A DNA stretch of 64,000 nt from Halichondria panicea (lineage: Eukaryota; Porifera; Demospongiae; Suberitida; Halichondriidae), in contig NC_087389.1 of assembly GCF_963675165.1 (NCBI RefSeq), positions 5,182,120 through 5,246,119 on the forward strand, read 5' to 3'. Position 1 is the first letter of the stretch. Each line of letters starts with the position of its first letter. The translations under genes were made by a program, and so were the position numbers. Below, piece after piece: positions 1-64,000 of this stretch. The notes under the pieces were generated by a model. It did not search any database, had not been told where the DNA came from, and saw only the letters and a list, made by a program, of their open reading frames with translations.

Positions 1-1
1 G

Positions 2-3000
2 AGGGATATTCTCGAAAGAAACGAGATCTTTTTCATTGATTGTGTATTCACTGATAACCGTGCAGTCACAGGGGGTGCTCTAGCGTTTGTGTACACTCTG
101 CAGCGTCAGTCGCATTATAATCAGTTATTTCAAGCAAACATTTTGAATTCCATGTTTAAAATGAACTCTGCTAGGCTAGGCTCTGCAATATCCGTTGACC
201 ACGAATATTTTTACCACCAAGGACAAGAAGGACACATTATAATCACTGATTGTACGTTTGACAGTAACAAGATTGTCTACACAGAACCAGAAAAGGCTTA
301 TAGTATTGGAATTGGAGCAGTATATATTTCTGAAGTTCCCGCTACTTTTCAAGGAAGTATCGAGTTTTTGAACAATGATGCCAGTGCTTTGGCACTAGTT
401 GGAACAAGAATAAGTTTTGCAGAGAACTCAACCACCAATTTCACAGCGAACAGTGGTTCTAATGGTGGTGCTATTGCTTTATTGGGCGTATCGAGTATGT
501 TGATTGGTGCTAATGCATACATGCATTTCGAGAACAATTTAGCGAGTCGATTTGGAGGAGCTATTTACAACAGCTACACGGGTAAAGAGGATTTTCGATC
601 ATCCGTGAAATGTTTCATACAGTACGACTATCCATTTTCGGATCCTAAATCTTGGAATGCACAGTTTGTGTTTAAGAACAATTCGGCCGGGAAATTAGGC
701 AATTCAATTTACTCGACCACAATCCTCCCTTGTTCTTGGACTGAAGACTTTCAAGTGCAGCCGGAAATAGCTCAGAGCATTTTCTGCTGGAACGAATCTA
801 TCTGGAGGTACGAAGGGAGCAACTGTACTTCGCAGATATATACAGCTGCTCGTAAATTTACAAACGTAACTACCGTCAAAGTTTATCCTGGCTATCCGTT
901 CCAGTTGGATATCAACGCCATAGACGATTTAAATCATGATGTCACTATTGATACTATCTATACGGCTCTTGTTAAGAATGGCACAGCTGCCATAGACCCC
1001 CAGTATGCGTACGTTGCCGACGGTTTCTTGGGTATCACCGGACAAGGAGGACAGAATGTTACACTCCAATTAGAGGTTGCCGGCAATAGAGATTGGCGTA
1101 TAGAAATTGAACTGGTTATGGAGAAATGTCCTATAGGGTACACAGAACGGAGCGCCATTGTCAGTATATCATCCAACCAAACCAATCATGACATGCTCAG
1201 AGACAATACATGCGAATGTATTGGCGGAACAGAATTGAACACGTTTAGAGGGAACCTGATTTGCAATAAAGCGAATATGACATCGAAAATTCGAAATGGT
1301 TTTTGGATTGGATATATAAAAAACGTATCGGGACTTTCAAGCGACACGTTATATATGGGTAGGTTAATACTGAAGAACATTTCAGAGAGTATTTTAACCC
1401 TCAATAATTCACATTTCTCCAACGATGCGCAATGCTCTTACGCTAATCGTACGGGTACGCTGTGTGGTGAGTGTTTAAAGGGTTATTCCGTTGCAGTGAA
1501 CTCTTACTCCTATGATTGTATCCCGTGTATTCATGGCAATAACGACACGAATCTTGCCAAGAATGCCGTAATATACATTGCACTGACCTACGTGCCTTAC
1601 TTGATTCTGTTCCTGCTAATAATCTTCCTTAATATCAATTTAATGAGTGGATACTTATCTGGCTTCATCCTCTACGCCCAGCTGATCGGCTCGGGTGTAC
1701 TAGAGCTAACAATCGATCGCCTTCCTAGCCAAGAATATGCTTACTACCTTCAGAAAGTGTATCGGATGTCGTATGGTGTTTTCAATCTTAATTCTTTCTC
1801 CGGGATATTGCCTCCGTTTTGTATTAGCGAAAATTCTAATACCCTAGGAGTGATTAGCCTAGACTATTCTAATACCCTAGGAGTGATTAGCCTTGACTAC
1901 CTTGTCGCTATTTTCCCACTAGTACTGATAATCGTTATTTGGGTGGTTGTAAGTTTAGTGGGCAGGTGCAACTTGGGAAGGGAAAGAAATCGAGCTCAAC
2001 ACACTCTTGTAGGAAATAGCGAAACAAGTACCAGTCAAAAAATTGGAGAATCAGTGAAGAAAATTGTCTCTCACAATTTTATTAACGCTTTTGTTGGATT
2101 CATATATTTATCTTACACCAAGATGAGCCTTGCCGCCACTCTCACCTTGACAACGGTTGGAATATTCGATAAAACCGGAACCTACGTGGCCTCTCAACGT
2201 CTGATGTACTATGCTGGGCAGTACTACTTTGGACAACAGGAATATATTCTTCCGTATGGTCTAATAGCGATTATTGTGTACATGTTCGTCATTGTGCTGC
2301 CATTTGTTCTGTTAGGTGGTCTAGATTTCGTCAATTGGCTCACTGGTCTGGAAAAGTGTGTTTTACTGAGAAAATTATGGCCCAGTCTGAAAATAAATTC
2401 TTTCTTAGATGCGATGCGTGATTGTTACCGACCCAATCGACAGTATTTTGCTGGAATGTACTTTCTCTTTCGACTTGTAATGCTAATGATTTTTGCCTTC
2501 TCCTCCAATCTACTCACACAAGTCCTGTGTCAGCTGCTGTTCATTATCTTCATGATTATCGTGGTTGCAATAATGCTACCTTACAAAAATATGCTTCACA
2601 ATTTTATCGATATTCTACTCTTCCTCAACATGGCAGCAATTACCCTCATTTCAATCTATCTCTACTCCGCTCCCTCTGATAATGGCAGCACCGACCCCAT
2701 TGAAATCCACATTTTCGGTGTCATTTTAATATGGTTGCCAATGGTATATCTATTCATCTATCTCTGCTTATTTTGTGTACGAAAAACAAGAAGGTATAAA
2801 AATGCCACGGAGAAGTTTCTGGCCCATCGTGCAGTTCTGTTCTTGCACGAACATTTCTCAAATTTAGAGCTTTACAGAGAGATGCAACAACGAGCTCGAG
2901 GCAGGGTTCGTACTGTCACCAATGCTAGGGGCAACAACGGAGTGTACGGAGATCTAGCTGATAATGGGGAAGTGCTGACTGAGTCGATGATACTGTTGAA

Positions 3001-3127
3001 TCGAGCAGAGGAGACTAATTCATACCGACCGAAAATAACCAAGTCTACTGTGTTTGAGGTACATGGCGCAAGTGGTGTGGCTGACGTACAGTATCAGTAT
3101 GGGACCACCGAGACCAACGATATGTAA
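2..3127 (+). CDS. Beta-helix (PMP-like) ectodomain plus multi-pass membrane protein, 5' partial
   Basis: The frame is open to the window edge, so the N-terminus lies outside; about 1041 residues are visible in one exon. The first ~750 nt encode repeated F-x-N-N/GGAI-type rungs (for example the GGAL, GGAIAL and GGAIYN segments), typical of a right-handed beta-helix or chlamydial PMP-like repeat. Many N-x-S/T sequons suggest an extracellular domain. A Cys-rich juxtamembrane module (C-G-E-C-x-x-G-Y ... C-I-P-C, about 1450-1540) precedes roughly eight or nine hydrophobic segments between about 1560 and 2790. A ~110-residue hydrophilic tail follows, presumably cytoplasmic. An 11-residue segment is tandemly duplicated in frame at 1834-1899. 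The domain order suggests a cell-surface receptor or channel-like protein, but the ligand and function are unknown. Similar proteins are, to my knowledge, expanded in sponges. Confidence 0.8.
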   Translation, partial: RDILERNEIFFIDCVFTDNRAVTGGALAFVYTLQRQSHYNQLFQANILNSMFKMNSARLGSAISVDHEYFYHQGQEGHIIITDCTFDSNKIVYTEPEKAYSIGIGAVYISEVPATFQGSIEFLNNDASALALVGTRISFAENSTTNFTANSGSNGGAIALLGVSSMLIGANAYMHFENNLASRFGGAIYNSYTGKEDFRSSVKCFIQYDYPFSDPKSWNAQFVFKNNSAGKLGNSIYSTTILPCSWTEDFQVQPEIAQSIFCWNESIWRYEGSNCTSQIYTAARKFTNVTTVKVYPGYPFQLDINAIDDLNHDVTIDTIYTALVKNGTAAIDPQYAYVADGFLGITGQGGQNVTLQLEVAGNRDWRIEIELVMEKCPIGYTERSAIVSISSNQTNHDMLRDNTCECIGGTELNTFRGNLICNKANMTSKIRNGFWIGYIKNVSGLSSDTLYMGRLILKNISESILTLNNSHFSNDAQCSYANRTGTLCGECLKGYSVAVNSYSYDCIPCIHGNNDTNLAKNAVIYIALTYVPYLILFLLIIFLNINLMSGYLSGFILYAQLIGSGVLELTIDRLPSQEYAYYLQKVYRMSYGVFNLNSFSGILPPFCISENSNTLGVISLDYSNTLGVISLDYLVAIFPLVLIIVIWVVVSLVGRCNLGRERNRAQHTLVGNSETSTSQKIGESVKKIVSHNFINAFVGFIYLSYTKMSLAATLTLTTVGIFDKTGTYVASQRLMYYAGQYYFGQQEYILPYGLIAIIVYMFVIVLPFVLLGGLDFVNWLTGLEKCVLLRKLWPSLKINSFLDAMRDCYRPNRQYFAGMYFLFRLVMLMIFAFSSNLLTQVLCQLLFIIFMIIVVAIMLPYKNMLHNFIDILLFLNMAAITLISIYLYSAPSDNGSTDPIEIHIFGVILIWLPMVYLFIYLCLFCVRKTRRYKNATEKFLAHRAVLFLHEHFSNLELYREMQQRARGRVRTVTNARGNNGVYGDLADNGEVLTESMILLNRAEETNSYRPKITKSTVFEVHGASGVADVQYQYGTTETNDM

Positions 3128-3519
3128 CCTAGTAACGTGTTGTGTATAGCTAAGCAATGAACACCAAATAATGTACAAACATTCCCTTTAGATTGATAGT
3201 AATTAATAATTGCTGTACATGTGTGTGTGTGTGTGTTTATGATTTACAATGATTTTCTCAACGTGTATTGCTCTTGGCTCTTAATAATTATGTATATACA
3301 CGTGTATTTTTTTTACTATATAATTATGATTATTATAATTGCATGCTGCTAATAATAAAGAATGGACTGAACATTTCTGCTAATAATAAAGAATGGACTG
3401 AACATTTAAAGACAAACAAACCGTGATGCTATAATTAATGCAATTATACAATTATGAAGATATATATATATATAAAATATCACACACAGTGTAGTCCTAC
3501 AATAGTTGTGTTGCTATAG
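3128..3519. other. Convergent 3' flanks with duplicated poly(A) signal
   Basis: This is the tail-to-tail gap between the beta-helix/TM gene and the minus-strand 508-aa gene. AATAAA occurs at 3354-3359 and again at 3385-3390, because a ~31-bp segment around it (ending in the GGACTGAACATTT motif) is tandemly repeated over about 3345-3407. The signals are in sense for the upstream plus-strand gene. The rest is AT-rich with short GT and AT runs. I see no gene. Confidence 0.6.
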
Positions 3520-6500
3520 CTACACAGCGGAGGACAGATTAGGATCTAGCCGCGAGCAATCGGAGAATCCGATTGGAGAGTTGGAGGTGGCGGTTATATC
3601 TGGGTCATCATACACAACACTCCCGTTTAAATCCGACCAAGCATTTGATACTTCCATAGAGTCAATTTTGTCCCCCTTATTATTAATTGGAGTCGAGTGG
3701 AAACTGCGAAATTTCGAAATGAGTGCTCGCTGTAGCATGTCAGTATTTCCGGTGAGCGTTAGTCTGTTCTTGTTAGCTCGTATGGGAGTGCCTCCAGGGG
3801 ATCGATTGCGATTGGTGCGTCTCAGAATTGTCTGCCCAAGGGATGATATTTCGTTCAGCAGCAAACTTCTTTCTTCACTCGCGGGGAGTTCCAATGACGG
3901 ATCCTGTGCCTCGTTAGTGGGATCGTTATCAAGGGGTTTCCCCTCAATGGGTGAGACCTCGTTTTTAAGGGACTTCCCATCAGTGAGTGTGGCCTGTTGT
4001 GGTCCAACAAACTGCCCCGTGCCGGTAGCTGTGTGCCTTGTGACTGTGAGCTGTGGGGGAAGTGGAGGGGGCAAGGGAGGTGTGGAATGTGACCCTGTGT
4101 CAGTAATAGCGTGTGACCCTGTGTCAGTAGTAGCGTGTTTTTCATTAGTACGAATAGTTGTTTTTCTCAAATCAAATACATCTTTGGTAACAGTTTTTGA
4201 TGGAATTTTCTCCGGAGATCCACCACCGTCTATCAGATCGTCATCAAGTGCAACCACATCCACTGGTCGGGTTTTAATAGAAGGAGCTTGTCTGCTCTTA
4301 TCAGGGCTTGCGATCAGTTCCTTACGAGGGCTGAGGTGGGTAAGTTTGTCTCCAAGGTTCTTAGGTTTAGCGGGTAGTGGTGGATGTGGGGTGGTGGGAC
4401 GGGGGTGTTCCAAGGGACAGTATGCTGCTCCCTCGGTCGAGTGTCGAGATCGCCGAGTGGTAATACGGGATTGACCAGTTTGGTGATCCAGATCGACAGG
4501 TTTTTGTATGGGCGTATCACCTGTCTCCAATGGCGATGGTGCTTCAACATTAGCTTCAACATCAGCTTCGATTGAGGCAACCTGCACGAGGAAGCATAAT
4601 TATTATAATTATAATGATTGCATAATGAAAGCAGCATAGCAGACAAGTGTATAAGTCTGTATAATTATACTGTACATGTATCAAATCCCTTACTGAATTA
4701 CACTGGGGCAACGTAATGCAGTCTGTTAAATTTGTAATGACTTGCTTTTGCAATTTTGATTAGATTTTTGTAATGCTTTTCCAAGTAGTAAGATCAGAAG
4801 AGTATACTAGTGGAACACTTTAAATTGAAGAAAGGCATATTGCCGGGTCTCAAATGAACAGTTTGTATGAACAACTTTCTCAATAAAGGCCACCTCTGCA
4901 TAATTATAGTAATGACTATACTGTAAATTTGTTCCCCCCAAATTAATATGTCCGTATAAAGGCGTTCCTTTGTCCTTAGTCGATATAATACTCACCTTTG
5001 ACCCTGCGATGGGGGAGGTTATGTTGTGCCGAGTACAGTAGGTGGTGACTTGAGTGCGTAGTGTGAGTAGTGCCTCTCGTAGCCCCACTTCCTCACTCTC
5101 GGCAAAGGAGGGGTGGGCTCGTAACAGGTGCTTCAACTCTCGTACGTACGAGGACTTGTCACATCCGTTCTCCTGCGATCAAAAGTTAGAAAGAGTGAAT
5201 TATATATACAGTTAGCAATTAGTACTAGCTAACAATTATCGTATAACAGGTTATTTTTGTATTTTTCATGATGTAGAGCATCGTACGAAATATTCTACCG
5301 CAATAGGTTCAACGTCACTATCCTCAGCTGTACGAATATTTAATTGGGCAGTTCATACAAATATTTGCACCAATGAAAATTACTCGCTATACACTGTACG
5401 GTACATGCACAAAAGAACTTGCAGCTGCTTCTTATACAGTACGCAGTCGGGGCAATGAAGTCAAGGTTACCAATGCCAGCCAGAGTGCACATTCATGACG
5501 ATGTACAGACTGCATAGCATATAGTACCCTGTGTAATACCAGGAGCAAATCTCACATTTTATACTCAGCTTCAGTTTATATGTTGTGGTACGTAGATCTA
5601 TAAAGTTTGATATAAGACACTAACTCTAACAAGACGCTGCAACTGAAGTGATCCCATACCAGCTACAATGAAAGGATGTCTAGAAGAAAGCTTGAATTGA
5701 TTTAATTCACATTCAATTGAAGACACAAATAAATAGCGGTACAGTCTAGTGGTGCAATACCGACCTGGTTCAGATGTTCCCGTAGCAACCTGTCCCTCTC
5801 TGTCAGCAGTACCAGCCACTCTCTCACTAACGCCTCCGCCTCAGCTGCACACACATCATCATGACATCAAAGCTGATTATCAACCACGTACTGGAAACAT
5901 TGCCAGTCTGCCTCAAAACAATGCATTTTACTCCAAAATCATTATTCAAAACACAATATACCTCCCAAGGAGCTACAGAATGTTGAAGATCTGATATCAC
6001 GTGTTATGGATCCTAGTTACATGATTAACGCTCCCCTGTTTATTCGATTAAGGCGACACTAAAAACTATGCATACAAAAATTAAAGAGAAATGTCGAATT
6101 GTCGTTTATTTAGAGTGTTACCTTAATTAATACGCTACACTCTAGTCACCTGTGGGAAGACCCTCTTGGTACAAGTGGTGTAATAGTTCGTCCCTCCGTT
6201 GCTCGGCAACCTTCCTCCTCTCGTCCAGCTCCAGACGAGGGTTGTGCCACTCGTACCCACTCACATCCTCGACTGCACACACAAGGGGCGGGGTTACTAT
6301 AGCCTATATAATGCATAATTGCTAGGCAGCCATACATGTACTATTAAAGGTACAACTGTTATTAAATAGTTTTTGGGGGACCGTTTCAATGTGAAGTTAA
6401 ATTCTTATAATTCTACACACAGCAGCTCTGATCTGCTACACACCCTAGCTACTAGTGCCACACCCTCATCTTTATAGCTACTAGTATACTAGTAGATCTA

Positions 6501-6704
6501 CTATAGTACTAGTAGCTATAAAGATGAGGGTGTGGTATGTTTTCAAAAAATGGATGGTTTCAAGCGTATACAGGTTGCTATCATGAGTGTAGCTGCTCTT
6601 GATCATTGCTCCAACTCACTTGGTCGTTTTGGTCTCACTTTGTTTACGTCCACATTCTCTATACTGGCCAAAATGCCTCTAGAACTGGAACAGCTATCCT
6701 CCAT
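3520..6704 (-). CDS. Unrecognised helical/proline-rich protein, 5 exons, 508 aa
   Basis: Exons on the minus strand are 6704-6620, 6272-6150, 5844-5765, 5172-4996 and 4581-3520, total 1527 nt with all phases consistent. Donors are GTGAGT, GTGACT, a weaker GTCGGT and GTGAGT; acceptors end in CAG. The N-terminal ~170 residues are charged and predicted helical, with a segment reading E-A-L-V-R-E-W-L-V-L-L-T-E-R-D. That resembles the W-x-x-L-V-N-E-K-N core of bMERB-type coiled coils, but the match is too short to assign. The last exon encodes a long, low-complexity, probably disordered tail. It has a P-P-L-P-P-P-L-P-P stretch (possible SH3 or EVH1 ligand) and a short in-frame duplication of a D-T-G-S-H motif. 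The start is the first ATG of the only exon that joins in phase. It is head to head with the RasGEF gene. Function unknown. Confidence 0.65.
4815..4985 (-). repeat. Diverged copy of the CAGTGGAACC MITE family
   Basis: This lies in the last intron of the 508-aa gene. It reads as the reverse complement of the interior of the element at 27880-28063, sharing the CTCAATAAAGGCCACCTCTG and CAAATGAACAGTTTGTATG strings. The terminal inverted repeats are eroded here. Confidence 0.5.
5173..5764. other. Intron 3 of the 508-aa gene
   Basis: A 592-bp intron of the minus-strand gene. It is AT-rich and contains a short stretch (about 5340-5400) similar to repeat sequence at 27570-27620. I see no gene or RNA in it. 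Confidence 0.4.
6458..6535. repeat. Near-perfect 78-bp hairpin (29-nt arms)
   Basis: Arms 6458-6486 and 6507-6535 are perfect reverse complements (starting CCACACCCTCATC and ending GATGAGGGTGTGG). The 20-nt spacer is itself nearly palindromic. It sits in intron 1 of the minus-strand 508-aa gene. It is probably a small foldback or MITE remnant. Confidence 0.75.
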
Positions 6705-6900
6705 GTTGGGACCAAAGTCAGGGAAATTCCCTATTTACAAGTCCCTGTAGTTTTGAAATTGAAGCTGGCTTACTGCGCATGCGCTACAGAAGGGGCGTTG
6801 CTGGTATGGCTCATAGGAGGAGCCCTGCAATGATCAAAGTTTTATAATGTCAAAAAGCGGCCGGCTGAAGCAAGCATGCCTGCATGCTTTGTTGTGATAT
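6705..6900. promoter_or_regulatory. Bidirectional promoter region with NRF1-like palindrome
   Basis: The interval separates the minus-strand start codon (6704) from the first putative non-coding exon of the plus-strand RasGEF (ending 6971). TGCGCATGCGC at 6774-6784 matches the palindromic core bound by NRF1 in animals. I see no TATA box. A shared promoter is inferred from the head-to-head spacing. Confidence 0.5.
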
Positions 6901-8559
6901 ATTAGGGCTAGGCTAGCTGCTATAGTAGACACATAGGCTGCTACTTAAAGAAGAGAGAGCAAGCTGTTGAGGTGAGTATGTGTTGTAGTTTGCTGCCAAT
7001 ATCATTATATCAATGATCATGAGGCCTGTAGTGCACACACTATTCAGCATAGAGGTACATGTACAAGCACACTATGCACACTAGAGCTGTGCAGGGCAGC
7101 TGGTAGATGACGTAGCCAAAGCAATTGTAACTAGCACTATAAAATAAACACTGTAGGATGAATCTATTTGCATTTTAATATACTACAGGAGACGTTTTAA
7201 TTTATATATCTGCTGCACACTGAGTGATATCCCCTGGCAACCCACGACTCCACAGAGGTAGGTGCTCTGCATATTAACGTACTGTACCTTGTGCCACTGC
7301 TAATCGTGGTCTCAATAGGGGAGGTGTTCTCTTGGAATTATTAAATTAAACACTGGGAGCAGGATATTTTTGAGCTATTCAATACTATTACTATAGATAT
7401 TTATGTATGTTGTCGGGAACTATCTCATGTGACTTCTAGCGCTGTGTTTGTTGCTGAGTAGAGGTTTGAATGGAATCACAGGAGCCACTAAATATCACAC
7501 CAGATGAATAGAGCATGGTGCGTATTTCAATGTCTTAATTAATTAGCATAGCAAGTAATTACTCATTAATGTCATGTCAGGAATGCATTCTCCTGTGCAG
7601 TATATATTACAGTCGACTTTCAGTATTGAGACATATTTCTGGTGCATGGTTTATTAGATCTGCTCTTTACAATTCTGCGTTGATCAGTTGTTGTGACATG
7701 ATTCAATCAAGGTAATGATCACAGCTGTTAGTCGGCCCCACCACCCACACACACTCCACACCCGTATATACTTGGAGCTACTTACAATGGAGCACAATAA
7801 TATTCAGTGTGTAGCCATTTCTTACTCTATCTGTATTGTACTGATTATACTAACTGTCATTCCCATGGTAATACGACCTCTTTCAACAGGCTACAAACTT
7901 TGCCTATTGAAAGGTACACTCGTTGTTAGAAATAATATAGGAAATTTGTTTAGAACTCGTTTTATGGTTTTCATTTGCTTACCATTGAAATCTAACAAAA
8001 TTCGATCAGACTGCTCTCTGTGATGATCCATTTCTGTACGCATGTGTGTAAGTGTGTGTGTGTGTGTGTGTGTGCGCTAGCTAGCCTTCAGTCTGTAAAT
8101 CATGGTGATACTACGCAACCCTACACGTACATTGTATGAACTTAGAACTCTGACAGTAATCACCACTGTGGCACTACTTGGCTAAATACGTTACCTAGGT
8201 AATGGCTAACTCACCAGATAGAGTTTCTTACAGTGCCTGTATCGTATTTCTCAACAATAACATTTAAACTACTCTTGCTATAACTTAACTAATGGCGTCT
8301 ACCCACCAGCTACATGTACTGAGCTTGATGCCTGATGCTGTAGACCCACCCCCCTGCACTGTGTGTGTTTATAAGTGGCTCTGCCATATGTTGATGACTC
8401 CTTCTATGAAGTGTTAGCCACTTATCCACAAGTAGCTAACACAAGGAATGTCCTCCATTAGTACAGCTAGTGATGATTGCTAATTAGTCTGATCATGCAG
8501 CACACTGGCTGGATTTGGGGCTAATACTGTCTATTGTGGTCACCCTATACACCCTCTAT

Positions 8560-8830
8560 AATACAGTCAGGTTAATGGGCCCCAAACCTCCATAGCATGT
8601 GTTTGGACCTGTGTTAGCAGGCCACCCTCTATAATACAACCAGGTTAATGGGCCCCAAAGTCTCTCCACACCAGCATGTATTTGGACCCGTGTCAGGCGA
8701 CCTCTTTATTACAGCCAAGTTTATAGACCCCATAGCATGTATTTGGACCTGTGTTAGCAAGCCACCCTCTAAAATACAACCAGCCGGGTTACATGTATGT
8801 CCCCGTGCAAGGGTGACCACTATAGACAGA
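8560..8830. repeat. Dispersed ~75-bp repeat cluster, orientation 1
   Basis: Several tandem-like monomers contain CCACCCTCTATAATACA, GGTTAATGGGCCCC, CATAGCATGTGTTTGGACC and TGTGTTAGCA. The block ends in GTGACCACTATAGACAGATTTCAC. The same words recur at 9250-9475, 18255-18375 and around the satellite at 19315-20770, so this is one repeat family. Confidence 0.7.
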
Positions 8831-9249
8831 TTTCACTACAAGATCTCTGCCTGTCTTTGCATAATAATTATTGTACTTTGATGGATTGTTGTACATGTAT
8901 GTGTGTGTGTGTGCACTCTGTAGCTCTGTACATGCTGGTTCTGGTGAGTTGATGTGGTTGGGGGCTATCTGAAGTGGTTTGAAGCAACAAGTAATCCGCT
9001 ACATATTGTACACATTGGGTTCTGGGAAAGTACAGTATGTGGTAAAGCTATTGTGTTTCCATGGGAAGGAAATGATGTTTGTGGGGCAAGCAACTGCCTT
9101 TCTTTAGGAGTCCTTTGGTGACTTTATTAGCTGTGGAAGTAACCTTTCACCTCATTAGGGTATCCATAGGGATATCCTTGCTCCATCAATGGTTGCCTAT
9201 ATTCATGAACCTACAAAGTGGTGTCACTGGTGTGTGTATGTGTAGAGGT

Positions 9250-9475
9250 GTATCCTAGCAGGGCCACTGTTGTGGGCAGGCCAACAGTGGCTGTAATAAA
9301 GAGGTGGTCTGCTAACACAGGTCCAAACACATGCTATGGAGAGACTTTGGGGCCCATTAACCTGGCTGTAATAAAGAGGTGGTCTGCTAACACAGGTACA
9401 AACACATGCTATGGAGAGACTTTGGGGCCCATTAACCTGGCTGTATTATAGAGGGTGTCCTGTTGGTGACCACAA
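9250..9475. repeat. Dispersed ~75-bp repeat cluster, opposite orientation
   Basis: Two nearly identical monomers run from GTGGCTGTAATAAAGAGGTGG to CATGCTATGGAGAGACTTTGG in inverse orientation to the 8560-8830 block. It ends GTGACCACAATAGACAAGTTTCAC, the same terminal word in the same orientation as the other copies. Confidence 0.7.
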
Positions 9476-11139
9476 TAGACAAGTTTCACTTTTAATTAAA
9501 TTACTAATTACGACGCCGAGCAAAGAAACTCATTCTATTAGTCTAGAGTCTAATATGCTTTTTAGTTTGATTAGTTCACTTTGTGTGCTCTTACAGCTGT
9601 AGCTGCGTGTGATTGTGGACTATAAGGTCATAAGAATTAAATAATGTAATTCATGAAGTTGCTTCCTATAAAGAAGTGCGGCAGCTGTTTCTAATTAACT
9701 GTTGTGATAATGAAGTCCAAGTTTGTGTGATAATTAACTAATGCAGCATTCTCATTGGTCGTCCTTACAACTGCTGACATTACATGTACATGTATAGATA
9801 TAATGTGTTTAATTGTACATGTTCCTGTGTGTTATTGACATGCCTCACTGATTTAATAATAGCACTTTTAATTATATTCACGCCATTATTAAGTGCTATA
9901 TGCTATGCTAGCTGTCGGTCCGTTTTAACTTTCACAGCTGCACTGATTGTATAATACTTGTTTATCGTCAAAATGCATAATAATTATAATGTAACTGTCT
10001 TTTTGGGGCGTACATATAGAAGTACCCGCTCTATTGCCATAGTGAGTGAGAGCACGGAATTTTTCGTGAGTCCAAATTTAGAAATTTAAACTTAGCGTAG
10101 GGCGGTTCCACTTTAATTAACGGTGCTTAATGAAGCATGTCAATATTTTACGTCCTGGAACAGAGGTATTAGTGCGTGACTTATGCTCCTGCTTAAACTA
10201 ATAATAATACACTACAGTTGGTGTTGGGTATTGGTTTCATTCTGAAAGTTTGTCGGCTACTGATAGGATTGTCTTGTAAACAATGGCCATTATATTCCTC
10301 GTAATTTATATCGCCTGCTAATGTAATAATTTTCCCATAGTGGTCGTGTATACCACAATGTAGTGCACTGTAGACAATTCCATGGCAACTGAAGTATGAT
10401 AAATTTGGAGCAATCAGTTTTAGTTTTCAAAAGTAACTGCACGAGTTAATTACCCATTCTTGCTTGTTTATTGCACGCTGTAGCAAATCTGATTTGTGTT
10501 CACTGTGATGTGTTTGTGTGTTTTCTATTAGCTTTCAGTGTATTGGGATTAATGAAATACTGTCAATGTACTGTCATAATAATAATATAAGTTCTTGACC
10601 CACAAAAGCATGGGTTTATCAACCTTACCTTAATAACACTGTATGTGTATGCATGCCATTAACACTGCATGCAGTGTATTGAAGATACATGTACATGTAC
10701 ACTTCCTACACAACTCACACTTCCTACACAACTCAAGCACTGTTGATGTATTCTATGACGAGTACCGCGTTGTATGTGTGTGTGTGGGTGTGTGTGTGCT
10801 TATTGACGTGTTCTATAGCCCCCACTGTGTATATGTATATGTGTGTGCGTGTGTGTGTGTCCTTATTGGTATATGCCAACTTATCTGTTTACCATACCCC
10901 TAACACTTGTGTTGATTTGTTGAATAATCCCAAATGAGCATTTCTGGGAATTTATATGCACAGCTTGATAGAGACGATTATGGTAAATACACGTGCACTC
11001 CCTACACAAATAATTATTCGCTTGTAATTAAACGTTTTTTCTCTCTTTCTTTCCTCTTACAGGTATACTCCTCAAGTTATGAACTTCTAGAGTGAATAAA
11101 ATTTTGATATATCGTATGCAGTGAAAATCAATCAAGAAT

Positions 11140-13688
11140 ATGTCAGAACACGTCACCAATGGCAACCTCGTCACAGTGTCTCGTAACCTTGGTAATGGGG
11201 TCAAGAATGCAATCAAACGTCTCTCAGAGGCCAGTAGTGGAGGGGATTCCCCTGACCAATCACAGTGGAGCTCTCCCGACCACGTTCTACAAAATCAAAG
11301 AATTCATCCGCAAATAAGTATTGAACATTTTGATCATGATACGGAAACAAGTTCCAAAGAGAGCACACCATGTCCGGAACCACTATCCCCTAGGGAGCAG
11401 CCAAATGTCAAAAACAAAAAATGCAAATCACATTCATTACCTGCGGGATTGTTACTCGACGAAAGCTTCCGAAATAGTGATGAAATGATCTCCGACCTTT
11501 CCGACGATTTAGAGACCACTATAGAACTCGACTCATCGCTAGATTTCGACAAAGACCATCTCGCTGTAACTATAGTGACATCACCAACAGTCAAACGGCT
11601 GAGCCCAGTGTTGAAGAAACCGCTAAAGCACACAGACAGTGGCAATAGTACGCACTCAATCATGGAGTCCGATATGAGCTCCGATGAAGAGAACTATTTG
11701 GGAGGCAACAAAGAAGGTATGGACGATGAAGTGTTTAACGAGGCAGGGTATGCCAAGATTTTCGACACTGATTTGAAACTGATTGCATGGGCTGATAAAG
11801 AATTTGTGCCGTCGTGTCAAGCACTGTTGCAGTATTGCTCGGCGGGCTGCGAAAAATCGGAACAGATTAAAACCCAATTAAAGGACTTGTCCAACAGGAT
11901 TATCTATTTCAGTAGCGAGCAACAACGACTGAGTGTGCAGCTACGATCACTGAACCTCCGCGGTGGTATCACAGCTTCTCTGAGCACCGACCAATTCAAC
12001 CGATTCAGCACAATGACAGAGAAATCATCGTCGAGTGGCCACACCCACCAACCCACCTCCCCCGACTCCTCCGGGTCCCCTTCTGTGAGCGGACGCGAGA
12101 GCGGAGAATCACAGTACGATCATCGTAACTACGCCGTCAAAGTTCTGAGGAGCGTATCACAAGAACTCATTGAACCGTTGCTAAGAGACGCGGCAGACTT
12201 TGGATTTGCAGCCGAGCTGTACCAAGCAATCGTACAAGCTATACAGAAAATAGCGTGGAAAGTAGAAGCGTGTCTTTCGTTCAATGACCCCACGAAACAA
12301 TTTCTTATTTATCACAATATCTTCACGACCTCCGTGACGGAGAGAGTTCAGGGTATGATGATTCGTGCCGCCCCCTCCACTAATCACACCAGGCACAGCA
12401 ATAACGCCTCAGGCTCTATATCGGAGGAGACTTCTTCGCAGCTGCAGCAGAGCAACTCCATAGAAACGATCGACCCACAGAGAGTCATAAAGAGAACTCC
12501 CAGCGGACGTATTCGACCGAGCGGAACCGTGTTCAACTCTGACACCATACCGGATGATTTCAAAGTGGGCGTGGACAACGGCGATACCAGCCCCATACCC
12601 ACCATCCACGAGTCCACCAAGGGAACACCCACTGCTAACTCTGCCGAAACCACACCCAAAGTGTTTCGATCGAGAACGGCAACAGCTGGAGACACAGATT
12701 CTATGGGCTCCTGGAAGAGCAGGCCTCTCTCTTCCAAATACGGTAGTAATCCTTTCCTCGACGAATATGGTTTTCCTATGCCAGTGGACTCCGCTCCCGA
12801 TTATTTACGGCCGACAAAACCACGGCGAACAACTGTATCGTTGTCTCGTAACGAAGTCACTAGTCTCGGGCTTACCGTGGCCAAACGTGTGGACGAGACC
12901 ATCATCTCAGACATGTCCAGTCCGTTGCTAAGGGAACGTCCCTCTAATAACAAGGAGGAGGAACAAAGAGTGAGAGAAAGACTACACGCAAAACTGACCG
13001 AAACGTTTAAAAAAATCCGAGAAGCCACTCCCACTCCACAATGTCCCTACAATCGCAACAAAAGTGCTAGTATGTCCGATATCCTTGACGATGCCCCGCC
13101 CACCTTACTGAGACGCCATGACAGCGAGACTCGGAAACAATCCCTGGACGTAGAAGATGCTGTTAGTACGGGAGGGTATTCCCCCACCTTCACGCGTAGT
13201 TTCATCACCCTCCCCCCTCAGACATGTGATGATTGGGTGTATCTAAACGAGCCAGCTGTGGACGTTCGTGTGTCTAGGGACAGTCCAACGAAGAAAGTAA
13301 AGAGCCCTCCTAAATCGGGCAAAGAGAAGAAAGTAAAGAAGCAACGCAAAGGAAGTGAGAAGAAAGAAACTGAAAAGAAGAAGTCTGCTGACAACAAGAT
13401 CAGTACGTCTGGTCGCTTCACTGTGTCCCTGCGTAAGACTGCACAAGCCCTGAGGCGTATGTCCACATCTGTGCCAAAGTCCCGGGACAGGTTAGTATAC
13501 ATGTACATATCCACAATGTATCTGTACAAAGCTTATACTAAAAATACTGTGTTGTGTAGGTGTATTCTTGTACTCATGTGATAGACTTGTGTTTGGTATA
13601 ATTGTATTGTGTTGAACTGACACCACACACAGGCAGTAATCTTGTTATAACAGTATGCACATACAACACACAACACTCCCCACACCCG

Positions 13689-13723
<35 letters not shown>

Positions 13724-16700
13724 CATGACGACAGCAGTGGAGGTGGGATCAATGGAAATGCTCTCTGAAACTAGCAAGGATCCGAGCAGTCGACCAATCA
13801 GCTCGCTCAGTGAGCCCGCCTCCCCTATAACAAAGTCTCGTGTACACACAATGCCAAGCAACAAACGCAAGATCACCACTTTTTTCAAAAGTGGGAAACC
13901 ACAGTCCAAGAGTTTCAGTAAAGCCGACACCCTCGCACGAAAGCGCAAAGTTCAGAAGTCAGGGTTCTTAGCGGGTTACCAAGACCCCGGCTCGGGTGTT
14001 GGGTTCGGAGAGTCCATTGACCTTCAGTACTCGGAGCAAGTGGACCTGGAGTTATCAGCCGTACAGGGGGAGGGTAAGTGGGTGTGGTCAGGCTGTAATG
14101 TGCCGAAAAATTTTAGAGCAGTGGTGTCAATCCTTAATCGCAATTCAGCACACAAATTTGTATACTATTTGTTTTTCTGTATTCCACACCAGTTTTGAGT
14201 TTTTTGAGGACTTGCATGTATAAAACGATCTGTGTGTTTGTGGATACATCGTGTAGTTTATTCCCCCGCCCCCTCTCAGCTGAGAAGGAGCTATTGGTCA
14301 CGGTGGGTGTGGCCGGGAAACAGCCGACAAAGGGGAAAAAGCTCTCTACAAGTGAGTAAAACATTGGTCACCTGTAGCTTGGCTTAGAATTTTTTGCTGT
14401 GTTCAACCCTTTTCATCCCTTCACTTGAAATATACATTTAAAAGCAAAAAGCAGAAATTCTATTCTAATTGACCGCAAGTGTGTAGACTAGTGGCAGAGC
14501 CTATTATGGTGTGGTACACTGTACATGTATGCTAGCTGGTACGTGTGTTTTCTCTAATAACGTGCTTGCTGAGAGGTGAAAAGAGTTGTACTACTGGTCC
14601 CTCTCTGAAAATGATTTGGGAAATAGCCACAACTCTGCATAATACGTATTATCAATGTGTCATACATGTAGTCATTGTATGTCCTCGTTATCTGTAGGCA
14701 ATGGATGGTTCGAGATCACCGTGACAACCAACATCAAACAGGTAACATCTTCCTCGTACTATCCCCATCACTTCCTGTCACGTGATCCCCCCCTCACATA
14801 GTTTTAGTTTTATAGTGTGAGATGGCCCAAATGATTACTTTAATTGCCATACGAGATTGAAATTGAACCCACGGAAATTAAGTTATGGCGGCTGAAAGAA
14901 ACTATTGAGTTGAACATCTTTCAAACGGCCATAACTTTAGTAATTCTTTTATAATTATTAGTCGTGATGATTTGTGTCATAATATCGGAGCAGAGTGTTA
15001 TGCTTTTCTGAAAGCTTAGAAAGAGACCTTTCAATGTTAATGAAAGCTTAGAGACCTTTTAAATGACACGTTTAAATCCAAAATTTCATTGATACCATGA
15101 TTTGTCATTACATTTTTTCGGCTTGGACCGTGGGTTATAATAATCCTTGGTATGGCCAATTTAGTAAAATAATAATTGTTTATGAAATTTGATAACACCA
15201 TTTGAAAGGTCTCTTTCTAAGCTTTCAGAAAAGCATAAATTTATTACTCTCTTCTCTGATATCAAGTTTTTCGTTGTTTACGTATATCACACAAATCATC
15301 AGGACTAGTATTATTATGCCTCGGTGCGCGTGCGCAAGCGAGGCATACGGTAGTGTGTTTGTGTGTAGACTATTTCAGCTGCTCAAGGATCAATGAAGTG
15401 CAAGTAAGAGTTTCTGTAGGCTTCTAGTCATGTTTTCTTGGCATGCTATTTGTGGATTTGCAAAATAAAGCTTTGTTCTCGAGTTATGCCTAGTTTTGCT
15501 TACTTGGAATGCCATTGCAGCCTTTTCAGAAGAGTCCGTAGCAAAACTTGTTCACCGAGTGTTGCTACTCTACTTAGTAGTTAGCTCTGATATCAAGTTT
15601 TTCGTTGTTTACGTATATCACACAAATCTTTTTCAAGTAATCGTTTTTAACTAACAATCATGGTCGATCATTACCCACTATTTGAGTTTCCCTGTGATTG
15701 CATGCAATCATAATCAATGTGTGTATAAAAGCTAACTATTAGTAGTTTTATGTTATGTAGCTTTGGCACCTCCACCGAGGCATCAGCACCCGCGGTGCTT
15801 TCATTATATCAGTGTCTTAAATACCTGGGTAACAGGATATAATTATTGTGATATAGTTGACTATTGCTGACGTGTGATTACCCCCCTTCCCCTCACATAG
15901 TTTGGTCGGAATCACTACACCATCCTGAGAACGGTCAAACAAGCTCAAAACCTGTTTGACGAGTTGCAGACCTCCCACTGTAAGTAAACCCACGCACGCA
16001 ATACATCAGTAGCGAGTCAAATCCATTGTCTTCAAACATTGTGTTAACATGACGGTGTATTGTACATGTGGCTATCTTAGGTGGTGTTTACCGTATCTTC
16101 TTTAATGACTAATAATAACAGTTGTGTTTGAGCTTATCTACATGTACATGTACGTGACTTCCTTGGGTGACCTGTTAGCCTGTCGTTTGAAAAGGTGGCT
16201 TCAAGAATGATCTAAGACTGTTAATAGCCACATTGCAACAGACCACCCCCTGCTACCCCCCACATAGTTACAGATCACACCCCCTATCCCCCCCACAGCT
16301 CTCAAGTTCCCCGAGCGTCCAGACAAGAAGAAGGACTCTCGTAAGCAGAGTCAGCAAATTGAGGACTTCCTGAGGTTTGTGTCTGGCAGCTCCCACCTCC
16401 GAGAGAGCACCCCCCTCGTCATGTTCCTCATGCCAGATGACCAGTTCGGGACTTTCACTGACAACGGCTCAGAAGTTGTGAGTGTGTGTGTGTTGTGTGA
16501 GTGGGGGTGGGGGTGGGGGTGGGTGCATGGGAGGTTGTGAGTATGTTTGATGAGAGGTATACAAGGAATGAAGTGGGAAAAGATTGTCAGTTGCACACCG
16601 TCCCAAATCTAACATATGGAAAAAGCTTTCCTACATGTAATTTGTATTGTTTCAACGATGGTTAGAATCTAGCATTCAAATTGGTACACTCAGTTTTTTG

Positions 16701-19003
16701 ATTCAGTAAAACTCGATGTGCATGTGTGTGTGTGTGTGTGTGTGTGTGCGTGCGTGCGTGAATTTGTTTTAACAATAATGGAGAAGCATCATCATAATTG
16801 TGTCCACTATTGAATCTGTTGGTTATATTAACAGCTGCTTTGTTTGGCTTTCGTATCTACACACACTGTTGCTATGATAACTGGAGGCAAGTGTGTGATT
16901 TTGTCTCGTCTGATTCACTCTTAATTTGCCCGGTCATATTTCTATAGCAGCACTAATGCAGCTGTCACTGTACACACCTTGTTCCATATTCACAGAATGT
17001 CACTCTTTCGGTGATAAGTACAGCTGTAGTTAATAGCCACCCCAATAACGTGTTGCGTAGTAACCACTTAATAAAGTCTATAAAGGTCATGGTTATGCAG
17101 AACTGTACTGGCATTCAAGATCTTAGTACATTTGTAGTATTTCTAGCATTAGCCTATCTTCTTATAACTAACAGCGAGAGTGTAAGTGTCCTAGCTCCAC
17201 TGCATACTTAGTCTAGCTAGTACAGTGTGCATAGATTCATCATTATATTATGCAGTGCTATACCCAGTGGTGCCTATTTTCAATCTAACTTTGCCTCTTT
17301 TATAGCCTATTGTGGTAAACTAGGCCTATGAGAGGTGGTTTATTATTTGCCTAGAGGTACCAACCACCATAATAGCTGCTCTATGTTTATTTTACAGTTT
17401 AGTAGTTGCATGCTAGTGCTGGTCAAAATACTGTACGTGTATGCACATGTAGCTAACTCTCTCCCACCATCCTCAGAACTTTGAACTCATCATGACCTTC
17501 TATACTCCGGACCACTATTCAGGCCCTCCTGGTAGTCATAGAAACGTGGAGGAGGTGCTCCCCGAGGACACACCCAGTGAGTCACTACACACATGCTCAC
17601 ACACACACACACCCACACACACACACACACACACACCCACACCCACACACACACACACACACACACACCATTGTCAAATTGCAAGTCAATATTTTACCTT
17701 TTTACGTAATTAACAGTTTTCGAGTAGGTTACATTGTAATGTTAACTTTACTGTAGGTTTACTAATGTACATGCAGTGAAGCCTGCATCATATTATTGCA
17801 GCTACAAGAGTGCCCAAGTGCTGTATACACTATAAGATCACTGACCACTTTTCACACCTGTCACAGATTCATCGCCGCCGGCCCGCCCACGGAAAGGGGG
17901 CACTCTAAAGCGAGGGACGATGAGGGTTATAAAGAACGAAGAGGAGGGAGCCACATTCATCATCAGAGAGGGTACGTCTGTGTGTGTGGGCAGGGGGGCT
18001 TGCACTGGGAAATGATTTTGAAGTGTAGGAGATTTTTTTTTTTTTTTTTTTTTTTTATAATAATTCTGCAAAATGCATGGATACACTAGTAGCATATTAC
18101 GCTAACCTAATGTGCGCCCTGTATATATTACTTACAATAGCGAGTACAAATTAAAAATAAAGACTAATATTATACTAATGCTCATTGCGTGTGTAGCAAG
18201 TATTTAAGTTGGGTCTATTGAGGAACTTGGATGTGAAACCTGTCTCTATAGTGATGGCTCTTGGGCAGGCCAACAGTGGCTGTAATAAAGAGGTGACCTG
18301 CTAACACAGGTACAAACACATGCTATGGAGACTTTGGGGGCCATTAACCTGGCTGTATTATAGAGGGTGGCCTGCTAATAGACAGCTACAGGTTGTAGGT
18401 GTACATGTAGCAACAAGTTGCATATTATGGTAAGGGCAGCTTGTACTTGTACTCTCTCACACAACACTACTATCTGTTAGAGTGGTGCTGCTCTGAGTGC
18501 ACTCATGTTGTTCCTGTTATCAGTACACACACCACCCACCCCACACACACACACAGAGGAACAAGATGCGCTGATAGTGGCATGTGAGGATGATCGCTAT
18601 GTTGTGGTGGCCGGGACCTTTGAGAAGCTTGTGGAGCAGCTGGCAGGGGACGAGAAGCCAGGCAAGTGCACTCATCAGCTTCGGATAGTTATTTGAGTGT
18701 CTGTGAAGGCTGTTACAGAATTGTCTGCACCCAAAAATAATATGTTCATACATTATTAGTTAATTAGCCTAGCACACAAGGGTGCTACATGTAGCTATTA
18801 AATGGTTGCTACAAGAGTGAGAAAAAGAGCTTTGCAAAGCTGTAAAGCTGTATATAGTGCCAGAAGCCGTTATCTTAATATTGACAATAACATGAATTAA
18901 TTTACAGACCAGCGCTTTGTGAGCACTCTGTTGATTGGATATCGACACTTTGCCACTCCAGTGGAGCTCCTCACTGGACTACTCAGAAGATATCCTAACC
19001 CAC

Positions 19004-19050
<47 letters not shown>

Positions 19051-22000
19051 GTACACCATTGCTAAAATAGCCTTAGGATTTTATAATGTATGTTCCTTGA
19101 CCTTTTAATGCACATTCCATTTGGAGCTTCCCCCCAACGCCACTGATGAGGAGATAGTGTACGCTGAGAAGTGGAGATACATGATACAACTCAGGTGTGT
19201 GGGTGTGTGGGTGTGTGGTGTGGGTGTGTGCAGTAGTGGGCCGGGCTACTAATAACTGTGTGTATTAATTATGTTAGTATGTGTATATTGTATGTAGGTA
19301 ATTTGATGTAATATGTACATGTACATGTATGGTGGGTGGGTCACCCTGTAAGCTAGCCACCCTCTATAGTACAGCCATGTACATGTATGGTGGGTGGGTC
19401 GCCCTATAAGCTAGCCACCCTCTATAGTACAGCCATGTACATGTATGGTGGGTCACCCTGTAAACTAGCCACTCTCTATAATACAGCCATGTATGGAGGT
19501 CACCCTGTAAGCTAGCCACCCTCTATAGTACAGCCATGTACATGTATGGTGGGTCGCCCTGTAAGCTAGCCACCCTCTATAGTACAGCCATGTACATGTA
19601 TGGTGGGTCACCCTGTAAGCTAGCCACTCTCTATAATACAGCCATGTACATGTATGGAGGTCACCCTGTAAGCTAGCCACCCTCTATAATACAGCCATGT
19701 ACATGTATAGAGGTCACCCTGTAAGCTAGCCACCCTCTATAATACAGCCATGTACATGTATGGAGGTCACCCTGTAAGCTAGCCACCCTCTATAATACAG
19801 CCATGTACATGTATGGTGGGTCGCCCTGTAAGCTAGCCACTCTCTATAATACAGCCATGTACATGTATGGTGGGTCGCCCTGTAAGCTAGCCACTCTCTA
19901 TAATACAGCCATGTACATGTATGGTGGTCACCCTGTAAGCTAGCCACCCTCTATAATACAGCCATGTACATGTATAGAGGTCACCCTGTAAGCTAGCCAC
20001 CCTCTATAATACAGCCATGTACATGTATGGTGGTCACCCTGTAAGCTAGCCACCCTCTATAATACAGCCATGTACATGTATGGTGGTCACCCTGTAAGCT
20101 AGCCACCCTCTATAATACAGCCATGTACATGTATGGTGGTCGCCCTGTAAGCTAGCCACTCTCTATAATACAGCCATGTACATGTACAATGGTGGGTCGC
20201 CCTGTAAGCTAGCCACTCTCTATAATACAGCCATGTACATGTATGGTGGTCACCCTGTAAGCTAGCCACCCTCTATAGTACAGCCATGTACATGTATGGT
20301 GGGTGGGTCGCCCTGTAAGCTAGCCACCCTCTATAATACAGCCATGTACATGTATGGTGGGTCGCCCTGTAAGCTAGCCACCCTCTATAATACAGCCATG
20401 TACATGTATGGTGGGTCGCCCTGTAAGCTAGCCACCCTCTATAATACAGCCATGTACATGTATGGTGGGTCGCCCTGTAAGCTAGCCACCCTCTATAATA
20501 CAGCCATGTACATGTATGGTGGTCACCCTGTAAGCTAGCCACCCTCTATAATACAGCCATGTACATGTATGGTGGTCACCCTGTAAGCTAGCCACCCTCT
20601 ATAATACAGCCATGTACATGTATGGTGGTCACCCTGTAAGCTAGCCACCCTCTATAATACAGCCATGTACATGTATGGTGGTCACCCTGTAAGCTAGCCA
20701 CCCTCTATAATACAGCCAGGTTCTATAGCATGTGTTTGGTCTGCCCAAGGGCCAACACTATAAACAAGTTTCACTGTATGTATACATTTATCCAATGTTG
20801 TGCTCTCTCCTTACACATTCTATTTCAATATTACCTACAGAGTTTTGGATATTTTGACGTACTGGATAAAGAAATGTTGGCCGGACTTCTACAGACACCA
20901 GGAGATGGTGAGTGCTACAGCTGATATTATAGTCACTAATGCGTTCACTCTAACCACACCCCCTCCGCAGCTGGATCTGACCAATCAGTTTATAGGCGAT
21001 CTCAAGTCAGCCAAGGACCCAAACTTCAACCTAGCCGGTACTAACCTTGAGAAAACAGTGGCTGAAAAGGTGCGTGAGTGTGTGGGTATGTGTGTGAGTG
21101 TTTGCGCACCTGTGTTAGCGGACCAATGTGTGAGAGGGGGGGGGGGTGATTATTTATCTCAAATCATTTGGGACAATCTTTTGTACTTATAGTTGGTATG
21201 AATCATCACACTAACCCATCATCTCCCCACCCCTCCAGTCTGAGGCCAGTCCTCGTATCTACAAGCTTGGCACACCTGGCACACCATGCACATCCAGAAC
21301 GCCTACACGCACACCCTCCACACCGACCACACCCACACGTACTCCCTCCACACCCACGTCACCGCAAGGAGGGACAGTACTTCCCACGCCCCCTTCCACA
21401 CCTTCCACTCGCGGGGAATCAAGTACCCCCTCCCCTCTTGTAGGTGGGAGGAGTCGCAGTCGTCAGCCAGTGGACATCAGCACCCTCACAGCTATACAAC
21501 TAGCCAGACAGGTACGCATACTGATAGCATGAACGTCACTTTTAACAAGCATGATCTTTACCGTATTGTATGACACTTTTTGAATGATAAGTCTATAATA
21601 TCAATTCTGTATAGCTAGGTCCCTTCCAAATGGGCTGTTTTAAAAGTTAACTTTTGAGTACTCATAATTTGGGTTAGGTATTAAGGATTCTGCATTTTTA
21701 CCATTTATTTTTTTCGGTATAGCTGACTTTAATAGAGCTGGAGTTTCTGAAGCTCGTCACTACCCACGAGTTAGCCGTCTACACCTGGGAGCAAAACACG
21801 CCAGGTGAGATATAACACGTTCTCCATATGCTACTGTTTCATTACCTCTCTCTCTCACACACACGTATAGAGAATAAACCGTACAGAAAAAATTTGGACA
21901 ACTTCATAGCAAGATTCAATAAAGTAAGTGCCTATAGTTTTGAATTAACTACTGGCAAGAAATAGCCTCCATCTCATGTTGTGTGCACAGAATCAATTAC

Positions 22001-24811
22001 CTCTCCTCCCTAGGGGATTCTAACTCCTCCCCATTACCCTCTCTTAACCCCTCCCCTCCCCTCCCTAACCCCACCCTTTTCCCTCTCCTCAGGTGAGCTA
22101 CTGGGTGGCGAGTGAGATATGTTCAGTGAAGGATGCAAAGTCGAGAGCAGCTCTCATTGAGAAGTTCATTGAAATAGCAAAGGTATAGTCAATATCTTGT
22201 GTTTCTGAATCAGTGTGTCTCCATCTTGTTTGATTCGTGCAAGGTTGTGTTCTCAAAATCAGAGATGTGCCCACACTAGTCGGTGGTGGTTGGTACTATA
22301 TACCACTAGACAAACTAGAGCAACTTAAGTGCAAACACTCGGCTGGTGATGTGATAATACGATCTATACATGTATATAGAAACCAGAGGAGTAAATGAAA
22401 TGCATTTATAGTCATGTATGACTGAGCTATAGCACAGCAATAAAACTAAACCTAGACCTAATTTAAGTCAGCACTCCTGGTATGTTCTGGCTAAGATAAA
22501 TAACCACAATATCATATTCTAGCTTTCTACTTTAGTGACCCTTTTCCATTGTTTCTGGTACAGGATCACTTCAGCTGCAGATAGTGTCTCGAATAAAGGC
22601 CGCGTGTAGTTAGGCTGTTAGCTAGCCCTACAGCCGACGTGCAAGTTTAGCATTTGCTCGCTTTTATTAACTACTTAAAACTAATAACTTGTTGTGTGAA
22701 GGCTATCCATGCTGTAAACGCAGGGCTATGGAGTAGACTCACATGTTATAACAAACACACAAACCAACAGACTAGTACTATATAATTCGTGGCCGCCCAC
22801 GCACCTTGGGCCACCTAGTTCAACACATAAAAGAGGCAATGTGTGTGAGATTGACGATTGAAAATAGCCACTTCTTAGAAAATTCTGGCCACATCACTAC
22901 TCTAAATTAATTGTCCCAAACATTTTTCTCGAAGTATTTCTGTGACTATCCAGTAATTGTACACACGCACGCACTGTAGCAATGTCAAGAGCATAGGAAC
23001 TTCAATACGACCGTCTCCTTGGTAACGGGCCTCTCGCTGGCAGCTGTTAGGAGACTAAAAAAGAGTTGGGAGGTGAGAATTTTATTTTTATTCTCATCAT
23101 CATTATTGATGATTAATGATTATTTTCCACAGTTTGTAGGAGAAAAATCAGTTAAAGCCTATCAGAAGTTGACGTTAGTTACATCACCCACGAGTAACCA
23201 TGGCAACTACAGGAAGTTGTTGTCGTCCGTACACAGAAGAGAAAGTGGTATCCCCTACGGCTGCATTCCTTATTTCGGTAATTAATCAAGTCACTATAAT
23301 CTATGTCAAAATGTTATAAGTAAGATACCTTTCAAATTAGGTGTTTAAATCCTCACTTTTGTCGCGACCATAAATTGTCATTTTTTGACTATTTTGGTCA
23401 TTTTTTGGCCATAGGATTTAATATACATGTAGTACATGTACATGTACAATGTATAGGTATAACTGTAAACACTGTTACAGTAATTAATTAGTCCAAAGTT
23501 GGGGCTCATAACTTGAGTTTAGAGTATTGAAACAATATCTCATTGCAGAGGAGGTCGGACATCACTTGAACTTTCACTAATTATGACCTTTTAATGACAT
23601 TCCAGGCCAAATTGCTTTTCGTTTTTGCTGACTCAGCAGTAGAACATGATTGGATCTAGGCGGATCTAGCTAGTATGGCTATTATGTACTGATAGGGTTA
23701 GGTCCAGTAACCATCATAGACACCAAACACAACTAGCTGTCAACAGATTCAGCGACAGAAACCGTGCAGAAGTATTGTCTCATGAATCAGTCGCCCTCTA
23801 TAACATAGACTCGTGATTAGGCCGCCCAACTTTTAGAGGGCGGCTAAAATAGAGACTAGCAGAGAAGTACAGTAGACGCTACTGCTGAGTCAGCAAAAAC
23901 GAAAAGCAATTTGGCCTGGAATGTCATTAAAAGGTCATAATTAGTGAAAGTTCAAGTGATGTCCGACTGCCTCTTGTATTGAATGGTGTGTTTCATGTCA
24001 GGTGTATTCCCAGGGAAAGTCCCTTTGTTATGTTGTCCTCCATGATCTTAATGTTGCTTATAGATTTTAGATTTGGGAAAGTGCAATAAGCAAACTGTGT
24101 TTTCGATAGTTTTGTATTGAGAAAGTGTATGTGGCTTTTTTTAATTCTTCTGTTCTCGTCCATTGCACAGGTGTGTTTGTTAGGGACCTCGTATTCTTCA
24201 ACGATGGAAACGCTAAGAAACTAAAAAATGGGCTCATTAATTTCTCTAAACTGCGGACAATGGTGTTGAAGGTGAGGGGGCGGGACAGCTGTGCGGGTAC
24301 ATGTACCACCTGTAGCTGTGTAGTAGTCTGTTGATCTGTATACTTCTGTAATAATCATGAGTTTTGTTTGTGTTGCTAGGAATTAGTGTGTTTGTCTGAC
24401 CAGTTACTTAGCTACTGTACATGAAGCTTCTTCTCAACCCAAATTGTTTAGTTCGTACAATTAAACACAATTATTTAAATGCGCTTGTTTTAACTCCGAC
24501 TCTCTATTATTGTGTTCCTTAGTTTGAGGAGCTGAAGAGATATCAAAGGTCCAAGTACTTCTTCCCACCCGAGGACAGAACAAGAGATTTTTGTAAAAAC
24601 CTCTGGAGCTTATCCGAATCAGAGTGAGTGGGCGTGTGTGTGCGTATGTGCGGGGGTGTATGTGTTTGCGTGTGTCACTGCAACTTGTGTAAAGTCTCCA
24701 CTCAAAATTAAGAGATCTTTATCTCCCACTTCCCATTTCTTCTCTAGTTTGTACGAGGTCTCGTTGCAAGTAGAGCCAAGAGAAGCTCCTCCCATTGAGA
24801 CCGACGTATAG
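11140..24811 (+). CDS. Ras-family guanine nucleotide exchange factor (PX-like + REM + CDC25), 1571 aa
   Basis: It catalyses GDP/GTP exchange on a Ras-type GTPase. Coding exons: 11140-13490, 13724-14073, 14280-14351, 14698-14741, 15901-15979, 16299-16477, 17477-17576, 17867-17971, 18557-18661, 18908-18989, 19114-19194, 20841-20907, 20971-21069, 21239-21511, 21723-21804, 21871-21923, 22093-22182, 22980-23072, 23133-23277, 24171-24271, 24523-24623, 24748-24811 (4716 nt; every junction in phase). Residues 1-900 are mostly low complexity with two helical blocks (about 203-270 and 326-410) and a Lys-rich patch (~717-749). Residues ~901-1010 look like a PX domain, ~1094-1205 a REM domain (GTFEKLVEQL ... 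RVLDILTYWI), then a TP-rich linker (~1240-1320). The CDC25 domain follows (QLTLIELEFL, RFNKVSYWVA, FNTTVSLVTGLS, CIPYFGVFVRDL, LYEVSLQVEPRE). It ends E-T-D-V, a class I PDZ ligand. The Ras subfamily target is not clear; Rap- or Ras-type exchange is possible. Confidence 0.88.
14742..15900. repeat. RasGEF intron with nested repeat element
   Basis: This 1.16-kb intron contains inverted-repeat sequence at about 14995-15060 and 15207-15235 (AAAGCTTAGAAAGAGACCTTTCA against its complement). A 44-bp direct repeat (CTCTGATATCAAGTTTTTCG...) occurs at about 15255-15298 and 15585-15629. Between the two lies a block starting TTATGCCTCGGTGCGCGTGC with a short GCCTCG/CGAGGC hairpin. No gene is seen. Confidence 0.55.
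16478..17476. other. RasGEF intron (999 bp)
   Basis: The intron starts with GTGAGTGTGTGTG and contains a second GT run near 16723-16760. I see no gene, RNA or clear transposon in it. Confidence 0.4.
17590..17670. repeat. CA-rich microsatellite
   Basis: A run of CACACA with CCCACA interruptions, in the RasGEF intron that follows the exon ending at 17576. The conceptual ORFs on both strands here (TH and CV repeats) are artefacts. Confidence 0.85.
18255..18375. repeat. Dispersed ~75-bp repeat monomer in RasGEF intron
   Basis: It contains GTGGCTGTAATAAAGAGGTG, CTAACACAGGTACAAACACATG, CCATTAACCTGGCTG and TATTATAGAGGGTGGCC. These are the same words as at 9250-9475, in the same orientation. Confidence 0.7.
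18990..19113 (+). other. U12-type AT-AC intron in the REM-coding region
   Basis: The intron begins ATATCCTAAC directly after the AGAAG exon end and finishes TTAATGCAC. It carries TTCCTTGAC (19093-19101), matching the U12 branch-point consensus TTCCTTRAC, with the branch A 13 nt from the 3' end. Joining 18989 to 19114 yields R-F-H-L-E-L-P-P in the expected REM position and keeps frame; no GT-AG alternative does both. It also contains a CA microsatellite (about 19011-19044). Confidence 0.85.
19315..20725. repeat. ~54-bp tandem satellite array, about 25 copies
   Basis: Each unit reads roughly CATGTACATGTATGGTGGGTC, CCCTGTAAGCTAGCC, ACCCTCTATAATACAGC, with length 48-60 bp from variation in the GGTGGGT part. 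It lies wholly in the RasGEF intron 19195-20840. The 3' flank continues as the dispersed repeat (CATGTGTTTGG ... ACAAGTTTCACTG, to ~20778), so the array appears to be an amplified part of that element. Repetitive ORFs on either strand are by-products. Confidence 0.9.
22183..22979. repeat. RasGEF intron with a dispersed repeat copy at 22690-22830
   Basis: The segment TTGTTGTGTGAAGGCT, CATGCTGTAAACGCAG and GGCCGCCCACGC recurs at 34974-35100 with roughly 80 percent identity by eye. The rest of the 797-bp intron shows no gene. Confidence 0.55.
23547..23974. mobile_element. MITE-like element with ~95-bp inverted repeats
   Basis: Arms 23547-23642 and 23879-23974 are near-perfect reverse complements (starting GAGGTCGGACATCACTTG and ending CAAGTGATGTCCGAC). 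They flank a ~236-bp centre with no coding potential. It sits in the RasGEF intron 23278-24170 and is presumably a non-autonomous DNA transposon. A target duplication is not clear. Confidence 0.7.
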
Positions 24812-24875
24812 AAACGACTATCCATTTTCAGCTTTTTACTTTAATGACTCCTTACCAACTGTACCGTAAGTGTAC

Positions 24876-24949
<74 letters not shown>

Positions 24950-25889
24950 TCATTTCACTCTATGTAATATCTTTTTTGTGCACCATCAGCTATTGTGTGT
25001 GTGTATACATGCGTGCAGTCAATTTGTTTGCCAAATAATTATTCGTTTGTTCAAATGTTGAAAAGTCAAAACACTACGAATCCACGTTGTAATAATTTTC
25101 TTAATTGTTGTGTAATACAACGTTCTTCCCACGGTCATACAGGTACATACATATATAGTTGTGGCATTTATTGATTTGAAGGGGCATGACAGGAAATGTA
25201 TCTTTATATGGATAATAGCAAGGGCTAGTGTAATTGTAGCTATTGGATTAAAGGCTTAGATCACCAGATCCTACCAAGAATAAGTGTCTAATTAAAATAA
25301 CATGAAATACCGGTCATCCTCTGAACTGTACATGCAAGAACTTCCTATGTTGGTATTTATTATGTGCTAGCTGTACGTAAGATTGTTGTCTATTATACTG
25401 TAAGACTTCATTTCCTACGTAGGTAACAATATTCTTATAATAAGCGTTCTTCAATCATTTAATCATTTCCTGAGGCCTCAGTAATTTCCACCTCCGACCC
25501 ACACAAGGCATTGTAATATCTGGCATTGCTCATATCCTTGATGAGTCATACACTGTCATAATTAGACTTACACATGTATGTGCTACGTACATATTTCCTA
25601 AGTTGCCTCGGTTACCGTACATGTATGTACATGTACAGGATATAAGTATGGAAGTAAACAAACTAGCTAGCCTTGGGCTGTACACGTATACCATATTATA
25701 GTTGTTACTCTATCCAAGTGAGCTGAGATTATGCAGTGCTAGTACTGCTTCCTATTAGATTCCTAATACTGTCAGCAATGCAATTTGTATTTTGATAGTG
25801 TTCAGTTGATCTTACGTGTCGAGATGTTCCACACACTGATACCTATAGGCCCTGCATATGACTAATAGCCTGTGCATTAATTGAGTCAA

Positions 25890-26115
25890 TTAAGCTTTGT
25901 GCAATGCTACGTAGGCATGCAGCAATTAAGCTGTACTGCTACGTACACTGTATGCATGCAGCAAGATGTACGTATGCATGCCTTTAATGCTACGTATAGG
26001 CATGCAGCAAACTATAAGGCTACGTGACGTGGGCATGCAGCATGTTGGATACATGGGCTTGTAGCAATTAAGCTGTAATGCTACGTAGCCTACTAGGCAT
26101 GTTGTAATGCTTAGT
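25890..26115. repeat. Degenerate tandem repeat with GCTACGTA/GCATGCAGCAA words
   Basis: The words GCTACGTA, GGCATGCAGCA and GCAATTAAGCTGTA recur five or more times with spacing of about 35-60 bp. The unit boundaries are blurred, suggesting an old array. Confidence 0.55.
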
Positions 26116-27879
26116 ACGTAGTTAGTTTGTTAATGCAACCGTTACGATAGCTGTAACTTAGGTAATTGAATGCAACTTTGTTCCAAGACACAAAAGGCTG
26201 TTTTGATGACATGTGCCCCCCCAACCACAGCACAGATTGTATTACAGACTGAACTTTAGGATTCTTTTGAGTATCATTCCTTTAAAATCAAAGGTTAAGC
26301 AGATCATGTTGGATGACACATTCATTGCCCGTCTCCAGAATAGCCCAGAACTATTACTCATTCAGTACAGGAAAACTGTTAAATAGAATCATTGAACCAA
26401 GTGATGACTGCATCGGGTAAGTATGACAGGTTTTGTTATAACATGCATACCGCAAATGTTATAACTAATTATGGCCGGTTGTGATTGTAGTATAGTTGAT
26501 TGTTATATAATTATATGGATATGGGGTCTTAATTGTTTTTAGTGCCAGCCATTAATTAACGTTCCCTTCCATACATGGAGACATGTGATCAGCGTATACA
26601 GCTGCACCGATATTTGGGGCTAAGTGTGCACGTGGGAGTGATTATCACTGATAATCTGGCGCCTCTGGTCGGCAGGTGTGCACGAAGGGTGACCTCTATT
26701 AGTACACAATTAAGTTGACCCTTTAACGTATTGTTTTAGTAGCCTGTGAATATAATTACATATAGCTTTCAGAATGCCCACCCACAGAATGGCTGGCTCT
26801 ACCAGTCGTATGTTTACACTTCACACATCTTACTGCTGCAAGAATGATAAGAATGCACCCGGCACTGCCAGGACGTTTCTAGCCTCAGGCCGGGAGGTGT
26901 CGTTTGAGTTAATAGCTCAATATAATGTGATTCTATTTACGTGTACGCATATTACTGTTGCCGTGAGAGATGCATTCCTATGTATTAGAAATGCTCTCTC
27001 ACTTTTATGGCCTCTCTTCCTCCATTGGAGTTGCTTGTCATTGTACTGAACTACGCACTGGCATAAATATATGAAAACAGTATAACGAGAAACTTTATTG
27101 GTGTCAGCATTTTTTGGCTAGCTGTCTATATGTAACCCATAGTGTTGCACACCCTAGGTCGGAATGATGTGTTGAATTCTCCGTCAGTAAGAATATCAAA
27201 ACCCATTAGAATGGTATTCACTATTGGCTGTATTGCGCATTCAGATATAATAATGTAATGGCACCCCAACGCACGCACGTACACGTCATGAATGTATGAC
27301 TTTATAATGAGCTTGCTAATTCATCATTAACCGCCCCACACACATCCAAACCCCATACATACACAGTCAGTCACACACAATCCACCCACTCCACACCCAC
27401 ACAGGCCAGGTTCCTGAGACATTTTATTTCAAAGACTTACGCAGGTGTGTGTGTGGACCATCAGAGACTAGCTTGCACTTGCATGAGCAGGATAACCCCG
27501 GCCTAGCTCTATATAACGGACACCTTAGAGGAACAAAGTTGGGCTGTTATTAGAATACATTATTGGGCGAAAATTTGCACCAACGAAAAATTACCTGCTA
27601 TATGTGCTATATGCGGTGTACAGGTATGTGGCCTTAACTGAAATTAATGCACAAACTGTTCATTTAATTTGGGACCTGGCCTTTATATCGCAGTTAGCCT
27701 TTCTTCAGAGCTAGGTGGCAGTTAGTAGAGGGCCGGGATTTCACTGCATGCATGTGTACACTGTGTAGCACGCTTGTATAGCATACATTTGTGTAGTGTT
27801 AATGTCCCAATTCAAGCCAGTAAGAAGTTCAAAACACATCAGAATGGTATTGGCTAGCTATATATATATTATTGTACAG

Positions 27880-28063
27880 TACAGTGGAACCCCTCTATAA
27901 CGAACACCTTTGGGGAACAATGTTTTGGCCTTTATACAGAGGTGGCCTTTGTTGAGAGGTTGTTTTGTATACAAACTGTTCATTTGGGACCTGGGTGTCT
28001 GGCCGTTGTATAGCAGCTGGCCTAATTTATTCGGAGGTGGTTGTTAACAGAGGTTCCACTGTA
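27880..28063. mobile_element. MITE with CAGTGGAACC termini and TA target duplication
   Basis: The element runs from CAGTGGAACCCCTCT (27882) to AGAGGTTCCACTG (28061), flanked by TA on both sides. It is about 180 bp and non-coding. TA duplications and CAGTGG-type ends suggest a Tc1/mariner-pogo-like non-autonomous element. Diverged relatives lie at 27505-27750 and 28185-28350 and, inverted, at 4815-4985. Confidence 0.75.
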
Positions 28064-28891
28064 TATAATAATGGACCCCCTAAGACACACGCACACGCAC
28101 ATTTTAACAATTTAAGTTCGCTAACTCATTATTTATTTCAAATACTTTAATCCATTTCCGTGAAAGCTCTTGAACTTGCAAGTGTCAATGCATGTGCTAT
28201 AACAGACACCTCTGAGAAAACAAAGTTGTAATTGCATACAGAGGTGCATGGCCTTTGTTGAGGGGTTGTTTTGAACCTTTATATCACAGTTGACCTTCTT
28301 CATCAGTTGACCTTCTTCGTCAGTTGACCTTCTTCGTCAGTGGCCGTTAAGAGTCTGAGGAGTATAATATAGTTAATGTGCGTTCAACATACAAGCTGTT
28401 AGCAGCTGAACATCACACCCACATACACCCACTCACCCACTTTCAACCACAGCCACGACAGTACGGCTGTACAATGAACGAGCTGTACATGTGTTGTTGT
28501 GTATTGTCTTGTAGTCAGGAAGACCAGACGTTGCGTGGGCGTCACGGTGACCATATCCTCCCACCGCTGAATGTGTGGGATATGTATATCAGCAGCTGTA
28601 TAGTGTGGGATCAGGGAACAGGCTTTGCCGTGGGTACGATATCCTGTACACTGGTTAGCGTGACTACAATATGTGGGTTTGGGTCTGCATGTTGAAACAC
28701 TTTCTGTGTTGATTTATTTACCATCTGTTTGTTTATGACTGTACGCATACACAAAACTGAAAACTACCGTTTTATGAGCAAATAAACAATTAAATAACGA
28801 ACACAAATTAAAGGTTTACTTAAAGTTTCAATAGTGTATGGGAATCACACCGCCATTGATTCTGCATAGTAACTACCGGGTTTGAAGTAGT

Positions 28892-28976
28892 TCATGTTGT
28901 GTACTCAATGTCCATTGTGTGTGATTGTGGTGCTTCAGTGCAGGCTTTGTCATCAGTGTCATCAGTGTCAGCCTGT
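28892..28976 (-). CDS. Candidate terminal exon of an unidentified minus-strand gene
   Basis: After a convincing minus-strand acceptor (CTGTTTACTTGTTCCACAG, ending at 28977) comes a 28-codon segment rich in Asp/Thr (A-D-T-D-D-T-D-D-K-A-C), ending M-D-I-E-Y-T-T stop at 28892. An AATAAA on the minus strand lies downstream (TTTATT near 28714). I cannot find upstream exons that join it. It may be chance. Confidence 0.25.
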
Positions 28977-29318
28977 GGAACAAGTAAACAGGAGACGGCT
29001 GAAAGGATGACATGTACAGTCGGTGGGAGGGTTGATACTAAAAGCATTTTGTTGACAGGATAATAGTACATTTGTAACAGATGCTCAGTACAGGATTGTT
29101 GTGTATGCTTGGGTCTATATAGGGAGGTAGCCAAAAAGCTTATTGGCTGCAGGATTGCTTAGTAACAGTGAAAACACAAGCCTCTCATCTGCCAGGAAAG
29201 AAAGACATGCCAGCTTATTGGTCAATTGTTACTGTATTTGCTGCTGTATTTGGTCAGTCGTGTGCTAAAATCATCAATCGTCTTAAATGCATAAGGAATC
29301 GATTATCAACCGTGCACA

Positions 29319-29374
<56 letters not shown>

Positions 29375-29898
29375 CATGACCAGAAATCAGCACAACTTTG
29401 GCCTGTGTATAACCAGATAGGGTAAGGTTTCCCAGCTCACACTTTGAACACAATGATGTATACGTCGGACCCCCACTCTACGTCCTGTTTATATCCAGTG
29501 CGTGTGCACGCTCACATGCACGGCATGCACATGGGGGAAGATTTGTGGTAGATATTAATATTATTATACAGTGGCCACATGGAACCCTTTTCAAGCTGCA
29601 TACAACGGACTCCTTTTCGGCCGGTATACAGAGTTATAAATCGATAAGGCTTCAGATCAGCTCCTGAAGGGGCAGGTGGATTGCGAACAAGGGAAGTGCA
29701 AATAAAAGACATGCAGGTGTTAATGTACGGAGCAGCCAACGTGTCTGTGTGTCTGATGATTACACAGTGTATACATTCAATGTGGTAGCAAGCTAAGTAA
29801 GTTAGCACTGTGCTGTGTTAGCAGACACTGCAATAGTGTTACATTGGATAGTTAGCGACAGGATGCTCTTAATGATATTCATGAACTGACAACATTCT

Positions 29899-29906
29899 TA
29901 TATAAA
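29899..29906 (+). promoter_or_regulatory. TATA box candidate of the kinase gene
   Basis: TATATAAA lies 70 bp upstream of the kinase start codon at 29976, a reasonable distance for a short leader. Confidence 0.45.
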
Positions 29907-29975
29907 GCAGTTGGCTAGTGTGTTTAGACCTATAGCAGTATCAAAAGGAAACACAGCAAAAATCGAAGATCGATC

Positions 29976-31986
29976 ATGGAGAGCTACAAAATCCAAAGAA
30001 AACTGGGTAGTGGCAACTTTGCAAAGGTGTACCTTGCTACACACCTCCCTACACAACAAGAGGTTGCATTGAAGATGATATGCAAGAAGGGACTCAACAA
30101 CAAGAACCTGGAAAGAGTGCAGAGAGAGATCAGCAACATGAAGACCCTGGGCAGCCATGACAGCATTGTGACACTCATAGAAAGTAAGCTGAAATGCAAA
30201 TAATTAGTACTGGTAGATATTGCAATATTAATCTGCTTGCATACATATTATTTCTGCACAGTATTTTGCAACATTATTTACTGAGTATTGTTTCTGTGCA
30301 CAGCATTTGAGACCTCAGAGCACTACGTGCTAGCCATGGAGTACCTGCCAGGTGGAGAGCTATTCGACTATGTACTAGAGAGAGACGGCCTGTCGGAAAC
30401 TGCTGCAAAAGAAGTATTCCGAGAATTGGCCTGTGCAGTCCAGCATTGCCACAACGTAAGTATATTATAGAGAGAGGGTGTGTGTGTGTGAAACTTGGCA
30501 CTGTGTATACCAACAAGACCCCACCAATATTTATTTGTTAATTGAGTAAAGAATAAATAGGGTGATCCAAAATTGGCAGTTTTTGTAAGGATGCAGCACT
30601 TACCTGTACAATACATAACAAGTGATTATTACATGACCACAATCATTTATTGAGTGTTTTATCTATCACAGACTGGGATTGCACACAGAGATCTGAAACT
30701 CGAAAATATCTTACTGGACAGCAAAAACCGCCCCAAGGTGAGACGAGATAAGATTACCATAGTAACTATCAAGTTTATTCACAGCCATTATCTCACCCCA
30801 TGCACGCTGTGCATATTCAAAACCAACTTGCTTATCCCATACGCGTGAATAAAATTCACACGCAGTATCCAATAGCCTAAATAAGTATTCATAGACAAAA
30901 TTCACTATTATTGAATTTCCTACAGATTGCTGATTTTGGCCTCTCAAAGGAAGCTCATAATCACCCGATCTACGCTACGTACTGCGGCAGTCCCCTCTAC
31001 ACTGCACCTGAGATTATGCATGGTCAGCAATACAGGGGACCCGAGTGCGATATCTGGAGCATGGGCGTGATCCTCTACACGATGCTAACGGCAACCATGC
31101 CATTCGATGATACGAACTTCACCAAGTTCATGTTCAAGATCGAGAAAGGGGAATACTCCAAGCCTGAGGGCGTCTCAACTGGTAAGCATTGTTATTATGT
31201 TAATGCATGCACAGGAACAGCTGTAGGTCATTTGAATGTCTGTGTTTATGTTGTCCTTTGCTGCCTAGTAACTAACTTCCATGTGCAATTGAGAATGGTT
31301 TATACAACGTGACTTTGTGGGAATTACCAAGCCTTGCAAATGAGACACTTTGATTAAGTAGTGATTTCACGTTTGCAATACCGTACACTGCACTTTTATT
31401 ACGGCCACTTCCTTCTTACACAGATGCTCAAGAGATCATCTCAAAAATGCTCAACCCTAGTACCAACTCAAGATACAACATCAACCAAGTGCTTAACCAT
31501 CCATGGCTGGCCACACCCTCTCAGAGGAGACGAAAACTCGGCATTTGTCTTACCACTCCCCCTCAACTGAAAATCACTGGAGTGTGCGATTGCGATTGTT
31601 CATGTCACAAGAATGAACCACACACGCACCGTGACTCTGTTATCACCAAGCACTGTGAAGATTGCGAGGAGATCATCTCTAACACCCTCGACTTCAAAAA
31701 CAGACAGATCCCACAGCTCAGCCGCAACTCAAGTACAACGAGCAGTGGCTACGGCTCTGAGTTCGGTAGTCAATACCTCCCTATTGAGAGCCCTGTCTGC
31801 ATGAGGCCTCGCTTTAGGCCCCTCCTTGATATAGATGAACGAAGATACTCACTACCAAGAAAGAGCAAGATCTCCACCCCTAACAGCCGCAACTCCGTTC
31901 CCTCCCACCCCCTCGTAGCTACCCCTGCCTACTCTACGACCACCACCTGTGGATTAGAAGAGGATGACGGCACTGTGTTTATCTAA
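29976..31986 (+). CDS. CAMKL (AMPK-related, NUAK-like) Ser/Thr protein kinase with Cys-rich tail, 414 aa
   Basis: Exons are 29976-30183, 30304-30455, 30672-30737, 30926-31181 and 31424-31986 (1245 nt, phases consistent, GT-AG). The kinase domain spans residues ~4-256. It has glycine loop L-G-S-G-N-F-A-K-V, ATP lysine K33, catalytic H-R-D-L-K-L-E-N (D127, N132), DFG at 145-147 and APE at 169-171. The T-loop A-T-Y-C-G-S-P retains the threonine (T160) that LKB1 phosphorylates in AMPK-related kinases. The HRDLKLENILLD and Y-R-G-P-E strings point to the NUAK branch, but no UBA domain or long tail is present. The C-terminal ~158 residues contain a cluster C-D-C-D-C-S-C-H ... H-T-H ... H-C-E-D-C (282-308), which might bind zinc, then Ser/Thr-rich sequence. 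All catalytic residues are present, so it should be active. Confidence 0.9.
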
Positions 31987-32927
31987 GACTGAAATTGAAA
32001 GTTATATATCGACAATCTGACAATATATATCGATCGCTAGGTCTCCAATCTATGCAATGATTCTTTCCATTTGTCTGAAATGACAGGAGAGCCAAATTTT
32101 CTATCGAATATCAAAAACTTTGCACTGAAGAGCACCCCCTCCCCTACCCGTGAACGGTACATGCTGTGGAATGGACACTGTTCGTGATTGTTAGAACAAT
32201 CCGATCTCACCATCTGATAACTGATTCATTTACTCATGTCTTGATCAACTTACATTTTTCTGTTGTAGGCAAATTAATAGTTAGTTAGGATTACGATATC
32301 ATTTACCACAACGTCACGTCTTTAAACTTTGTGCAAACCCATACAACAAATGTTGTAAATAATATTATCAAAATTAATTGTTTAACAGAGCAACTGTCAG
32401 CGTGAATGCATGCATGCATGTGCATGATTGGTGACTGCCATACAATTACAGTAGTAATGGCTGTAGATAAATTAATGACTCTAATTAGCTATAGGGGTAT
32501 GCAATATACGTGCAACCATGCATGTTCTCTGTGGTGAGGTGGTTAATCTTTGTATTGGAGATTTTGGACATCAAATATATAAGTTTTGGCGCTGAACGCT
32601 AGTAGTCTTTTGTAGAGGTGTATCAATCACATCTACAGCACGTTACTGAGTCCTTACTGGAGGCTCGATCCATGCATGTGCACAGAAGATACACATTTTA
32701 CAGTGGAGGTTCCATGCATCATATCTACGTATAGCTAGAATGCAATAAGCTATATACATGCAAGTAGAGATGCATGTGTTACATTTACAGTGGAGGTTCC
32801 ATGCACTGTAGACGTCTATTATAGCTAGAATGCACTGCACAGTAACTACAGTTTTAGCTATACATGCAAGTGAACATGCCACTGTGAATATAGCTGGCCA
32901 GCTCAGTATAATTAAATACAGCTTATA

Positions 32928-33011
32928 TCGTTCCCAGGCCGATCTGTCTCCAAAATAATGCTAGGTCGACAACTATAGCGTTGTTTTGGAGACAAATCGG
33001 CCTGGGAACGA
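32928..33011. repeat. 84-bp hairpin, 31-nt arms
   Basis: Left arm TCGTTCCCAGGCCGAT... pairs with right arm ...ATCGGCCTGGGAACGA with about two mismatches over 31 nt. It lies between two copies of a duplicated ~200-bp block and is likely a tiny foldback element. Confidence 0.75.
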
Positions 33012-33588
33012 GGCAAATAGCAGCCATATATTGCTGCTAAGCTGTATTTAACATATCTGCCGAAACAAAGCTAACACCGGACCATGTAGACGTCTATATA
33101 GCTAGAATGCAACTGCATAGTAACTAGCTATACATGCAAGCGAACATGCTACTGTGAATATAGTTGGCCAGCTCGGTAAAATTAAATACCAGCTTAGCAG
33201 CTATGATTATTATAGTTGCTAAGCAATCAAAGTTAAATCTGCCGAAACAAAGCTAATGCCCCGCTTTGTTGAGGGATAGAGCCCATAGTGCTATGGAACC
33301 AGATCACTGCTGTTGTTGGCTAAACTTAAGAATACACCTTGTTAATGCTTTTGAGTACTCAAAATAGGATAACAGTTCAATTCCTTTCTATTTGCAAACT
33401 GTGAGAAGAGTTTGTGACAATAATGACTCAATAATTAGAAAATTGGCTATTGATACAGTAAACACTTAAGTAACCATAAAACTGCGTGAAAGAGAAAATT
33501 CTAACAAACCGAGCAAAAATAGCTAGCGTAACTATAAAGCCACAGAAGAAGTAGAGTAATGTTACAATAGAGTGTCTTATTGCACTAG

Positions 33589-33719
33589 CTAGTACGCACG
33601 TGCGTATAGTCCATTTGACAGCTGCTGGCACTGACTGAGGATGTGGGACAGGAAGTATTGTTGGCCACAGAGCAGGGGACCCATGATCACCACATGACCT
33701 CCAGGTACAACGGAGGCAC
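33589..33719 (-). CDS. Candidate terminal exon, unidentified minus-strand gene
   Basis: A minus-strand acceptor (TGTGCAG before 33719) is followed by 42 codons with a balanced, protein-like composition (V-P-G-G-H-V-V-I-M-G-P-L-L-C-G-Q-Q-Y-F) and a stop at 33589-33591. It must be entered in phase 1. An open segment starting with ATG around 34107 on the same strand could supply an upstream exon through a weak GTGACC donor. A decayed copy of the exon start is at about 47820-47880. No family recognised. Confidence 0.3.
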
Positions 33720-34973
33720 CTGCACATGTATGTATGTATATAGATATATAGGACAGGACAAGTCAAAGGTTAACTGTCAGTAGAGTACAGGGTGCATGTG
33801 TATGGTAGTTGACAGTGACAGGGGTTGTATATACACAGTGTTTACTTGTGTGGGAGTGCGTGTTGACATGGTGATGCATTAGTGATGCATTAGTGCTATG
33901 TGTTTTAGAGTGTGCTTGTTTATAGCACTTAAGGTTAGAGAAACAATGCTGTCCCCAGAGTACAAGCAAAAGCAATTAACACATAGCGACCAAGGGATAG
34001 GCACCAGAAGCTTTAGTCTGAATCGAGAGGTGGTCACCACAGACCAAGACATAACAAGTACAGAGAGGGTTGCCAAGTGTAGTCATAAACAAGGCGGGCA
34101 TGTTGCAGCGCCTACGCTAGCTGGGTAGAGTCACAAGTCTGGCCACTACTAACAGTGTATGCTAGGTGGATCATTATAAGGGGGTGAAAACGAAAAACAG
34201 AACCCAAACTGCTGTTCTTTTGATAAGTGTGTGCAAGACACGACAGGTTGACAATCATTTTACAGCTACATAGCTTCGGAGCTGTACGGTACGTGTATAT
34301 TGAAACTCTATAAGCATTCCTGTTTCTATAGCTACTCCCTAAACAATGCAATATTAAGAGACTGCATACATTGGCTATAATACTACCATGCATGCGTGCA
34401 CATACTTTGCTGTAAGTGCTTTCTTAGTAACCAGACTAAGCATCTCCTAACATACCCCAGGGGGGGGGGGTGAAAAATTCTCAAATGAATACGTATAACA
34501 GTTTTAGCTAGCTGGCTGCTCGCTGGCTCTACTGGCAACCACAATACGCCCACACTCAATTATTGGACCTAACCACTGCTGGAACCACACGTACACACAA
34601 GCTACAGCTACATGTACATACATGTACACTGCTTTAGTATACATGCAGGCAGTGCTCTCAATTAGCTTCAAAGAACTAGCTACACCATTATAATCAAATT
34701 ACACATGGACTCTTATTCCTCACCTCAGCAAAGGAGCCAGTGAGACACTAACCAAGTTGTGGTCACCTACTAGTCACTGCTCCTCTGACTACCTGCCAGA
34801 CATTCACATTGTAATAATGTAGTTCCTGCACCACAAAAGAATTTAAACATGAATCTGGGAATCTGGGCATGTAGCGTGGTGTGCCTTTTAGCGCTTAACT
34901 CCCAGGAAAACACTCTACCACAATAATTTAGTCTCAACCCAGAGCCTCTATAGCTGACATAAACAAGATATTG

Positions 34974-35100
34974 TTGTGTGAAGGCTGTCTATGCTGTAAA
35001 CGCAGTGCTATGGCATCCAGGTAAGTAGATACACTCGTGACAAACAAACAAACAAACGAACCACTATACCCATGGCCGCCCACGCGCGCCTCGGGTAACA
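34974..35100. repeat. Dispersed repeat, second copy
   Basis: It is similar to 22690-22830: TTGTTGTGTGAAGGCT, ATGCTGTAAACGCAG, AACAAACAAAC, GGCCGCCCACGC. It is not coding. Confidence 0.6.
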
Positions 35101-35234
35101 AACAGCTGTATGTAGTATGAGGTACAAGTAGGCACAGGCATGTATAGATTAACTAACATCTGCATGTAGTGTGTTGTATATGCATACTTGGTTTCTAGGC
35201 ATAATTATAACTATTATGCAGGACAGTGCTTATG

Positions 35235-35430
35235 TAAGGATTGTCCATTGTTAAGATTGTCCATTGTACAGAACAGTAGGGATTGTCCATTGTGGCAGGA
35301 TCGTCCATTGTGGCAGGATTGTCCATTGTGGCAGGACGTATATAGTTAAGGATTGTCCATTGTGGCAGGATCGTCCATTGTGGCAGGATTGTCCATTGTG
35401 GCAGGACGTATATAGTTAAGGATTGTCTAT
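35235..35430. repeat. Minisatellite of GGATTGTCCATTGTGGCA words
   Basis: An 18-bp word (with GATCGTCC variants) is repeated about eight times. A higher-order ~70-bp unit ending GGACGTATATAGTTAA is itself duplicated. Confidence 0.8.
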
Positions 35431-35659
35431 TATTGTCTGGGGTGGTAAGTGTCATATTATAGCATCTATCTCCTACTATACAGTGCCGTATATAATAATT
35501 ATAATCAAGTTACATGCTTCAGAATAACAGTGGCTAAACCAATAGACAATGTGATAGCACCAACCATACAGCTGGTCACCAGTAAGCACCACAATACAGT
35601 TATGGGCACATATAATTTTATTACAAGTAGTATACAAGAATAATTATATGTAAAGGCAC

Positions 35660-35945
35660 ACCAGACTGACAGACAGTGGTATTTTTGTTTTGTTTCACAG
35701 GTGGCCTGTGAATTATATTATACTAGAATTGGAACAATGAATTTGCATTGCAAACATAATGTTTATACAGAAACTGCAGTGTTCATCACATGACATATGG
35801 GGTAGGCTGACAGACTACCAGACAGTGATCTTTGTTTCACAGGCCACTAGTGAATTACACTTAAAAACAATGAATTTCCTGCTCTGATTTCTGCATTGCC
35901 AACTGCAGCGTCCATCGATCACATGACATACGATAGGCTGAACAA
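35660..35945. repeat. Diverged tandem duplication, ~150-bp period
   Basis: Both halves contain GACAGACAGTG/CAGACAGTG, TTTGTTTCACAGG, AACAATGAATTT, CTGCAGYGT and ATCACATGACATA in the same order. Confidence 0.65.
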
Positions 35946-36783
35946 TAAACCACAATAAAACCATTATAATAAGGGACAATTATCACATTGTTGTCAATAA
36001 TTTTAACTTGTTAAAAAACGAGCACCACCGGTAAGCTTTGCTAGAGAAAACCTAACTGATCATGAATACCATTCAATGGACTCACCTAGTTACACAGTGC
36101 TGACGCGGCTACTCTATGTCTCCAGTGGCACACACGTGTGAGTACCTGATCAATGGAGCGTACCACACACTTGCACCTGGCGCCATTACGACTAGCTAGT
36201 ACTACTTCCTATAATAGCCCATTGTCCCATCTTCCTAAACCATCGTGCACTCCTATAGCATTCCCCTTATAGGCATGACATCATCATCTCTTACCCGGTA
36301 ACCGGGACATTCTAATACCCCCTAGGCTAGTATTATACTTATGATAAATGTGAGGGGACTGCACCTGGGCACAAGAAAACATATAACACAAAACAAGCTT
36401 CCCAAGTTCCCTGTGATAATCTAATTAATTTTGTTTACATAATTATAGTCAGCATACATGTATACAAGTATACAGGACTGGAATACTGCATTGGCTTCCG
36501 TTCCACCAAGGAGATGTAAAATTCCCATTACATCATACGTATTTTGGTGAGCTAGCTAGCTACCGTAATCTGATAACAGTGAGAGTCAAAGAGCACCTAA
36601 TTATAGGCACTCAGCTATAATCCCCTAGGGCAGTACACCACTACAATGGAATGTAGGTAGTGACAATTTTATACTAGAATTCAAACAGTGAGAAAATTAT
36701 AAATTTGTAGCGGAATTGTAACAGTGTTCGAGAAACAAACAGGGTACATGACTACATGACTACATAGCCATATATATGAAGTA

Positions 36784-37090
36784 GGTATTTCTAGGATACA
36801 TAGCTCTATCATGTGCGAGGAGGAAACATTCGATACCTGTGAAACAAGATATGGCTTTCATTAATAATTATAGCTAAATCAGCGTTGTGCAGTATCTCGG
36901 AAACACTATAATGCTGATTATATCATGTAACTACGGAGTGGTATCTAGGATACATAGCTGATGTGCGAGGAGGAAACATTCGATACTGACTCGATCATCA
37001 GTGAAATAAAATACGGCTTTCATTAACATAGCTGAATCAGGGTTGTGTAGTATCTCTAACACGGAAATGTTATTATATCAAGTAGCTAAG
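36784..37090. repeat. Diverged tandem duplication, ~160-bp period
   Basis: Both copies contain GGTATTTCTAGGATACATAG or GGTATCTAGGATACATAG, ATGTGCGAGGAGGAAACATT, GGCTTTCATTAA and GTTGTGYAGTATCTC in the same order. Confidence 0.7.
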
Positions 37091-37633
37091 TTTAGTGTAT
37101 TAATGCTTACAGGTATTCGTCTCGTCTCCTACATAAAAAAGTAATATTATTATGTTTTGTATATAATTATTCACAGCACCAGCCTACACACACTACACAC
37201 ACTACTCACACTACTCACACTACTCACACTATTCACACTATTATATTCACAGATCTAGAGGCAGCCAGAGGAAAAAGTACATAATTATTAGGAAAATGCT
37301 ATAAATAAGTGTATTCACTGTTTCCTAGTAGTAGTAGTCTACAAGAGTTCCAGTTCCAGTGACAATAATAGAATGTTTAGCATTGTTACATACATGTTCA
37401 TATACAGCTAGCTAGGAGGTTATAGTGTCATGGGATTATTGAACACAGCCTATATATACTCACACACTCACAAGAGAATTGTCTTGCTAATTGACAGCTA
37501 GCTACACAATTGTAATTGTAAAGCCAGCCCATAAATGCAAAGGTCACACTACGTTTATTTCTGACAATGCTTATGAATATCAAGGACATTGTTTCAACAG
37601 CTCAAGTAGATCTGTATCCCTCACCTGCCAGTA

Positions 37634-40310
37634 ATGAATAGCAGATGTCGGCTACTGACCTCCCCTGGCCCTCATCTTGTCAGCTGGAGGCTGCACAGAG
37701 CCAAGAAGAAGCATGCAGCTGTAAGACTCCATATTGTCAGAGCCATGTGCGGTGGCAGGACAAGTGGTGGGTGGGCCTTTAATGACCAGTTGACATTGAG
37801 GAAAGACATGACAGGGAGTGTGTGTTTTAAAGGGGCCTCTCTTATGTCCCTAGCAGCTGTCAACAATCACGACATATCTGTCTCTGGTTTTAAATCACAC
37901 TGGGTTAAAGTTCTCACTCATCGGGAAATACCCGATCCCTACTGGTCCGTTAAATGGATCACTGAGCATGTGCAGAAGACAATCGTCCAATCGGATTCAT
38001 CCCCCCAGGTACCTCACCGTGTAAGTAAGTTATAAATATATGAGGAGACAGAAATATTACGCGTGCAACAGAACACCTCTGTTGTGTGTACTGTACGGTA
38101 ACATTGTAATGCAAAGGATTCATGAGATCATACACATTGGTATGTACCTCAATAAAGGATTTATAGTAGGCCCGCCCGAGACCAATGCAACTCTTCATGC
38201 TGCCATAGTGATGGTTTAATATATATATATATAGGATGGTTTTAGCGGAACGGAATGGTGAATGAGATCAGCTGGGCGTATCATTGTCCAATGATATAGC
38301 ACGCTCAAGTCATACACACACACACATGTATCATGTGTGTGTGTGTATGTATAACACAATAATATGGAATGTGTTGTGTTCGGTATCATATTACACTTCA
38401 AACAGTGGGAGAGGGGGTGGTTCATATTTGGTTAAGCACTGTATGAATAGGTTGCATCCTGATGCGATAGCGAAGGCATTATTCATATATTCAAATGGAT
38501 ATCATTAATTGTAGTCATTTTTGTTTGTTTTGTACAGGCCCACTGGTTGTCACGGGAACAAGTAGATGCAGCCAACACAATGCTGAGTCAGCGACTACTA
38601 AGGTAGAGACTACCGCTAGTAGTCATGTGTGTGTGAATTCTTTAATGGTTGTGCAGTAGTCATTTCTCAGGCTTGGTCATTTCTCAGGCTTGTGTTGAGG
38701 TCATGGTAGGCCGCATGATAGTATGTACAGGATATAATATTCTGTATTTGGTGTGTATGGATTAGACCTCCTCCTCTGACAGCTGCACTGGTAGTGATGT
38801 GTGTTGTGCATCATGAATGTTGCTAACAGCTAACGTGCTAAGCATATTTACGTCAATTATAGCTATAATTTGTGGGATAATTATGTCTGTTTAATTGCAA
38901 TTTCGTGAGTGTTATTATTAGTGGAGAAGATTTGACGGTTGTTTTTTTGCAGGGTTCCTGTTCAGTACATCATTGGTGAATGGGATTTCCGGACTTTGAC
39001 CCTTGCAATGAGACCGCCCGTGTTCATTCCGGAGCCAGAAACTGAAGTAGGTAAGTGTGTGTGTATACTGGGTGAATTTTTATTTCGGATAGTTTGTATA
39101 CTAATGATGACGTAAGATCTAGCTATTGTGCATTTATAATTTTGCAGTTTGCTTTGAATACAAGGAAATTTTCACCACATGAAAAAACCAGCTGCATCCT
39201 ATATCATATTAGGAGTGGTCACTATAATTATTGGTGTGGGCTAAAAACGTCATCCAGTAATGATGGATAAGGCCAAAGAGTCTAATGGTAGTGTGGTATA
39301 TTGTGGGTTCACATACACCCACCCGCCACCGCATGGAATGAGTTGATCCCAGAAGAGTTAGATTGTTGCCAAGTGACTATAGGTATTATGTAAGCCATTT
39401 TCTAGGTTATGTGGGATGTGGTGACCAGCTGGGGACTTGTGGTAGGGAGTGTTGAACAACAAGTGTGTGGGGAGATGGGGCAGCTAGTGTGGACTGTGGG
39501 GAGAGTGTTTACTCATTGTGTGTTCAATGGCCTGGGAATGTTATTATAGGAAGGCTGATAAGAACTAAAATGTTTGTACAATGTCTGCCCATTGTTCATT
39601 AGTCTGGTAGTGTCTTGTATATACATGCATGTAGTAGAGACAGCTTACTACAAACAAAGGTAGCTATAGTAACAACTTGAACCTGTTAATCTAGTACTGC
39701 CAATTTCAAAACCCTCAAACTAATTGAGTGGCTACTAGGCCCTGGCAAATTATGCTCCTTTTTCTGCCTATTATGCTTTTGAGCAGTGCCCCAAATTCAG
39801 CCTATTATGCTCGTCGAAAGAACCCATTATGCCCAATATTGACGTCATAAATAATCTTTTTTCAGCAGTAGTAACAACTCTTGTTGTATTGTACATTTCA
39901 ATACAACAAGAGATAATTTCATTTGTAACATAACTGAAGACAGAAGATTCTTCTAGATTTAAAAGAGGCATTTAAAAGAGAAAAAACATGTTCAGCAGCA
40001 GCAGAGGACCGTTGCATTTGCACCAAATTCAAAATTTTAACCCTATTATGCCCCAATTATGCCAGCATCCTATTATGCCCCAAATTATGCCGGCATAATT
40101 TGCCAGGGCCTAGTGGCTACCTCTATAGCTATAGTGGCTAGTGGCGTGTTGATGTCTGATAGACCATTTTTATATTTTATACTGTAGGAGCTGGTTGGTC
40201 TTGTACTGGACGAGTTGCTTAGTGACCAGTCACGGGGGGACGTTAAGTTCTTGGATTTGTGTTGTGGCAGTGGGGCAATTGCCATCTCTCTGCTCACAGA
40301 GTGTGCACAG

Positions 40311-40350
<40 letters not shown>

Positions 40351-43300
40351 TGTGGATTTGTGTGAGGGTGTGTGTGTGTGTGTGTGTGTGTTTTTAGAAG
40401 GCCAGTATACAAAAGTATGGCCGGTGTGTGTGGATTGTGTGTTGTTTTGATTGCTCTAACTGTTTCTTGACACGCTCCATTGGTTTAGATGAGTGGCCAT
40501 GCACTGGACATATCTGAAGAGGCTGTTATGCTGACCAGGGAAAATGCAACAAAGTATGTGTGTGTTGTGTGTGTGTGTGTGTATTCATGCACTGTATGTC
40601 TGTAGCATGCTTCCTTAGGGGGAAATCCAGCACAGGGGGTACCTTCCAGGCACTGTGTTGTGTTCCTGCAACCTTACTAATGGGACTTCCTCTAATATTG
40701 TATTTTCTCACACACACACACACACACACATTATGCATACACATCCCATCCACACATCCACACACAATCCCCCCCACACACACATTCACACACAATCCCC
40801 CCCACACACACATCCACACACAACCCCCCCCACACACAATCCCCCCACACACACACACACAATCCCCCTCTCACACACACACAACCCCCCCTCCCCCCAC
40901 GCACACACAGGCACGGTGTATCTGATCGACTGCACACACTTCACTGTCCCCTTGACGAGTGTCTACAGCAGCTGGAGGAGCACCGGGTGACCTTTGACCT
41001 CATCATCAGCAACCCACCTTACATAGCAAGTAGCAGGCTACCTCACGTGCAAGCTGAGGTACAGAGGTATGTTACTATATAATATAGGGGTGTGGTCTTT
41101 GGTAGATCATAGGCATGAGGTGTATAATATTACCCTGCATAACAAAGCACGTTGGCTAAGAGATACTAAAACACACATAGATAAACTGGATCACTTTTAT
41201 CGGCTAACTATAGATCAAGCTACATGTATATACATCAATTATATCCTCATTCAGTCTTCGTTACTGTAATAGCTGTTTCCTCTAAACACACTGTAATTCG
41301 TGTACAATGTGGCTCCTTATTCGGGGACTTGAAGGGTCCTCTGTATAGATACACAACTAACCCGTGTTTATGTTGGTGGCCAGGTCATGCACACAGTGAT
41401 ATCACTGTGTTTGTGTACGATGGGAGCTCGCTTATTTATACGTGTGTTTACATTTCCATAATAACGTATGTTTACGTTGTACGTCCTTCTTCTAAGGATA
41501 TATAGGCTGACTAAGTTTGGCTGCGTATCCATGGGTATTAAATATTGTAATCATTTATGGCGTGTATACCCCAGAGAAAGTGTTACTATTTACTATGGCT
41601 CGTGAAAACAGGGACATTACATCATCATCTGTGTGCCCCTCGTACGTACGTACGTAGGAAGGTCATCCTACTGGGGATGGGAATGAGGTTGTTTAGACAG
41701 GCAAAGGATAATACTAGTGCTTCAGTAGAGTTCACCAGCTATATCCTTGGTTGTGCTGGGTTCCTAGTGCATAGTGCAGGAGAGTGCTTCAGTCATCAGC
41801 TGTCCTATACCTATACTTATTATCAAGACCTCCTACGGTGTAGCTATGTTTTTTTGTGTATAGTCATTAATTTTCCTGCATGGCTTCAGAGGATTATACA
41901 ACAGTGATGCTCGTGCTTCACCCGCTACACGTATCCTCATCCATAATATGCCTTGGGACAGAAAATTAATTATGGTAAAGCTGACAAGCTGACAGTGTGT
42001 GTGTGTGTGTCTATTCCAGCTGTAACTGCTCAAACGTTGTGACATGCAGGATATGGGGGGTGATCAGTGCCAAAACCTCCAGTTCTTTTTATTTAGTATT
42101 AACATTATTTGCATGGTAAAGTTCTACATACAAATGACACGCTCTCTCTCTTATTTGCATGTGAAGTTCTACGTACAAATGATACTCTCATTTGCATGGT
42201 GAAGTTCTACATACAAATGACACGCTCTCTCTTATTTGCATGGTGATTTTCTACATACAAATGATACTCTCATTTGCATGGTGAAGTTCTACATATAAAT
42301 GATACTCTTATTTGCATGGTGAAGTTCTATATGATGAAAGTTCTACATACAAATGAGAAGTTCTACATACAAATAACGCTGCATGGCAAATGATATAAGC
42401 TTTGTTAGTTTTACAATGACACTCTCATATATATTTGCATTGACTTGAAACCACTCCCTTTTTCATCTATAAGGAAGGGCTCGGATGAAAAAGGGAAGGT
42501 TGGAATACAATTAGAACAAACCACTATAACTACATAATGTGTGGGTGTTTATTCAGCTTTGATCCCAGACCCCGTCAGAAATGTATTTTATACTCGAGGC
42601 TATATAGCAACAGAAATAGTACATGCGTGAGTGGTGGCACGCAAGTTGTTAGGACGTTAACATTGTGGGAGCGTGACATTCTTCACGCATGCCCCTATAG
42701 CTAGGACAACTGTAAATTTATAGTGGCATGTTGAAGGAGGACACAATTAACATTATAGTATAGACGGACATTGTAATTAACATATCAACTACGTGTTGGA
42801 CACGCCCGCTCATGTGGCAATCCTTTTTGGTCACATAAGTGGGCGTGTCCAATAACGGAGTTAAAAAAATTACTCTCTCCCCTGAGCCTTTTCTTAGGTG
42901 AAAAGGAGTAGTTTCCAGTTTAGCAAATTAACTATGCAAATGCGAGAGTATCATTTGTATGTAGAACTTCACCATGTAAATGAGAGTATCATTTGTATGT
43001 AGAACTTCACCATGTAAATGAGAGTATCATTTGTATGTAGAACTTCACCATGCAGATGAGAGTATCATTTGTATGTAGAACTTCCCCATGCAAATGAGAG
43101 TATCATTTGTATGTAGAACTTCACCATGCAAACAAGAGAGAGCGTGTCATTTGTATGTAGAACTTCACCATGCAAATGAGAGTATCATTTGTATGTAGAA
43201 CTTCACCATGCAAATAAGAGAGAGCTCGTCATTTGTATGTAGAACTTCACTATGCAAATGATTTTAGTAATAAATAAAAAGAGCTGGAGGTTTTGGCACT

Positions 43301-46300
43301 GATCACCCCCCATAGCAGGAAAGCTAACAATGTGTTGAAGTCATTAGTTTGCCTGGCTTCAGTAAAGTACCCTTATCTTTTTGTGGGCTACTCAAAAGTG
43401 GCCAATTTGTTTTGCTGGCCACTTAAAAGCTGTAACAACAAACCTGTAATGGCTTCCTAAAGAGTGTAGACCAATTTTACAGTCTAATTTTCACCATTGC
43501 CAGGTCTCTTTGTTCTCTAGATCTGACCAATTATTCCTTTTGAAATGGTTTCCAAAACATTCTTTCTTTGGTTAATAGCTCTATAGATGTCCTACCTGGC
43601 ATATTATAATCATGCTCCCATACCAATCACAATATTAGCATTGCTGCACAAAGCCTGCCATGGATAACCCTTTGATGTATCCTACTCCTGTGATCATGTG
43701 ACCCCCCACCTTGCATGCACGCACACTGTCAACCATTGTAGGCACCTGTGCGCATTTGATACCAAAAAATGTATAGAAGAGTATTTTGATCGCCCAGATA
43801 ATGAGATTTTAATTGCTTGGTTGTGTAGGTATGTGGATCAGAGAGCTCTTGATGGTGGAGATGACGGCCTGCGGCCGGTTGCTAAGATACTGTCCATCTC
43901 CAAACATCTGCTGTCAGAAGAGGGGTAGGTCGAGAGCTACGCATTTTACTCACTTAGTAATAGTTATAACATGGGCACGAGGGATTGTATGGTGTATATT
44001 GCACTGAAGCACGAGGATGAAGCCCTGAGGGCTGAGTGCAGTGTACACCATTCATTCTGAGTGCACGAACAAGGCGATCAATCCCTGTACCTGTATATTT
44101 TACTGTAAGCCTGGCGGCATTCATTTTGTTTTATCCCTCAAGGCTTTGTGGTCACATAGCAACAGCATAGCAACGGAATATAATGTTATGAGGCCTGGAA
44201 ATATTAAAATCGTCCTAGGGATTTTTTTGCCTTGTCAAGCATACTCATTCCATGAAATCACAATTTTAACTATGAGGCACAGGAAATAAAAAATAATAAT
44301 GTGCACTAGAAATTGCCCCAGGGACTTTTTTAATCTTGGATACTTATAATCATCTGTATCCAAGCAACGTTTATGTGTGTGTGCGTGTGCGTGTGTAGTT
44401 CAGTTGGAAGATGTGCACAAGAAACAGTGAATTTTGTTAGCAATAATTAACTTCCTTCGTTTGTAGTGTCATACATACATGTAGCTGCAACGTAGGTGCT
44501 CCATGAATCACCTTCAGTTGACTCCAGCTGCAACAGTTACTCGCTGTCTAATCACCCAATTCTTGGCATTAAATAGGTCATAATTATTATACAGTCATCA
44601 TACATTTTATTTCTGTATAGCCCACCCCTACCACCGTGTGTTCTGTATAGCCCACCCCTACCCCTGTGTGTTCTGTGTATAGCCCCACCCCTACCCCCGT
44701 GTGTTGCTACTAATTAACTTGTACTTTAATAATTATTATGCTTCATTGACTATAATAATAATTATGAGGCAGGAAATAACGGTGTTTTGTAGTGCGTACA
44801 GCAACAGAAATAGTCCCAGGGACTTTTTGACTGCATTAGTGCATAAGACATTATTCCGGGTGGAATGCAACTAACCATGCAGCATAATGTAGCCTCTGCC
44901 TCTCTATAAGTGATCACACTTCATGACATCANNNNNNNNNNNNNNNNNNNNNNNNNNNNNNNNNNNNNNNNNNNNNNNNNNNNNNNNNNNNNNNNNNNNN
45001 NNNNNNNNNNNNNNNNNNNNNNNNNNNNNNNNNNNNNNNNNNNNNNNNNNNNNNNNNNNNNNNNNNNNNNNNNNNNNNNNNNNNNNNNNNNNNNNNNNNN
45101 NNNNNNNNNNNNNNNNNNNNNNNNNNNNNNNATTAATGTTGTGTAGTACCTGCATAGCTATTATAATATGGACGCTTCAAAGCTGTTTATATTTGTAGCC
45201 TTCACTGTATCTATGGTTTCCTATGTTTTCATTTCAACTGGATATGACTGCCTTAGTAAGAGTATACACGTTCTGTTTGTGTGTGGTCGCTGCATTCAGT
45301 TATGAATATGAACTTTCAAGAATTTGAACTTCACTTTGACCTCATGTGAAGGTTCCAGCTCATGCTAGGAGGGCCAGAGGTGACCCATGACATAATACCT
45401 CTTCCTGTTCTTAGCCTTGTGTGAAGTGTATGTGTCTAGTGCCAATGCATGCAAAAGTATATGCAGTGATCGATGTACGTGCCCTGAAGTATGCAATGAT
45501 GTACCCAGAAGTCATTGCACGAGTTGTCCTCTTTTAAAGAGCTATTTTTGTCTATAGTACCAGCCACTACCGACCAGTGTGGGCACATCCGCAGGAGTGC
45601 TATGTTTGTATACACTCAGTAATAATTAATTGCCAATGTACTGAGGAGTCTTTGAACAATGGAGGCATTAATAGCAGTCGCATTGTCAGTCAGCGTGGGT
45701 TTGGGAAGGGGAGGGGGACTAAGAACACTTTTCAGAAGATTGTCGATCCACTAGTATTGTGCAGGTACCATATCGCACTAAATCGATACTGTTATCTCGT
45801 ATAATGACTTGTTGTGTATTCATTGCAGGCAACTTTGGCTGGAGACGGATACCGGACAGGCTAACGATATTCAGAGGCTGCTATTGACCAATCACAGCTC
45901 AGAGTTGGAGTACAGCACGAGCTACAATGACTTCACTAACAGGTGATGACTATTATTGTTTTGCAGGTGTGTTTACACAATGTGCTGGCCACTTTTCATT
46001 CCCTAATGACTAGATTCCATGTAGCACTACAGTATTATTGACAGCTTTGTATTGGAGAAAACACTGTTATGTCTTCTGTTTCAGTGAGGTATGCAAAGTA
46101 ACCATAATTACTAGAATGTTTTGCGAGCATCAAACATAATTATAATTATGCAAACTTTGTGATAGTTAAGTGATCGATTCACAACAATAAAATAAAAATT
46201 GCAAAACCTAAATGAAATACACTATTGCCAGGCATCGCAAAGAGTCCATTTTTCTGCTGATTTGCCTCATTCACAAAGGTTTTTCACCAGCAAAATATTA

Positions 46301-46393
46301 TATTCTAAATACGGTAAGTCCTGTTCATGTATAATGCATAGTTCCATTCCATTGTCCAGGTCACGGTTCCACAAGCTGACAAGGAGAAAATGA
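37634..46393 (+). CDS. HEMK1: HemK-family protein-(glutamine-N5) methyltransferase, 377 aa
   Basis: The enzyme methylates the GGQ glutamine of a peptide release factor; the HEMK1 branch acts in mitochondria. Exons: 37634-38020, 38538-38602, 38953-39046, 40188-40310, 40489-40553, 40911-41066, 43829-43924, 45829-45942, 46360-46393 (1134 nt, phases consistent). The first exon could instead end at 38008, also in frame. Residues 1-40 are Arg/Lys-rich without acidic residues, fitting a mitochondrial targeting peptide. Next come the HemK helical segment (I-P-D-P-Y-W-S-V), [12 protein letters not shown], the SAM motif L-D-L-C-C-G-S-G (204-211) and the catalytic N-P-P-Y (279-282). Then come A-L-D-G-G-D-D-G-L and L-W-L-E-T-D. 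Residues ~40-100 lack a clear HemK match. The gene is large (8.8 kb) because of transposons in introns 3 and 6. Confidence 0.88.
39736..40112. mobile_element. hAT-like MITE, 377 bp, 8-bp target duplication
   Basis: Termini TAGGCCCTGGCAAATTATGC and GCATAATTTGCCAGGGCCTA are inverted repeats. Both ends are flanked by GTGGCTAC (39728-39735 and 40113-40120). The eight-base duplication is the hAT hallmark. The interior repeats the word ATTATGCC and has no ORF. It is in HEMK1 intron 3. Confidence 0.88.
40311..40392. repeat. (GT)n microsatellite at the 5' end of HEMK1 intron 4
   Basis: The donor GTATGTGTGTG runs directly into a long GT tract, a short interruption and a second GT tract (40370-40392). 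Short conceptual ORFs of CVCV or HTHT type are artefacts. Confidence 0.85.
40554..40910 (+). other. HEMK1 intron 5 with GT-rich start and CA-rich end
   Basis: The 357-bp intron opens GTATGTGTGTGTTGTGTGTG. From about 40708 to the acceptor at 40910 it is mostly CACACA blocks separated by CCCCCC. The two ends are complementary. A conventional pyrimidine tract is weak next to the CACACACAG acceptor. Confidence 0.75.
42052..43314. mobile_element. Foldback transposon, 1.26 kb, arms built of ~38-bp subrepeats
   Basis: The ends TATGGGGGGTGATCAGTGCC and its reverse complement are inverted, and GCAGGA flanks both sides (42046-42051 and 43315-43320), giving a 6-bp target duplication. Each arm is an array of units like TTTGCATGGTGAAGTTCTAC + ATACAAATGATACTCTCA (left ~42105-42400, right ~42930-43260). 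The centre has two smaller hairpins and no ORF. It is inserted in HEMK1 intron 6. This is a non-autonomous foldback-type element; its superfamily is uncertain. Confidence 0.88.
43970..44070. repeat. Imperfect hairpin with GAAG/GAGG loop, HEMK1 intron 7
   Basis: The segments GTATGGTGTATATTGCACT and AGTGCAGTGTACACCATTC pair imperfectly around a centre containing GAAGCACGAGG...GAAGCCCTGAGG. It is similar in design to hairpins at 53340-53450, 62040-62150 and 62845-62935. Confidence 0.45.
44932..45131. other. Assembly gap, 200 N
   Basis: Exactly 200 unresolved bases lie in HEMK1 intron 7, so the size is probably a placeholder. ORFs that span it are meaningless. The exons on both sides join in phase, but a hidden exon cannot be excluded. 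Confidence 0.99.
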
Positions 46394-46420
46394 GGCCTTG
46401 CACATAATTAACATTTAACT

Positions 46421-46690
46421 TCAATGACCCTTTACCTGTTTGGCTTTTAATAACTTTACCTGCGGCTTTGTGTCAATGCATAATTAATATGTTATTTAAA
46501 TGACCCTTTACCTGTGGTTTGTGTCAACGCATAATTAATATGTTATTTAAATGACCCTTTACCTGTGGTTGGTGTCAACGCATAATTAATATGTTATTTA
46601 AATGACCCTTTACCTGTGGCTTTGTGTCAATGCATAATTAATATGTTATTTAAATGACCCTTTACCTGTGGCTTTGTGTCAATGCATCAA
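46421..46690. repeat. ~52-bp tandem repeat just downstream of HEMK1 stop
   Basis: About five units contain TGTCAATGCATAATTAATATG, TTATTTAAATGACCC and TTTACCTGTGGC. The array starts about 30 bp after the stop codon, so it probably lies in the HEMK1 3' UTR. Confidence 0.85.
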
Positions 46691-47889
46691 TCTTACGCTA
46701 TAATAATTATCACAGTGTTATGCGTATAAATGTGAGTGATGTAACTTTACTTAGGGGTATGCCTACATGATTATATACGTATAATGTGACATTTGTGGTG
46801 CAATTTACATAGATAAAATTATACTCGCAAAACATTCCTATGCAGGGACTAAGTACATAGTTAGGGTATAGGTAGGTGTTCGGTAATATAGGGATATAAG
46901 ATAAGGGGTTGGGATAACAAGTTAGGGATATGTTATACCTTAAGATTAAATCCGTGACATATTTTCACAGGTACTGTTTAAGCACATTGTTTTTGAGGTT
47001 ATTAGGTATAATTATAATGGTAAGAGTTAGGTCTAGGTTAGGGGTAAAGGTAAAAGGTTATAGCTAGGGCAAATGTTAGTTATACGTAATGTGTACTTAA
47101 TGTAAGGATAGTAAATTGTATGGCCATCATCCATCAATGATGTAAAACTTTAGGCACATGATAATTATAATTATGTATAATTATAGTGGATATTATATAG
47201 CGTGGGTACTATATAGACCATGCATGTTATGACTGGTAGTTTTGAGTCACAGTTGTGTGTATCGACATTATATATAGTTTTGACTTACTGTGTAATGTGT
47301 ATACATAAACGTTCATGCACATTAAGTTTATATACTGGTATTTTGATCCATAAGTGTGACATTATATATACACATGCAGTAATGTTGACTTTGTGTGCAA
47401 TGTGTGTATAGTGACAGAGCATGTTATGCACATTCATACATGCATGACAGACGTGTATATATAATTATACTGGACAGTGGTATTTTGACCCAGTGGTTGG
47501 GTGCAAGTGACACAGTTGACAAAAAGTGTCTGATAAAGTGTGCGCATGTGTATAGTTATGCATGCTATGCACATTACAACGTGTACCTAATTAATACATG
47601 ATTATTGTGATAATTTGTGACTTACTCTATGCGTGTATAATAAAACTGTAAGTATGAACAGCCAATCTTGTACTGCTCTCTCCATTTTACAGCTGCTAAA
47701 CATACTAGCATAGCAGGCAGAGGAAGTCCGATGAGTACCTCACGATTAGGCTGAATTGAGTTAACATGCATCAATGAGTTAAATTTTGTACACGACCAAG
47801 CCTATAATCGACGTACTCATGTCATACCTCCTCTGCATAGCAGGGGACCCATGCATGACCACGGAAGCACCTGCATGTGTATGCATCGT

Positions 47890-48038
47890 ATAGCGGGTAT
47901 ATTTCGAGGGTATAAATGTTCGGGGTTTTCGTGGATTAGGGATGTAACGCAAGCATTTATAACCCCCCGAACTTAATATCGCATGCATGCATGCTGCAAA
48001 AACGTGCTATTCCACGAAAATTAAATCCGGGAAAACCT
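47890..48038. mobile_element. MITE copy A (TATTTCGAGGGTATAAA terminus), interrupted
   Basis: It starts TATAGCGGGTATATTTCGAGGG, has TCGCATGCATGCATG in the middle, then CCACGAAAATTAA. Copy B is at 51362-51560, where the other terminus (TTATACCCTC ... CGAAATATATCC) is intact. Copy A is cut short where the hairpin at 48039 begins. Confidence 0.6.
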
Positions 48039-48188
48039 TTCCCCTTATTTAATTATGACTATACACTTGGTCTGTAAAAACACTTAGCACTAATGATTAC
48101 CATGACAACACAAACTGTTGTCATGGTAATCCATTAGTGCTAAGTGTTTTTACAGACCAAGTGTATAGTCATAATTAAATAAGGGGAA
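48039..48188. mobile_element. 150-bp hairpin MITE with ~70-nt arms
   Basis: The arms run from TTCCCCTTATTTAATTATG to the mirror CATAATTAAATAAGGGGAA. They are nearly perfect over ~70 nt with a loop of only a few bases (around CACAAAC). It appears inserted into or next to the MITE copy at 47890. Confidence 0.85.
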
Positions 48189-49610
48189 GATTTGTCAGAG
48201 CACAAGTCTCTACTCCCTAAAACAAAGCAATTTTAATACCTATATAATACCTATAATACCTCGGTGTAGTGCTTTATATAGTACACCTAGCTTAGATGAA
48301 GCATCTCCTAACATTCCCGGGAGGGGAGGGGGAATCGATGCTAAGCAATTCTACATTTAAAGGTTAATAGATTTATAAGCAGGCTAGCCTTGAACATTTT
48401 ATAGCTGGCTATAGTTCCGCACATTTGGCTAGCTCGGGTAACCACACTACACCCACACTCAATTACTGGAACCTAATCACTGGAACCACACGTACACACA
48501 TGCTACAGCTGCGCAAATATTCTGCTGGTGCATCTCACCTCACTTAAAATCAGCAACAAAAATGTTTTAAGTGTGTACTGACTAGATCTGTGTTCTTTCA
48601 TTACCATAGCTTTAATTATAAGTCCGTCGTCTGTCAAAGCAGACACTCATCATGCAAGCAAATAACAAAATAATTTGCACAAAAATATATAAACAATTAA
48701 GCATAATTATGTGGAATTCACTGGAATACTGGTCCCTATAAACAGGTGTTAAGTTCTCAGACTCCTCAAAGCTTCTTGAGCATTCCTTGACAATTGCTGA
48801 AATGGTAAGTACGAGATTCTGGGGGAAAAATACTTTGCTCCATCTATGCTTTCTTATATTTTCCTATAAGTATACATATATACGCGCAATTAAATATAAG
48901 AAGAGTGCATGCTACCAGTATAGCATCCATCCAGCAGTTCCACTTCAATTACTTAATTGCCTCCAGGATTCTTCATGGACTAGCAGCAGTCATGCATGCA
49001 TGTGTCCAAGGTGTGAAGTGGACTTCAAGAGGAGCATTTTCAGAAATGCAGCAAAAAGTTTCGTTTATATGGGGTACCTGCATGGCCAACAGATGGGTAA
49101 ATTAAATGACTCAAATCCAGAGTACAACTCCACCACAAATTCGCAATCACAATTCTGTACTTTCATTAGCTCCTGCCATGAAATCTTCAAGACAGAATGG
49201 TTTCAGGAATTATAGATCCTAAAGAATGTCCAATCAAATATCTGTTGCAGACGCACACAAGTGGCTCTCAATTACATTCTTACAACTCATATATACGTAT
49301 ACACACACCAATGAAGTTGACTACAGTAATAGAGAGTATATATAAGTATAGTGACGAATAGTAAGATATGGCAGCCAGCGTTTAGCATTCAATAGATTGA
49401 AATAACCAACTGATACAACAATACACAAGAACAAGACAGTGGAGCTGGGGCTCCCACTCACAATAGCGAACTATAATTATACAGAGCAAAAAATAAGAAC
49501 AGCTACACAGAAAGACAAGTTTATAGAATGATACTGTAACAGTCGCTAGTATAGGGAATGACTATAATTAATACAGGAAATAAACTAAACCACAAAGAGG
49601 ACTAAACTAG

Positions 49611-51202
49611 CTAATCCTGTTGGATTTTACCGTATTTTTTTTGGGGTTGGTATTTCTTGCATAATACTATAGTAGTTACTACAATTATTATCAACAATAA
49701 TATTATTAACACTCCAACTGTAATCCCTATGATCATAGCTAAATTTCCTTTAGGCTCACTCGGATTAACTCGAGCCCAGAGGCTTGCAGAGAGCAATGGC
49801 CGCGTCTTGTCAGAGATGACCAAGTTATTATCTCCAACACTTATACCAGAGGAATTCAATAACTTCAGACCACTTTGAAATGCAGTGGCATATACAGTGC
49901 TGGTTGCTGGGAATGTTCCACTCAGCTCGAGCTTTTCAAATACAGTATCAGCAGTGTGTCCGTCAACTGCATTACCACAGCTAGTAAGATTTGTTGTTTT
50001 GCAACGGACCAAGGAGCAAACTGCATAACCAAAGGAATTATCATCACGTCGCACTCCAATATACACCCCTAAGGCATAGAGCTCATTACTTCCAGCCGAT
50101 TTAATAGAATATTCTAGCGTGCAATTCAGCGTTCTATTGAGTATTTTGTTTTCACTCCTGGAAACTTGAATGACGCCATCAGAGTTTTCTAGAGGTATAA
50201 ATGTTAGGTATTTAGAGCCTCTCATCAAAATATTCTCAACATTCAACACCGTTCCATTGTGTTTAAAGCTAGTAGACGGAGTAGGAACCACAGGGAGTTC
50301 TGATATAAGTACATTTCGTACAATTTCAGATGGACTGTAACTGCTTATGAAATAATTCGCATTTCCAGATGAATAGATGCCACTTCCAGAACTGTAATAT
50401 ACTTTGGGAATACTAAAGTGCTGATTTGCAGCAAGGAAATTGACGGAGTGTTTCAATGACCAACTTTGCTGAACACCTATAGACACATAGAACGGAAAAT
50501 TGTTCCCCCAGGCTGTTGGTAAGACAAAGTTCTTCACACCCTTCTTCAATAAACAGTCTCCTGGTTCATCATAAAGGAGATCAAAGCATGTGAATGTTCC
50601 AAATGTTACTCCAAATGATGTATGGAAAGTAATGCAGTTAGAAGATGGAGCACCAGGGTCAAAGTACACCTTCTCTCCACTATACAGGTTCTGCTTGTGA
50701 TATTTGGCAATTAATGCTCCATTAGTTTCGAATACAACGTTAGTGTTGAATTGGTAGTGTCCATCGCTAGGGCATTGCTGATCACCGGCTTCACATGGCT
50801 GGACATCTCCCATGTTTGCTACCAAAACAGTCTTGACTTCGCGAGCAAGGCAACTAAGATTACGCAAAATTGGACGATCAGAAAATTCTGACTGGGTACA
50901 GGGATTGACCGGATTGTTCGATTCGGATATTTTAGGAATCTGCTCCAGGTATGGAAAAATTGATTCTTGTATTCAATTCCAAGAATACCATCTTCAGGAA
51001 ACACAACGATCTGTGCACCACCCCGATCCGTTATCTCGTTAAGAACATCTTTAAATCCATTCAAGTTGATCTCTACTCGTTGGCTACTTGATTGATTCAC
51101 ACTAAACTCAACTACTGCGGCCTTGTAAGTGGAGCCAGACTGTGCATGTGTGATATCTGCAGTAGCTAATAAAACAGCAAACAAAAACTCTAACATCTTC
51201 AC
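49611..51202 (-). pseudogene. Vanin/biotinidase-type amidase with one frameshift (disrupted or sequence error)
   Basis: This is a nitrilase-superfamily amidohydrolase of the pantetheinase/biotinidase branch, which hydrolyses pantetheine or biotin amides outside the cell. It is one exon. Residues 1-20 form a signal peptide. The glutamate of F-P-E-D-G (E70), the lysine of Y-H-K-Q-N-L-Y and the cysteine of F-T-C-F-D-L-L-Y supply the E-K-C triad, all intact. The C-terminal half has the family beta-domain, then a hydrophobic helix and a short basic tail (L-C-K-K-Y), so it is membrane-anchored rather than GPI-linked. The reading frame changes near 50962-50968: upstream codons run 51202 to ~50965, downstream codons continue in another frame to 49611. 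One missing base would explain it, since 1592 nt is one short of a multiple of three. There are no other lesions, so assembly error or recent loss are both possible. Confidence 0.85.
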
Positions 51203-51361
51203 TTTTTTCTAACAGTGGACTGATAGACGAGAGGTTGCACAATAAAAACAAAACCTCACCAGCTAGCTGCTTAAATGTACTCGAATGCCTTCTAGCTAGA
51301 CTAGCAGTGATTGGTTGGATTATACATGTAATAATATTCATAGTTTGTAAACAGGAAATAC

Positions 51362-51560
51362 CGTTATAGCAGATATGTTTCGTGGGTTGTAAATGTTAGT
51401 GGTTTTCGCTGATTAACAGCACCACGAACATTTTACACCCACGGATATAATATCGCATGCATGCATGCCAAAAGGTTGCTAGTCCACGAAAATTAACTAA
51501 CGGTCTTCCCGCGAAATTTTATACCCTCAAGCTCGAAATATATCCACTATATAGCTAGTA
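51362..51560. mobile_element. MITE copy B (GTTTCGTGGG ... CTCGAAATATATCC)
   Basis: It shares TCGCATGCATGCATG and CCACGAAAATTAA with copy A at 47890, in the same order. It lies upstream of the amidase gene. Confidence 0.6.
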
Positions 51561-52017
51561 GTAAAATCTAGGTGCAAAGTCCATAAGACAAAGTGCGCTA
51601 AACCATGCACATTCCCAGTCATATAATTATGTAAAGTGCTAAAACACCACATCTTTCAGTGAATGACAGAAAGAGGTGCTGGCGTCTGCATGTAAATAGC
51701 ATACTATGTCATTATAAGGTCAATCCATAGAGTATTAGGTATCTACTGACGTATATATATACTACTATAACCCGCTGGCCACGGCCCGGCCTTGGTTACT
51801 ATTTGTATGCCTTACTTGTCCCGGTCAATAACGCATAAGCAAACAAGCCCACTCATACTATTCGCACTATTAAATCCACACTATTCACCGAGGCAGTTAA
51901 GCAAAAAGTACATTATCTACAAAAATTAATGACAGATCTATTCACTAGTGACAATGACATGTTATGTACAATTATTATTGTCTGTACATATTATACATGC
52001 AAGATCTAGAGGTTCAG

Positions 52018-52177
52018 CAGTGGCGTAGGAAGCAATTTCTTAATGGGGGGGGGCTCTAGTTTTTTAAAAGTACGGCTATCTACATAGTGAGTTTGATAAG
52101 TCATCTCTACTGACTAATATATAGCCTCGAAAGATGGGTGGCTCCAGCCCCTGAAGCCCCCCCTTCCTACACCACTG
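52018..52177. mobile_element. 160-bp MITE with CAGTGGCGTAGGAAG termini
   Basis: Ends CAGTGGCGTAGGAAG and CTTCCTACACCACTG are inverted repeats with one mismatch. TTCAG flanks both sides (52013-52017 and 52178-52182). It has no ORF. Confidence 0.8.
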
Positions 52178-52232
52178 TTCAGTATTGGTGTCTGATGATT
52201 ATTATAATGCATATATATATACATGCACACAC

Positions 52233-52287
52233 TAACCAGAAATGTATTGACATCCACAGGCTGTGGATATCAAGACATTTCTGGTTA
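52233..52287. repeat. 55-bp hairpin
   Basis: TAACCAGAAATGTATTGACATC pairs with GATATCAAGACATTTCTGGTTA, allowing two mismatches. The CCACAG/CTGTGG centre completes a near-perfect stem. Confidence 0.75.
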
Positions 52288-52387
52288 CTATAGCTACAAC
52301 CTTCAAGCCATTTTGTAAAGCCAGCCCATTCAAAATGCAACCGTCATATTTTACCAAAGAGCAGCTCAGAGTCAAGTAGATCTACTC

Positions 52388-52842
52388 CTCACCTCACCCA
52401 GTAATGAATAGCAACTGTGGGTTACTGGCCTAGCTCCCCCCATCTAGTCAGCTCCACAGAGACAAGAAGCCGATGGATACACATGCAGTATATAAAGACT
52501 CCTATAGAGCCATGTGCAGTGGAAAGACAAGTGGTGGGTGGACCTCTAATGACCAGTTGCATGACATTGAGGACAGATTATATATAGTGTGTTTTAAAGG
52601 GGCCTCTCTTATGCCCCCAGCTGTTGTGAACAATTAGGGTCGCCACTACCTACGAGACCGTCCCTGCCACTTATGACGAGATCTGAGAAAACTGAACTAT
52701 CACAAGACTCATGTTCATTCCACCTATAGGTGTGCATGTGGTAGTGGACGTAGTATTGTCTCCAATTTTAATTCTCATTGTGAAATACCCGATCCCTACT
52801 GGTCAGTTAAATGGATCACTGAGCATGTGAAGAAAAGGCCTA
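52388..52842 (+). pseudogene. Degenerate copy of HEMK1 exon 1
   Basis: Long stretches match 37620-37980 in order: CAGTAATGAATAGCA, ACAAGTGGTGGGTGG, TTTTAAAGGGGCCTCTCTTATG, GAAATACCCGATCCCTACTGG, TTAAATGGATCACTGAGCATG. The reading frame is broken by indels and stops, and about 120 bp of unrelated sequence (about 52640-52760) is inserted. No downstream HEMK1 exons follow. It is part of a larger duplicate of the 33.6-38.0 kb region. Confidence 0.88.
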
Positions 52843-53044
52843 ACCCCAGGGTGGTATAGATTCCTTACCGTGGAATTCAAAAGTGAAGGAAAATCTATCT
52901 TTCAAGTTACTCATGCTTATACCTCAAAGTTAAATGCTTTGATGCAGTGAATGGAGAACTTTGCAGTGTTGGATCTGCCTGTTAGACAATCAATGTTGTG
53001 CATATGACATTTGTTTAAATCTAATAATTGCATGCAACTTCGTG

Positions 53045-53178
53045 CTTCGTACTACAATTGCATGAGGCCTGATTCATGGAATGACATGGTGCAGTGTGAT
53101 AGCTGTGACCAGTGGTACCACACGAAAAGTGTGTGTGTGAGGAGTCTCAAGAGCTCCATTCAGCAACTGGGAATGTAA
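53045..53178 (+). pseudogene. PHD-finger remnant
   Basis: The frame through 53086 reads N-D-M-V-Q-C-D-S-C-D-Q-W-Y-H-T-K, the second half of a C4HC3 PHD finger, then a stop at 53176. The last cysteines of the zinc finger are missing. No start or flanking domain is visible. PHD fingers of this type often travel with transposon proteins in invertebrate genomes, so this is probably a fossil of one. Confidence 0.6.
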
Positions 53179-53329
53179 AGACTGTATAAAGACTGTAAAT
53201 AACTGTTTTTGTACTTTGGAGAATGCACATTCATAATTATGTCTATATTATTATAATAAATATTACTGCTGTCGTACTGAGATTTTTTAATTAATGGGGC
53301 CCCGGGGCTTAAACTTTTAAGAGGGGGCC

Positions 53330-53510
53330 TATGTTATAGATAGTACATGGGCATGAGGTATCTATGTGTTATAGTGTCCCATATCACGAGGGCTTTGCCC
53401 GAGGGATGAGGGACACTATAACCATAGATACCGAATGCACATGTGCTAACTGATTTAGATCCCACTTTTCATTGGCTGCCTCAGGCAAGAAGTGTATCTA
53501 TAAAAGCAGC
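53330..53510. repeat. Hairpin with CGAGGGC/GCCCGAGG loop and TATA-like flank
   Basis: GGTATCTATG..TTATAGTGTCCC pairs with GGGACACTATAACCATAGATACC around the centre CGAGGGCTTTGCCCGAGG. About 50 bp further on is ATTGGCTGCC and then CTATAAAAGC. Similarly built elements occur at 62040-62180 and 62845-62935. Confidence 0.6.
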
Positions 53511-54588
53511 AAGCCTTAGCAACAGCTTTATTTTTGAAAATGTCCTGTTCTGACAAGCTAGTCTAGATGATTTCTGCTAAAAAAACCTTTGCATTGGCTT
53601 CAACGGACAAACTAGTGACTCCACCTTGTGCAGGAAGCGCTCTGCAACAAATGAGCCCAGCCTCCTCTTTATCTGCACTCAAGCCCCACCCCAGCTCAAG
53701 CTTCTCAGTAAACTGTTCTGATATGTACGTACGGCTAGCTAGCAAGGAACAGCTTGCAGCAATGCTACAGTGCACTATCGTTCCCAAAAAGACACAGGAG
53801 TCTACTGCAATTTGAAACATGGCTGCAGGATAGAAACAGAAGTCAGGAGGACAAAGTTGACAAATGCTACAAGTTGAAGGCATGCTTTCATGTTTGTGAC
53901 AATGGACCCAGAACTGTTAAAATCATTGGCTCTTAGTGTTCCTCGACAAGAAAAGATACTGGTGAACCCTACCATCAACCCAGCAAACGCTATAGAATAG
54001 TGAAAAAACTGAACAGCCATAGCTAATTATCATGCAGCTACAGCTTTATTATCATTTCTGTACATTCAAAAATAGTACTTGTACTTTATACCCTCAAGCT
54101 TATAATTCCCTGGGAAACTATGAGATTATGGCTCATAATTCCCTGCTAAACACACACAAGTGGGATCTAAATATAGTTTAAATTCTAGGGCCAACATTTT
54201 ATGACACCGGGATAAGATTCATTACCCCGGCGTAAGGGTGCATGATCGTCACCCCGGGGTAAGGGTTCTATACCAGAGGAGGTCCGACATGATCAAGTGA
54301 TGCAGTTTTTACTTATGCATATAAAATAATATATGCACAAATTGATTATCAACATACACGTAGCGAAATAAAATATCTATATAGTACCAAAAAATTTCAG
54401 CAACGATAACACACTTTAACACCAAGAATGTGGTTTTAACATATTGAAATTGCAGTTAAATCTGTGCGCACCTCTGCGAGTGAACGTCGCCGCGTTGGCG
54501 GTCCTGATTGCCAAAGTGCCTATTATTCAATCCATAATTAAGCTCTTACTCCGAGGATCCTTACCCGTTTAATATTGCTGGCACTGCA

Positions 54589-55056
54589 ATGGCGTCCAAT
54601 TCAGTTATGTTAACTGTCAATCCTACTGAAGTCACTGAAGCATTCTGGGTGCGGTGCGACCCTCCACATATACCACAACACACCATCACACACGGAAAAT
54701 GGCTTGTCTTCAAATCTCTCACAAAGCTCGACGAAGGATGGCACGAAATACGACAGGCTCTCACTGCCGGTGAATTTGGTGACGGTTGTACAGGTGCCAA
54801 GTGTTCAACCGGGCATAAAGACCCAGCAAAGCCTCAATCTACGCAAGGGGTCTTCATGGTGTATACGACTGAGGACGCCATGGATGAAGTGGGGTTGTTG
54901 CTCATACATAAGGTACGACAGACGATACGCTACAAGACTGAAGATGCCACCCACGCCGGAGTGTATGCTCATAAGGGTGACAAGAAGGTCACCTCCAAGA
55001 CACTGTACTGGAACAAAGGAGACCCCTCCTTTGAGAGCCTGTACAAGAAACGTTAA
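54589..55056 (+). CDS. UPF0696/DUF1917-like small protein (C11orf68-related), 155 aa
   Basis: A single-exon gene encoding a soluble protein without signal peptide or membrane segment. The order G-K-W-L-V-F ... D-E-G-W-H-E-I ... G-x-x-G-x-x-x-K-x-S ... V-F-M-V-Y-T-x-E-D-A-x-D-E-V ... I-R-Y-K-T-E-D-A-T-x-x-G-V-Y matches what I know of the DUF1917 family, which has an eIF4E-like fold. It is shorter than the human protein. The biochemical function of the family is not established. The start is the first ATG. It is tail-to-tail with the secreted Cys-rich gene, the two stop codons being about 200 bp apart. Confidence 0.65.
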   Translation: MASNSVMLTVNPTEVTEAFWVRCDPPHIPQHTITHGKWLVFKSLTKLDEGWHEIRQALTAGEFGDGCTGAKCSTGHKDPAKPQSTQGVFMVYTTEDAMDEVGLLLIHKVRQTIRYKTEDATHAGVYAHKGDKKVTSKTLYWNKGDPSFESLYKKR

Positions 55057-55258
55057 CATACACACTATTAAATTAAGTGACTTCAATGGTTATACCATCG
55101 AACATTCACATTTACTTTCGTTCGGTGGAGTTTTTGTTTCATTCATTTATCTATTCTATTCTACCCATATCACTTTATGACTGATTTCTTTTCAATATAA
55201 TTATTGAAAGTGTTGAATTGTAGAAATGCAAGAAAATACATTTGTGTAGAGTTAATAA

Positions 55259-56071
55259 TTATGAGTAATGTAGTGAAGTGAGAAAATGAACAATGTTGTA
55301 GTACACAGTTTCACACAAACGCCTACAGAATGACAGTGCCATGACGATGCCCCCCATACTGGTCTTGACGAGACCCCCCACACCACAGCCTTTCACCACC
55401 TCGTAGCTTTGTGAGATGGTCTCGTAATAAATCGACCAGTCCAGATTATCGGAGACGACGTACGAGCCCACGACCCAGTCTGCAGCTGGCAGGTCACACA
55501 CGGACGGTTGACTAGGTCCAGGGTTCAGATAACAACTTGAGTGGCTCTCAAAAGCCACGCGTTTAATGTGAGCGCATGTTGCAATGTGTGATGGAGGAGA
55601 TGGTTGTTGTAAGAATGGAATCAGAGACATCTGCAGACATTTAGTTACACTGTCCACCCATTTCTGTCCATTTTGTGTGAATTGAGAACGATATTTGTTG
55701 AATAATTTGCAGAATTTTAGTCCGAATGCGATAGCATAATCGTGCTCCGTTCCAAAGCAAGGGTAGCGCGCTTCAAGACAATCCTCGTACCACAAACAGT
55801 CAGTACTGCCAGTTATGTTAGTACACGGCGATACCAGTACGTTCATTTCAGACTGAAGTGTGTCTTCATAATGCGGGACTGTACAACAATCGATATCTTC
55901 GATAGAGCCTTTGCAATTGGCACCTGAGATGATTTGAGTGTAGCCAATATGCAGGCACGTAGGCCATCTGAGTTGTGTCGACATCATGCCCCCAGGCTGG
56001 GTAGGTGTAGAGCACCTGGTGCCAGTTACAAGCCAGAGAACCACACACACAGACCTCCAATTGGTATCCAT
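55259..56071 (-). CDS. Secreted cysteine-rich protein, family not recognised, 270 aa
   Basis: A single exon with an N-terminal hydrophobic signal peptide (V-C-V-V-L-W-L-V) and about 20 cysteines spaced along the chain. Recognisable local pattern: C-L-W-Y-E-D-C-L-E-A-R-Y-P-C-F, F-G-L-K-F-C-K-L-F, G-Q-K-W-V-D-S-V-T-K-C-L-Q, A-F-E-S-H-S-S-C-Y. The W-V-D...CLQ and AF-x-SH-x-x-CY spacing loosely recalls stanniocalcin-type helical secreted proteins, but this is weak. The C-terminal ~60 residues are more hydrophobic (G-G-I-V-M-A-L) and could be a membrane contact. One N-x-S/T site is clear (N-I-T). I assign no function. Confidence 0.65.
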   Translation of the reverse strand: MDTNWRSVCVVLWLVTGTRCSTPTQPGGMMSTQLRWPTCLHIGYTQIISGANCKGSIEDIDCCTVPHYEDTLQSEMNVLVSPCTNITGSTDCLWYEDCLEARYPCFGTEHDYAIAFGLKFCKLFNKYRSQFTQNGQKWVDSVTKCLQMSLIPFLQQPSPPSHIATCAHIKRVAFESHSSCYLNPGPSQPSVCDLPAADWVVGSYVVSDNLDWSIYYETISQSYEVVKGCGVGGLVKTSMGGIVMALSFCRRLCETVYYNIVHFLTSLHYS

Positions 56072-57283
56072 TGAATATAGTTATACTGACGAAATGTCAT
56101 ATAGCTGATCGAGCTTTGCTGCAGTCTCCACAAAAGTGGGCGGGGCTCGTTCTCTTGTTATTATTTTTTGCAGGTTCACTATAATTATGCTGAGTGATCT
56201 TTACAAAACTTTAAGTATTCATTTGTAATTGCAGACATGTATTGTGAAACATCAATTGCTATTACAGTGGTTTTCCATACCTTTGCAGGCTATACTCCAA
56301 GAGCACTGCAACCACAATGTAGTGATTACCCGTCTGTGTTATTTTAGTCCACCCACACATCACAAAAATCAATGATGGGTAAAATACTGGCTATTGCAGA
56401 CTTTTCACACAACTCAAGGGGTTACTACTCTACTTTCACAGCACTTCTTCTATATAATGCTTGAGGTCAACAAGCCACTTTCGGAAATATCCAATTTTGA
56501 GCCTAGTAAATACAGGCCCTCCACTCCCTATAGCTATACATACAAGTTTTAGCTCATATCATTTTGCCACAATGAACCAAGCAACAAGTTAGCTGAGCTA
56601 CCATCACTTCAGTCAGACAAAATATGAGACACTTGAAACATTTAGCGGCTATTATAATTATTTGGCGAGTGAGCTATTAGAATTTGGTGATTTTTAATTT
56701 GACGTCTTAGGCTACTACAGCAATTAGGTCCACTAATTTGGCAGTTTTGAAATTCCCAGTTCCAGTTTGCATTTTGCAGCAAGTAATTTTGTTGGCTTGT
56801 TACTAACAATCATAACAGAAGCCAACCAAAATACTATATTTACTACATTGTGGTTGCAGTGCTCTTTATAGCCTGCAAAGTAAGGAAAACCACTGTAGCA
56901 CAAGAAAAACAAAAATCTACTATAGGTCTAATATCTAAAAGAAGTCTCAGTGTTTGTGACGCTACTGATCTCCCTCGCCTTCCCCTCTCTCATCTGCGTG
57001 TGTGTGTGCATGGATGTGTGTGTGTGTATGTGGGGGGGGGGAGGGATAATACAGTTTTGCATTATGTAGCTAAAGAGAGAGATAGGTCCATCAAATGAGT
57101 GTTACCAGTAGTACTAAATATAACAATTTTCTGCTGACAACCGGATATTGGGCCTTAGGTCATAAACGGTAATTTCAGGCAGCTTTTAATGGCTGACTCC
57201 AGTAGTTTGGTGCCAGTATTATTATTCCAAGCCTATACATCAGATACACCCACTGAGACTGGAGTCTGTCGATTAATTACAGT
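56072..57283. other. Intergenic region dominated by one MITE
   Basis: Between the secreted Cys-rich gene's start and the physin gene's 3' end. The 56265-56895 element fills half of it. The rest includes a GT/G-rich run at 57000-57045. No gene is seen. Confidence 0.5.
56265..56895. mobile_element. 631-bp MITE with ~57-bp inverted repeats and TA target
   Basis: Left end CAGTGGTTTTCCATACCTTT pairs with right end AAGTAAGGAAAACCACTG. The homology continues through GCAGGCTAT, AGAGCACTGCAACCACAATG to about 56322. TA flanks both ends. No transposase ORF is present. It is probably another Tc1/mariner-like non-autonomous family. Confidence 0.82.
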
Positions 57284-57492
57284 CTAAATACTCGTTGATT
57301 GTAACTGTATGGTTACAAAGAAGTTATATACACCCCACCCCCACGAACCTTGACCTTCCTTGGACGCTTTCTTGTTGGCTTGATGTTCGTAGAGGGCGGC
57401 CAGTGGGCCAGAGGCGTCCTTATGCCAGACCGTGTCCTTGTACACAAACCACAAGCTAGCAAGCCAGATAAACGAGGCTAGCCATCCGAATA

Positions 57493-57554
<62 letters not shown>

Positions 57555-60500
57555 CGCGTGTGGTGTGTGTATCTGTTGGGGCATAGATAGTAGAGGAAGG
57601 GGATTGGAAACGGGATCACGTGAGCTTATGCTTGCAACGTAAGGCCTCTGGGACAGTGCGTGCTGCAACCAATAGACACTTTGAGGTGTGATTTTACTGG
57701 TTTTGAGGTCAAGAGAAGCTTTTGCAAATGAGAGGATACTAGGTAAGTAAATGTATGAATAGCCCTAAAATTTGTCTTAAGGCATGGCTAGGTACAAAAT
57801 GAAACATTACTACTAGCTAAAAGTCATGTTCACTCTTGGTAGCACACAAAATTTGAAGATTTTACAACACTTAGCTTCTTCTTTTTATTTGACTTATGAC
57901 TATTGTAAATGAATGATCACAGTAGTAGTACATGATGGTATTTTATTGCTTCAGCTGTATATTGGAAGTGGGGATATCATACTTCTTGAGTTACTGGCCG
58001 ATTTGTTGATTTCACTAGCCATCTTTGCGGGGTAGCATCTCCATAACTAAGCTGAGTTTATATTCGAGACTCGGCAATATTAAAGATCAATGTCCATATT
58101 ATCGCTTCCAATCCATTAGATTTTGTAAATCACTATTCATGCTCTGATTGACACCGCAGTGTCGATGTGTGGAAAGAACTTGGACTGAGAAATAACTGGA
58201 AGAACATTGATAATTCATGTATAATTATGTTTAGACCAAGCTTATACCTTTTATTGATTGTTCATTGTTGTCTATGCATGATCATAAGCTTGCTTAAGCT
58301 TTTAGTTTAGCATAAACTGCCATTTGCACAAAAAGTTTATTGCAAGCTCAGCACTTTAAGCTGCATCCATGGCCGTGGCTATAATTGAGGACGGTCCGTG
58401 TGAAATAGTACTAATTGCCTGTGTTTCCAATCCCCTTCCTCTACTATCTATGGTTGAGGTTAGCTGCTGCATGTTATAATAGTGTGCATGACCATTGCTA
58501 TGACCATTGCTATGATTACTGTGAAAAGGAAATCAATGTTTATAAAGTGTACAGGCACTAATACACTTTCAAGTTTCAATACCTAATATACTACAGCTGT
58601 TAATTACATTTAGGTTAGATGTTTTCAAGGACAGTAAAACCCAACAACTATCTTTGGATTGTACGTAAACGCCAACAACTCAAAACTAAAAAATTAAGGA
58701 CGCTCATCAAATTAGAATGTACCAGTGTACACCACCTCTAAACAAGCTGTGCACTCACTGCTGAGATGACTAGTTGTGTGAAGGATTGGGTCCGGGCGTT
58801 GATGAGACCCAGCGAGGCGCTACACACGAGGCAGTTGGCAGCATAGTTGTTGAGGAGGGAGGCCACATAAGTGTTGAGTTCGGCAGCCCCTACCGACCAC
58901 GCCAAGCTCGCTATCGTGTAGAGTAGACCAAATAGAAGAGTCCCAAACAAATCCTGCGTGTGTGTGTTTGTAGTGTCTAGAATATGCTAAATATGGAACA
59001 CACACATGCAACTATTGCAGTTGCAGTGGAGGCCCTAAATGTGGGCTCCTTGAAACAAGGACACAATTAACTCTTAAAGTCAAAACACCCAATAAGTGCC
59101 AAATCAACAAAACTAGGAATAAACCAAACATTTCCCAATGGGGAAACAAGTTTAAAAGTTCCACTCTCTCCTAGTAATACTAGGCAGCTGTAATTTTGTT
59201 GTATGGTATCAAACATGTAGTCAGTGTAGTCAGAGTTTACGGGAAGCTAACACACAAAATACATATTCTATTCCTATAATTATAGCAGCACTTGCGACAG
59301 GTCCACTACGTACAAGGGGGAAGCACCCACTTAAATCAAATATAGGGCAGCAAATTAAACTATGTAATATACATTCATCAGCAATACACGGCATAATACA
59401 GACCCCCCCACCCCACCCACAGCTCATACACACGTACCCCAATGACAATCCCCCCACAGCTCATACACACGTACCCCAATGACAATCCCCCCACCCCACC
59501 CCACCCACAGCTCATACACACGTACTCCAATGACAATACCCCCCACAGCTCATACACACGTACCCCAATGACAATCCCCCTACAGCTCATACACACGTAC
59601 CCCAATGACAATCCACTTGGCCAGGTACAGCTCTGGAGTGATGAATAACATGTACACCACGATAGCACCCCCCGCATAGATCATAGTGAGCACTCCCATG
59701 GCAACAAAGAACTGGGCGGAGCTGGCCAGTAGCACATTCATCGATCCTGGGAATAAAGATAGAAAATTGGAATACCACATCCACAAGTTGTATGGTTTTA
59801 TGTGGGTCCTATAAGTACCGTATTACTTGATGAAACGCCCTCCTTGTTTAAACGCCCCCTTTACAGACTTCGATATGAAATAAACGCCCGGGCGTTTAAT
59901 CAAGTAAATACAGTATGTGGGTCCTATAAGAGGTGATGGAATTCAGTTAGTACCAGACAACTATAAGTTTCAAAAGGTTGCAGAAACTGTATACTAGTTA
60001 TCTTGTTATGATTGAAAACCAGCAAATTTGCTTACACAACACTTGCTATTACTATATGCTGTTTATACAAACACAGTGTTACATAGGCTGAATGTGTGTC
60101 ACCTGCTCCACGGCACTGTGTGTTATTGTTGGTGAAATTGTCAGAAGTGAGCACACGAGCAGAATAGCTGTTGATCGTATAGGGGTACGTGAAGTCCACT
60201 GCGGCTGTGTAGTTGGGCAGGCCAGTCTGATTACTCGTACATGTCACTGAGTTCGAGTCACCGGACGAGTGGAAGCCAGCTGTCAGAGCAAATGCTAATA
60301 GAGCTACAAACTGCAAGTGTGTGTGTGGGGCCCAGGGGAGGGAGGAAGTGTGTGTGGTATGTGTGTGATTGGAGGGGTGTGTGTGCTGGCTGCATGGTGG
60401 GTGGATCATAGTACATGTACTTTTGACTACACAGCATGTTCATACCTCTAGGTACGTACAGGTGCAGTGGCAAAACTATGCAAGTTACTGCAGCTAACTA

Positions 60501-60679
60501 GATTCTAGTTGTATTATAAAACACACCAGCAATATGATCCTGAGAAATCCTTTTGGCTCCAGAAGCACCCTCAAGTTGACAGTCAACGGTCCAAGTTTGT
60601 ACTGGAACTGTCCCTTTTCTGGTGCATTTGCATCACCTTCTGGCTCGCTTGCTGGTGCAAGGTTAGATTCACTGGCCAT
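57284..60679 (-). CDS. Physin-family (synaptophysin-like, MARVEL) membrane protein, 303 aa
   Basis: Exons on the minus strand: 60679-60527, 60310-60103, 59746-59601, 58953-58759, 57493-57284 (912 nt, all phases 0 or matched). The four-TM MARVEL layout is clear: cytosolic N-terminus with P-K-G-F-L-R-I before TM1 (L-L-F-V-A-L-L-A-F-A-L-T). A luminal loop has several N-x-T sites, TM2 lies near S-A-Q-F-F-V-A-M-G-V, TM3 is F-G-T-L-L-F-G-L-L-Y, and the second loop is Cys-bearing. TM4 (I-F-G-W-L-A-S-F-I-W-L) ends in W-F-V-Y-K-D-T, matching the synaptophysin WFVFKET signature. A 45-residue cytosolic tail follows. In vertebrates physins are vesicle membrane proteins. The next gene is a divergent relative. 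The 5' splice site of intron 3 lies in a tandem repeat. Confidence 0.87.
57494..57551. repeat. (GT)n microsatellite abutting the physin exon 5 acceptor
   Basis: On the coding strand this is a (CA)n tract ending directly in CACAG before exon 5, replacing the usual pyrimidine tract. Confidence 0.85.
57582..58452. repeat. Separated 30-bp perfect inverted repeat in physin intron 4
   Basis: 57582-57611 (CATAGATAGTAGAGGAAGGG...) and 58423-58452 (...CCCTTCCTCTACTATCTATG) are exact reverse complements about 810 bp apart. They may be ends of an old element or an intronic stem. No ORF lies between them. Confidence 0.7.
58960..59600. repeat. Physin intron 3 with ~36-bp repeats of the exon 3/5' splice site
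   Basis: Plus-strand word CAGCTCATACACACGTACCCCAATGACAATC occurs five times (59419-59613; given here only to show the unit, split as CAGCTCATACACACG + TACCCCAATGACAATC). The copy at 59583-59613 spans the true exon 3 end. The others place extra ATTGGG|GTACGTGTG donor copies inside the intron. Confidence 0.8.
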
Positions 60680-60887
60680 CTTGAAAACAGCTACTTCATG
60701 TACGTACTTCGTTCCGCTTTAAATAGTATTATTATTTTATCAGCTATTAGATCTACACTTTGACCTCTGATTATAGCATGTGACTGGACTAAATTTGCGG
60801 TCTTGTACACTTTCCCTTTGCGCATAAAAAAATTGGAAACCTGAGGTTTTCAGTCTCAACTAATAATACCAGCAGCAAGCAGCAAGC
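60680..60887. promoter_or_regulatory. Short shared promoter interval of the two physin genes
   Basis: Only 208 bp separate the two divergent start codons, so promoters and both leaders must overlap. It includes TTTAAATAG and AT-rich stretches but no obvious TATA box. Shared regulation is inferred from the arrangement. Confidence 0.6.
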
Positions 60888-63153
60888 ATGGCGCTTAAGA
60901 TTCACTGGAAAGCTCCTCTCCAAACGAAAGGATTCTTCAAGATCGTTGAATTTGTAAGCCTCTATAGATTACTGAAATTGATAATTATGATGACACACCT
61001 CTTTTTGTGACACAGGTAGTGGCCATTTTGTGCCTCTCTTTGGTTGCCAGCTACCATTTTTCTGGCACCTTTGTTTGTCCCGGTATTGCCACCGACACTC
61101 AAAACCATACGCTGACTGTCGAAACATCTTATCCACTGTACAGTTGGACCCTCCGAAATGTCACCCTGATCAACTTCGTCGACCCTGCCCCAATCACCAT
61201 CATTAATAATACGAATGGTAATTTCGCGAACACGCTTCTCGGGCAGGGTGCTCAGTTGTATGTCACATGGAGTGTGGCTACCCTCATGTACTGCATAGCA
61301 GCCATCTTCGTGTATATGGTGGTGACCGCCAATGAAGAATTAGAGAAGGTCATGGACTTGCTTGTGTATGCGGTAAGTTAGTTATTTTCATTTATTTGCT
61401 GTAGTTATTCATGTTGTGGTTTTTACCTGTGGCTCAACAGTTTGTATGTTGCTTCTGCGTGTGTAATTATTTTTCGACTATGTGCTTGTATACAAATATT
61501 AACCCTCCACACACCACCATAGGATGTTATTTTCCATGTTGTGTGGGTCTTCTTCTGGTTTATAGCGTCGGTGGATTGGGCCGTGCAGTACAACATGTTG
61601 TCTGAGGCCACTCACGATGTTCTCACTGCGAACTGCCCTGGCAGAATCTCCCCCGCTCCCTCCTACTCCTCCACTGCTCAGGCTGGCATCGCAGTGGTGA
61701 GTGATAAACTACTATCCCCTTTCCACAATCCCCACTCTTCCCCCCCCCCCCCCTATACTTACCGTAGTTACTAACTGTACTGGAGGAGAGAGATTTGTGT
61801 ATTGTCAGCCCTTATCAAAGCTAAAGATCTTGAGTGATAAAAAAATCTCTATTCTCTCGATGACAATTCATTAACAATACCTTACATGTTTGTGCAACAC
61901 AGTAGATGTAGTTACATATAATTGAGATAGTACTAATGTGATGATGTCATTATTCTACAAAATTTAGGGGGGGGAAGGTTCACCCCTGCCCCCCCTCCCC
62001 CATTAGATGAAACCCTGGATATATACCACACCTACAAGGAGGATGTGCACCCATATATCCGCTACTGTGGTTACTCCGAAGCGTAGCCGAGGGGTATGTA
62101 ACCACGGTAGCGGAGGATATACGGGGTGCATATCCTATGAGTAGGTGTGGTATATCTGACTTATACCACGCGACGAAGCACTATAAAAGAACCTTTCCCT
62201 GGCAACAATTCCATGCAGCCGTCAAAGAGCTATATATTTCAGCAACATGTCAACTACTACAGATGCTCAGGAGCTTCCTTGATATAAGCGTAGTGCATGA
62301 CCTACGGAGGCTTAGCTATCTTGCTGGAGAGCAGCTCCGACCGTCCAGCATGGCTCCTTTCTGTTTGCTTGCTTTCATATTTAAAGAAAAAATCTTGATA
62401 AACACCTTGAAAATTGTGCATGCCTGGATCTGTATGTTATTTTTTATAATTATTATATCATACAGCTGTTGACCAATGAGATTGATTAGTGGTGACGTAA
62501 GTGTGGTGTAAAACACTATAAAAAACACTAAGTGCAATAGTTTGTTCAGTCAATATCCATTCTATTGCTTTTTTCCGATTGGGCATGGGGTGAGGGGAGG
62601 ATCGACCAGGAAGCATTGAATTCACTTTCTGTCGAGTTTTCAAGGTTCCATGTCAGTCCAATCCGCTGTACTACAATCTACGCCTCCACTCCACCATTGC
62701 AAAGCTCCTTCTTCTTCTCGTAGTGTTGCAATCCGACGTCTGTTCTTTCCAGTATTCTCAAAAAGCGTTCCACAAACTCTATTTTAACCACGCCTCACGC
62801 ATACGCAATGACCGAGTTAGATCGACCACACCCACTTTCAGAATATACGTCTTAGTAACCACCTTGGTTATGATTAGATTCCCTCGACTTCGCCTCGGGC
62901 TAACCGTAACCGCGGAGGTTACATAGACGCATATTCTACTCTATCCTATACTCCTACTGTACATGTATAATAACGCATAAAAACGCATAAAAAACGATTA
63001 TGCGTGGCTGATTTAAAAAGGATATTTTTTCTCCAGGTGTTTGGTTTTCTCTCTCTGTTTCTGTGGGCTGTGAACATCTTCTGGGTGTTTATCGACACTC
63101 CCTGGTACATTCAAAGGAAGGGCAACAGTGGATCCTATGAAGCAACACCTTAA
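60888..63153 (+). CDS. Physin/synaptogyrin-like MARVEL membrane protein, 237 aa
   Basis: Exons: 60888-60953, 61016-61372, 61523-61696, 63037-63153 (714 nt, every exon a multiple of three, GT-AG). A short cytosolic N-terminus ends T-K-G-F-F-K-I-V-E-F, then TM1 (V-V-A-I-L-C-L-S-L-V-A-S-Y). The luminal loop has N-x-T/S sites, TM2 is T-W-S-V-A-T-L-M-Y-C-I-A-A-I-F-V-Y, and TM3 is V-I-F-H-V-V-W-V-F-F-W-F. TM4 V-F-G-F-L-S-L-F-L-W closely resembles the synaptophysin TM4 start and is followed by W-V-F-I-D-T-P-W. Unlike its neighbour it has almost no C-terminal tail (~20 residues). The same intron positions around the TMs and the head-to-head layout suggest both genes arose by an inverted duplication. 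Confidence 0.85.
61697..63036. repeat. Physin intron 3 (plus gene) with two loop-conserved hairpins
   Basis: A hairpin at 62040-62150 (GATATATACCACACCTAC ... GTAGGTGTGGTATATC) has centre CCGAAGCGTAGCCGAGG. A second at 62845-62935 (AGAATATACGTCT ... AGACGCATATTCT) has centre CTCGACTTCGCCTCGG. Both resemble 53330-53510. Between them is AT-rich sequence with CTATAAAAGA-type words. No gene is seen. Confidence 0.6.
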
Positions 63154-63743
63154 AAACTTTTAGCTTTATAACAGATTTATACTATAATATTACTTACTAT
63201 ACTGTAGGTACGAGTGTATTGTGTTAACCTTTCTCTGATTGTCTGATTGTGTGATATCTTATGCTAATTAATTGTATTTTGTTTCTAGATCCAATATTTC
63301 TGTTCTGTAACTCTAAAAAAAGAATGGTGAAACAAAAACGTTTGAACGGTACCGTTTACTCATTAATTATTTATGAGCTAGATCTAGATATTTTTCCTTG
63401 GCTCTGGCCGCCATTTTAAGTGGAGTTAGTCTACATATTATTATTTTGTGAGTTTCTTGGCCTGGAAAGAAAAAACGCTTCGACCCGCCCTCCAGACTGG
63501 TAAGAACACAAACTTGAAGTGTTTTAAAATGACTACTAGTTTGTGTTGTTTCTAGTAATTTGATGATCGATAAGCTTCCACTGGAAAATGTTTTTGAAGA
63601 CTGATACAGGATGATACACCAATATATTTATCATGTATGTGCTTCAAATTTTTATCATGGCATTTAAAGTTTCACAAAAATCATTATAAGAAAATCATGA
63701 GCAAACTGTTTACCTATACATAAGTGGAAAACAAAAAATTATG
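63154..63743. other. Flank between physin 3' end and tRNA gene
   Basis: AT-rich 3' UTR and intergenic sequence. No further gene or repeat family is recognised. Confidence 0.4.
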
Positions 63744-63815
63744 TGGAGAAACGGGGGTTCGAACCCCGGGCCTCTCGCATGCAAAGCGAGCGCTCTACCA
63801 CTGAGCTACATCCCC
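63744..63815 (-). tRNA. tRNA-Ala (anticodon UGC)
   Basis: The 72-nt minus-strand sequence folds as a cloverleaf. D stem is GCTC/GAGC, anticodon stem CTCGC/GCGAG with loop TTTGCAT, and T arm CGGGG-TTCGAAC-CCCCG. The acceptor GGGGATG pairs with TTTCTCC, including the G3:U70 wobble that identifies alanine. It has one U-U mismatch at 6:67. Box A (TAGCTCAGTGG) and box B (GGTTCGAACC) are intact. A TTTTTT terminator follows within 12 nt (AAAAAA at 63733-63738 on plus). The acceptor mismatch leaves slight doubt about function. Confidence 0.88.
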
Positions 63816-64000
63816 TCACATGTAGAAACTTGTCATAAACGTCATTTTAATCGTTTCTAATGCACGTGACCAAAGCCAGTTTCTATAGAGATTGCTGCTG
63901 AAGAAATACTTTATTTAAAGTGGAACTGAAAAGCATTTTCAATTCAATTATTTCAAGCCAGCCTAAAATTCCTCTACAACAATAAAGATTTACTTTATTT
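63816..64000. other. Window end, no feature seen
   Basis: AT-rich sequence upstream of the tRNA. Nothing recognisable. Confidence 0.5.

What the first reader, a model, noticed from the sequence alone, without database searches (positions are those of the whole stretch)
18990..19113. U12-type AT-AC intron interrupts the REM domain of the RasGEF gene
Three independent signals coincide: ATATCC 5' end, a TTCCTTGAC branch motif with its A 13 nt from the end, and a terminal AC. Removing exactly this 124-bp intron restores the expected REM residues and keeps frame through all downstream exons. AT-AC introns are rare and need the minor spliceosome, so this organism should retain it. A CA microsatellite inside such a short minor intron is also unusual.
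Basis: partly seen in the sequence, partly recalled or inferred. Interest (0 to 1): 0.75.

Follow-up and report, generated by a model that had tools for sequence, protein, structure and literature searches.

The report
Minor-class AT-AC intron in RasGEF gene
A short stretch interrupting a signalling gene is a genuine but ordinary rare-class intron; the same genome's only found copy of one RNA that should read such introns has a changed reading site, which deserves a closer look.

Summary
18990-19113 is a 124-nt phase-2 intron (ATATCCTAAC...TTCCTTGAC, branch A 13 nt from the end, AC) in the REM domain of a 22-exon, 1571-aa RasGEF gene. It is the only strict U12 triple in the window; shuffles give 0.04 that short. 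None of the 10 other open-frame splices found restores REM. Two paralogues carry U2-type introns at the same REM base. Fly Epac and human RAPGEF3 already have an AT-AC U12 intron (PMC2831892). So: a new member of a known kind. The CA repeat is not unusual (5 of 21 introns).

Unexpected: the only U6atac found has GCC where Rfam's consensus has AAG (nt 12-14), facing intron +6 to +8. The 15 U12 introns keep C+6 (15/15) and T+7 (14/15), but T+8 is 6/15; U6atac pairing at +6/+7 would be 0/15.

The parts
11140..24811 (+). RasGEF gene, 22 coding exons (model built by hand), 1571 aa; 19 GT-AG introns, 1 GC-AG, 1 AT-AC
   Evidence: Pfam RasGEF_N aa 1110-1212, RasGEF aa 1326-1512
18908..18989 (+). exon 10, upstream half of the REM region, ends ...AGA AG|
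18990..19113 (+). U12-type AT-AC intron, 124 nt, phase 2
18990..18996 (+). U12-type 5' splice site ATATCCT (continues AAC; +8 and +9 are A, not the consensus T)
19008..19045 (+). CA microsatellite inside the intron
19093..19101 (+). U12-type branch-site motif TTCCTTGAC, branch A at 19100
19112..19113 (+). terminal AC, 3' splice site
19114..19194 (+). exon 11, continues REM (completes the Arg codon, then FHLELPP...)

Best explanation
This is an ordinary U12-dependent (minor-class) spliceosomal intron of the AT-AC subtype, at what looks like an old intron position in the REM domain of a RasGEF gene. U11 and U12 first recognise ATATCCT and TTCCTTGAC; U6atac then replaces U11 at the 5' splice site, the A at 19100 attacks the first intron base, and the exons join at 18989/19114, restoring an Arg codon (AG|A). 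Shown here: sequence signals, frame, domain match, the four snRNA genes, other U12 introns. Inferred: that the RNA is spliced this way in the living organism, and the order of events (textbook mechanism; U6atac replacing U11 is stated in PMC3584512, passage).
For: 5' site, branch site, spacing and terminus coincide (chance 0.04 per window). Exact removal restores REM without a gap against SOS and a 1571-aa frame. U12 108.1 bits, U6atac 102.6, U11 86.2, U4atac 59.6, all over Rfam cut-offs. The branch motif pairs with this genome's U12. 14 other U12-type introns with in-frame coding flanks, 11 with a family match across the junction; two of them, L041 and L046, share CCTAA with this 5' site. Two paralogues have an intron at the same base and phase.
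Against: No RNA evidence. +8 and +9 are A A, not T T. Pairing of this 5' site with the genome's own U6atac is only 2 of 6 positions at +4 to +9 (4 of 6 with human-type U6atac or with its U11). The one minor-spliceosome protein search found nothing, with silent controls. The AT-AC genome scan as a whole is not above its control (17 against 47); only 2 of its 17 rows stood up as introns.
Confidence: 0.95

Rival explanations
1. The major spliceosome removes a GT-AG intron at 19051-19126 instead, leaving the CA repeat as a Thr-His run in the protein.
For: It keeps the frame open and is the best of the major-class pairs, 6.8 bits donor plus acceptor.
Against: It inserts [20 protein letters not shown] and drops FHLE in the middle of REM. 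Every intron of this gene would score at least 7.4 (lowest donor 3.4 plus lowest acceptor 4.0), though that matrix was trained on the same introns. The AT-AC pair keeps the SOS alignment gap-free.
Confidence: 0.02
2. An AT-AC intron removed by the major spliceosome (U2-type AT-AC).
For: Such introns exist in sodium-channel genes (PMC2831892, passage).
Against: Those have G at +5 (same passage); this one has C at +5 and a full U12 branch site 13 nt from the end.
Confidence: 0.02
3. The minor snRNA genes are relics, the minor spliceosome is inactive, and the intron is a fossil in a dead or differently spliced gene.
For: The only U6atac found has three changed bases in its 5' splice-site-pairing segment.
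Against: U4atac-U6atac stems, 26 of the first 29 nt of U6atac, the U12 branch-binding sequence and the U11 5' end are kept. TATA-like boxes lie upstream of all four. U12 introns keep C+6 in 15 of 15, including in ribosomal protein L4 and cullin genes. The RasGEF frame is open over 1571 codons.
Confidence: 0.01

Closest known systems
AT-AC U12-type introns of animals; fly Epac intron 11 of 16 and human RAPGEF3 (PMC2831892, Table 2)
   Same: AT-AC subtype, U12-type, in a RasGEF-family gene
   Different: The window gene shows no cyclic-nucleotide or DEP domain in Pfam; whether the intron sits at the same codon could not be tested
U2-type introns at the same REM base in paralogues L007 and L010 of this genome
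   Same: Same base and phase 2, before the conserved aromatic residue (by eye)
   Different: GT-AG, no U12 branch site near the end; the pattern expected from class conversion
Human / Rfam U6atac (RF00619), for the side finding
   Same: 102.6 bits over full length; U4atac-pairing stems kept
   Different: nt 12-14 GCC instead of AAG, in the segment that pairs with the 5' splice site at +6 to +8 (register recalled)

Membership tests
U12-type (minor) AT-AC intron | 5' splice site ATATCCT(T) | tested here: met
   ATATCCT at 18990; the further T at +8 in the RTATCCTT rule (PMC2846911, passage) is not met: A
U12-type (minor) AT-AC intron | branch site TTCCTTRAY close to the 3' end | tested here: met
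   TTCCTTGAC 19093-19101, A 13 nt from the last base
U12-type (minor) AT-AC intron | AT...AC termini that restore frame and homology exactly | tested here: met
U12-type (minor) AT-AC intron | host genome has U11, U12, U4atac, U6atac | tested here: met
U12-type (minor) AT-AC intron | removed by the minor spliceosome in vivo | not testable with these tools
   no RNA data
U2-type AT-AC intron | G at +5 (PMC2831892, passage) | tested here: not met
   C at +5
RasGEF gene with REM domain | RasGEF_N and RasGEF domains | tested here: met
   72.8 and 193 bits, both over Pfam cut-offs
Epac/RAPGEF3 gene | cyclic-nucleotide-binding and DEP domains before REM (recalled) | tested here: not met
   Pfam lists only RasGEF_N and RasGEF at E up to 0.001 over the 1571-aa model; exons upstream of 11140 were not looked for
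U6atac (RF00619), L002 | score over the family cut-off, pairing with U4atac | tested here: met
   102.6 bits against 33; stems I and II pair with the genome's U4atac
U6atac (RF00619), L002 | AAGGA segment complementary to 5' splice site UCCUU | tested here: not met
   GCCGA at nt 12-16 instead of AAGGA

The most novel reading that the evidence does not exclude
This genome's minor spliceosome works with a U6atac whose 5' splice-site reader is altered (AAG to GCC, nt 12-14). U6atac would pair regularly only with +4 and +5, and with +8 when that is C or T. The 5' splice sites have followed: T at +8 is no longer preferred (T 6, A 5, C 4 of 15) while C+6 and T+7 stay fixed, presumably held by U11. 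That would separate, in nature, what U11 and U6atac each contribute to the U12 5' splice-site consensus, and show that a U6atac helix held to be required in human cells can be shortened.
Probability: 0.5. Interest if true: 0.72.

Novelty: new member of a known kind. Interest (0 to 1): 0.42.

Why it matters
The intron is one more AT-AC intron, useful as a marker of what looks like an old intron position in the REM domain, since two paralogues carry U2-type introns at the same base. The side result matters more. U6atac pairing with the 5' splice site is held to be required for U12 splicing, and Rfam's consensus is conserved there. A genome whose only found U6atac breaks that pairing at +6/+7 while its U12 introns keep C+6 T+7 would be a natural test of which snRNA holds which base of the 5' splice site.

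Tried and rejected
Alternative splicing: 11 open-frame donor/acceptor pairs were found (donors 18960-19109, acceptors up to 19169, at least 40 nt), and only 18990-19113 keeps REM contiguous; under a major-class matrix it ranks 10th of 11, as a minor intron should. ATATCC alone as evidence: weak. CA repeat as a special feature: rejected. U12 triples at the REM site of paralogues: none seen in the roughly 3 kb held for each REM locus except the window itself (L013); motif pairs in L001 and on the other strand of L008 are unrelated. U6atac pairing in another register: a CUAACC/GGUUAG match with the window intron exists, but that U6atac stretch pairs elsewhere as I recall, and I take it as chance. 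A human-like U6atac copy: none within 3 mismatches over 24 bases except this locus, no second copy by DNA search. 5' sites re-matched to the new U6atac, GG at +6/+7: 0 of 13, 0 of 17, 0 of 17 in the three free scans.

Literature: U12-type intron with sponge and minor spliceosome, 9 papers, none on sponge animals by title; minor intron with RasGEF, 0; minor introns with U12-type and Porifera, 0; U6atac with Amphimedon, 0; U6atac with base pairing, divergent, splice site recognition and minor spliceosome, 6 listed, only PMC8034651 and PMC10853781 opened, for passages; U6atac with sponge, 19 papers, 12 listed, none on sponge animals by title. One search was badly framed and says nothing. The sponge terms were a guess; the species was not identified. 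L021-L025 were fetched and not used.

Rows dropped before counting 15 introns: (TATCCTT fixed, 10 rows, control 7) was not used for base counts; the introns it shares with later scans are counted once., 13 rows, 8 kept (dropped: L036, L040 no coding flanks; L038 near-copy of L037; L043 frame unsettled; L048 flank too short). 17 rows, 2 kept (L056, L058); of the dropped, L054/L055 are two near-identical ATATCCTTT copies of unknown nature, also open in frame, and L052 and L064 have CT at +6/+7 without convincing flanks., 17 rows, 4 kept (L072, L074, L075, L079); L077 (GTATCCCTA) unsettled, L069 and L082 without convincing flanks. Which flanks count as coding was my judgement. Adding L038, L043, L048 and L077 would give +8 three more C and one more T.

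Full report
What is there. The stretch 18990-19113 begins ATATCCTAAC, contains TTCCTTGAC at 19093-19101 and ends AC. I rebuilt the gene around it by hand: 22 coding exons from 11140 to 24811, 4716 nt of CDS, one open frame of 1571 aa. Of 21 introns, 19 are GT-AG, one is GC-AG (18662-18907, the intron just upstream) and one is AT-AC. Pfam finds RasGEF_N (REM) at aa 1110-1212 and RasGEF at aa 1326-1512. The junction falls after two bases of the second Arg codon in ELLTGLLRR|FHLELPP. SOS1 and SOS2 align there without a gap, as ELLSLLIERFEIPEP or ELLSLIIERFEIPEP.

Is it more than chance? ATATCC alone says little: 45 hits, 32.6 expected, 3 of 100 shuffles reach 45. The triple (RTATCCT, TTCCTTRAY, matching terminus 8-16 nt after the A) occurs once in the window on both strands; 200 dinucleotide shuffles average 0.235, or 0.04 with length up to 200 nt. 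Enumeration of donor and acceptor pairs that keep the downstream frame open gave 11 candidates; only 18990-19113 leaves REM contiguous. The best GT-AG pair, 19051-19126, scores 6.8 bits, while the gene's own sites start at 3.4 (donor) and 4.0 (acceptor) on a matrix trained on them, and it would put a Thr-His run into REM.

Does the organism have the machinery? The window's assembly (131 Mb, 39 contigs, unnamed) shows one match each at E up to 0.001 for U12 (108.1 bits), U6atac (102.6), U11 (86.2) and U4atac (59.6), all over Rfam's cut-offs. The tool scores only its best candidates, so copy numbers are lower bounds. The U4atac 5' end and the U6atac stem II segment pair at -27.2 kcal/mol, stem I at -14.1. 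A search for one protein family that I recall as specific to the minor spliceosome was uninformative.

Are there other U12 introns? Patterns with the first five bases and the branch site fixed but +6 onwards free were scanned over the genome. GTATC...TTCCTTRAC...YAG with 47-77 nt between gave 13 hits (reversed control 9); 11 had C at +6 and 10 had CT at +6/+7, where equal bases would give 1/4 and 1/16 (P 1e-5 and 2e-10 under independence). A longer bin, 78-108 nt, gave 17 hits (control 11), 7 with C at +6 and 5 with CT. The AT-AC form gave 17 (control 47, so mostly noise), 6 with CT. An earlier scan with TATCCTT fixed gave 10 hits against 7 in its control, so motif counts alone do not prove these introns; the coding flanks do. 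I kept hits whose flanks are open and join in frame: 8, 4 and 2. Eleven of these 14 have a family match across the junction: Sep15/SelM (L039), cullin neddylation (L042), pseudouridine synthase 1 (L044), cullin (L046, below Pfam's cut-off), ribosomal L4 (L047), kinesin (L056, below cut-off), myosin VII (L058), xanthine dehydrogenase (L072), TMEM107 (L074), apyrase (L075) and MATCAP (L079, E 0.068, weak). L037, L041 and L045 rest on open frames: no Pfam family, and no PDB match for L045 and L037; L041 was not compared with the PDB.

Paralogues. Sixteen REM stretches were found in the genome, which I take as 14 loci, as L015 and L020 look like second exons of L008 and L007. Two besides the window gene have an intron at the same base and phase: L007 (RalGDS-like by eye), CTACGAAG|GTATAAAATA...TTTTTCAG|ATTT, and L010, GTCAAAAG|GTACCCTCC...GATTGCAG|GTAC. 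Both are GT-AG, without a U12 branch site at the end. L019 has a donor one or two bases away (not resolved); the other ten read through, several of them only loosely alignable. Positions were set by eye. A shared old position with a U12-to-U2 change in two copies fits the class-conversion model (PMC7367187 and PMC2831892, passages); independent insertion is not excluded.

Known relatives. Section 8 of PMC2831892 (read whole) lists an AT-AC U12 intron in fly Epac (intron 11 of 16), also U12 in human RAPGEF3; PMC2952598 (one passage) lists Epac/RAPGEF3 among fly U12 genes. So an AT-AC intron in a RasGEF-family gene is not new, though I could not test whether it is the same position. PMC10639083, a survey of over 3000 genomes (passages), does not hold the words sponge, Porifera or Amphimedon in its main text; I looked because I guessed a sponge, and the species was not identified.

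The unexpected part. The genome's U6atac reads GUGUUGUAUGAGCCGAGAGAAGG where Rfam's consensus has GUGUUGUAUGAAAGGAGAGAAGG. Human has the same as Rfam, by the antisense oligo in PMC8034651 (passage). In the first 29 positions only nt 12-14 differ, AAG to GCC. DNA search finds no other copy, and a scan for the human-like 24-mer with up to 3 mismatches finds only this locus. By the usual register (recalled), those bases face intron +6, +7 and +8. Across the 15 introns (14 plus the window) +6 is C in 15; +7 T in 14, C in 1; +8 T 6, A 5, C 4; +9 T 6, A 5, C 3, G 1. Among the 11 with family support, +8 is T 4, C 4, A 3. The RTATCCTT rule quoted in PMC2846911 (passage) is met by 5 of 15. Standard pairs at +4 to +9 with this U6atac number 15, 15, 0, 0, 10, 6 of 15; with human-type U6atac, and with the genome's own U11, 15, 15, 15, 14, 6, 6. 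So C+6 and T+7 look held by U11, and T+8 has relaxed where U6atac no longer asks for T alone.

Cautions on that part. The title of Incorvaia and Padgett 1998, seen in a reference list, says this pairing is required in vivo; the paper itself is not held. PMC3584512 (passage) reports that U6atac with its functional domain replaced by that of U6 still supports splicing. That T+8 is strongly preferred in humans is recalled and was not measured here. U11 also faces +8 and +9 and is unchanged, so relaxed +8/+9 need not come from U6atac. The set is small, the patterns fix TATC and TTCCTTRAC, and one assembly was seen without reads: an assembly error or a missing second copy is possible.

Verdict. The intron is ordinary for its class. 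The altered U6atac is the lead worth following.

Noticed in passing
L002 (G000:C17:3379775-3379902, minus): Only U6atac found in the genome has GCC instead of AAG at nt 12-14, the segment that pairs with the U12 5' splice site; U4atac pairing is kept.
   Followed up: partly
upstream of L001, L002, L003, L004 matches (minus strand): All four minor snRNA genes have a TATA-like box (CTATAAA) and a CCACAAA or CCACACA element upstream; ACCACAAATACATGAC is identical before U4atac and U11. From recall, vertebrate U11, U12 and U4atac genes lack a TATA box.
   Followed up: no
window 18662-18907: GC-AG intron (GCAAGT...ACAG) directly upstream of the AT-AC intron, so two rare intron types flank one 82-nt exon.
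   Followed up: no
window 19338-20718: Tandem array in intron 11 of the gene, period 53, 25.8 copies, 93% matches, with a 267-bp higher-order period.
   Followed up: partly
window 23547-23974: Inverted repeat in intron 19: two 96-nt arms, 98% complementary, 236 nt apart, like a small non-autonomous transposon.
   Followed up: partly
window 11140-24811, protein region just before REM: A weak PX-domain match (E 0.019, 15.9 bits, below Pfam's cut-off of 21.6), which would make an unusual PX-REM-RasGEF protein.
   Followed up: partly
L047 (G000:C16:79628-79702, minus): A U12-type GT-AG intron in the ribosomal protein L4 gene, phase 0.
   Followed up: partly
L054 and L055 (G000:C4:5753394 and 5809764): Two near-identical copies 56 kb apart of a perfect AT-AC U12 look-alike (ATATCCTTTCG...TTCCTTAACTATGTCTATAC) with open frames on both sides, nature unknown.
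   Followed up: no
L037 and L038: Near-copies of one U12 intron and its downstream exon on two contigs, GTATCCCTC in one and GTATCCTCT in the other; the upstream exon differs.
   Followed up: no
window 63744-63815, minus: tRNA gene, 66.3 bits.
   Followed up: no
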